In this document: positions 1-43,515 of the stretch, piece by piece | Position numbering within the stretch: position 1 is the first letter of the stretch | How the letters are laid out: each line of letters begins with the position of its first letter | Origin: Candidatus Thorarchaeota archaeon | Lineage (GTDB): Archaea; Asgardarchaeota; Thorarchaeia; Thorarchaeales; Thorarchaeaceae | Length of the DNA stretch: 43,515 nucleotides | Reading direction: 5' to 3' | Assembly: GCA_003662765.1 (NCBI GenBank) | Contig: QMYR01000002.1 | Span: forward strand, 1 to 43,515 | Program-made: the position numbers and the translations under genes | The notes under the pieces: generated by a model | What the model was told of the DNA's origin: nothing | The model's database searches: none | The model's input: only the letters and a program-made list of their open reading frames with translations

Positions 1-1
1 A

Positions 2-412
2 TTGACCGAACGACATAGGTTTGAACTGGAACTGGCAAGGTCGACATCAGACATCAGGACCACTCTTGCACTCATACGGACGATTGAGGCTGAGAAGCGT
101 ACCTACCTTGCAGAGCTCAGAACCGGGATTGGCGTGCTTACGGTACCTATGTCCCTAGTTACCATTCTCATTGCAACATCCAGATACTACGATGTGACTG
201 AGGTCTTACCGTTCGTGGTTGGCCTTGCGGTTGGTGTAGTTGTCCTTGTCATTGTGGGCGGCTACCTTGTCTTTCGCTCTCTCTCCCGCCTCCGCCTCAC
301 CGAGAACCTCAAGGAGATCGCCTGTACGACAGCCTCTGATACGCTCGTCATGCGGGAAACCTCGACGGAGAGATGGTCCGACCTGCAGGACGATAATGAT
401 GATGACACATAA
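2..412 (+). CDS. hypothetical membrane protein (two hydrophobic segments); may extend upstream of window
   Basis: ORF from window edge (TTG); hydrophobic stretches VLTVPMSLVTILIA and VVGLAVGVVVLVIVGGYLV. Confidence 0.55.
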   Translation: MTERHRFELELARSTSDIRTTLALIRTIEAEKRTYLAELRTGIGVLTVPMSLVTILIATSRYYDVTEVLPFVVGLAVGVVVLVIVGGYLVFRSLSRLRLTENLKEIACTTASDTLVMRETSTERWSDLQDDNDDDT

Positions 413-489
413 TCGAATGGCGATACGAAGGCCATGACCTGTACGGTCAGAAAGCTTTATCTCCAGCTCGAACGAGAGGCCCCAGCGAT

Positions 490-567
490 GCCCCAGTAGC
501 TTAGCCCGGTCAGATCGCCTCCTTGGTAAGGAGGAGGCCGCGGGTTCAAATCCCGCCTGGGGCTCCA
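490..567 (+). tRNA. tRNA-Thr (anticodon GGT), CCA encoded
   Basis: GCCCCAG...CTGGGGC acceptor stem, anticodon stem CCTCC/GGAGG with loop TTGGTAA, T-arm GCGGGTTCAAATCCCGC, terminal CCA. Confidence 0.95.
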
Positions 568-795
568 TCTCATTCTCAGACGGGCGTGAACAGCAGCTGA
601 GAACTTGGACATTCTCTCGCTGGAAGATTATAGGATCATAGATAGTCGGATTCGGGCTGTATGGATGAAACCTGAGCAACCACACTTGGCCATCTCTCAA
701 CATTCCCAGTGCTGTTGTTGGGCGGACACAGACCTCGTGCCCAATATCGCCCAACCTGCACTCAACAGTCATGAACTGTGCAAGATCTGTTGTGC

Positions 796-1689
796 TTAGA
801 ACAGTTCGTGGAGGGGAATTCTGTACTTGCCAAGTGTGCCGCCGAAGTTACCAGCGGTGATGCGCAGGATACCGGGATACTGGCAGACCGTTTCGATGGC
901 GGTGCGCATGGCAACGCGGACAGCGTCCTCAGAGAGGCCGTTGATGACAATCTCCATGACGAAGTTGCAGTCGCGGGGCACCTCGGTTTCGGGAACGAGT
1001 GTGCGAATTGTGGGACAGTAGCGCTCATTGGTGGAGGCCAAGAGCCCCTTATACTGTGAGGAGGGCTTGGAACCTGAGCCAACGAGGCCACCTGGGAACG
1101 GCGTGTAGGCACCCTCCACATGCTCAATAGCGGCCACAGCGGCCCGCCCGCTGGTCATGCCGACGGCCGAGTCGCGACAGAAGTAGATTATGTTGCCGCC
1201 AGCGACACCCTTCGTGCGCCCGAAGTTCTCCTGGATGACGAATGTACCGCTCATGCGCGGGACAAGCCAGAGTATTCGTCCGCCGATGGGGCCCTTCTTG
1301 ACTTGGAAGCCATCGCCGAACATGGCAATCTTCCTCCCGACAGGGTATGTTTCCTTGGGATTGGGAGTGTCATCGTATGCACAGGCTGTGGGGCTTGTGA
1401 GGACACACTGGCTTATCCGCGCGAGTAGCTGTTCTTCCAGTGCACTCTTCTTCGCGGTTGCAAATATCACCCTGGCACCGGGACGACCGTCCGGGGTTTC
1501 TTCCGGTGTGAGGACAGACTCGATGCCAGCCTCAGCAGGCGACATGATTATCGATGTGCCGAATCCCGTGGCCTCTTGAGCCGTGACGCGTGCCCACTCC
1601 TCGTCACAGGCCGTGATGATTGTCCGGTTCATGTGCATAGAGAAGGCCTCTGCGAATGTGTCGTCGATGGGCACGTCGTTGATTCGCAT
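796..1689 (-). CDS. ftr: formylmethanofuran:tetrahydromethanopterin formyltransferase
   Basis: MRINDVPIDDTFAEAFSMHMNRTIITA...EEWARVTAQEATGFGTSIIMSPAEAGIE matches Ftr; internal ATG preferred over track start. Confidence 0.95.
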   Translation of the reverse strand: MRINDVPIDDTFAEAFSMHMNRTIITACDEEWARVTAQEATGFGTSIIMSPAEAGIESVLTPEETPDGRPGARVIFATAKKSALEEQLLARISQCVLTSPTACAYDDTPNPKETYPVGRKIAMFGDGFQVKKGPIGGRILWLVPRMSGTFVIQENFGRTKGVAGGNIIYFCRDSAVGMTSGRAAVAAIEHVEGAYTPFPGGLVGSGSKPSSQYKGLLASTNERYCPTIRTLVPETEVPRDCNFVMEIVINGLSEDAVRVAMRTAIETVCQYPGILRITAGNFGGTLGKYRIPLHELF

Positions 1690-1799
1690 GTGGATTCCTC
1701 CGAACAGAGTGTGGAGGCTCCACCTTTTCATCGTTGTCATCAGAGGTCAGAGGCTTTATCAGACAATGGGGTGCCTCGTGGTGGCAAGAGGAGCATAAC

Positions 1800-2663
1800 A
1801 TGACCGTCCGCCTCATGTTGATGGAGAAACCTGACATCCCCATTGAGGCAGAGGTGATCAGACCTGATGCCTTTGCAGGCAGAACCATCACCGAGATAGA
1901 GCAGCTCCCAGTGTATCAGGGTAACAGGACATACCCTCTCTCCGAGTTCTTCGAGGTGAGAGGAAGGGCAGGGGCTCATCTCACAGACACCGCCATAGAG
2001 ATTGAAGGCGACTTGAGAAACGTGAAGATGATTGGCCGAGGGATGACGGGAGGGAGAATAGTTATCCATGGTGATGTAGGTATGTATCTTGGGGCAGAGA
2101 TGAGGGGTGGAAGAATCCGTGTGATGGGGTCTGTCGGTTCGTGGGCGGCCGCTGAGATGAGAGGTGGAAACATCCAGATTGAGGGCAATGCTGGCGACTA
2201 CCTTTGTGCAGGCCTGAGAGGAAGTATAGAAGGAATGAAAGGCGGGCGCGTATACGTGGCAGGGGATGCTGGTCGGGAGATGGCATCTCACATGCGCAAG
2301 GGCTTCATAGCCGTCCGAGGTGACGTGGGCGAACTTGCGGCAGCGAGAATGCAAGGTGGGACCATCATTGTCTGTGGAGAGATGGGGCCTCGTGCTGGAG
2401 TTGAGGCTGTGAGGGGAATGATGATAGTACTGGGCCGGCTGGGCTCTGTACTGCCAACGTTCAGATACAGCGGGACTGCTGAGCGGGAGTTCGTGGGATA
2501 CTATCTCCGCTACCTCACGTCGCGCAGGCCAGACTTCCTCGAGCTGCCGAATCCTTCCGCCAAGTGGATAAAGCTACAAGGCGACTTTGCAGAGGATCAT
2601 CCTTACGCTGAGATATACGCATGGGCCGAAGACAATGAGCACCTTGTCACAATGGAGGACTGA
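1800..2663 (+). CDS. fwdC: formylmethanofuran dehydrogenase subunit C
   Basis: repeated GGxIxIxGDxGxxxGxxMRGG beta-helix repeats (GltB C-terminal-like), typical FwdC/FmdC. Confidence 0.92.
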   Translation: MTVRLMLMEKPDIPIEAEVIRPDAFAGRTITEIEQLPVYQGNRTYPLSEFFEVRGRAGAHLTDTAIEIEGDLRNVKMIGRGMTGGRIVIHGDVGMYLGAEMRGGRIRVMGSVGSWAAAEMRGGNIQIEGNAGDYLCAGLRGSIEGMKGGRVYVAGDAGREMASHMRKGFIAVRGDVGELAAARMQGGTIIVCGEMGPRAGVEAVRGMMIVLGRLGSVLPTFRYSGTAEREFVGYYLRYLTSRRPDFLELPNPSAKWIKLQGDFAEDHPYAEIYAWAEDNEHLVTMED

Positions 2664-3631
2664 TGATGGACAGCATCAGCGTCAACAGGCAGGCCATGGG
2701 AATCGTGGAGGACATCATCGACAGGAGCGAGCGTCTGGGCTGTGTCGTTAGAGAGCTTGCCAACGGAACAACCATCATTGACGCTGGCGTAGAGTGCGAG
2801 GGATCAATGGAGCTGGGTCGGTTGGTTGGGGAGGTCTGTCTTGGCGGACTTGGCGTGGTCAGACTGACAGAGATGCATGTCGAGGATCTAACATTGCCAG
2901 CAGTGGTCGTGAGCACCCGTAATCCGGCAATCGCGACGCTTGGATCGCAATATGCAGGCTGGTCACTCAAGGTCGACGACTTCTCTGCAATGGCTTCGGG
3001 CCCCGCAAGAGCACTGGCCCGCGTGGAGAGCAGGTTGTTTGAAGAGCTTGATTACGAGGACACGTACGAGAGGGGGGTGATTGTCTTGGAAACGTCAATG
3101 ATACCATCTGAAGCCGTCACAGGGACAATAGCAGAGAAGTGCGGAATCTCAGCTTCAGACCTCTATTGTGTTGTTGTCCCTACTGCAAGTATCGCAGGGT
3201 CAGTTCAAATCGCATCGCGAATCGTTGAGGTAGCAGTCCACAAGCTTCACGTCTTGGGATTCTCACCGTCCAAGATACGAAGTGGGCAGGGAGTGGCACC
3301 GGTGGCACCGGTGGCGAAGAATGACATGCGGGCAATGGGTGTGACGAACGACTGCATTCTGTACGGAGGAAGGGTTGTGCTCTCAGTTCTGCCCGACGAA
3401 ACCGACAATTTGGCAGAGCTCGTGAAGAAGTGTCCGGCATCCGCATCAGAACAGTACGGATTGCCCTTCTATGACCTGTTCAAGTTGAAAGGATTCGACT
3501 TCTACAAGGTGGACCCATTGTTGTTCAGTCCGGCGGAGATCACACTGGTAAACATCACATCTCAAGCGGGCCATAAAGCAGGAGCACTCAACGTGGAAGT
3601 ATTGAAACACTCGCTGGAGTCGTGCAGCTAA
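2663..3631 (+). CDS. mch: methenyltetrahydromethanopterin cyclohydrolase
   Basis: SVNRQAMGIVEDIIDRSERLGC...TIIDAGVECEGSMELGRLVGEVCLGGLGVV; overlaps fwdC stop. Confidence 0.94.
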   Translation: MMDSISVNRQAMGIVEDIIDRSERLGCVVRELANGTTIIDAGVECEGSMELGRLVGEVCLGGLGVVRLTEMHVEDLTLPAVVVSTRNPAIATLGSQYAGWSLKVDDFSAMASGPARALARVESRLFEELDYEDTYERGVIVLETSMIPSEAVTGTIAEKCGISASDLYCVVVPTASIAGSVQIASRIVEVAVHKLHVLGFSPSKIRSGQGVAPVAPVAKNDMRAMGVTNDCILYGGRVVLSVLPDETDNLAELVKKCPASASEQYGLPFYDLFKLKGFDFYKVDPLLFSPAEITLVNITSQAGHKAGALNVEVLKHSLESCS

Positions 3632-3674
3632 TAATCTCGAAGATACATGAAGAGAGCATCCAGGAGGTTCAAGG

Positions 3675-3953
3675 ATGACTGTGAGAGTCAAGTTCAGAGG
3701 GCCACTCGCCATTAGTATGGAACAACCAATCATCGAGGTGGATGCAGAGGGCGAAATGAGGCTGGGAGGGGTCCTCTTGCGAGCCATTGAGTCGCATCAG
3801 CAGGTGAGAGAGCACTGGTCGAATCCCGGGGACATCGAACGTGAGGCCTTAGTACTTGTGAATGGTATTGATAGTGCACTTCTGGGAGGACTTGATGCTA
3901 CCGTCCGAGATGGTGATACGGTAGAAATACTCCCACTCGTGCACGGAGGCTAG
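3675..3953 (+). CDS. ubiquitin-like/MoaD-ThiS family small protein with C-terminal GG
   Basis: 92 aa; ends ...VRDGDTVEILPLVHGG*; beta-grasp-like pattern. Confidence 0.75.
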   Translation: MTVRVKFRGPLAISMEQPIIEVDAEGEMRLGGVLLRAIESHQQVREHWSNPGDIEREALVLVNGIDSALLGGLDATVRDGDTVEILPLVHGG

Positions 3954-4474
3954 ACCAACCTTGCACCTGCGTGCAGACCCCGAGTATTCATCTCAATGGT
4001 CTTCTCAGGAACAAGGTCACGCAGCGCGGCTTCAAGTGCATCCAGTGTGATTATTCCAGACTTCTTAGCAAGTGCACCAAGCATGATCATGTTGGAAGTC
4101 ATTCGTGCACCTAGTTCATCGGCGGTACGCATGGCGGGGACAGAAATAACTTCGAAGTTACCTGGAACATCGCTCTGGACGAGGTCTGGGTCTATGATTA
4201 TCACGCTGCCGTCCTTCGCACCGGAGAGGTACATGTCGAGCGCCTTCTGTGACATGAAGATACTATAGTCAGCCTTGATGACCTTCGGGTAGCGGATGGT
4301 TTCATCGCTGATTATCACCTCGCTCTTGGCTGCTGTGCCACGTGCCTCCGAGCCATAACTCTGCGTTTGCACTGCATCCATGCCGCCATACACCACTGCA
4401 GCGTGACCTAGTACCACGCCTGCAAGCACGACACCCATCCCTCCTGTTCCTGCGATTCTAACCTCTGTTCGCAT
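3950..4474 (-). CDS. 2-oxoacid:ferredoxin oxidoreductase, gamma subunit (KorC-like)
   Basis: MRTEVRIAGTGGMGVVLAGVVLGHAAV...QTQSYGSEARGTAAKSEVIIS. Confidence 0.9.
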   Translation of the reverse strand: MRTEVRIAGTGGMGVVLAGVVLGHAAVVYGGMDAVQTQSYGSEARGTAAKSEVIISDETIRYPKVIKADYSIFMSQKALDMYLSGAKDGSVIIIDPDLVQSDVPGNFEVISVPAMRTADELGARMTSNMIMLGALAKKSGIITLDALEAALRDLVPEKTIEMNTRGLHAGARLV

Positions 4475-4484
4475 CGATGTCACC

Positions 4485-5309
4485 TCATCTCGGGAGCCGA
4501 CCCAGTGCCTCCAACAGGCTTGGGTCCTCACGGTCAGCAAACTCCCCCAGATCTTGGCCAAGTTTTGTCGGGACCGCCTGTTCGACTGTGGCACCTCTCT
4601 TGCGCACGGGCAGTTTCTTGAACCATTTCAGCATCTCAGGTGCAGATCCGGCACCAGTCCGCCGACCGTAGGCAGTGGGGCACTGGCTCAGTATCTCCAC
4701 GAATGAGAAGCCCTTGCGTTGAAGTGCCTTCTTGATTGCTCGTGATGCTTGGATAGGATGTGCCGTGGTCCAGCGTGCAACATAGTTAGCACCCGCGGCA
4801 GCCACAAGTCTTGCGAGATCGAACGGCCTCTCGGGATTGCCGTACGGTGATGTGGTGGTTCTATCACCGGTGAAGGTCGTGGGAGCCACCTGCCCGCCAG
4901 TCATCCCGTAGATGAAGTTTGTAGAACAGATTACCGTCATGTCCACATTCCTGCGGGCCGCATGAATCAGATGGTTCCCGCCAATCGCTGCAAGGTCGCC
5001 ATCACCACTTATCACAACGACTTCAAGCTCGGGTCGCGCGAGCTTCAGGCCCGTGGCAAACGCGATTGCCCGGCCATGAGTTGTGTGAAGTGTGTCAGCC
5101 TTGAAATGAGGGGAGGGAATCCACGCGCCACAGCCAATGCCTGAAACAAACGCGAAGCCGCTGAGATCCTTGTGACCAAGATCGCGAACTGCCTTTAGGA
5201 ATGCATTAGTGATAATGCCATTGCCGCAACCGGGACAAAACGGAGTGGGAAGGGCCTCCTCACGTAGATAATGTCTGGAGAAGTGAACGTCGGTGTCTAT
5301 CAAGGGCAC
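4485..5309 (-). CDS. 2-oxoacid:ferredoxin oxidoreductase, beta subunit (KorB-like, TPP-binding)
   Basis: FCPGCGNGII...HTTHGRAIAFATGLKLARPELEVVVISGDGDLAAIGGNHLIHAARRN. Confidence 0.93.
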   Translation of the reverse strand: MPLIDTDVHFSRHYLREEALPTPFCPGCGNGIITNAFLKAVRDLGHKDLSGFAFVSGIGCGAWIPSPHFKADTLHTTHGRAIAFATGLKLARPELEVVVISGDGDLAAIGGNHLIHAARRNVDMTVICSTNFIYGMTGGQVAPTTFTGDRTTTSPYGNPERPFDLARLVAAAGANYVARWTTAHPIQASRAIKKALQRKGFSFVEILSQCPTAYGRRTGAGSAPEMLKWFKKLPVRKRGATVEQAVPTKLGQDLGEFADREDPSLLEALGRLPR

Positions 5310-5493
5310 ACCTCACTGTGTCGGCCTGCACGCAGTATGGAGTGTGTTATTAACTGTTCTCAGGCGGCAACATCTTAAAGTGCAAGTTCAATTCATCAGA
5401 ATGAGGACAGCACGCACAAGCTGCATGGCTATCCTTTTAAGACTGCCAACGGCGGGCGTGCCGCAGTCACAGTTATCTTAGTGGTGAATATGG

Positions 5494-5925
5494 ATGTCGG
5501 AAGTCGCAGCAACAAGAGCGTTCAATAGAGAGATTGCATCCGTGATTGGTGCCACCGTTAGTGTCGTGACCAACACGGGAAAGAGCTATACTGGTACGTT
5601 GAAGGGTGTAGATCAGAACACCCTGACTGTGGTCCTTGCAGATGTGACCACCGACGATGATACCCGGATTCCTCGTATCTTCATCTACGGCAGCAGCATC
5701 GTTTCATTCTCGGTGACCGAGAAGGAGATCAGTCTGGAGGGCCTTGCAAAAGAGCTTGAGAAGGTCTTCCCGCCGGGTGGGGTCAGATACTTCCCCGATA
5801 CGGGAGTAATAGTTGTCATGAATAAGATTCGCGTGACCCCAGAGGGTGTAGATGGCTCGGGACCTCTATACGAGCGTGTCGCTGCCATCGCGAGAGAATG
5901 GATGGAGCAGCACGGACTCGAGTGA
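5494..5925 (+). CDS. Sm-like (LSm) protein with C-terminal extension
   Basis: N-terminal Sm fold (VIGATVSVVTNTGKSYTGTLKGVDQNTLTVVLADV...RIFIYGSSIVSFSV) plus ~65 aa C-terminal domain. Confidence 0.8.
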   Translation: MSEVAATRAFNREIASVIGATVSVVTNTGKSYTGTLKGVDQNTLTVVLADVTTDDDTRIPRIFIYGSSIVSFSVTEKEISLEGLAKELEKVFPPGGVRYFPDTGVIVVMNKIRVTPEGVDGSGPLYERVAAIAREWMEQHGLE

Positions 5926-6044
5926 CATGGATACGAGTGATTGAGCACACCTGAGTTCTAGAAGGACAGTCGATAGTAGGCGTGTTGCTGCGACAACCCA
6001 ACTGCACAATGGCTGACGAGTACGCACACCTTCTAGCTAAGCGT

Positions 6045-7331
6045 TCACTCTATCAGACGCCGGATGCCTAGCTCGTCCAAGCTACGCTTCGGAGAATCCT
6101 CTCTAGCTCCTGATGTCGAGGGACGAGGGGCACGTGGTATCGGAAGAAGCCTGTCCTCCCACGAACGGCGAGAACTCATTGGAAACTTTCCAATGCTCCG
6201 CAGATCTGCACGAATCTTCCGCGGGTCGAGCGCGCCCGCGGAACTACTTGTACCGGTCAATAGGCCAAGCTCACTCAATCTCCTACGACCAGGGGTAACA
6301 GATGCCTTCTTGTCATCCTTCGATCGCGGCAAGAGCTGAGGGCTCTTCACCCCGGTCAGAATCAGCATTACACGAAGAACGCCACTCAGCCGCGGGTCCA
6401 CCCGTGCCCCCCATATCACTTGAGCGTCGGAACTCATCTTCTCGGAAACAAGCTCACCGACGCGATTCGCCTCCGCAAGGGACATGTCGGGGCCGCCTGT
6501 GATATGGATTAGTGCGCCAGTGGCTCCTGCCCATTCCACCTCAAGCAGAGGGCTCTCAAGAGCATTTCTTATTGCCTCTTCTGCACGGTTCTCGCCCGAG
6601 GCCTCACCCACGCCTACAAGAGCGACACCACCGTTACAAATGATTGATCGTACATCAGCATAATCGAGATTGATCAGGCTAGGGAGGGTGATTGTTTCGG
6701 TGATGCCCTTGACCATTCCCGCGAGTACCTCATCAGCGATTCCGAAGGCCTCCTCGAGTGGAAGGTCTGGGACAAGTTCCATTAGCTTCTGATTGTCAAT
6801 TACCACGACCGTGTCAGCATACTCCTGCAGTTTCGCAAGACCAGCCTTCGCCTTGTCAATGCGTGTACGTTCAAGATTGAAGGGCATTGTCACTACGCCC
6901 ACGACTATGGCATCATTCTTCTTGGCAATCTCGGCGACGATTGGCGCGCTTCCCGTGCCAGTGCCACCACCCATTCCACATGCAATGAACACAAGGTCAG
7001 CATCTCTGATCATCTCTGCAATCTGCTGGGCGGACTCCTCAGCAGCGGCTTGACCAACATGCGGGTACCCACCAGCACCAAGACCTCGTGTTATCCGCTC
7101 ACCAATCAGGAGTTTTCTGTGGGCAGGTGTGACAGCAAGATGCTGACGATCAGTATTGATTGCGATACACTCCGCACCTTGAACGCCTATAGTCATGAGC
7201 CTGCGAATCGTGTTGTTTCCGCCGCCACCGCAGCCCACGACAACTATCCTTGCCTGCCCAACATCTCGTGTTGTCGTCGATGAACGTTCAAGTCTGCTGT
7301 GTTCTCTGGCTGACTCTATGAAAGACCTCAT
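6045..7331 (-). CDS. ftsZ: cell division protein FtsZ
   Basis: IVVVGCGGGGNNTIRRL, AINTDRQHL, GMGGGTGTGSAP tubulin signature, NLDYADVRSI. Confidence 0.98.
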   Translation of the reverse strand: MRSFIESAREHSRLERSSTTTRDVGQARIVVVGCGGGGNNTIRRLMTIGVQGAECIAINTDRQHLAVTPAHRKLLIGERITRGLGAGGYPHVGQAAAEESAQQIAEMIRDADLVFIACGMGGGTGTGSAPIVAEIAKKNDAIVVGVVTMPFNLERTRIDKAKAGLAKLQEYADTVVVIDNQKLMELVPDLPLEEAFGIADEVLAGMVKGITETITLPSLINLDYADVRSIICNGGVALVGVGEASGENRAEEAIRNALESPLLEVEWAGATGALIHITGGPDMSLAEANRVGELVSEKMSSDAQVIWGARVDPRLSGVLRVMLILTGVKSPQLLPRSKDDKKASVTPGRRRLSELGLLTGTSSSAGALDPRKIRADLRSIGKFPMSSRRSWEDRLLPIPRAPRPSTSGAREDSPKRSLDELGIRRLIE

Positions 7332-7513
7332 GGTGCTTTGCCCTCACCAATCTTCACCGTTTCAAGTCCGCTGCGCTCCCAGAGCTCCCTCTTGAGAAGA
7401 TCGCGAATGGCAATCCTAATCGTTTCCGAGCGGTTCGGGTAGTGCCCTTCACGCACGAGACGCTCGATGTCGTCCACTATCTTCTCAGGCAGATGTACAG
7501 CAATCAGACGCAT
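7328..7513 (-). CDS. ribbon-helix-helix transcriptional regulator (CdrS-like)
   Basis: MRLIAVHLPEKIVDDIERLVREGHYPNRSETIRIAIRDLLKREL; ATGA overlap with ftsZ start. Confidence 0.85.
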   Translation of the reverse strand: MRLIAVHLPEKIVDDIERLVREGHYPNRSETIRIAIRDLLKRELWERSGLETVKIGEGKAP

Positions 7514-7672
7514 TGGAAGTCCTCGAACAGAACTTATCCGATGCACCATTTGGACGTGTGTAATACCACCGTGCTGTGATTCCAGACAGATGTGTTGAGG
7601 GATGTGGCGTAACTAGAGCAGGGAAAAGAGAGAGGAGGAAGAGAACGAAAGTTCTCTTCTTGATTACTTTGC

Positions 7673-8395
7673 CTACCTGGTCTTTCTGCCAGTTCGGCGG
7701 GCTGCAATGTTTCCGACCTTGCGGCCAGGTGGCGCATGGCGGCTCACTGTCGTGGGTCGGCCAGGCGACTGATGAGAACCACCGCCGTGCGGGTGAGAAC
7801 ATGCGTTCATAGCAGTACCACGGACCACAGGCCATTTTCGGGCCTTCGGGCGGGTATGATGCCAGACCGCACCTGCCTTCAAGAACGGCTTCTCGGGTCG
7901 ACCTCCTCCGGCCACAATTCCGATTGTAGCCCTGCAGCGCGGGCTGAAGGCCTTCTGACGACCGCTGGGTAGCCTCACAATAGCCTTTGACTTGTCAATC
8001 GAAACTATTGTCGCCGCCAGACCTGAGGCCCGAACAAACTTCCCGCCATCGCCAGGAGAACCCTCAATATTGAAAATCGGGGTACCCTCGGGAATGTGTT
8101 CCAACATGAGGGTGTTGCCGTTGGCGAGCGCAGCGTCGGGACCGCACTCAACTGTCTGACCCACCTGAATGCCCTCGGGAGCGACCATATAGTGCAGTTT
8201 CTTCTCGCCCTCGTACTTAATCTCAGCCAGAGGCGCACCTCGACCGGGCTCATGATACAGGGCGACCACCTTGCCGACATAGGTCTTGTCGGGTGCCCAC
8301 TTGGGGTGCCTGACGGGGGCGATTCGCAAATGGCTGCGGTTGCGCCACTGGGTGGTTCCGCGCCCCTTTCTCTGAACTAGAATTCTTCTGCCCAT
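7673..8395 (-). CDS. rpl2: 50S ribosomal protein uL2
   Basis: MGRRILVQRKGRGTTQWRNRSH...HPHGGGSHQSPGRPTTVSRHAPPGRKVGNIAARRTGR. Confidence 0.98.
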   Translation of the reverse strand: MGRRILVQRKGRGTTQWRNRSHLRIAPVRHPKWAPDKTYVGKVVALYHEPGRGAPLAEIKYEGEKKLHYMVAPEGIQVGQTVECGPDAALANGNTLMLEHIPEGTPIFNIEGSPGDGGKFVRASGLAATIVSIDKSKAIVRLPSGRQKAFSPRCRATIGIVAGGGRPEKPFLKAGAVWHHTRPKARKWPVVRGTAMNACSHPHGGGSHQSPGRPTTVSRHAPPGRKVGNIAARRTGRKTR

Positions 8396-8407
8396 TCCTG
8401 CACCTCC

Positions 8408-8674
8408 TTAGAATATGCCCAGCTGGGTCGCGACATCAGCGGCACTGTATTCCGGTGCCAGTCGCACAAACGCCTTCTTTCTCCCATCTGGAAGGATGAG
8501 AGTATTGACTTTCTCCACCACCACATCGTAGAGCGTTTCCACGGCCCACTTGATAGTGTTCTTGTTCGCATCACGGGCGACGAAGAATGTGAGCTTGTTC
8601 TCGTTGTCCACCGCGTCGAGGCTGGCCTCAGTGACAACAGGTCCAAGAACGATTAGATTCGGATCTCTCATCAC
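8408..8674 (-). CDS. rpl23: 50S ribosomal protein uL23
   Basis: PVVTEASLDAVDNENKLTFFVARDANKNTIKWAVETLYDVVVEKVNTLILPDGRKKAFVRL. Confidence 0.95.
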   Translation of the reverse strand: MMRDPNLIVLGPVVTEASLDAVDNENKLTFFVARDANKNTIKWAVETLYDVVVEKVNTLILPDGRKKAFVRLAPEYSAADVATQLGIF

Positions 8675-8682
8675 ATTTCACC

Positions 8683-9471
8683 TCACAAGAACAGGCGCTC
8701 CTTCTCCAGCCGCTCGATGGCAGACTTGGTCCACACAACGAGCCGCCCCGGATGCGTCCCCGGTGCCAGTAGCTCCGCGTTCAGGCCGTGAACCTCTACC
8801 ACATCTACGCCGGGCAGGTTTCGTGCACCCATACTGATGCCGCGGTCCTCCCCTACGACAATCAGGAATGACTTGGGGGTCTTCATCTTTCGGCCACGCA
8901 TCTTGCCCTTTCCGGCACGAATCCCTCTGCCCCGAATAGCACGTTCCAAGTCATCGCCCAAGCCTAGTGCGTTGATGAACTCGCGCACTTCCCTTGTAGA
9001 ACTCAGGGTTTCCAGCTTGTCATCCACAACGAGAGGAATGCTTGGAACTGAGTCAACCTTGTGACCGCGTCGAGCCACCCGCTCTCTGTTCGCAGTTGCA
9101 GCAATGGCTGAGCGAATTGCCAGTCTTCGTTCCTTCTTGTTAATCCGCTCTATCAGAACCTTTCGTGCCTCAGGTGGGTGGGCAACCCTTCCACCGACTG
9201 TGCCGGGAGCAAAGGCGCCCCTGTTGGCTGCCGAGGTCCCACCGCCCTTTACACGGGGCACTCGGGATCTGCCATGGCCGGTCTGCCAGCTCTCAGCAGT
9301 CGTACGCTTACCAGCCATCTCATCGACGCCATGTGGTTGATACCTACGGGACTGGAGAGCCAGTACTGCCCTCTTGATGAGGTCTGGGCGATAGGGTGTG
9401 TCAAAATGCGTGGGCAGGTCGATTGCCGCCCCGGCCTTCCCCTTCAGCGAATATGTCTTCGTCTTGACCAT
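8683..9471 (-). CDS. rpl4: 50S ribosomal protein uL4
   Basis: PTHFDTPYRPDLIKRAVLA...GHGRSRVPRVKGGGTSAANRGAFAPGTVGGR. Confidence 0.97.
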   Translation of the reverse strand: MVKTKTYSLKGKAGAAIDLPTHFDTPYRPDLIKRAVLALQSRRYQPHGVDEMAGKRTTAESWQTGHGRSRVPRVKGGGTSAANRGAFAPGTVGGRVAHPPEARKVLIERINKKERRLAIRSAIAATANRERVARRGHKVDSVPSIPLVVDDKLETLSSTREVREFINALGLGDDLERAIRGRGIRAGKGKMRGRKMKTPKSFLIVVGEDRGISMGARNLPGVDVVEVHGLNAELLAPGTHPGRLVVWTKSAIERLEKERLFL

Positions 9472-9488
9472 TGACCTTCATCCTCCCA

Positions 9489-10496
9489 CTACTGCTTCGA
9501 TGAGGTGCTGATGTAACTCACCTGCATCGGCTGGACCGTGTGGCCCTTCTTCGGGCGAATCGCATGCCTCAGGCGGATGGGGCGCTTGATTGGACCCGGA
9601 ATCGAGCCTTTGACCATCACATAGTCACCGCGGATTATGCCATAGTGCACAAAGCCGCCCGCAGGTGTAATCTCCTCACCGCGCTCCCCCATCTTCACGA
9701 CAGCGTGGTTGTAACTCACACGTGTGTGAAAACCTGTCTGTCCGGGGCGTGGCACGGTGTACCGGATATTGGTTGGACTCCATGGGCCAATGCAACCCAC
9801 GCCACGCTTCGTCTTTCGTGACTTGTGTTGGAGAATCCTGACACCCCATCTGCGGACAGGGCCCTGAAAACCGTGGCCCTTCGTCACAGCAACGGCATCA
9901 ACCAGCATTCCCTCTTCCAAGATGTCAGCGACTCGGAGATCGGTTCCGAGGATGCCTCTTGCATACTCAAACGCCTCAGTGACACTGGGCGCGCCAATCT
10001 TGTACTCAGTCACGTCCGGCTTCTTCTTTGGCACCCCGGCAAGTCTTGGCTGAGTATGAACAAGCATGCGAATCTCTGCAAGTGAGTCGAGCTTCTCCTC
10101 GAACTCTGACATCTTGGCCTCATAATCGTACTCCTTGGGCAGAGGCATCGTCCTGCGAAGGTCATCGGACAAAGATTCAGCAAGAACCTCAGTGACGAGC
10201 CTGAGACCGTAGGGTGTGGCCTCGTAGCCCCTGATAGAGAATGGACGCACCGGTGGTGTGTCGATTACGGTCACAGGAATCACAGTTTCTTGGCCCTTGA
10301 AGGGGCTGTTGGGATTGTCAACCGTCACCACCGCGTGTGTCATGCCGGCCTTGTAGCCGATAAAGCCAAGTAGTTTTGCAGCCGAGCCGTCATACTCAGG
10401 CCAATTCTTGATACGGGGTACGAACTTGGATGCCCGACCTCTTGGCAAGTATGCCAAGCTGCCGCGCTTTGGTGCGTGTTTCTTTCTGTGTGCCAT
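9489..10496 (-). CDS. rpl3: 50S ribosomal protein uL3
   Basis: MAHRKKHAPKRGSLAYLPRGRA...GFIGYKAGMTHAV...VTKGHGFQGPVRRWGV. Confidence 0.98.
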   Translation of the reverse strand: MAHRKKHAPKRGSLAYLPRGRASKFVPRIKNWPEYDGSAAKLLGFIGYKAGMTHAVVTVDNPNSPFKGQETVIPVTVIDTPPVRPFSIRGYEATPYGLRLVTEVLAESLSDDLRRTMPLPKEYDYEAKMSEFEEKLDSLAEIRMLVHTQPRLAGVPKKKPDVTEYKIGAPSVTEAFEYARGILGTDLRVADILEEGMLVDAVAVTKGHGFQGPVRRWGVRILQHKSRKTKRGVGCIGPWSPTNIRYTVPRPGQTGFHTRVSYNHAVVKMGERGEEITPAGGFVHYGIIRGDYVMVKGSIPGPIKRPIRLRHAIRPKKGHTVQPMQVSYISTSSKQ

Positions 10497-10577
10497 CTGT
10501 AACACCACTCTGGTACCCGTATCGAATGGCCTATGGACTGGGCTATTCGTACTACTGTTGGCGACAAGCCAGAGGTC

Positions 10578-10588
10578 TGCTTTTTAAA
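10578..10588 (-). promoter_or_regulatory. TATA-like element upstream of rpl3 operon
   Basis: minus-strand CTTTAAAAAG located upstream of the rpl3 start. Confidence 0.5.
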
Positions 10589-10616
10589 GTTGCCTTCTTA
10601 CCAAAGGAGCCGACGG

Positions 10617-11471
10617 TCAATAGAAGCCGGTACGCGTAATCATAGATCCGACCAGATTGTTGAGCAGACCTAGACTAATCAGCAATGCCTCTTCAAGTCG
10701 AACAGTTTCGGTGCCTTGATTGGGAATCGTATTGACCCAGAGATCAATCTCATCCTTGATGTCTAAGCAACCTGGCGCCATGATATCCGAGAGGCCATGG
10801 CGAGGCCCCCCAAACAGAGCCACCACATGTCTTGATGATGTGACTGTTGACATGATCTCAGACTCAACAGCGCGGAACGGTTGGCCGTATCGAGAGAAAG
10901 CTATACGAGCCTTCGCACTGGACTCTCTGAGCAATGCAGCCAAGTCATCGACATGTGTGGTTTCGTAACCAAAGTACCGTTCCACATCCAAGCGCCCAAC
11001 CGGCTCAAGTCTTACCGTTGGCTTAACGGATACGACGCGGAAGAGCACGGGAGCATGTGAATCAATCTCGCCTCTATGGTCAATCAGTTCGTTAAGTCCG
11101 ATGTCCACCTTTCCCGGACGAATCTGCAGGCCCCAACGCACATCACCGGGCCTTAGCTCGGCCACAGAGATCTTGAGAGGATGACTGCGAGTGCGGAGAG
11201 GAGGCAACAGCCCAACGAATCGCATGAGAGGTGATCTCGAAAAGACGCGACGACGCAGGTACTGTGGGGTGTCCATGTACTGGAGGATTCTTAGCAGTAG
11301 TTCAGCATCTCGCCTCTGCCCGGACGTGAGGCGACCAGTCTTGTACACGATGACGCGATCCACACGAAATATGGCGAGGGCACGAGCGATCAGCCCCGCT
11401 TTCATGGTCTTCTCGCGGAGCCCAGGAACATTTGTCAGAGAGGTGTCTGGGATGGCGACCTCGAGCGTCAA
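10617..11471 (-). CDS. SPOUT-superfamily putative RNA methyltransferase (DUF171-like)
   Basis: MTLEVAIPDTSLTN...ARALAIFRVDRVIVYKT; C-terminal VVALFGGPRHGLSDI...IPNQGTETVRLEEALLISLGLLN; usual position upstream of archaeal uL3. Confidence 0.85.
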   Translation of the reverse strand: MTLEVAIPDTSLTNVPGLREKTMKAGLIARALAIFRVDRVIVYKTGRLTSGQRRDAELLLRILQYMDTPQYLRRRVFSRSPLMRFVGLLPPLRTRSHPLKISVAELRPGDVRWGLQIRPGKVDIGLNELIDHRGEIDSHAPVLFRVVSVKPTVRLEPVGRLDVERYFGYETTHVDDLAALLRESSAKARIAFSRYGQPFRAVESEIMSTVTSSRHVVALFGGPRHGLSDIMAPGCLDIKDEIDLWVNTIPNQGTETVRLEEALLISLGLLNNLVGSMITRTGFY

Positions 11472-11482
11472 TATCCTCTCTC

Positions 11483-11953
11483 CTAGAGGTCAAGAGTGAA
11501 CCAGAGAGTAGTCCTCTCGGGTGAGCGTTCAATCTTCAAGTCGGCGTAAGTCATGGCCTTCACCTCAGTGTGAATGTCATGCTTCTGATAGTCAATGGTT
11601 TCACCCCAGACCTCTGCCTCGAGGCGCCACGGCTCGCCCTCCACTATCGACCGGACCTTGAACTTGGAGTAGAACTGGTTATTGAGGTCTATCATTGCAA
11701 TAAGCTGTCCAATCCACTCGACCAGTAGTTCCTCCAAGTCAATTCCTTCAACTGCCACCGTCATACGGTCGCGAGGTTCGACCGTTGTAGTATCGACAAT
11801 CACCTCAAATGCCGCCAACGCGGCCTCCTCGAATGCCTCCTCAAGGGTGGCAGCCCAGCACTCAATTGTGATGTCTGCCGTATGTTCATGATACCGAAAA
11901 CCACGGCTGTCGTCCTTCTTCACCGCACATCCCGTTCGGTGTATTCGCTCCAT
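11483..11953 (-). CDS. archease (RtcB ligase activator family)
   Basis: GFRYHEHTADITIECWAATLEEAFEEAALAAFEV...VKAMTYADLKIE. Confidence 0.92.
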   Translation of the reverse strand: MERIHRTGCAVKKDDSRGFRYHEHTADITIECWAATLEEAFEEAALAAFEVIVDTTTVEPRDRMTVAVEGIDLEELLVEWIGQLIAMIDLNNQFYSKFKVRSIVEGEPWRLEAEVWGETIDYQKHDIHTEVKAMTYADLKIERSPERTTLWFTLDL

Positions 11954-12017
11954 GAAGCTTAAAAGCGGTTCTCAAGGGGTGAAACTGTGTCACTCGTTCT
12001 GCCGAGTGATTACAAGG

Positions 12018-12105
12018 GCCGAGGTAGCCAAGCCTGGACTACGGCGCTGGTCTTGAAAACCAGTGTGCTCTGCACGCAGGAGTTCAAATCTCCTCCTCGG
12101 CGCCA
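12018..12105 (+). tRNA. tRNA-Ser (anticodon TGA), CCA encoded
   Basis: GCCGAGG...CCTCGGC acceptor, loop CTTGAAA between CTGGT/ACCAG, long variable arm, GCCA end. Confidence 0.95.
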
Positions 12106-12139
12106 CTCCATTACTCTATTCTCATATTGATTATCACTG

Positions 12140-13741
12140 TTACAGCGACTTAACAAGAAATGGACCCATGTCCCTATATCCCAAGGAGCGATAGTACTCC
12201 TTGACACCGATGCCGCTTAGCACCAACAATCTCTTGATGCCGAACTCCTCCCCCGCAATCTGTTCCGCGGCTCGGAGAAGACGCTCCCCAAGACCAAGGT
12301 GCTGCCATGCTTTTGGATCATGCTCACCAATGTTGACAACTGGACCATACACTCTCAGCTCACGAATTATCATGCACGGCTCAGATGTTACCTCCGGACG
12401 ATGCGCATGTTCACTGGGAAGACGAAGACGCAGAAACCCGAAGAGAACATCGTCGATTGGATCCTCAAGCGACAGGAACACCTCGATGCCTCCAGATGCA
12501 CGGTAGTCCCGCCGTATGAGAGTGATGGTTTCTGGGTCGGCACGGCGCCCAGATCGCATCTCGAAATGCCCGACCTCACGAAACCGAATTGTGGGATTCC
12601 GAAGGCCTCTTGAACGCAACTCCGCATGGACAAGTTCTCTGAGGTTACCCCTAGTAAGGCCGGCCTCAATCTGGTGGAGGGGAATATCACGTTGCATCCT
12701 CTGGATGCGAACATATTCCGGCATCTTGCTCACAGCCTCTGCCACCAATGACACAATCTCGTCATTCGTATAGGGTGTATACTCCCCATTCTTCCACCAT
12801 TCGTAGAGCCGCGTGTTTTTCACCACAAGTGTGGGATATATTTTCAACATGTCAGGTCGGAACCGTGAGTCTGAAAACATCTGCTCGAATGCCCTGAGGT
12901 CTTGCTGGAGAGAGGATCCTGGAAGCCCCGGCATGATGTGGTAACAGACTTTCAGACCACTGTCACGAAGCAACCTCGTGGCCTCCACAGTCGCTGAAAC
13001 ACCGTGACCACGATTGACCAACCTGAGAATGTCATCCGAGAGAGTCTGAACCCCAATCTCGACACGTGTGGCACCCATCTTCAACATCTCATCGATGGTT
13101 TCAGGAGTCACCCAGTCGGGGCGTGTTTCAAATGTCGTGCCAATGTTGCGGACGGAGGCGGTTTCGTTGATCTTCTTCGCATCCTCTAGGCATCCACTGG
13201 AAATACCATTCATCGCATCGAAACAACGCTTCACAAACCACTCCCGGTATTTTCGATCCTTCGAGCACCAGTCCCCGCCCATGACAATCAATTCCACCTT
13301 CTGGACCGAGTGCCCAATCGCTCTCAGTTGTGCCAGACGCTTTGTCACCTGACGATATGGATCAAAGTCGTTCTGGATGCCCCGCATAGTGGCTGGCTCA
13401 TAGCCGGTATAACTTTGCGGTACACCAAGATCCGGACCGCCCGGACAGTAGGCACACTTACCGTGAGGGCAGGGTTGCGGACTTGTCATGACGGCAACAA
13501 CTGCAACACCCGAAACAGTTCGAACCGGCCTCTTTCTCAACAGGGGCCGCAATATCTCCAGCTCCTCAGGCACTGCATACTCCAAAAGGTCGGCGTTTGT
13601 GGGAATGTCAGCCCTCCGGAATCTTGCGCATACTCTGTTCTTGATACGATTGATTGCCTGTTTATCGAGCGGCTCCTCTGCAGACAGGAGTGCCTCAATG
13701 ATAGCCCGGTGAAGCTCATAGTCTTGGGGGGATTCCTGCAT
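12140..13741 (-). CDS. elp3: Elp3-like radical SAM/GNAT tRNA U34 acetyltransferase
   Basis: RTVSGVAVVAVMTSPQPCPHGKCAYCPGGP; C-terminal GNAT LGLGERLLRAAEQIAGEEFGIKRLLVLSGIGVKEYYRSLGY. Confidence 0.95.
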   Translation of the reverse strand: MQESPQDYELHRAIIEALLSAEEPLDKQAINRIKNRVCARFRRADIPTNADLLEYAVPEELEILRPLLRKRPVRTVSGVAVVAVMTSPQPCPHGKCAYCPGGPDLGVPQSYTGYEPATMRGIQNDFDPYRQVTKRLAQLRAIGHSVQKVELIVMGGDWCSKDRKYREWFVKRCFDAMNGISSGCLEDAKKINETASVRNIGTTFETRPDWVTPETIDEMLKMGATRVEIGVQTLSDDILRLVNRGHGVSATVEATRLLRDSGLKVCYHIMPGLPGSSLQQDLRAFEQMFSDSRFRPDMLKIYPTLVVKNTRLYEWWKNGEYTPYTNDEIVSLVAEAVSKMPEYVRIQRMQRDIPLHQIEAGLTRGNLRELVHAELRSRGLRNPTIRFREVGHFEMRSGRRADPETITLIRRDYRASGGIEVFLSLEDPIDDVLFGFLRLRLPSEHAHRPEVTSEPCMIIRELRVYGPVVNIGEHDPKAWQHLGLGERLLRAAEQIAGEEFGIKRLLVLSGIGVKEYYRSLGYRDMGPFLVKSL

Positions 13742-13859
13742 CGTACCTAATCCTCGAACCGTGCCGTTCTGCTCGTAACAGTTGGCCACTAAACTGCTTA
13801 TTGGATAGCTTTTTATGAACATGGTTCGGGACCTCTATTGACCACAGAGGTAGGACATC

Positions 13860-14021
13860 ATGCCAGGTTCACATGGTTCACTCACAAAGGCAGGAAAGGT
13901 TCGTGAATCGACCCCAAAGGTGCAGGGTCGCGAGCGACACACACCCATTCCCCGTATAAGAAACAAGAGGAACTACATCAAGAGGTTCATACGGGGACGC
14001 ACCGTCGGCGTTCGTGCATGA
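13860..14021 (+). CDS. 30S ribosomal protein eS30
   Basis: 53 aa, below ORF-track cutoff: [53 protein letters not shown]; matches eS30 HGSLxxAGKVRxQTPKV...R..Y..RF. Confidence 0.9.
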
Positions 14022-14024
14022 ATG

Positions 14025-14050
14025 CCGCCGCATGAACATTATAGCGGCGG
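14025..14050. terminator. GC-rich hairpin between convergent eS30 and pyrK
   Basis: CCGCCGC-atgaacattata-GCGGCGG, 7-bp perfect stem. Confidence 0.5.
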
Positions 14051-14067
14051 ACACACTCTCATTCTTC

Positions 14068-14898
14068 CTACAGAGGTATCCTGACACCAGTGGAATCTCG
14101 GCTGTATACTCCGAATTCTTTGATCCGTGACAACTGTTCCCCCGTAAACACTGGGCCCTGAATGCACACCAAGTCGCCCGTGGGATCGAGAGCACAGCTT
14201 CCACAGAGGCCACATCCGCATTTCATGTACCGTTCGAGAGAGGCGGCAATGTCGATACCCTTGTTCATTGCGAGCCGCCAGAGAGAAACCATCATCTTCT
14301 CGGGACCACAGGTGTATATCATGTCGAAATGGTGGGCTGTAAGTAGCTCCTGTACGACATCAGTTGCAAGACCCTTTACTCCCATCGATCCGTCATCTGT
14401 GGCCACGTGGACGCGTACACCGCTACGAGCAAGACTCTGCAGCTCCTCCGCAAAGAGTAGTTCGTCACTTTTCCGTGCAGCAATGACGACGTCTGATTCG
14501 ACCCCCATATTCGCGAATTCGTGAACTAGGAGCCGCAATGGGGCCATACCAATCCCACCGCCGACAATGAGGGGTACCTGAGCAGTCGCTACGAAGCCGT
14601 TGCCAAAGGGGCCACGTATCCCAATCAAGTCCCCGCGCTTGAGAGCAGCAAGTGCCTCCGTGGCTGGTCCCACAGGACGAACTGTCAGACCCGCAAAATC
14701 CTCTCCGCAATACGACACGCTCATGGGAACCTCGTCGACACCCGGTATCCACACCATGGCAAACTGACCCGGCTTCGGTTCTCGAGAGAAGACATCTCGA
14801 CTGAATAGAATAGTCCGGTCACGCCTGTTCTCTTGAATGACCTTCTCAACAAGAGTGGACCTTGGGGATCCCAAGAGTTTCTCAATGTTCATAGTCAA
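14068..14898 (-). CDS. pyrK: dihydroorotate dehydrogenase electron-transfer subunit
   Basis: FAMVWIPGVDEVPMSVS...GIRGPFGNGF...LIVGGGIGMAPL...ERYMKCGCGLCGSCALDPTGDLVCIQGPVF. Confidence 0.93.
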   Translation of the reverse strand: MTMNIEKLLGSPRSTLVEKVIQENRRDRTILFSRDVFSREPKPGQFAMVWIPGVDEVPMSVSYCGEDFAGLTVRPVGPATEALAALKRGDLIGIRGPFGNGFVATAQVPLIVGGGIGMAPLRLLVHEFANMGVESDVVIAARKSDELLFAEELQSLARSGVRVHVATDDGSMGVKGLATDVVQELLTAHHFDMIYTCGPEKMMVSLWRLAMNKGIDIAASLERYMKCGCGLCGSCALDPTGDLVCIQGPVFTGEQLSRIKEFGVYSRDSTGVRIPL

Positions 14899-15800
14899 CG
14901 CCCCGCAGCGATACCAACTATCTCATTGGTGGAGGAGAATCCTCTATCACGAAGATATCTTTGCACACCCCTCTTGATACGTCTGAACACCTCAACGCCC
15001 TTCAACACCGCCGTTCCAACTTGGATCGCGCTTGCGCCAGCCATATGCATCTCAATGGCATCCCTCCAAGTCGTCACACCCCCAACGCCCACTATTGGAA
15101 TCGAGAGCGCGCTGAACAAATCGTAGACGCAACGGACTGCAACGGGAAACACAGGGGGACCAGATAGCCCTCCAACAAGGTTCCCAAGAACGGGCTGCTG
15201 AAGATCTATGTCAATTCGCATAGCACGGAGTGTGTTGACTGCGACAACTGCGTCGGCTCCCGCCCGTTCAGCTGCCAAGCCCACCGCCACGATGTCTGAG
15301 GCGTTCGGACTCAACTTGGCAAGTATTGGGCAATCCACTGCATCTCGCACGGCGCGAACGTATTCGTACGTTGTTTCAGGGTCGTGAGCAATTTGGCTAA
15401 TCTCAGCATGTGGGCATGAGAGGTTCAGCTCTAGGGCAGGCGCACCCGCCTCAACACCACGGACTGCAACACGTACGATCTCGTCGACAGTTGATCCGAA
15501 GATACTGAGAACAAAGGGGACATTCCACTCTCGCAAGAGAAGGATTTCGTCGGCGAACGCGTCTATTCCGGGATTTGTTAGCCCCACGGCATTTAGAAGA
15601 CCACCATGTGATGCCGTGACTATGGGACCTGGGTGACCCTCTCGGGGCCTGATGCCAATCGACTTCGTCACCACGACGTCGGCACCTGCATCTGCAACCC
15701 TTCGTAGAATGGAGGCGGACACACCGAGGATTCCTGATGCAAGCCAGTAGCCTTCGAACCTCAATCTCACACCTTGATGCGTACTTGGACTGCAGACCAT
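14895..15800 (-). CDS. pyrD: dihydroorotate dehydrogenase (catalytic subunit)
   Basis: WLASGILGVSASILRRVADAGADVVVTKSI...LELNLSCPHAE...AKLSPNASDIV...PIVGVGGVTTWRDAIEMHMAGASAIQVGTAV. Confidence 0.94.
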   Translation of the reverse strand: MVCSPSTHQGVRLRFEGYWLASGILGVSASILRRVADAGADVVVTKSIGIRPREGHPGPIVTASHGGLLNAVGLTNPGIDAFADEILLLREWNVPFVLSIFGSTVDEIVRVAVRGVEAGAPALELNLSCPHAEISQIAHDPETTYEYVRAVRDAVDCPILAKLSPNASDIVAVGLAAERAGADAVVAVNTLRAMRIDIDLQQPVLGNLVGGLSGPPVFPVAVRCVYDLFSALSIPIVGVGGVTTWRDAIEMHMAGASAIQVGTAVLKGVEVFRRIKRGVQRYLRDRGFSSTNEIVGIAAGR

Positions 15801-15891
15801 AATAAGATGATGTGTCTGATGAGTTGCAGACAGGTTATTCAGTCACACTTATTCGACTGTAGACCAGTGATGTTGGCAGGACTTGGTATCC

Positions 15892-17118
15892 ATGCCACTG
15901 TATCTAGTGCCAAATGCACTCGGAGTCTTTCTCCATGATGAGGACCACAGAATCGTAGGTCACGCACTTGCCTATCCAGATGTGTCATTGGGAGCACGGC
16001 TGGTCCGCGACATTCTGCAGGGAGAGATCTCTGAAGAGGTCGCAAATCTGTTCAGTCAAGCCATTCGAAGACACACCACGACTGTGGCCGTCGAGAGCAC
16101 CCAGATAGCAAGGGCCCTCAAAGACATACAGGGGCTTGATGCCGTTACAACTGACAGCCGAAACATCAAGACTTTCCGAAACATGGTTGATAGACTTCTC
16201 GTCGAGCAGGGCCTTATTGAGTCCCCACAGGCACTCCGACACTACAGACACCAGGTCACTCTCCTCGTTGGCCAGCAAGTGATCGCGGATGCCAGTCAAG
16301 TACCGGATCTTCCAGTCCGACACGCTATTGATGCAGTTGATGAGCTTGACAAGTCAATCAACATGCTGGGAATGCATCTGCGAGAATGGTTCTCTGTATA
16401 TCACCCACTTGTGAGCAACAAGATAGAGGACAATGAGCATCTTGCCGTGATAGTATCATTGTGGGCCCAGGGGAAGTTCTCGATGGACGAACTCACAGGC
16501 GCGGGCATTCCCACCCAACTTGCGCAGGAACTCACCGAGATGTTTCTCCCAGCAGTGGAGGGTTCATTACCTGCAAATTTGGCTCCGATGGCAGACCTGG
16601 CATCGGCAATAAGAGAGCTTGCTGACAGGCGACGAGAGATTGAGAAGTACATATCTGAAGCGATGGTGGCAGTGGCGCCGAATATCACGGCTCTTGTAGG
16701 GCCGCTCATCGGAGCACGCCTGATTAGTATGGCTGGCTCGTTAATGGAACTTGCTAGAAAGCCTTCGAGCACTATACAGGTTTTGGGAGCGGAGAAAGCG
16801 CTCTTTCGAAGCCTTAGGACTGGCACAGCACCTCCCAAGCATGGTGTCATCTTTCAAGTTCCTCTGCTGCGTACTGCCCCCTACTGGCAGAGGGGGAAGA
16901 TAGCACGGGCTCTCGCGGCAAAACTGGCCATCGCCGCAAGGGTCGATGCATTTTCGGGACGAAGTATGGGAGACTCTCTGAGGAATGACTTGGAGAGGAG
17001 AGTTGAGGAGATTAGACGCCAGAGTCCCGAGCCACCTCCGACTCGCCCTCAGAGGAGGCGACAAAGGGATAGTGGGGCCCAGAGGACCACGAAGAAGAGA
17101 AGGAGGCGTCGACGATGA
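15892..17118 (+). CDS. Nop5/Nop56/58-family C/D box sRNP protein
   Basis: central NOP domain LVGPLIGARLISMAGSLMELARKPSSTIQVLGAEKALFRSLRTGTAPPKHGVIFQ; basic C-terminal tail. Confidence 0.96.
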   Translation: MPLYLVPNALGVFLHDEDHRIVGHALAYPDVSLGARLVRDILQGEISEEVANLFSQAIRRHTTTVAVESTQIARALKDIQGLDAVTTDSRNIKTFRNMVDRLLVEQGLIESPQALRHYRHQVTLLVGQQVIADASQVPDLPVRHAIDAVDELDKSINMLGMHLREWFSVYHPLVSNKIEDNEHLAVIVSLWAQGKFSMDELTGAGIPTQLAQELTEMFLPAVEGSLPANLAPMADLASAIRELADRRREIEKYISEAMVAVAPNITALVGPLIGARLISMAGSLMELARKPSSTIQVLGAEKALFRSLRTGTAPPKHGVIFQVPLLRTAPYWQRGKIARALAAKLAIAARVDAFSGRSMGDSLRNDLERRVEEIRRQSPEPPPTRPQRRRQRDSGAQRTTKKRRRRRR

Positions 17119-17807
17119 GCGTTAAGAGAACGGCGTTTCCCGGCGTTTTCGCTATTGGTGACGGCGACAGGCGTTCGCTGGCAACACGCAGCATCGTGAG
17201 AGGGCAGAGCGTCTATGGGGAGAAGGTTGTAACAATTGGCGATGAAGACTATAGGCTCTGGATGCCAAGAAGATCCAAGCTTGCAGCTGCGATAAGGAAC
17301 GGCCTAAAGAACATGCCAATTCAGCCGGGGTCGCGAGTCTTGTATCTCGGAGCGGCGTCCGGAACAACAGTCAGCCATGTTTCTGATATCGTGGGGACGG
17401 AGGGGGTGGTCAATGCTGTGGAATTCTCACCGGTTTCGGCACGTAGTCTTGTCAGACTTGCAGACAGCCGCCCCAACATTCTTCCCATAGTAGAGGACGC
17501 CCGGCATCCAATGAGATACTCGACCCTTGTTGCAGGGCCCATAGATGTTGTATATCAGGATATTGCACAGCCTGACCAAGCGAGAATACTCTGTGACAAC
17601 CTACTGGTGTACTGTTCGATAGGGACTTGGGTAATGATTGCAATAAAGGCAAGAAGCATCGATTCTGTTGCGCCGGTCAGCACAGTCTTCGAACGTGAGA
17701 TTGAAACCCTTGAGAGAGAGGGCATCGAAGTGGTAGAACGGGTTGAACTCGAACCGTATGAGAGGGATCACATCATGGTGGTCGCTAGGGTTGCGAGGGA
17801 TATATGA
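17115..17807 (+). CDS. flpA: fibrillarin-like rRNA/tRNA 2'-O-methyltransferase
   Basis: YRLWMPRRSKLAAAIRNGL...RVLYLGAASGTTVSHVSDIVG...DVVYQDIAQPDQARIL. Confidence 0.97.
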   Translation: MSVKRTAFPGVFAIGDGDRRSLATRSIVRGQSVYGEKVVTIGDEDYRLWMPRRSKLAAAIRNGLKNMPIQPGSRVLYLGAASGTTVSHVSDIVGTEGVVNAVEFSPVSARSLVRLADSRPNILPIVEDARHPMRYSTLVAGPIDVVYQDIAQPDQARILCDNLLVYCSIGTWVMIAIKARSIDSVAPVSTVFEREIETLEREGIEVVERVELEPYERDHIMVVARVARDI

Positions 17808-18247
17808 TGGGTTCATTCATTGAGCGAGCCATTGAGAAGGAGATTGAAACTATAAACGATCATCTACCGAGCACGGGAATACCGCTGTGTGATCTTCTCA
17901 ACAATGAGCGTCCGACGTATGTCACCCGTGCCGGAGAAACTTCCGCGTTTCATCCGGAGGAGATTGATTTCATTGCCAAGGAGATTCCCGAGCGTTATCA
18001 TGGGGAGATTCGTCTGCCAATCATACTACTCAGGAGAATGGATCTGGGACCAGGTCTGTACACGGTCGCGGGGACCAAGCCGGTGCTGTTCTTTCTACAC
18101 AGGATGCTAGGACAGGTTGACCTAGAGTGGGAGGATCTCGCGGTGTGGCGACAAAATGACACATTTGCAAGGCCTCAAGTGCAGATGATTCGCAGAAGAC
18201 TGCCCACGACAACGTGCATAGGTTTCGTATATGATGTGTCGCAATGA
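17804..18247 (+). CDS. UPF0216 (DUF61) family protein
   Basis: ERAIEKEIETINDHLP...RPTYVTRAGETSAFHPEEIDFIAKEIPERYHGEIRLPIILLRR; third gene of nop5-flpA run. Confidence 0.8.
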   Translation: MMGSFIERAIEKEIETINDHLPSTGIPLCDLLNNERPTYVTRAGETSAFHPEEIDFIAKEIPERYHGEIRLPIILLRRMDLGPGLYTVAGTKPVLFFLHRMLGQVDLEWEDLAVWRQNDTFARPQVQMIRRRLPTTTCIGFVYDVSQ

Positions 18248-18339
18248 GCCATTGGTGTATCATGGTGATTGGAGTAAAGGTATATCCTAACAGAATGCTG
18301 AAAAGCATTCACTTGTGATGAAACCAATGGGATGTAAAT

Positions 18340-19302
18340 ATGACTAGAGCCCGAAGCCAACTGATTGAGGAGGTATGTACTCAATTAGAGGGTGCTGGGT
18401 TCAGATTATCATCCCCTTGCGATGTTAGGCCAACCTGTTTTGATCTTGTGGCCAGAAGAGATGATCAACTTGTGCTAATCAAGGTCTTGTGCAATATTGA
18501 TGCTCTGACAAGAGAGGATGCGGAAACTCTACAGGTGGTCGCAGAGTTCTTCAATGCAACCCCGCTGGTGGTAGGAGCTAAGACACGACGTGGCACGCTA
18601 GACGAGGACGCGGTGTACAAGAGACACGGCATTCCGACCATCACACCGGTGAGCCTTAGGAGGATAATCGCCGAGGAGAGATTGCCAAGAGAGTACATTC
18701 AGCGTGGCGGCCGGTTTGTGGCCATTGATGGTGCCAAGCTGCGGAAAGTGCGCCTTGAGCGCAGACTATCGAAACAGGATCTTGCTGATTGCGTACAGGT
18801 GTCTGCAAGAGCGATTCTTGCCTACGAGAAGGACGAGATGGATGTCAGCACGGAGGTGGCGGAGCGGCTTGAGCGAGTTCTTGAAACCGACTTGATCATC
18901 CCAATTGACATCTTTCACGAGAGGGGGAGGGGTGAACACCTCAGGCAGCCGAGCACACCTGCCGATATCTCGGACTTGGAGAAGAGAGTAAATGAGTTCT
19001 TCGAGCGACTCGGGATGCGTGTTCTGTGGACTGACCGAGCCCCGTTCCACGTTGCGGCAAAGGAGGAGGGGCCCCCGCTGATGTCAGGCGTAGGGTCTCT
19101 CAGGAGCTGGTCACTAAAGAAACGAGTAGAGATTCTCAAGAGCGTTTCCAAAATCACGGAGGCGAACGCAGTTCTCATTGTAGAAGAAGGCAAGGCAGAA
19201 GAGAACGTGTCGGAGGTTCCCGTGATAAGGCAGCTAGAGCTAGACGAGATTAACAAGCCGCGAGAGCTGAAGAAGATCATCACGGAACGTGCTGAGATGT
19301 AG
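18340..19302 (+). CDS. archaeal HTH (XRE-type) transcriptional regulator, COG1395-like
   Basis: N-terminal nuclease-fold-like domain plus HTH KLRKVRLERRLSKQDLADCVQVSARAILAYEKDEMDVSTEVAERLERVL. Confidence 0.8.
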   Translation: MTRARSQLIEEVCTQLEGAGFRLSSPCDVRPTCFDLVARRDDQLVLIKVLCNIDALTREDAETLQVVAEFFNATPLVVGAKTRRGTLDEDAVYKRHGIPTITPVSLRRIIAEERLPREYIQRGGRFVAIDGAKLRKVRLERRLSKQDLADCVQVSARAILAYEKDEMDVSTEVAERLERVLETDLIIPIDIFHERGRGEHLRQPSTPADISDLEKRVNEFFERLGMRVLWTDRAPFHVAAKEEGPPLMSGVGSLRSWSLKKRVEILKSVSKITEANAVLIVEEGKAEENVSEVPVIRQLELDEINKPRELKKIITERAEM

Positions 19303-19303
19303 T

Positions 19304-19984
19304 TCAGCCTTCAAGCCGGGACTGCTTCGTTTCAGAGGCCTCAATCACTCGTTTCACGGAATTCCACGACTTGCGAACCACTGGGGGAAGTGGCTCGCCA
19401 GTTCTGACAATGTGTTCAACAAAGCGTACCGTTTTCGGGTCCGATGGGTAGCCGGAGCCAAAGTCCCCATAGATAGTATGTAGCCTCTGAATCTCACGAT
19501 CACGCTCCACTTTCGCAACTATAGATGCTGCGGCAACAATGGGGTACTTGCTGTCAGCTTTGTGTTCGGCCACAAACTGACAGTTCGCCAGACCACTCTC
19601 ATGAGCCACCGTTTCCTCAAACCTTCTGGGAACAACATCAGCCGCATCCATATACACAACATCAGGATGTAGCTCCCGAGCTACAGAGGCAAAGGCGGAC
19701 ACCTCGATACGGTTTAGGCTAACACCTCTTGCTCGCCCCTCGTCAATCTCGACAGCCGTGATGCGTCTAATCGCAATACCCTCAGCTAGGGCCATAATCT
19801 CTGCAAAGAGAAACTCTCGGCGTTTCGCCGAAATCACCTTTGAGTCTTGAACCCCAATTTCAACGAGGTATGCTATCTGATTCGAACTCATCATGATACC
19901 GCACACAACAAGAGGTCCAACCATTGGGCCGCGCCCGGCCTCATCAACGCCTGCGACATGAAGATGGGCCGGATGAGTATGCAT
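19304..19984 (-). CDS. rnhB: ribonuclease HII
   Basis: VAGVDEAGRGPMVGPLVVCG...VYMDAADV...SIVAKVERDREI...GDFGSGYPSDPKT. Confidence 0.96.
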   Translation of the reverse strand: MHTHPAHLHVAGVDEAGRGPMVGPLVVCGIMMSSNQIAYLVEIGVQDSKVISAKRREFLFAEIMALAEGIAIRRITAVEIDEGRARGVSLNRIEVSAFASVARELHPDVVYMDAADVVPRRFEETVAHESGLANCQFVAEHKADSKYPIVAAASIVAKVERDREIQRLHTIYGDFGSGYPSDPKTVRFVEHIVRTGEPLPPVVRKSWNSVKRVIEASETKQSRLEG

Positions 19985-20094
19985 ATGTCGTGTTCAGATG
20001 GGCGCGTTTTCACTCTTGCTGTTGGTTCACAGAAAGCTTCATATCTCTATCAGTTGGTGTACGTTCTCGGCCGCATAGGGTCATGCATTGACAT

Positions 20095-20204
20095 GGGGAC
20101 GTGGCCTAGCCCGGTATGGCGACGGGCTCCAGATCTTGTGAATAACGGGGTCATAAGAAGAGGACACTCGTCGATCCTGGGTTCAAATCCCAGCGTCCCC
20201 ACCA
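20095..20204 (+). tRNA. tRNA-Trp (anticodon CCA) with 33-nt intron at canonical 37/38 (intron about 20133-20165), CCA encoded
   Basis: GGGGACG...CGTCCCC acceptor; ACGGG(27-31)/CTCGT(39-43); loop C-T-CCA-G-[intron]-A; T-arm CTGGGTTCAAATCCCAG. Confidence 0.9.
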
Positions 20205-20292
20205 ATGCACTGCTTTTTCTCATGTGTCTGCTTGAATAGTAAGCGCCTTCTTGATTGTATGCCACTTTATGCTGTTATCAGGTGGTTCAGTG

Positions 20293-21099
20293 ATGAGGAG
20301 AACGATACAGAGCATGGCCGTCATGATGGTCATGATACTGTGTATTGTTACTTGTGCCAGTTCTCTTGAGATACCACCGGGCATTACCGTGTTCGAAGTG
20401 GACTCCTTTACATACCGTGCCTCATTCCTACTGACAGACGGTACTGAGGCACTCCTTCTGCGTGGAAGGTTTGAGGTGTTCTACCTCTATCGGCATCATC
20501 ATCCCACAGTTTCGGAGCATGTGATGAGCGTCACGTTGGGATTCTACTATGGAAAGACCATACTTGGGCGACATCTCCTCACCAACGTCACGATTGATAG
20601 TCTATCGTTTCTTCCGCGGTGGCATGACAGCGCAGGCTACTCTCACGGGCCAGACGACATTCCTCCACTGTTTGAGATCAATGGTTCACTTGCCGATGGT
20701 GCCATGGTGGGTGGAAGCCAAGTCATCGATGATAATCCGGTTTCACGTTACATTCCAGATTTCGGGGGCATTCTCGTACTTCGCGGCCTAAGGCTCGTGC
20801 TAAGTACTGAGGAAACAGTCAGCATTGGAAGCGACGAACTGAGGTTCTCGTTCAGCAAGAGGCTGAACAATCACGTACCAGAGGAGGCCCAAGTACTTGG
20901 AGTGAACAATACCGCATATGCGGTCGGAGAAGGAGTCATTGCGCTCAAGACAAACGGTCAACCACCAATCATCATTATTACCGATACCGTGACTTTTGGC
21001 GCATTAGTTGTCGCTGCAGCGATTGCGAGCGTAGTGACACTGCCGCGCCTGCGAGGAAGGCTAAATACACGATCGCACCTCTATCGTGAGTCGGTGTGA
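20293..21099 (+). CDS. hypothetical secreted/membrane-anchored protein
   Basis: N-terminal signal-like MRRTIQSMAVMMVMILCIVTCASS; C-terminal TM FGALVVAAAIASVVTLPRLRGR. Confidence 0.65.
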   Translation: MRRTIQSMAVMMVMILCIVTCASSLEIPPGITVFEVDSFTYRASFLLTDGTEALLLRGRFEVFYLYRHHHPTVSEHVMSVTLGFYYGKTILGRHLLTNVTIDSLSFLPRWHDSAGYSHGPDDIPPLFEINGSLADGAMVGGSQVIDDNPVSRYIPDFGGILVLRGLRLVLSTEETVSIGSDELRFSFSKRLNNHVPEEAQVLGVNNTAYAVGEGVIALKTNGQPPIIIITDTVTFGALVVAAAIASVVTLPRLRGRLNTRSHLYRESV

Positions 21100-21162
21100 C
21101 TCGACGTGTATATCATATTCACAGAGCAATGTTTAAAACAGCAGAGAAATTCCCATTGGACC

Positions 21163-21281
21163 GATGGCGGCCATAGGCGCCAGGGTCCACCGGAACCCGT
21201 TCCGATCTCCGAAGTTAAGGCTGGCGCCGTTGCCGGAGATGTGCGCTGCGCGAGCGCGTGACAGGCCGGCAAGCTGCCACA
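21163..21281 (+). rRNA. 5S rRNA (solitary)
   Basis: TGGCGGC/GCTGCCA terminal helix; CCGTTCCGATCTCCGAAGTTAAGGCTGGCGCC core; TTTAAAA about 26 nt upstream of predicted 5' end. Confidence 0.9.
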
Positions 21282-21389
21282 TTTTCTCCTCATTCTCTGT
21301 GATAACTCTCGTACAAGAAAGGCATGCTGGTTGAGTCAGCACAGATAGAAATGATTAAAGCCTAACCGGGTTTCCTCGGCGTGATATAG

Positions 21390-22508
21390 ATGCAGTTCGG
21401 AAACACCAGCGACCTCAGTTGGATTATCAACTTGGCGTTCTTTGCGTTTATTCTAATATTCAGCCTGTATGGCACCAAGATTCAGATGTGGCAGTGGCTC
21501 AAGCAAATAGAGGCTGGACTCATCGAACTCAAGCGTATGGCGATAGAGTCTCGGCAGACGGCGATAGATACCTTCAAGAAGTATGGCAAGAGTGAGGAGG
21601 AGGTTGCTGCTGACCTCGACAGGTGGCTGGACTACTTCCTGATAGAACCCGTTGATCTTGATCCAGCAGGTGTGCTCCAGCGACTCGATCATCTACTCGA
21701 TGAACGAAGGGACAGGTATCAGGAGTTCGTTGCCGAGCTTGCACCCAACGCAGATTGCCATGAGAATCAGAACCTTGAGAACACTCTAGAAGTGACACAA
21801 GTTCTGAGCCAGATATTCAGGATTGTACGGCACTACTATCTGCTGGGAAAGAAGACCGGGAGCCAGATTCTGATTATGCAGATTCACATGCAGATGCCAG
21901 ACTTACTCAGAATCGCAAAGGCATACTACGAGGCGATGGACGCATTCTCAGAGGGCAAACCCATCGGGGATGGCGTGGGACCACTGGTCGTGACAAAGTT
22001 TGCAAGAGAATACGGTGCCACTCCTGAGAACTATGTTCACGAGGTTGGCCGTGAGGTTGGATACTATCAGGTAGAGGTAGAGGGACGGACTGTCTACGCG
22101 GTCCGTGCCACAGGCCCCGGAGGAACAGTGGGCAAACCAGGATTTGCAATCAAGAGGATTATTAAGGAGAACAAGGGGCAGATTGCACGGATAATCACTG
22201 TGGATGCCGCACTAAAACTAGAGGGAGAGAATCTTGGGCGTGTTTCAGAGGGGACCGGTGCGGCAATCGGCGACCCAGGCCCTGAGAAGTACGCCATCGA
22301 AGAAACCGCCACGCAGAACAAGATTCCAATCGAGGCCATTGTGATCAAGCAGGACGAAGCTGCGGCCGTGGGAGTCATGCGTAAGAAGATTCTCGACGCG
22401 GTCCCAGAGGTGATTGAACGGGTGAAGACCGCAATCAGGAAACGAACCAAGCCTGGCGACAAGGTCATCTTGGCCGGAATCGGGAACACAATGGGCATCG
22501 GGCTCTGA
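21390..22508 (+). CDS. conserved archaeal membrane-anchored protein, DUF1512-like
   Basis: single N-terminal TM; long conserved cytoplasmic region ending KPGDKVILAGIGNTMGIGL. Confidence 0.75.
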   Translation: MQFGNTSDLSWIINLAFFAFILIFSLYGTKIQMWQWLKQIEAGLIELKRMAIESRQTAIDTFKKYGKSEEEVAADLDRWLDYFLIEPVDLDPAGVLQRLDHLLDERRDRYQEFVAELAPNADCHENQNLENTLEVTQVLSQIFRIVRHYYLLGKKTGSQILIMQIHMQMPDLLRIAKAYYEAMDAFSEGKPIGDGVGPLVVTKFAREYGATPENYVHEVGREVGYYQVEVEGRTVYAVRATGPGGTVGKPGFAIKRIIKENKGQIARIITVDAALKLEGENLGRVSEGTGAAIGDPGPEKYAIEETATQNKIPIEAIVIKQDEAAAVGVMRKKILDAVPEVIERVKTAIRKRTKPGDKVILAGIGNTMGIGL

Positions 22509-22519
22509 GGTGATGTTCT

Positions 22520-22891
22520 GTGGGAATGATATCGAAGCTGGTTGGATTGCTATTCACTGCAGCCGGTGTGATTATTCTAATGATGATGGGTACAGTACCA
22601 GACCCAATGATGTCCGCAATCTGGATCTTTGTTGGGATGGTCATAATCACAATCGGTTTTAGCCTTATCAATGCAGGACGACAGACTAGGCAGATGAAGC
22701 CACCTCCGCCGACTGTGACAGAGATACGGTGTGATAATCCGGATTGCGACTTCAAAGAGATCCGTAATTTTGAGAGCGGCGACTACATCCTTAAGACACT
22801 AGATGTACGATGCCCCAAGTGCAACAGTACAATGACGATTCAGGGCGTCTATGTAGTGAAGGAGGAGGATGAGGGGAAAAGCTCAATCTAG
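22520..22891 (+). CDS. membrane protein with C-terminal zinc-ribbon-like motif
   Basis: two TM segments, then RCDNPDCDF...VRCPKCNSTM. Confidence 0.65.
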   Translation: MGMISKLVGLLFTAAGVIILMMMGTVPDPMMSAIWIFVGMVIITIGFSLINAGRQTRQMKPPPPTVTEIRCDNPDCDFKEIRNFESGDYILKTLDVRCPKCNSTMTIQGVYVVKEEDEGKSSI

Positions 22892-23832
22892 TTGGGCCTT
22901 GTGAGAACAATCGTCCGATTCTCTCCGACGAATACAGTGTGTTCGGACTGGCAGACCGGACGTGCACCTTTCTCAAGCAAGACCGGGAAGCCACGAATCG
23001 CCTTTGCTTTCAAGAGACGTGCTAGCTCCTGTGTCACATCAATTCCCTTATGCGATGTCCCAATCCACCGAGAGGCAAAGGGAAGCGACCCATAGTGTTT
23101 CAGCAGATGCAGTCTCAGCTTCTCAGTGACACCCTTGAGAGGCTCTTTTCGCCCAGTATTGATGAAGATGTAGACATTCTTGCTGTCGACTATCTTTGAG
23201 CCAGTTGTGGCGAATGGCTCAATGGCGAAGTACTCGCCAGCCTCAACCACAGTGGAATCGCGTGTTCTGGTGTTGGGAACCTTCTTGCCAGCATGAAGCC
23301 TATACCTCTTCAGACTGTGACCCGTCAACTCCTTGACAGGCTTCAGACCATAGTCCTTGATGACGCGCTCGATGACACGGCCCACATCGCCAAGCTTCAC
23401 TCCCGGCCGAATGAACCGGATTGCCTCATCCAAAGCCTCGTCGGTGGCAGCAATGAAGCCCTCCAATGTACCGTCTATGTCAACGGTGCGTGCAGTGTCG
23501 GCGATATAGCCATCCACGTGAACACCCACATCTATCTTGACAAGACCAAAGTCGGGAATCGTGGAGGGGTCATTTCGTGGTGATGTATAATGAGATGCCA
23601 CCTCATTGATGGAAACGTTGCAAGGGAAAGCAGGCCGCCCACCAAGCTCCACGATCCGGCGCTCCACCCGAGTGCAGATGCTGATGACCTTTACGCCCGG
23701 GCGGACCATCTCGCAGGCCTCTCGTAGCACCCTAGCCGCAATGCGGCCAGACTGGACATGTGCAGGATGTGGACCTTGTGTCATACGCATGACTCCATGA
23801 TTCACTAGAAGATTGCCACTCGCATCTGACAC
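22888..23832 (-). CDS. map: methionine aminopeptidase type II (copy 1)
   Basis: NVSINEVASHYTSP, VKIDVGVHVDGYIADTA, TGHSLKRYRLHAGKKVPN, FAIEPFAT, SEHTVFV; metal ligands retained. Confidence 0.93.
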   Translation of the reverse strand: MSDASGNLLVNHGVMRMTQGPHPAHVQSGRIAARVLREACEMVRPGVKVISICTRVERRIVELGGRPAFPCNVSINEVASHYTSPRNDPSTIPDFGLVKIDVGVHVDGYIADTARTVDIDGTLEGFIAATDEALDEAIRFIRPGVKLGDVGRVIERVIKDYGLKPVKELTGHSLKRYRLHAGKKVPNTRTRDSTVVEAGEYFAIEPFATTGSKIVDSKNVYIFINTGRKEPLKGVTEKLRLHLLKHYGSLPFASRWIGTSHKGIDVTQELARLLKAKAIRGFPVLLEKGARPVCQSEHTVFVGENRTIVLTRPN

Positions 23833-23855
23833 TTAAGATGAGCGGATGGCGCCTT

Positions 23856-24764
23856 TCACTCGTCACCTCGCCCAGTCAGTACAATGGCGCCATTCTTCGA
23901 AACGAATACCGTATGCTCGAACTGGGACACCATCCCATTGGCACCCTCAACTAGAACCGGATACGCACGGACAGCGCCGGCTCTCACAAGAGTGTGAATC
24001 ACCGCGTCAACATCGTACCTGTCAGACTTGAGCCAACGTGACGCCCAAGGTAGTGTCTTGAATCTACGCCTAGCGATATTGCGCACCTCATTGGCAAGCC
24101 TGTCGACACGACTACGATTTGACATCACATTGGAGAATATGTATGCATCGCGCCTGCTGCGGACTGTGCCGTTGCCATTGGTAGCAAATGGCTCAATCGC
24201 GTACACCTCCCCCTCCTTCATTATTGGTCCTCCGCCCATATGGATGTTAGGAACAGTCTTGCCAGCATGTAGAGTCCAAGGTTTCATTTCATGCCCAGAT
24301 AGCTGATGAATGGGGCGGAGCCCAGTCTTCCGAATGGCTCGCTCGATTGCCGCCCCCACCTCACCGACCCTCACACCTGGACGGACTATTTCGATGGCAG
24401 CGTCAAGGGCAGCCCGACTGGCGGCGATAAAGCGATCGTAGGACCCGTCAAGGTCCACTGTCACTGCAGTGTCTGAGAGGTAGCCATTAACGTGGGCCCC
24501 CAAGTCCAACTTGACAAGTCCTTGATCAGGGAATACACGCTTGTCGCCACGAGGACTAGTATAATGCGCCGCTTCTTCGTTGATTGAAACGTTACATGGG
24601 AACGCCAGCCCCGTCGCACCGTACTCCAATATCTTCCGTTCTGCGAGGTGGCATATCTTCAAGACACTGACACCAGGCTTGATAGCGCTGGCCACCTCAC
24701 TGATGACCCTGGCTGCAATCTGTCCTGCACGAACACTGTCTGGATGCGGATGGCGGTCCATCAT
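23856..24764 (-). CDS. map: methionine aminopeptidase type II (copy 2)
   Basis: NVSINEEAAHYTSP, VKLDLGAHVNGYLSDTA, SGHEMKPWTLHAGKTVPN, YAIEPFATNG, SQFEHTVFV. Confidence 0.93.
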   Translation of the reverse strand: MMDRHPHPDSVRAGQIAARVISEVASAIKPGVSVLKICHLAERKILEYGATGLAFPCNVSINEEAAHYTSPRGDKRVFPDQGLVKLDLGAHVNGYLSDTAVTVDLDGSYDRFIAASRAALDAAIEIVRPGVRVGEVGAAIERAIRKTGLRPIHQLSGHEMKPWTLHAGKTVPNIHMGGGPIMKEGEVYAIEPFATNGNGTVRSRRDAYIFSNVMSNRSRVDRLANEVRNIARRRFKTLPWASRWLKSDRYDVDAVIHTLVRAGAVRAYPVLVEGANGMVSQFEHTVFVSKNGAIVLTGRGDE

Positions 24765-24920
24765 GGCTCTTCTCCGGTGCGATTCGAAAAAGCACCACTA
24801 TATCTATCAGTGGATGTGACCATTGGCCATGTTTCATATGTCACCGATGATCACTGCACAGAGCAAAGAGATAGCGAAAAGGAGAAGTATAGCTCAGCCA
24901 TGTGACAGACTAGGAGTGTC

Positions 24921-25598
24921 TTGAGCATGAAGTTCACGTACCTTGGGCATGCATCATTCAAGGTTGAGGCTGATGACAAGACCGTGTTCATCGACCCCTG
25001 GCTCGGGGGGCCTACCTCCCCCTTGAAAGTCGACGACGTTGACCACGCAGACATCGTTCTTGTCACTCATGATCATGGCGACCATGGTTATGAGGAGGCT
25101 GTGGCCATCTGCAAGAAGACCGGTGCCTTTTTTGTAGCAATCAACGAGCTGGGGCTAAAGGCCCAGTCCGCAGGCGCCAAGCGAGTACACACACTCAATA
25201 TCGGAGGTAGTGTCAAGATAGAGGAGGTCACTGTGACTCTCGTGCAGGCGTTTCACTCGTGTGGGGAGGGTGCGCCGACAGGTTTCGTTGTCAGGTTTCC
25301 AAGTGGGACCTTCTACCACGCGGGTGACACTGGGGTGTTCTCCGGCATGCAGTTGATTGGTGACCTATACAGTCCTGACGTGGCACTCTTGCCTATAGGT
25401 AGTTACTATACTATGGATGTACAGCAAGCGGCTCTGGCCACAAGACTACTACGACCAAAATGTGTGGTGCCAATGCATTACAACACCTTTCCGGTGATCG
25501 AGGCGGACCCAGAAGAGTTCGCACAGTTAGTCAGCAGGACGGCCACATCCACCAAGGTGAAGATTCTGAAACCTGGAGAGTCAGCCGATCTACCATAA
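24921..25598 (+). CDS. UPF0173 metal-dependent hydrolase (metallo-beta-lactamase fold)
   Basis: FTYLGHASFKVEADDKTVFIDPWLGGP...VTHDHGDHGYEEA...FYHAGDTGVF...VPMHYNTFP. Confidence 0.93.
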   Translation: MSMKFTYLGHASFKVEADDKTVFIDPWLGGPTSPLKVDDVDHADIVLVTHDHGDHGYEEAVAICKKTGAFFVAINELGLKAQSAGAKRVHTLNIGGSVKIEEVTVTLVQAFHSCGEGAPTGFVVRFPSGTFYHAGDTGVFSGMQLIGDLYSPDVALLPIGSYYTMDVQQAALATRLLRPKCVVPMHYNTFPVIEADPEEFAQLVSRTATSTKVKILKPGESADLP

Positions 25599-25605
25599 AA
25601 CAAAA

Positions 25606-25960
25606 TCCCCCACAAAGGGACCGATGCCTGTCGCCCTGCACACTAACTCCCAGCCTCACAGCATCGGAGTAGTTCCGGCTCTGCTGAGCTGTCTCGTGTC
25701 GGGCATGTGACGGCATCGACCTTCCTGCCGATGTGTGAACCATGGGTGGCCTCCGTTTCACATGAGGGCAAACGCCCACATCAACAGGGTCCGTTATGGT
25801 TCGCCTAGGTCAGTTCTCGGCAGGTGTGCTCAGGCTGTTTCCCACCCCTTGCGCAACACGTCATCGTCTTGATCTCAGTGCGCCCTCGAGAGTGGGTGTA
25901 TCTCCTGAACAGATAGAGTTTGGTACTATTGTGTTATTAGTATTGCCGACGTGACACGGC
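25606..25960 (-). ncRNA. candidate structured non-coding RNA, family unassigned
   Basis: no supported CDS; helices CCTGCCGA/TCGGCAGG (25724-25731 with 25817-25824) and CCGATGC/GCATCGG (25621-25667); minus-strand TATA-like TTGTATAAAC about 25983-25992; T-rich 3' end next to TCCC/GGGGA hairpin at 25597-25620. Confidence 0.4.
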
Positions 25961-26009
25961 ACACCATCTGTATGGTCGCTAGTTTATACAACAACGTTCA
26001 AATACAGGG

Positions 26010-26335
26010 CAAATCTCTAGGGAGGATGAGAGTGGTCCCAATGGACCACTAGATGTCAATCATAGGATTATCACATCATATGCCACGGGGTCCCCCGACT
26101 CTGTGAACCGCGATGGGTCGGTGAGCGACCGTCACGCTGGTAATGAGATGATCATCACTCATCATATCACAGGATTACCGGATTACCACTTCCTTACAGA
26201 TGCAGATGGCAGGACGGGAGTTCAACCGGAAGAATACTTGAGGAATGTAGGAGTGTAAAGAGAGCATCTCCAGTATGTGAGAAGTCGCGGGAGAAACCGT
26301 CTTTGACGGTCACGTGAGGGCGCGTGGCAGAGTCA
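26010..26335 (+). ncRNA. candidate structured RNA or long structured leader upstream of dnaG
   Basis: TTTATA at 25983-25988; perfect 8-bp hairpin AGTGGTCC-CAAT-GGACCACT (26031-26050); GGTCG-gtgag-CGACC; ACCGTC-TTT-GACGGT (26296-26310). Confidence 0.3.
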
Positions 26336-26351
26336 ATAGTAGGAGACGTGT

Positions 26352-27641
26352 ATTAAAATCGGAACCGACTTCGATCAGAGTACTGCGAAATATGTCATCA
26401 GAGCTCGGATCGAGATTGATGGCGTTGTTGACAAACCAGATGTTGTGGGGGCAATCTTTGGTCAGACAGAGGGTCTCCTTGGAGAAGACCTTGACCTCAG
26501 AGAACTGCAGAGGACCGGCAGAATCGGCAGGATACAGATTGCCATAAAGTCGGAGGGCGGTATGAGCAAGGGAGAGATTGTCATCCCTGTGTCACTCAAC
26601 AAGACCGCAACCGCAATACTTGCCGCTGCCTTGGAAACTGTCGACAGGGTCGGTCCCTGTACGGCCAAAGTCACACTTGAAAAGCTGGAGGACATTCGCG
26701 GAGCCAAGAGACGCAGAGTTGTGAGCAGGGCAATTAGTATACTGAAGGATTGGGAGGAAGAAGTTGCCCCGGGCACTGAGGAAATCACTGACGCAGTGAC
26801 TCGAGCCAGCCGAAAGACCGTTGTCAAGTTCGGCCCGGAGAGTCTCCCCGCTGGCCCTGATCTTGCCGATAGTGACGAGATCATCATAGTGGAGGGGCGC
26901 GCTGATGTCATCAATCTCATGAAGAATGGAATAACGAACACTGTTGCCGTTGAGGGGACCCACATTCCAAAGTCAATCGTGGATCTCACGAGAAAGAGCA
27001 AGACCGTGATAGCCTTTCTCGACGGTGATCGAGGCGGTGACCTCATTCTTCGGGAGCTCATGCAGGTTGCAAGAGTCGACTACATAGCGAGAGCCCCAGA
27101 GGGGAAGGAAGTAGAAGAACTCACCAAACGGGAGATTCAGAAGGCTCTGCAGAGTAAGATTCCTGCAGACCAAGCATTAGCATTGGTGAGTGATAGAAAG
27201 GCTCCCGCCCCGAAGAGGAGGAAGACCACGAGGAAGCCCACACGGCCAAAGAGAGAGGAAGTTGTATCAGCACCAGTCACACCACCGGTGAGGGCCACAA
27301 CCTCCAAGAGGCCTCGTCCTCAACCCAGATACTCCCGCGAAGTTGACGAGGAATATGCATCCAAGGTTGATGAGATTCGTGAGTCCTTCAGGGCGATTCT
27401 CTTTGACAAGGACAAGAACGTAATCGTCGAGTGCGGCGTAGCTGAGCTCACTAAGCAGCTTGAGAGCCTTGAGGGCGTGAATGCGATTGTCTTTGATGGG
27501 GTAGTCACTCAAAGACTAGTTGACCTAGCGGCCAAGAAGGGGGTCGAATTGATCATCGGAGCAGCGGTTGCAGACATAGAAACGCGACCACCAGGCCTGA
27601 AATACCTCACCTTCGAAGATGTGGATAGACAGCGGTCATGA
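26352..27641 (+). CDS. dnaG: DnaG-type primase/exosome-associated protein, probable ATT start
   Basis: frame of track ORF 26445-27641 extends upstream as (M)KIGTDFDQSTAKYVIRARIEIDGVVDKPDVVGAIFGQTEGLLGEDLDLRELQ; in-frame stops at 26337 and 26340; GGAG 6 nt before ATT. Confidence 0.9.
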   Translation: MKIGTDFDQSTAKYVIRARIEIDGVVDKPDVVGAIFGQTEGLLGEDLDLRELQRTGRIGRIQIAIKSEGGMSKGEIVIPVSLNKTATAILAAALETVDRVGPCTAKVTLEKLEDIRGAKRRRVVSRAISILKDWEEEVAPGTEEITDAVTRASRKTVVKFGPESLPAGPDLADSDEIIIVEGRADVINLMKNGITNTVAVEGTHIPKSIVDLTRKSKTVIAFLDGDRGGDLILRELMQVARVDYIARAPEGKEVEELTKREIQKALQSKIPADQALALVSDRKAPAPKRRKTTRKPTRPKREEVVSAPVTPPVRATTSKRPRPQPRYSREVDEEYASKVDEIRESFRAILFDKDKNVIVECGVAELTKQLESLEGVNAIVFDGVVTQRLVDLAAKKGVELIIGAAVADIETRPPGLKYLTFEDVDRQRS

Positions 27642-27760
27642 GGTGTAGAAGCGACAAGACTATGACCGAGGGGGCGACTGAGCTCCATCCAGTCAGTGTA
27701 TTACTCACAATTATCTCAACTGAGGTGCTGTAGACCACACACCGCAGTTGAGGGACCATA

Positions 27761-29200
27761 GTGTTGACAGACCTCATGGAACACATCTCATCAACGGCAG
27801 ATGTCACAATTCCATCGGATCCCTTCGAAAGAATAGTGGGCCAGAACCATGCGGTCACACTTGTCAAGTCTGCGGTGGTTCAACGCAGGCATGTGCTCCT
27901 GTGCGGCCCACCCGGGGTGGGCAAGTCGTTGTTGGCAAAAGCGGCGGCTACCCTTCTCCCGCCTCCCACTGAAGAGATAAGAGTCCATCATAATCCGTTA
28001 CAACCAGACAGACCCCGCGTATCAATTGTAAAACGCCGCAATGCCCCAGCCTCCGCACAGAACAAGACAACACGGTCTTCAGATGTGTATTATGTACGAC
28101 CGGAAGAGTTGCCCATTGAGGTCGCAGTCAAGATGGGGTACAGATGCCCTTCCTGTGGATCTCTCTCCACGCCCGACCAAGGCATGTGTCTAGAGTGTGG
28201 AGCGGCAAAGAGATGTGACTGGGTAGGGGAGAACTCATACCACGGTCTCTTTCGTGTGCTTCATGTTATACACGAGAGAGCGATGCCAAGAGTCGAGTGC
28301 CGTGAGGAACGCAACGGTGTTACGTGGACCGTGAGCTACGAGAGGGATGCGTTCGATACGATTCGCGTGACTGCCATTGCAGCTGCAACAGATGATGACA
28401 CTAACAACAACACCGAGAGTCACGTCATCGTTGGAATCGACACTCCGAGGTTTGTGCGCGTCACTGGCGGCACGGCCGTCGAGTTGCTTGGGGACGTGAA
28501 ACATGACCCGTATGGAAGTGCCGAGGGGTTGGGTGTCCCAGCATTCAGGCGGGTAATACCAGGAGCCATCCATGAGGCACATGAGGGGATTCTGTATGTT
28601 GACGAGGTTGCCACGCTCGGACCACTGCAAAAACATCTTCTCACTGCCATGCAGGAGAAACGTTACCCGATAGTCGGACACAATCCACATAGCTCCGGCG
28701 CAGCAGTTCGAGTGGACGGTGTTCCATGTGACTTTGTTCTCTTCGCCTCCGCAAACCCAGAGGACCTCTCTGCGATTCTTCCGCCGTTAAGGTCGCGAAT
28801 CAGAGGGTACGGCTACGAGATCATGCTGTCTTCTTGGATGAAGAAGACGCCCGAGGCCATCGATCAGATTGTAAGATTTGTGGCGCAGACTGTAGTTGAG
28901 GACGGCAAGATTCCACATTTTGCACGCGAGGCTGTTGAAGAGGTGCTGTCTGTCGCGGAGGAGATGGCTAGGACCATCGACAGGCAGCGAGATGCATTGA
29001 CCCTTCGCCTTAGAGAACTGGGAGGAGTGGTTAGATCTGCGGGCGACCTCGCAGTTCATGATGATGCAGGGCTTGTAGAGCGCGACCATGTGAGAAGGGC
29101 CAAGAAACTCGCACGCGAGTTGAGAGTCCCCGACCACTCGTTTGCATCCAAGGGTTCACACGTTATTGACATGGATGACTACGGAAGCTATTTCTTCTGA
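27761..29200 (+). CDS. LonB-like AAA+ ATPase with zinc-ribbon insertion, no Lon protease domain
   Basis: IVGQNHAVTLVKSAVVQRRHVLLCGPPGVGKSLLAKAAATLLP; YRCPSCGSLSTPDQGMCLECGA; Walker B GILYVDEV; ends ...DMDDYGSYFF*. Confidence 0.82.
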   Translation: MLTDLMEHISSTADVTIPSDPFERIVGQNHAVTLVKSAVVQRRHVLLCGPPGVGKSLLAKAAATLLPPPTEEIRVHHNPLQPDRPRVSIVKRRNAPASAQNKTTRSSDVYYVRPEELPIEVAVKMGYRCPSCGSLSTPDQGMCLECGAAKRCDWVGENSYHGLFRVLHVIHERAMPRVECREERNGVTWTVSYERDAFDTIRVTAIAAATDDDTNNNTESHVIVGIDTPRFVRVTGGTAVELLGDVKHDPYGSAEGLGVPAFRRVIPGAIHEAHEGILYVDEVATLGPLQKHLLTAMQEKRYPIVGHNPHSSGAAVRVDGVPCDFVLFASANPEDLSAILPPLRSRIRGYGYEIMLSSWMKKTPEAIDQIVRFVAQTVVEDGKIPHFAREAVEEVLSVAEEMARTIDRQRDALTLRLRELGGVVRSAGDLAVHDDAGLVERDHVRRAKKLARELRVPDHSFASKGSHVIDMDDYGSYFF

Positions 29201-29227
29201 CCACAGGTTGTTGTCCCGGTCATCACG

Positions 29228-30316
29228 GTGAAGGTCATAAAGCGAGTTCCCAAAGAGGGGCGGATCACACTCAAGATCGAAACGCTCGATGATCTGTGGC
29301 ATCTATACAACATCGTAGCAGCAGGAGACAGAGTGATTGCAAGAACCGTGCGCCGAGTACGAATAGGCAGCGAAGACGACAGAAAGCAAGAGAGCGTGAG
29401 AAAACCGATGACTCTCGTACTTGAGGTCGAAGACATTTCGTTCCATACGTTCTCAAATCGAGTGAGAATCAAGGGACGAATATTGGAGGGCCCCTCAGAC
29501 CTTGTGAACATTGGCTCTCATCACACCTTCAATATCGAACCAGGAACCATACTCACTATTGTCAAGGATCAGTGGCCCAAGTATGTGCTCAATAGGATAG
29601 AGATGGCACAGAGAGCAAGGGCTAGCCCAATGGCGCTGCTCGTCACCATAGAAGATGGGGCAGCGGAGCTACTGCTAGTGGCGGACTTTGGGGTTCGAGA
29701 GGCAGCGCGGATAAGGACCAGCATATCAAGGAAACGCGGCGACCAGAAGACCCATGATGCAACCATGAGGGAGTTCTTTCGAGATGTGACGACACAAGTG
29801 GAGTCCATTCTGCAACAGGATGAGATAGGACTGATTGTCATATGCGGCCCGGGATTTGTCAAGGATCATTTCAAGGAGTATCTGCTGTCGGCACCAATAA
29901 AGAACCGTCCACCCATCGTTGTCGAGGGCACCAATACAATTGGTATACCTGCCGCAAAGGAGATTCTCTTTCGTGGAGTCATATCGAGAGTTCTGTCAGA
30001 GGTAAAAATCGAAACGGAAACTCGCCTTATTGAGGAGCTGCTAACGCATATCGCTAAGGAGGACGGACTTGGCGCCTACGGTGATGATGAAGTGGCCCGG
30101 GCAGTACAATTTGGAGCAGTGGAACACCTGTTAATCACAGACAGGAAGCTCCGAGGAGCTGCCGACGACGAACGAAAAGCATTGGACACTCTAATCAGGA
30201 ACACCGAACATGCACGTGGACAGGTCCACATAGTGTCGACTGATCATCCGGCAGGCGACCAGCTGCAGAGCCTAGGAGGAATTGCAGCTATTCTGCGCTT
30301 CAAGGTGGAGCAATGA
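29228..30316 (+). CDS. pelA: Pelota (aPelota), mRNA surveillance protein
   Basis: MKVIKRVPKEGRITLKIETLDDLWHLYNIVAAGDRVIARTVRR...DHPAGDQLQSLGGIAAILRF; GTG start. Confidence 0.95.
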   Translation: MKVIKRVPKEGRITLKIETLDDLWHLYNIVAAGDRVIARTVRRVRIGSEDDRKQESVRKPMTLVLEVEDISFHTFSNRVRIKGRILEGPSDLVNIGSHHTFNIEPGTILTIVKDQWPKYVLNRIEMAQRARASPMALLVTIEDGAAELLLVADFGVREAARIRTSISRKRGDQKTHDATMREFFRDVTTQVESILQQDEIGLIVICGPGFVKDHFKEYLLSAPIKNRPPIVVEGTNTIGIPAAKEILFRGVISRVLSEVKIETETRLIEELLTHIAKEDGLGAYGDDEVARAVQFGAVEHLLITDRKLRGAADDERKALDTLIRNTEHARGQVHIVSTDHPAGDQLQSLGGIAAILRFKVEQ

Positions 30317-30317
30317 A

Positions 30318-31433
30318 TCACAGTGGGTCGAAACGAACCTGAAGCCTATCCCGAGTGGGATATTCGTAGGCGATTCCGATTTCGAGAGCCCTCGGTTCGG
30401 GGAGCCGCTCTTGGAGCACGTCAGCAATCTCATCGAGCACCCAAGGGGCAACCTCTACCCGCTCATGTTGGAGATCCAGATTCATGAGTTCACGGGGCAC
30501 CTCGAACTCTTCAGCCAACACTCGGTAGACCCTCTTCAGAGTTTCAAGTTCGGCCCTCTCGCCATGGTGCGCCCTCACGACACCCAGAATCAGCAGGGGT
30601 TCATCGTCATCCGCCTCCTCAAACTCTCTCTGAGTGTGCTGTAAACGGCGCCACAGTCTGTTTCGCATCTGAACAGTATCCTTGTAACGTGATGAACAGT
30701 AATGGAGAGAGATGCCCCCGTGGTCAGACCACCAACGTAGGACACGAACTGCTGTTTCTGCACTCCCCGCGATGCTCGCACTGGACATGTCACGCAAATG
30801 ATAGCCACGCGAACGCAGTCTTTGAAAATTGGTTTCGCTCGCTTCTAGCTCATTCAAATTCACAAACGCAAGACCAAGTTCATCTGCACGAACAACTGTC
30901 CTCTTAATGCTGTCATCGTGGTCGGGCAGTACAGGAATCTCAATACCAACTGTCATGTTGGTCCTCAATGCCGCCTCGATTCCTGACCAATCTGGGCCTT
31001 GGGGATGAAAACGAATCTCATCGAGACCTGCATCAGCGAGTGATTGTATGGTCTTGGACGAAGCGTCCGACTGAGCAGTATAGAGATGAAGATGGAAGTC
31101 CGACCCAAAGTGGTCTTTCAGCAACTGAATGTAGTGCAGTGTCCGACTTAACACACACAATGGATCGCCGCCGCTCAAGCCTGCCCCCTCGGCACCAATT
31201 GCCTCCGCCTCGTAGAGAATGTCCTCATCGTTATCTACCGGCATCTCATCAGCAAACACGATATCACGATGGGCCTTTTCACTAGATAGGGGGCAATAGA
31301 AACATGACGCATCGCATAGGCCCGTGGTGAACAGTACCATCTTTGATCCATGCTCACACAACACGCATCCGCGGGGGATACTTCCCACATATAGGGAACC
31401 CCCGGGCCGTTCGTGTATCTCCTGAGAAACCAC
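30318..31433 (-). CDS. radical SAM protein, COG2108-like
   Basis: VGSIPRGCVLCEHGSKMVLFTTGLCDASCFYCPLS (CxxxCxxC), GAEGAGLSGGDPL. Confidence 0.85.
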   Translation of the reverse strand: MVSQEIHERPGGSLYVGSIPRGCVLCEHGSKMVLFTTGLCDASCFYCPLSSEKAHRDIVFADEMPVDNDEDILYEAEAIGAEGAGLSGGDPLCVLSRTLHYIQLLKDHFGSDFHLHLYTAQSDASSKTIQSLADAGLDEIRFHPQGPDWSGIEAALRTNMTVGIEIPVLPDHDDSIKRTVVRADELGLAFVNLNELEASETNFQRLRSRGYHLRDMSSASIAGSAETAVRVLRWWSDHGGISLHYCSSRYKDTVQMRNRLWRRLQHTQREFEEADDDEPLLILGVVRAHHGERAELETLKRVYRVLAEEFEVPRELMNLDLQHERVEVAPWVLDEIADVLQERLPEPRALEIGIAYEYPTRDRLQVRFDPL

Positions 31434-31436
31434 TTC

Positions 31437-32150
31437 TTAGCCTCCACGTCGGGTCATCGTTCTTCGAAGAGCTGGGTCCGAGTCGCACAGGTCCTTTGCG
31501 ACCTCCTCGAAGGTCTTTCCTTCAGGAACCACACAATCTAGATACACCCCTGTACGGCCGATGTCACTTCTTCTGAGAAGAACTCTCACGCGTTCCATGG
31601 CTATATCTACGCTCACACCAATGCGTCGGGCGACCTCGTGTTCCCGGCCGATGACTCCTTCTTCAAGGTGACCATCGGCCACAGGAATGATTAACAAGAG
31701 GCGCTTATCAACACCTGGCACGCGCGTCCGACTCCTAAGCTGTGACAGGTTGATCATGCCACCCCACCTGTAGAACTCTTCCTCTCTAGACATCATCTTG
31801 AATAATGGAAAGGTCACAACGGTGTCGGCATCAACATGGAGATGTGCCTTCAGAACAGAGGAGGGAGTCGCCTGTACAAGTTCACGGTGAACCCATCTCC
31901 CCACGGCAAGTTCCACCCGATAGCTTGGGACGGGATACGGAATCACTATGTCAATGTCCGAGGACTCACTGACATCACCTCGTGCGAGAGAGCCGTATAC
32001 AAATGGGTGCATGCCGTTGTTCACCAAGAAACTCATCACCTTTGCGGCACGTGTGCGAAGATGCCACAGACGCTCCCAGTGCTTCTCGTCGTACCTGACA
32101 TGCCGCTGTTCATGAAGTATCTCGGGACGCTTTGCCATGACGACAATCAC
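31437..32150 (-). CDS. predicted nucleotidyltransferase (COG2413-like)
   Basis: FVYGSLARGDVSESSDIDIVI nucleotidyltransferase motif. Confidence 0.82.
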   Translation of the reverse strand: MIVVMAKRPEILHEQRHVRYDEKHWERLWHLRTRAAKVMSFLVNNGMHPFVYGSLARGDVSESSDIDIVIPYPVPSYRVELAVGRWVHRELVQATPSSVLKAHLHVDADTVVTFPLFKMMSREEEFYRWGGMINLSQLRSRTRVPGVDKRLLLIIPVADGHLEEGVIGREHEVARRIGVSVDIAMERVRVLLRRSDIGRTGVYLDCVVPEGKTFEEVAKDLCDSDPALRRTMTRRGG

Positions 32151-33079
32151 CTGTTTGCAATCCTCTCAACAAGCTGGCAGGTCTTGCACACCTGTCCTGT
32201 TGTGGGCGCCCCGCAGCGTACACACACTGAATGTTGTATGCCCTTGAGAGAACTGTGAAGAGCCCCAGCAACAGTTTCAGCTGAGTGGAGCAAGGCGAGA
32301 AGAGTGCCGGGACGTTTGTGTTCCATCCGATTCAGGAAGTCGCGGATGTCATTTCTATAGGCTTCTGCCGCATAGGGGCAAGGCATATCATGATAGGGAA
32401 GACCAGCAAAATGCGCATAAGCGACAATGTCTCTCTCAGACACTTCCATTAGCGGCTTCGCGCGAGGAACGAAACCCTCGACGGCCAGTTCACGTAGACG
32501 GTTAGTTCTTGCGATTCGACGTGCATCACCTCGCATCATGTTCATCAGGATGGTCTGAGCCTCGTCATCCAAGTTGTGGCCCGTCACTACGACATCGGCA
32601 TCCAACTCACGTGCTGCATCGTTAATGGCACGGCGACGAAGAACTCCACAATACGAACAGGCCCCAATGTCATTTTGCCCCCGGCCCTGCACGATAGAGT
32701 CGAGAGTGAAGCCGAAGAGATCTCTGAATGTCCACACGTGAAGGTCGAGATCGAGAGAGTTCGCAAGCCGATGGGCCGCCTTGAGAGCAAGATCTCGGTA
32801 ACCGATGATACCCTCGTCAATTGTGAATGGTATCAGCTCGGCCTTCGGAAAATCCCTTTCAATTCGTACCATGACATCAAGTAGAACAGCACTATCCTTG
32901 CCGCCGGACACAGCCACTGCAATGCGGTCATCATCCCGTAGCATTTTGCGTTTGTTGATTGTTCGTCGCACACGCTGTTCGGTTGTCCGTATCAGACAGG
33001 CGGCACACAGTGCCTCAGATGTGTACCTCCTAAGGTAGATTGCAGGTTGTCCGCACTTAGAACACTGTAGTACCATCAC
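32147..33079 (-). CDS. tRNA 2-thiolation protein, TtuA/Ncs6 family
   Basis: N- and C-terminal CxxC pairs, PP-loop VAVSGGKDSAVLLDV, GACSYCGVLRRRAIN, TGHNLDDEAQTILMN. Confidence 0.93.
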   Translation of the reverse strand: MMVLQCSKCGQPAIYLRRYTSEALCAACLIRTTEQRVRRTINKRKMLRDDDRIAVAVSGGKDSAVLLDVMVRIERDFPKAELIPFTIDEGIIGYRDLALKAAHRLANSLDLDLHVWTFRDLFGFTLDSIVQGRGQNDIGACSYCGVLRRRAINDAARELDADVVVTGHNLDDEAQTILMNMMRGDARRIARTNRLRELAVEGFVPRAKPLMEVSERDIVAYAHFAGLPYHDMPCPYAAEAYRNDIRDFLNRMEHKRPGTLLALLHSAETVAGALHSSLKGIQHSVCVRCGAPTTGQVCKTCQLVERIANR

Positions 33080-33127
33080 TTAGTCATGTCAGTGACACGA
33101 GGCTCAGCAGTTAAGATTTGCCAAAGG

Positions 33128-34300
33128 TCAGAACAGGCCCTTCCCGAACCAGAGCGACAGACCGATGTTGAGTAGGATGAGAGCAATGGCAAGACCTCGC
33201 AGCGGCCACATTATCTGACGCACCCTCCTCTCGTCTTTCATTACGAGGCCGAGGGCGTTCGAGAGTAGCTTGTCACCGTCAAAGGCAGGAATTGGGAGAA
33301 GATTGAACAGGGCCACGGAGAAGAGAATCATGAAGGTCCACATCAATGTGAGCCTAACATGGAATGCAAACATCGGCCCACCTGGAATCCACTCCCAACC
33401 AGGCTTTGGTTCCCAATAGTCTGCCCCGTAGATTCCAATATACCCTCGTGTTGCATTGAGTTCGTGCGCTGCAAGAGTTATGTTGACCGATCCGTGCCTG
33501 AGCGTCACTATAGTAAGGTTGCTTCCTGCAATTGCATGTGACATGAACTGTGACACATTTGCCCAGTTTTCAATCTCGGTGTCGTTTAAGCCGATTATTA
33601 CATCCCCAACTTGAAGTGCGTCCGCAGCGGGACTATTGGGATCGATGTCGTAGATGTATGCGCCACTTGGCGGATTGAATCCGATGGACATCAGAGCCGC
33701 AAAATTGGCAATCAGGAGCATTGCAATAAGTGCGAACACCATGTTCACGTAGGAGCCGGCGGCCAACAGTCGCATTCTAGACTGGGGAGTTGCCTCCTTC
33801 TCAAAGACCTCCTCGTCAGGCTCCACGAAACCCCCAAAGAGAACTAGGAAAAAGAAGAGGCCCGAACTTCTAATGGGGATGTCATCTCTTGCTGATGCGA
33901 TACCATGGGCAAACTCGTGTGTGACTAGAGTGATTGCGAGACCAATCATGATGTAGATGAGTGGCAGACCGGTGACCGTCACGCCTGGAATTATCGGAAC
34001 CACACCACCTGCAGACGAGGGAACGAAAAAGAACTTCATGAGATTGTCGGCCAACATCCAAAAGGCGAAAATCATACCACCAAGGCCGACCAGTATTCCA
34101 ATGTTAAAGAAGACCCGGGGGGTCTTCTTGCCAAGACGTGTGAGAAATGCGTTCAGTCGTTCGGTCTTGAACATAATGAAGAAGGGAGTACCAGCCTCAA
34201 TTCCCCTCTCACTGAAACGTTCCGGCCCAATGACTTGGGCAATGATATAGATGAGGATGTAGATTCCAGCGATGATCCCAAGAAGAGTCAGAGTGTCCAT
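33128..34300 (-). CDS. site-2 protease family (M50) membrane metalloprotease with PDZ domain
   Basis: VTHEFAHGI, PDZ-like AADALQVGDVIIGLNDTEIENW, NLLPIPAFDGDKLL. Confidence 0.92.
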   Translation of the reverse strand: MDTLTLLGIIAGIYILIYIIAQVIGPERFSERGIEAGTPFFIMFKTERLNAFLTRLGKKTPRVFFNIGILVGLGGMIFAFWMLADNLMKFFFVPSSAGGVVPIIPGVTVTGLPLIYIMIGLAITLVTHEFAHGIASARDDIPIRSSGLFFFLVLFGGFVEPDEEVFEKEATPQSRMRLLAAGSYVNMVFALIAMLLIANFAALMSIGFNPPSGAYIYDIDPNSPAADALQVGDVIIGLNDTEIENWANVSQFMSHAIAGSNLTIVTLRHGSVNITLAAHELNATRGYIGIYGADYWEPKPGWEWIPGGPMFAFHVRLTLMWTFMILFSVALFNLLPIPAFDGDKLLSNALGLVMKDERRVRQIMWPLRGLAIALILLNIGLSLWFGKGLF

Positions 34301-34467
34301 CAGAGTCACTGTCCGGGCGCGTTTCTCAACGCCGGCCCGCCTTGAGATATAACGGTTGTGAACGAGGATGAGGCGCATGCCCGACCACAACCCTCATAAA
34401 GTGAGCATAAATCGCTACCAAGTCCACACACAGTGATGGTATAGCACTAACTGGTAGGCGAAGTACC

Positions 34468-34851
34468 GTGCCGTTCAAGCTTGTAATCTCTGACCCAGAA
34501 ACTGGAAGGGCCATCCAGTACGAATTGGATGAAGCAAAGACGAATGCATTGGTTGGGAGGAAGGTCGGAGAGATTGTCGAGGGTGATGTGATTGGGCTGC
34601 CAGGATACAAGCTGAAGATAACGGGGGGCAGCGATTCGTCAGGTTTTCCAATTCGTCCCGATGTTCATGGCAGCGGAAAGAAGAGGGTTCTCATTCGCGG
34701 CCCGCCCGGATTCAGACCCAAGAGGAAGGGGATTGCTCGCAGAAAGACTGTGCGTGGTAGGGAGTTGGCCCCGGATATCGTACAGGTCAATATGCGAATT
34801 GAGGAGAAAGGGGCCACGCCGCTCGAAGAGCTTGTCATGAAAGCTGCATGA
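34468..34851 (+). CDS. rps6e: 30S ribosomal protein eS6
   Basis: FKLVISDPETGRAIQYELDE...GRKVGEIVEGDVIGLPGYKLKITGGSDSSGFPIRPDVHG. Confidence 0.96.
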   Translation: MPFKLVISDPETGRAIQYELDEAKTNALVGRKVGEIVEGDVIGLPGYKLKITGGSDSSGFPIRPDVHGSGKKRVLIRGPPGFRPKRKGIARRKTVRGRELAPDIVQVNMRIEEKGATPLEELVMKAA

Positions 34852-34932
34852 AGCGACGTTTCAGATACGGTGGCTCGACGAAGACCCAGGTCATATGCTT
34901 AGCGTAGAGCGGAGCGACCATAGACTTCATAT

Positions 34933-36228
34933 GTGGTCCTGTTGAGCTTCGCTGACGTAACAAGGGATAGTGGAAGTGAAGCATTAGTGACCAGGAAATA
35001 TGAAGGACAGTCAGAGATAAACATTGGAGCACTGGGTCACGTTGACCATGGGAAGACAACCCTTGTGGAGTATCTCACTGGCGAGTGGACTGATAGGCAC
35101 TCCGATGAGATCAAGAGGGGAATCTCCATTAGGCTGGGCTACGCTGCGACAACGATATTGAAGTGCCCCAACTGTCCAGAACCTGAGGCATACACAACAT
35201 CACACTTGGCAAAGGATGGGAAATGCCCTCACTGTGGGTCTGAGCTAGAGAAACTACGTGAAGTTTCGTTTGTTGATAGTCCTGGTCACGAGTCGCTTAT
35301 GGCAACCTGCCTCAGTGGCGCAAGCCTAATGGATGGTGCAATCTTGGTGATTGCAGCGGATGAACCGTGCCCAATGCCACAGACTGCAGAGCATCTTCAT
35401 GCACTGGAAATAGTTGGTGTAAGGAACATCATCATTGTTCAAAACAAGATAGAACTCGTTTCTGAGGAACAGGCGAAAGAACACTATAAGCAGATTCGGG
35501 AGTTCATCAAAGGGACATCTATTGAAGGGGCACCAATAATACCAGTTTCTGCAGTGTTTGGGGCCAACATCGATCTCTTGATTCAGAGGATTGAGGAAAT
35601 AATTCCGACTCCCGAGCGCGATGCTAATGCACCACCGAAGATGTTCGTGGCGAGATCCTTTGACATCAACAAGCCGGGCACTCTCCCACAGGACCTGAAG
35701 GGTGGTGTCATTGGCGGGTCCATTGTACGGGGAAGGCTTCGCGTTGGTGATGAGATAGAGATAGCACCGGGGATGAAAACTGAGAAAGGATTCAAGCCCA
35801 TCCGGGCCAAGATAGTGAGCTTGGTTTCTGGGAGTGGGAACTATCTGGAGGAGGCGCATCCCGGAGGGCTGATTGGAGTCGGTACGAGCTTGGACCCTGC
35901 AGCCACGCGGGCCGACAGACTAGTGGGCAATGTGGTAGGGAGAGTGGGAAAGATGCCGAAGACCGTTAGCAAACTCACAATTCGGCCCCATCTCATGAAG
36001 CGTGTTGTTGGAATGGACTCTGAGAGGGAGGTAGAGAGCCTTAGGCACAATGAGGTCTTGATGCTCGTGGTAGGTACAGCTGCAACCGTAGGGGTGATCA
36101 CCCGACTCCACGGCGAGGAGATTGAACTCACACTGAAAAGACCTGTCTGTGTTGAGGCTGGACAAAGGATTGCACTTGGACGAAGGGTAGACAACAAGTG
36201 GCGTCTGATAGGCCATGCTGTGATATAG
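34933..36228 (+). CDS. translation initiation factor aIF2 subunit gamma
   Basis: [49 protein letters not shown]...[21 protein letters not shown]. Confidence 0.97.
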
Positions 36229-36243
36229 AAGTGACTTGGTATC

Positions 36244-36654
36244 GTGAGCGCATTGCCTGTTTCAGTAGTTGTAGACACGAACTTTCTGACTGTACCTGTT
36301 CAGCTCGGGATAGACATCTTTAGCGAAGCAGAGAGCGTCATAGAACGCCAAGTCCGCTTCGTCGTGCTTCAGTCAGTAGTATCAGAGATTGACCGTAGAA
36401 TTGCCATTGGCAGAAGATCGTCGCCGCATTTTAGAGTTGCAAGGGAGCTCGTCAACCGATGTGAGATCGTGGAAACACCGCAGGACATCCAGTCAATGCC
36501 AGTGGATGACCAACTCTTGGAGTATGCCTCGCGTGTCAAGGGCGTCCTTGCCACAAACGACAGAAGACTGAGACAGCGAGCACGTTCACTCGGGGTGCCA
36601 GTTCTGATGATTCGGGGAAGAAAGAGAGTTGTGCTTGAGGGGACTCTACTCTGA
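36244..36654 (+). CDS. PIN-domain (FCF1-like) putative ribonuclease
   Basis: VVVDTNFLTVPVQLGIDIFSEAE...VLATNDRRLRQRARSLGVPVLMIRGRKRV; GTG start. Confidence 0.85.
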   Translation: MSALPVSVVVDTNFLTVPVQLGIDIFSEAESVIERQVRFVVLQSVVSEIDRRIAIGRRSSPHFRVARELVNRCEIVETPQDIQSMPVDDQLLEYASRVKGVLATNDRRLRQRARSLGVPVLMIRGRKRVVLEGTLL

Positions 36655-36846
36655 CTCAACGAGAGTGTCGAGTGGGAGTAGGTTGATGTACACATGCGCC
36701 TTGTCATAATGTTTTTATGGCCACTGTAGCGTTGCAGCGCTGAGCCGTCGGGTCTAGACCATCGGCCTGAAGACCGAGGTCTGATTATTCTTGGAGCAAT
36801 CCTGCAAGGCGAAGCGGACTTGTTGATGACATAGGAGGTCGCACCG

Positions 36847-37440
36847 ATTTACTCAATCGTCACAGTAAGGGATGTCGTGAGAATCCCGCCATCACAGTTT
36901 GGCCAACCTCTAGAAGAGGCTGCAATGGTCCATCTCAGGAAGAACCACGAGAACGTCCTTGATCGGGACATTGGTCTGATGATAGCTGTCATTGGTATTG
37001 ATGAGATAGGACAGGGCAGACTGGTCCCCGGCGATGGCGCCACATACCACTCTGTCACGTACAGGGTATTAGCTTTCAAGCCAATCCGAGGTGAAGTGGT
37101 TGAGGGTAACGTCGTCGAAATCATGGATTTCGGCGCATTCATACGAATTGGGCCGCTGGACGGGCTTTGCCACGTAAGCCAGATATGCGACGACTTCATC
37201 ACACAAGACACAAAGGGCAACTCCCTGATGGGAAAGGAAACTGGCAGGATTCTTCAAGAGGGTGATCAGGTGAGGGCACGAATCACAACCATAAGTTTCG
37301 ACACAGGAAGTCGGTCTGGAAAGCTGGGCCTCACAATGCGACAACCCTTCCTTGGAAAGATTGGCCCCGATGTGTCGTGGGTGGAGGAAGATGTCAAGGC
37401 CGCTCGCGGCGAAGTAGAGAAGAAAGAGAAGAAGAAGTAG
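36847..37440 (+). CDS. rpo7: RNA polymerase subunit Rpo7 (RpoE'), probable ATT start
   Basis: frame of track ORF 36877-37440 extends to ATT giving (M)YSIVTVRDVVRIPPSQFGQPLEEAAMVHL; GGAGGT just upstream; S1 domain VVEIMDFGAFIRIGPLDGLCHVSQI. Confidence 0.93.
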   Translation: MYSIVTVRDVVRIPPSQFGQPLEEAAMVHLRKNHENVLDRDIGLMIAVIGIDEIGQGRLVPGDGATYHSVTYRVLAFKPIRGEVVEGNVVEIMDFGAFIRIGPLDGLCHVSQICDDFITQDTKGNSLMGKETGRILQEGDQVRARITTISFDTGSRSGKLGLTMRQPFLGKIGPDVSWVEEDVKAARGEVEKKEKKK

Positions 37441-37458
37441 ATAGGAGTGGGATAGCAA

Positions 37459-37671
37459 ATGGCACGCTTACGCGCCTGCAGACAATGTCACTACCTCACG
37501 ACTGAGAACGTCTGCCCAAACTGCAAGAGTACAAACCTGTCAACGTCATTCACAGGCATAGTTGTAATACTCCCAGGACGAAATCCCCACGAAGACCCCC
37601 GAAAGACCTCATACATTGCAGAGAAACTCAATATCGACAAGCCAGGAAAATATGCCTTGAAGGTGAGATAA
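37459..37671 (+). CDS. spt4: Spt4 (RpoE'')
   Basis: RACRQCHYLTTENVCPNCKSTNLSTSFTGIVVIL. Confidence 0.93.
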   Translation: MARLRACRQCHYLTTENVCPNCKSTNLSTSFTGIVVILPGRNPHEDPRKTSYIAEKLNIDKPGKYALKVR

Positions 37672-37773
37672 GGAATAGTGTCGGCTCGAACCTGTGTCGA
37701 GGCTGAAACCTTTATTAGGAAACCACAACTGGTCGTGCTGACTCACCCCGAGCGTGAACCGAGTCTCAGAGTG

Positions 37774-38076
37774 ATGCCAATGAAGATTGAGATTCTTCGT
37801 GAGAGAATGAACAGGCCTCTGGGAAGAAAGGAGATACACTTCAGAATACACCATGTCGGTAGTACGACACCCAGCCGCGCTGATGTCAAGGCGAAGATTG
37901 CGGCTCAGTTTGATGCCGACCCCAGCACGGTCGTGATCAAGAGGCTGAGGACGGCCTTTGGCGTTGGAGTCACTGAGGGCTCGGCAAGAATCTATGATAA
38001 TCCGGACTTGGTTCAGAGAATAGAGAATTCATACATCCTCAAGCGACACGAGGCGAAGAAGGCAGCAGAGGCGTGA
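37774..38076 (+). CDS. rps24e: 30S ribosomal protein eS24
   Basis: [41 protein letters not shown]...[14 protein letters not shown]; internal ATG preferred. Confidence 0.9.
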
Positions 38077-38080
38077 AGAG

Positions 38081-38239
38081 ATGGCGAGTACGTACAAGAT
38101 GTACAAGGTTGATAAGGACGGAAAGGTGACGCCACTAAAGAGGCAGTGCCCAAGGTGTGAGAAGGGCACCTACATGGCAGAACATTACAATCGTTATGCA
38201 TGCGGCAGATGCGGATACACCGAGTTCAAACGTAAGTAG
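38081..38239 (+). CDS. rps27ae: 30S ribosomal protein eS31 (S27ae)
   Basis: 52 aa, absent from ORF track: [52 protein letters not shown]. Confidence 0.93.
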
Positions 38240-38256
38240 GACTCTTCTTTCCCAGC

Positions 38257-38517
38257 CTACTCCCCTGCGATTGCCATCACCCAGCGCACAAATAACAGAA
38301 CACCCACAATCATTGTCAACAGTATGTCGATGATCATTGTGTGGCGCATGTACAGCTCAGCGAGCGATGCCAGCAAGAGAGCAATGGGGAAGGTCACGAT
38401 GAATGGAAGTGTTGTGATTGTCAGCGAAATCTCATCACAGGCAATCATCGCATTGACAAGTAGCACAAGCCACAAAGTGTAGATTCCGGCCAAGAAGACT
38501 AGTTCTATCATCCTCAT
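38257..38517 (-). CDS. small hydrophobic membrane protein
   Basis: 86 aa, about three TM segments; fills gap after convergent eS31. Confidence 0.5.
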   Translation of the reverse strand: MRMIELVFLAGIYTLWLVLLVNAMIACDEISLTITTLPFIVTFPIALLLASLAELYMRHTMIIDILLTMIVGVLLFVRWVMAIAGE

Positions 38518-38641
38518 GAACCCCCAGCAATACGTATATCATGCACAAGGAGTCGTAGGAGCATATAGTATTAGAACTCCACATCCATTGTCACACGCAA
38601 ACATGAAAAGCCTTAAAACCACTCCAAACGCAATTTCTATC

Positions 38642-38751
38642 AGCGGGTTGGGGAAGCCAGAGATTGGCGGACTCGATCCTCAATCGACTAAGTCTATCCC
38701 GCGGGGCTCATAACCCCGAGATCGGTTGTTCAAATCAACCACCCGCTACCA
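38642..38751 (+). tRNA. initiator tRNA-Met (CAT) with insertion/intron in the D-loop, CCA encoded
   Basis: A1-U72 acceptor AGCGGGT/ACCCGCT, CGGGG-CTCATAA-CCCCG anticodon arm, T-arm GGTTGTTCAAATCAACC; D-loop 38655-38696 is 42 nt. Confidence 0.9.
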
Positions 38752-38812
38752 TCTCCTTCTTCTTTTGTGTGCCATGGGCACTCTGGACAGTACTCCCAAT
38801 TGAGAAACCGTA

Positions 38813-39121
38813 TCAATCATCATCTGATGGATGACCCACCACAAGGGGCCTTCCTTCAAAGAGTGCTTGTACAATCTTGCGTCGGGCACTGACAAGGAGC
38901 CGCCAAATCGTGCCTCTTGACAGGCCCATCATCGCACCCGCATTCTCTTGATATAGACCCTCAAGATCAACGAGTCTCAGAACCTCAGTTTCCGCCAAGT
39001 CGATATGTATCGGCTCTGGTGCGGCCATCGGCTCAGGAAGCATCCGTTTTGCTGCAGGCTTTTTGCCAATTACAGGCTGTATCGGAAAGCGACCCCTAGC
39101 ACCTCTCCTTCTTCGATGCAT
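38813..39121 (-). CDS. DUF134 (UPF0251) HTH protein
   Basis: EVLRLVDLEGLYQENAGAMMGLSRGTIWRLLVSARRKIVQAL. Confidence 0.85.
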   Translation of the reverse strand: MHRRRRGARGRFPIQPVIGKKPAAKRMLPEPMAAPEPIHIDLAETEVLRLVDLEGLYQENAGAMMGLSRGTIWRLLVSARRKIVQALFEGRPLVVGHPSDDD

Positions 39122-39146
39122 CGATATTCAATGGCATAGTGGACAT

Positions 39147-39160
39147 TGTCACATATGACA
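39147..39160. promoter_or_regulatory. palindromic putative operator upstream of the DUF134 HTH gene
   Basis: TGTCA-CATA-TGACA dyad 26 bp upstream of start codon. Confidence 0.35.
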
Positions 39161-39405
39161 TTACCGTTGATTGTAGGTTTGACTATCAGCGGCAGCAGTC
39201 CTCGTCCACAGTGTGGAGTTTGGGTGACATCTGAGTGACGAGATAGGCCAGCATTCAGAGGCCCAAGTTGTTAACCGCCCATGACCTCAGTAGACTCATC
39301 TCCATTGTGGATGCATAGTAACGTCTATGTTCTCAGCTGCTGCTTGTAGTCCCTTGAGGAAGACTTATACTGAGAGTATGCACAGATATCGTGGTGATAT
39401 ATCCG

Positions 39406-39726
39406 ATGAGTGCAGGATGGTACCGTGGCTGGGGCCGCGGACAGGGTGGTCCGGGGCTCTGGCCGGGTAATGGCCCGTTCAGGCACCTGCCGCCGTGGGA
39501 ACGACCCGGATGGTTGTACGGCCCGGGATCATGCTGGACGCTAGGCCTGTGGGCCCCAAGAACAACTGTCCCATCAGCTGGCTGGGCCACAGGAACCCCA
39601 GCGGAGATAGACCTGCTGCGGCGCCAGAAGGAGCTTCTTGAGAGCCAAATCAAAAACATTCAGCAGACATTGGAGCAAATCTCCCAGAGGTTGCAGGAGC
39701 TGGAGAAGTCCGCGAGTGAGAGATGA
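39406..39726 (+). CDS. DUF5320-like protein (Gly/Pro/Trp-rich N-terminus, coiled-coil C-terminus)
   Basis: MSAGWYRGWGRGQGGPGLWPGNGP...AEIDLLRRQKELLESQIKNIQQTLEQISQRLQELEK. Confidence 0.7.
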   Translation: MSAGWYRGWGRGQGGPGLWPGNGPFRHLPPWERPGWLYGPGSCWTLGLWAPRTTVPSAGWATGTPAEIDLLRRQKELLESQIKNIQQTLEQISQRLQELEKSASER

Positions 39727-39739
39727 TTACTCTTCTCAC

Positions 39740-40624
39740 TCACGATCTCGCTCCTGCCACTTCTGAGAGGCGACTCTCAATTCGGCGCCACATGGCTTCA
39801 AGAGTTTCTGTGATGGGGTGGTCTGGGGCAAACTCAGGCAGTGTCTTTGCAGCCACCATAGACTTGGTCATGATTGGGTCAAAGGGAATCTTTCCCAGGA
39901 CCTCTATGCCTTCTTGGTGGCAGTAGTCCTCTATCATGACAGTGTTGTCAGGGTTGAGATCGTACTTGTTCACAATCACCATTGGGGTAACTCTGAACTG
40001 ATGCATGAGGCTCAGCACACGCTCCATGTCATGAATCCCAGACATGGTTGGTTCTGTCACGATTATGGCCAAACGGACCCCGGTCACAGTGGCAATTACA
40101 GGACAACCAATTCCAGGGGAGCCGTCAATCAGCACAAGGTTCTTGGCGTGCCTCTTTGCAAGCTGGATGGCAAGTTTCCGGACCTCAGTGACAATCTTCC
40201 CGGAGTTGCCCTCACCAGCATGTAATCTTGCGTGCGCCATGGGCCCGAATCTAGTGGTAGAAGTGTGGACCACCCCTGATACTTTGTCCTCCATCTGTAT
40301 TGCGCCCACGGGGCATATGTATTCGCACACCCCGCAGCCCTCGCAGGCGATTCTGTCAATCTCTGGGAGATGGATGGCATCATATCGGCACTTCTCCTCA
40401 CATAGTCCACACATGGTGCAACTGTCTGGGTCAATGACAGCTACTTTCGACGCCACAAAGTCGTCCGTGAACTGTATCTCAGGCTGAAGTAGAATGTGTA
40501 GGTCGGGGGCATCAACATCGCAGTCCGCAATGGCTATGTCCTTAGCCAAGGCGGCAAAGGCAGCTGTGATTGTGGTCTTTCCGGTCCCACCCTTTCCGCT
40601 GACGACTGCTACCTCACTGATCAT
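39740..40624 (-). CDS. Mrp/MinD-like P-loop ATPase with inserted 2[4Fe-4S] ferredoxin domain (copy A)
   Basis: MISEVAVVSGKGGTGKTTITAAFAALA; CTMCGLCEEKC...CEGCGVCEYIC; VLIDGSPGIGCPVIA. Confidence 0.92.
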   Translation of the reverse strand: MISEVAVVSGKGGTGKTTITAAFAALAKDIAIADCDVDAPDLHILLQPEIQFTDDFVASKVAVIDPDSCTMCGLCEEKCRYDAIHLPEIDRIACEGCGVCEYICPVGAIQMEDKVSGVVHTSTTRFGPMAHARLHAGEGNSGKIVTEVRKLAIQLAKRHAKNLVLIDGSPGIGCPVIATVTGVRLAIIVTEPTMSGIHDMERVLSLMHQFRVTPMVIVNKYDLNPDNTVMIEDYCHQEGIEVLGKIPFDPIMTKSMVAAKTLPEFAPDHPITETLEAMWRRIESRLSEVAGARS

Positions 40625-41459
40625 GATGCTCGACCTCCTCGGTGATTGCTCGGAAAAGTTGTTGGAATCGCTCTCGCCACTCAGGTAGCTCCTCGACGAA
40701 GGGGATTCCTCTGGAATATAGCTCTGCAATCCTACGCGTGAACGGAATCTCCATGAGAATTGGTATGCCTTCACCCTTGCAGTACTCCGTCACACTATCG
40801 TCCCCGATTCCTGCCTTGTTTACGATTACACCGAATGGTATTGACAACTCTCGGACCACATCTACCGTCATCTTGAGGTCATGTAGTCCGAAGGGTGTGG
40901 GCTCGGTCACGAGAATGAGGTAGTCAGAATCCCTCATTGTTTCAATAACGGGGCAGGCCGTGCCTGGAGGTGCATCAATGATACTGACCTCCGTACCGAC
41001 GACCTCGTTCTTTACAGCCTTAATCACGGATGTGGCAATGGGTTCACCGATTGTTAGTTCTCCATATACGACCCTCCGTCCATTGGCTTCAGTGATGTGG
41101 ACCTGACCCACAGTATGTCCCACCTCAGCTATGGCATTCTCGGGACAGACCAAGGCGCACCCGCCACATGAATGACAGAGCTCAGGATAGACAATCACAC
41201 CGTTCTTTCCCACGAAGATCGCATTGAATTGACAAAACTCGGCACACTTGCCACACAGGGTACACGATTCTCGATTGACCTCAGGGATGGGAAGTTGGAC
41301 CTCTCGTGTTTCGAGTTCAGTCGGTTGTAACATGACATGTACGTTTGGCTCTTCTACATCGCAGTCATATATCGGGGCATCTCCTATGGACAGGGCCAAA
41401 TTCACAGCCACAGTGGTCTTTCCTGTGCCTCCCTTTCCAGATGCTACCGTCACTATCAT
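40614..41459 (-). CDS. Mrp/MinD-like P-loop ATPase with inserted 2[4Fe-4S] ferredoxin domain (copy B)
   Basis: MIVTVASGKGGTGKTTVAVNLALS; CTLCGKCAEFC...CHSCGGCALVC; SIIDAPPGTACPVI. Confidence 0.92.
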   Translation of the reverse strand: MIVTVASGKGGTGKTTVAVNLALSIGDAPIYDCDVEEPNVHVMLQPTELETREVQLPIPEVNRESCTLCGKCAEFCQFNAIFVGKNGVIVYPELCHSCGGCALVCPENAIAEVGHTVGQVHITEANGRRVVYGELTIGEPIATSVIKAVKNEVVGTEVSIIDAPPGTACPVIETMRDSDYLILVTEPTPFGLHDLKMTVDVVRELSIPFGVIVNKAGIGDDSVTEYCKGEGIPILMEIPFTRRIAELYSRGIPFVEELPEWRERFQQLFRAITEEVEHHDQ

Positions 41460-41499
41460 CTAACTCACCTACCAGCGTCATATTCAGACCGATGAGAAA

Positions 41500-41865
41500 C
41501 TAGGAGTAGTGCGCCTCTAGGCAACCTTGGGTAAGCTCCTCAAGCTCACCTCGCAGGTATGATGCCACAACTTCATCAAGGTATTGAGAGTTAGCCTGAA
41601 GAACAGCAACATTTGCCATCTGAAAACTGCTCAAACCTCTCGGCCCCATGGCGTACACAATGACAACATGTGGATTGAACGCGAAGACGTTGTCGTGCGC
41701 ATGACCCCGGCCGCCAGTGTGTTCGCTACGATTCGGCTCTACGACCTTACGCACTACCTGTCCGCCGTCTATGTCAATTATGGCGAAATACGGGGCCCTA
41801 CCAAAGTGGCCCGCCACCTTGGTCCCGTTTGGGTCGTCAACTGGTACCAGCAGCCTGCGTTTCAA
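41500..41865 (-). CDS. NifX/NifB-C-terminal-like (dinitrogenase Fe-Mo cofactor) domain protein
   Basis: LLVPVDDPNGTKVAGHFGRAPYFAIIDIDGG...HAHDNVFAFNPHVVIVYAMGPRGLSSF. Confidence 0.85.
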   Translation of the reverse strand: MKRRLLVPVDDPNGTKVAGHFGRAPYFAIIDIDGGQVVRKVVEPNRSEHTGGRGHAHDNVFAFNPHVVIVYAMGPRGLSSFQMANVAVLQANSQYLDEVVASYLRGELEELTQGCLEAHYS

Positions 41866-41868
41866 TAA

Positions 41869-42336
41869 CTACCAACCCCCCGGCCCCCAGTAGCCGCGGC
41901 CTCGACCACCGCGTCTTCCCATGCCGCGCCCCATACCACGTCCCATGCCGCGCCCCATGCCATAGCCTGCGCCCGCATAGGCTGGCCCTGCTGACGCGGC
42001 ATCAACGAGTGATCCCTGTCGGTATCGCTCAATTGCATCGCGAACCGTTCCACCTACTGTTGTGAGAATCCGTATTCCTGAGTTCTGAAGAGCAGGAAAT
42101 GCGTTGGGACCCACGCTGCCAGTTATTACAACCTCCGCGCCTCGGGATACCACGGTCTGTGCGGCACGTATTCCGGCGCCGCCCGCCGCCATTGCTGCGT
42201 CATTGGGAATGGCATCAAACTGGAGGGTTTCAGAGTCGACAAAGATGAAATACGCGCACCGCCCGAACCGAGGGTCAAGTTGCGAGTCGAGAGTCGGCCC
42301 AGTAGAAGTGATGCATAGCCTTGTCACGATGTTCAC
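41869..42336 (-). CDS. NifX/NifB-C-terminal-like domain protein with repetitive GMGR tail
   Basis: LDSQLDPRFGRCAYFIFVDSETLQF...ITGSVGPNAFPALQNSGI; tail GYGMGRGMGRGMGRGMGRRGGRGRGYWGPGGW. Confidence 0.85.
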   Translation of the reverse strand: MNIVTRLCITSTGPTLDSQLDPRFGRCAYFIFVDSETLQFDAIPNDAAMAAGGAGIRAAQTVVSRGAEVVITGSVGPNAFPALQNSGIRILTTVGGTVRDAIERYRQGSLVDAASAGPAYAGAGYGMGRGMGRGMGRGMGRRGGRGRGYWGPGGW

Positions 42337-42451
42337 CTCATTCTATCTGAATCATTATCTGCATCCTGATTCATAAAAGTGATACGGAATGACCACATAG
42401 GACCACCTTTATCTTTAGCTGACACTACGAGTGAGGTTGGAAGTGCGCTCG

Positions 42452-43515
42452 ATGGGATTCAGCGTTGGCATCGTGGGCAAGCCGTCGTGTGGAAAAACTT
42501 CCTTCACGAATGCGGCATGCATGACTGACTTCAAAGTTGGTAGCTACCCGTTCACAACCATTGAGGCAAATGTAGGGGTAGCCCATGTGAGAACACGGTG
42601 CGCATGTACCGATTTTGGGGTAAAGGACAATCCCAAGAACTCAATCTGTATCGATGGTGTTCGCCTGATCCCAATCAAACTGATTGACGTTGCCGGACTT
42701 GTCCCAGGCGCTCATAAGGGCCGAGGCATGGGCAACAAGTTCCTTGACGACTTGCGCCAAGCGGACGTCCTGATTCACATAGTTGATGCAAGCGGATCAC
42801 TGGATGCAGAGGGACAGGAGGTTGCCGCGGGCAGCTACAATCCTGTTGAGGATGTCAAGTTCCTTGAGGACGAAATCACGGAGTGGATATTGGGGATAGT
42901 CACGAAAGATTGGCGTCGCATAACGGGGCGAGTACGCGCTGAGGGGGCCAAACTTGACGAGCTGCTTGTAGAGAAACTATCAGGACTCAAGATTACAAGG
43001 TCACAGATACTCAAGGCAATTAGAAACGCAGATTTGAGCGCGGAGAGTGCGGACAAGTGGAGCGATGAGGATCTCCGTCGTTTCGCGCGGACCTTGCAGC
43101 GTGTGGCAAAACCAATCATCATAGCTGCAAACAAGATAGACCGGCCAACGGCTCACGAAAACTATGAACGCTTGCGAGAAACCTTTCCCGACCTTCTGGT
43201 CTTACCAGTCAGTGCGCTAGCCGAAAAGGTGTTGCGTGATCTTGACAAGAGAGGAATCATTCGATATGTGCCTGGTGATGAGGACTTCAAGATTCTACAG
43301 CCAGACAAGCTCAGTGAGAGCGAGTTAGCCCAGTTGGAGAAGCTTCGAACAGACATCCTAAAGAGATACGGTGGAACAGGAGTCCAGAGAATCCTCAACG
43401 ATGCAGTGTTTGGTTTTCTGAAGATGATCACCGTTTATCCGGTTCACGATGTGAATACACTGTCTGACAGCGAGGGCAATGTTCTACCAGATGTCTTCCT
43501 TGTACCAGAGGGGAC
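42452..43515 (+). CDS. ychF: YchF/OLA1-family (Obg-related) NTPase, truncated by window end
   Basis: MGFSVGIVGKPSCGKTSFTNAACMTDFKVGSYPFTTIEANVGVAHVR...LIDVAGLVPGAHKGRGMGNKFLDDLRQADVLIHIVDASG; open to window end, not in ORF track. Confidence 0.93.
   Translation, partial: MGFSVGIVGKPSCGKTSFTNAACMTDFKVGSYPFTTIEANVGVAHVRTRCACTDFGVKDNPKNSICIDGVRLIPIKLIDVAGLVPGAHKGRGMGNKFLDDLRQADVLIHIVDASGSLDAEGQEVAAGSYNPVEDVKFLEDEITEWILGIVTKDWRRITGRVRAEGAKLDELLVEKLSGLKITRSQILKAIRNADLSAESADKWSDEDLRRFARTLQRVAKPIIIAANKIDRPTAHENYERLRETFPDLLVLPVSALAEKVLRDLDKRGIIRYVPGDEDFKILQPDKLSESELAQLEKLRTDILKRYGGTGVQRILNDAVFGFLKMITVYPVHDVNTLSDSEGNVLPDVFLVPEG

Follow-up and report, generated by a model that had tools for sequence, protein, structure and literature searches.

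From which codon is rpo7 (RpoE') translated when no usable standard start precedes the conserved N-terminus of its product? The question arises in a stretch of 43,515 nucleotides (hereafter the window), which belongs to a Thorarchaeial MAG of 2.32 Mb in 205 contigs and represents its contig 2. The Rpo7 relatives at 79–93% identity are Thorarchaeota MAG proteins. The gene follows those of the aIF2 gamma subunit and of a PIN-domain protein and is succeeded by spt4, the S24e gene, and the initiator tRNA gene (Table 1). Its product contains an SHS2_Rpb7-N domain followed by an S1 domain, both scoring above the Pfam cut-off. A TATA-like element, TTTTTATG, probably belongs to a promoter of the gene's own. 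Directly after this element lies the block CGCTGAGCCGTCGGGTC, with 10 of its initial bases invariant across four species; it may indicate where the transcript begins or else a leader RNA. No Rfam element was matched in the rpo7 leader. A sigma-70 promoter scan was discarded, since the model is not applicable to archaea.

Table 1. Positions of the features discussed, numbered from the first nucleotide of the window
Feature	Position	Strand	Basis
dnaG, without standard start; probable start ATC 26358, alternative ATT 26352	26358..27641	+	Start column of relatives
aIF2 gamma subunit gene, upstream of rpo7	34933..36228	+	Pfam eIF2_C, GTP_EFTU
PIN-domain protein gene	36244..36654	+	Pfam PIN_9
TATA-like element, probable own promoter of rpo7	36712..36719	+	Kept in four species; putative function
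5' leader block of rpo7	36738..36754	+	Conserved in four species
In-frame TAG closing the rpo7 frame upstream	36832..36834	+	Sequence
Shine–Dalgarno AGGAGGT of rpo7, 7-nt spacer to ATT	36833..36839	+	7-base match in all five ATT orthologues
rpo7 (RpoE') CDS, 197 codons plus stop, start ATT	36847..37440	+	Sequence, Pfam, structure alignment
ATT (AUU) start codon of rpo7	36847..36849	+	Aligned to ATG/GTG/TTG in 35 Thorarchaeial orthologues
GTG, mechanical ORF start of rpo7, rejected	36877..36879	+	Inside conserved VRIPP motif
spt4 (RpoE''), start ATG in the window	37459..37671	+	Pfam, orthologue comparison
Ribosomal protein S24e gene	37774..38076	+	Pfam
Initiator tRNA gene, CAU anticodon, insertion (probable intron) in D-arm	38643..38749	+	GGGCTCATAACCC at 38704–38716

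The preliminary description had placed the start at ATT 36847 behind a strong Shine–Dalgarno (SD) sequence and had read the codons that follow (YSIVTVRDVV) as an Rpo7 N-terminus in register. These points were borne out. The frame from this codon reads IYSIVTVRDVVRIPPSQF... and the codon differs from AUG by one base; no usable standard start lies upstream, and the SD sequence AGGAGGT ends 7 nt before it. Measured against the usual N-terminus MYxxVxxxDxVRIPP, residues 2–15 are conserved, and ATT takes the place of ATG as the first codon. The extension is conserved throughout the family and beyond, and residue 1 of the solved Rpo7 chains 1go3 and 8cro aligns to the ATT codon.

The sole ATG, GTG, or TTG between the TAG at 36832 and codon 11 is GTG 36877. 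As the first such codon in frame it might be taken for the true start, with the upstream codons forming a leader. However, the ten preceding codons are conserved across the family and match residues 1–10 of the solved chains, so that a start at GTG 36877 would cost the protein ten conserved residues and, with them, the first beta strand. The GTG has no SD sequence, and it is not a shared start because G001, G002, and G008, the nearest three species, have GTT, GTA, or GTC as the equivalent codon. None of the orthologues carries ATG at this position, which was the comparison suggested beforehand. A start at GTG 36877 is thus very improbable. Translation from further upstream, by readthrough of TAG 36832 or by a frameshift, is a purely formal alternative and is likewise highly improbable: the in-frame residues upstream are not conserved, stop codons occur there at distances that differ from species to species, and the SD sequence stands directly before the ATT.

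Among 42 distinct Thorarchaeial sequences, the start column of rpo7 holds TTG in 17, ATG in 11, GTG in seven, ATT in five, and ATA in two (G016 and G022). Where a leucine or valine codon occupies the column, it is always TTG or GTG and never a synonym; therefore, the column is a start column. The ATT is found in the window, in two species of the same genus (G001 and G002), and in G008 and G014, with identical SD spacing throughout. Since these MAGs were assembled separately and ATA, ATC, or CTG occupy the column elsewhere, an ATG misread or misassembled as ATT, conceivable for a metagenome assembly, is hardly credible. The comparison confirms, at the level of sequence, that rpo7 begins at AUU 36847 and not at an AUG, and initiation at this codon is strongly supported.

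The strength of the SD sequence differs with the type of start codon. AGGAGGT at a spacer of 7 nt precedes all five ATT copies, whereas none of the 18 standard-start copies tested shows the 7-base match (five to six matching SD bases; Fisher p = 3e-5, a value that is optimistic because the species are related). The two ATA copies rely on the 3' portion of the SD sequence (GGTGA), which is in the same register. The rpo7 tree implies that the start switched between the standard and the near-cognate type no fewer than five times. Many Thorarchaeial rpo7 copies have ATG, GTG, or TTG, and AUU is therefore not required in every species.

A changed initiator tRNA could have accounted for the reading of AUU, but no anticodon other than CAU was found among the initiator tRNAs identified, which came from G000, G001, G002, G014, and one further Asgard genome. 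The motif GGGCTCATAACCC with its CAU anticodon is present in the first four, and the intact initiator tRNA of the fifth has CAU, too. In G001, G002, and G014, this anticodon-stem motif is located downstream of rpo7. Because the initiator tRNA keeps CAU, AUU is read most simply with a mismatch at the third position. The initiator tRNA of the window carries approximately 30 additional nucleotides in its D-arm, which are probably an unusually placed intron; the gene was missed by ARAGORN and, at threshold, by Rfam. A second tRNA of the window (107 nt, positions 20095–20201, plus strand) was matched by Rfam RF00005 and missed by ARAGORN; it is probably intron-bearing.

Near-cognate starts are not confined to rpo7. 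The start of spt4 is ATA in 11 Thorarchaeial species. In all but three of these copies (L010, L039, and L058), an internal ATG at codon 4 is a possible alternative start. In about half of the Thorarchaeial species, no ATG, GTG, or TTG follows the SD sequence of dnaG. In the window, this SD sequence is AGGAG (26341–26345), and the column that holds TTG or ATG in relatives holds ATC 26358, which is the likelier start by alignment. ATT 26352 was set aside as the less likely candidate, its column also containing GTT and GTA in relatives. The leader of dnaG (26341–26357) has a conserved AGGAGA(C/A/T)GTG(C/T) in many Thorarchaeial species, even though its GTG is not in frame. A Thorarchaeial gene with an FAEAF motif has ATT where its relatives carry ATG or TTG.

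Outside the Thorarchaeia, rpo7 of Hermodarchaeia starts with ATC (four), ATT (one), or CTG (one) behind GGAGG. In a further Asgard family, f2, five of the 13 genomes have ATT TTT AAA at the beginning of rpo7, and the sisters have ATG or GTG followed by TTT AAA. Family f2 may belong to the Lokiarchaeia because SD sequences look rare in it, as has been reported for that class (PMC12993045). The Bud32 gene of a Hermodarchaeon starts with ATT behind GGGAGGT, the next standard codon being 72 codons away, and an Odinarchaeal gene with an ATT start has its next standard codon at 87. Genes without a standard start were retained only if they had a strong SD sequence at a spacer of 6–8 nt and if the next standard codon was far away. 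Most entries of the first list were dismissed as alignments overshooting upstream. Also discarded were the ATA and ATT starts of S24e, for which a GTG directly upstream is the normal start, and the CTG starts of orthologue groups 71 and 103, where a TTG is adjacent.

Seven genomes, sampled as stretches of about 2 Mb in total, were surveyed for the frequency of such starts. The start column was clear in 50 orthologue groups and held ATG 123 times, TTG 42 times, GTG 20 times, and other codons 15 times; ATG thus makes up about two thirds. The 15 others include one CTG and five ATH codons, four of which belong to dnaG. Since the consensus columns mostly hold ATG, TTG, or GTG, near-cognate starts amount to no more than a few percent. 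An SD-anchored codon census of the same stretches displayed no clear excess of ATT or ATA, but it is noisy because real starts leak into neighboring codons. Judged from the alignments, the near-cognate class is real and covers AUU, AUA, AUC, and CUG on rpo7, spt4, dnaG, and aIF1. The preliminary description had hinted at a lineage-wide class of AUU starts with dnaG as its second member. A class exists and is present in Thorarchaeia, but it is neither restricted to AUU (AUA in spt4, and AUA, AUC, and CUG in Hermodarchaeial rpo7 or in aIF1) nor confined to this lineage, as Hermodarchaeia, Baldrarchaeia, and one or more further Asgard families also have it. For dnaG, the lack of a standard start holds; the codon in the start column is ATC, not ATT.

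In other organisms, archaea included, aIF1 contributes to start-codon fidelity and disfavors near-cognate starts. The Asgard protein is a SUI1 (PF01253) orthologue with an N-terminal zinc ribbon, and its own gene has a weak start in several Asgard families. In 37 Thorarchaeial genomes, aIF1 begins with GTG (26) or CTG (11) and in none with ATG (a few CTG readings, in G013 and G023, are ambiguous); the start stays weak even where one codon has replaced the other. The start in family f2 (16 genomes) is ATT in 13, ATA in two, and ATC in one. In most of these genomes, AAA GAC GAC follows the ATT, and an in-frame stop is located a few codons upstream; the two genomes with ATA contain, in addition, a GTG four codons before it. 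All three Baldrarchaeia have ATA behind AGGAGG, and single genomes of further Asgard families start aIF1 with ATA or CTG. ATG is found in Odin, Jord, and Hermod genomes and in 16 of the 16 readable genomes of the outgroup phylum Nanohalarchaeota. The SD sequence of aIF1 in four Hermodarchaeia (L130, L131, L133, and L136) seems to lie 5 nt (by register) from the ATG, closer than is usual for the genome. The control gene aIF1A has ATG in most f2 genomes. In nearly all Thorarchaeial genomes examined, aIF1A starts with TTG and is another initiation factor with a weak start.

These observations can be combined into a mechanism. The ordinary initiator tRNA with its CAU anticodon would decode AUU as methionine, the mismatch at the third position being tolerated, and the full-length SD sequence at the best spacing would offset the weakness of the codon. 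Such a near-cognate reading, rescued by a strong SD sequence, is the most likely route of initiation at rpo7. Since aIF1 should disfavor near-cognate starts such as its own, the weak start of its gene would limit aIF1 synthesis, and the translation of rpo7, spt4, and dnaG would follow the aIF1 level. The account as a whole, comprising the AUU start, the unchanged tRNA with SD compensation, the set of near-cognate genes, and a putative self-limitation of aIF1 which the three genes would follow, is assigned a probability of roughly 0.85 on the basis of the sequence comparisons.

With regard to rpo7, a simpler alternative has close to an even chance: near-cognate starts may be tolerated and drift in, offset by a stronger SD sequence and free of any regulation by aIF1. 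The rpo7 start does wander among ATG, GTG, TTG, ATT, and ATA in close relatives, the SD sequence compensates for the weak codons, and near-cognate starts are scattered over unrelated genes. For this gene alone, drift with SD compensation and control by aIF1 are about as likely as each other, and control of rpo7 by the aIF1 level is put forward as a hypothesis by analogy. The starts of aIF1, in contrast, are not well explained by neutral drift. Under drift, ATG would be expected often, given its share at the consensus columns; yet Thorarchaeial aIF1 switches only between GTG and CTG, and f2 aIF1 has ATT in 13 of 16 genomes while aIF1A in the same family mostly has ATG. The weak starts of aIF1 suggest, by analogy to bacterial infC, a self-limiting control. 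Extending this control to an Asgard circuit, in which near-cognate starts (AUU, CUG, AUA, and GUG) would make aIF1 self-limiting and rpo7, spt4, and dnaG would form the regulon that follows it, is a tentative proposal with the odds somewhat against it.

Bacteria and organelles are known to use near-cognate starts. Gene callers accept ATG, GTG, and TTG only; hence, genes with near-cognate starts, aIF1 included, are truncated or missed in Asgard genomes. In the literature library searched, no earlier report of noncanonical starts in Asgard archaea was found. The reviews consulted do not list AUU, AUA, AUC, or CUG among conserved archaeal start codons; one of them, on archaeal initiation, names AUG, GUG, and UUG only (PMC7531240). 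The genes described here make a direct test of start-codon stringency possible in the Asgard group.

The protein of the window shares its domains with the archaeal Rpo7/RpoE' and the eukaryotic Rpb7, and its N-terminus is in register with 1go3 and 8cro; the start codon alone differs. A close parallel to the aIF1 gene is infC, encoding IF3, which starts with ATT in E. coli and with ATC in Streptomyces (PMC5472188). Both are genes of a fidelity factor with a near-cognate start of its own, and the AUU of E. coli infC is the codon found in rpo7 of the window and in f2 aIF1. However, IF3 and aIF1 are unrelated proteins of bacteria and archaea, respectively, and Rpo7 is not an initiation factor. The autoregulation of infC is proven, according to the literature cited in PMC5472188, whereas that of aIF1 is a prediction. 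The sigR gene of Streptomyces, a transcription gene held low by a noncanonical start, may serve as a model for rpo7, spt4, and dnaG. It starts with GTC instead of AUU or AUA, and its repression by IF3, in contrast to the putative repression of the Asgard genes, is known from experiments (PMC5472188). The eukaryotic homologue of aIF1, eIF1, autoregulates through an AUG in poor context (PMC5823381). A weak start limits its synthesis, as it would that of aIF1; the Asgard genes use GUG, CUG, AUU, or AUA in place of the poorly placed AUG. Should the start codon of aIF1 make this factor self-limiting, IF3, eIF1, and aIF1 would represent three unrelated solutions to one feedback problem, with the Asgard solution adjoining the root of the eukaryotes. 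The circuit, if true, would correspond in archaea to that of infC, and the autoregulation of eukaryotic eIF1 might have arisen from a circuit of this kind.
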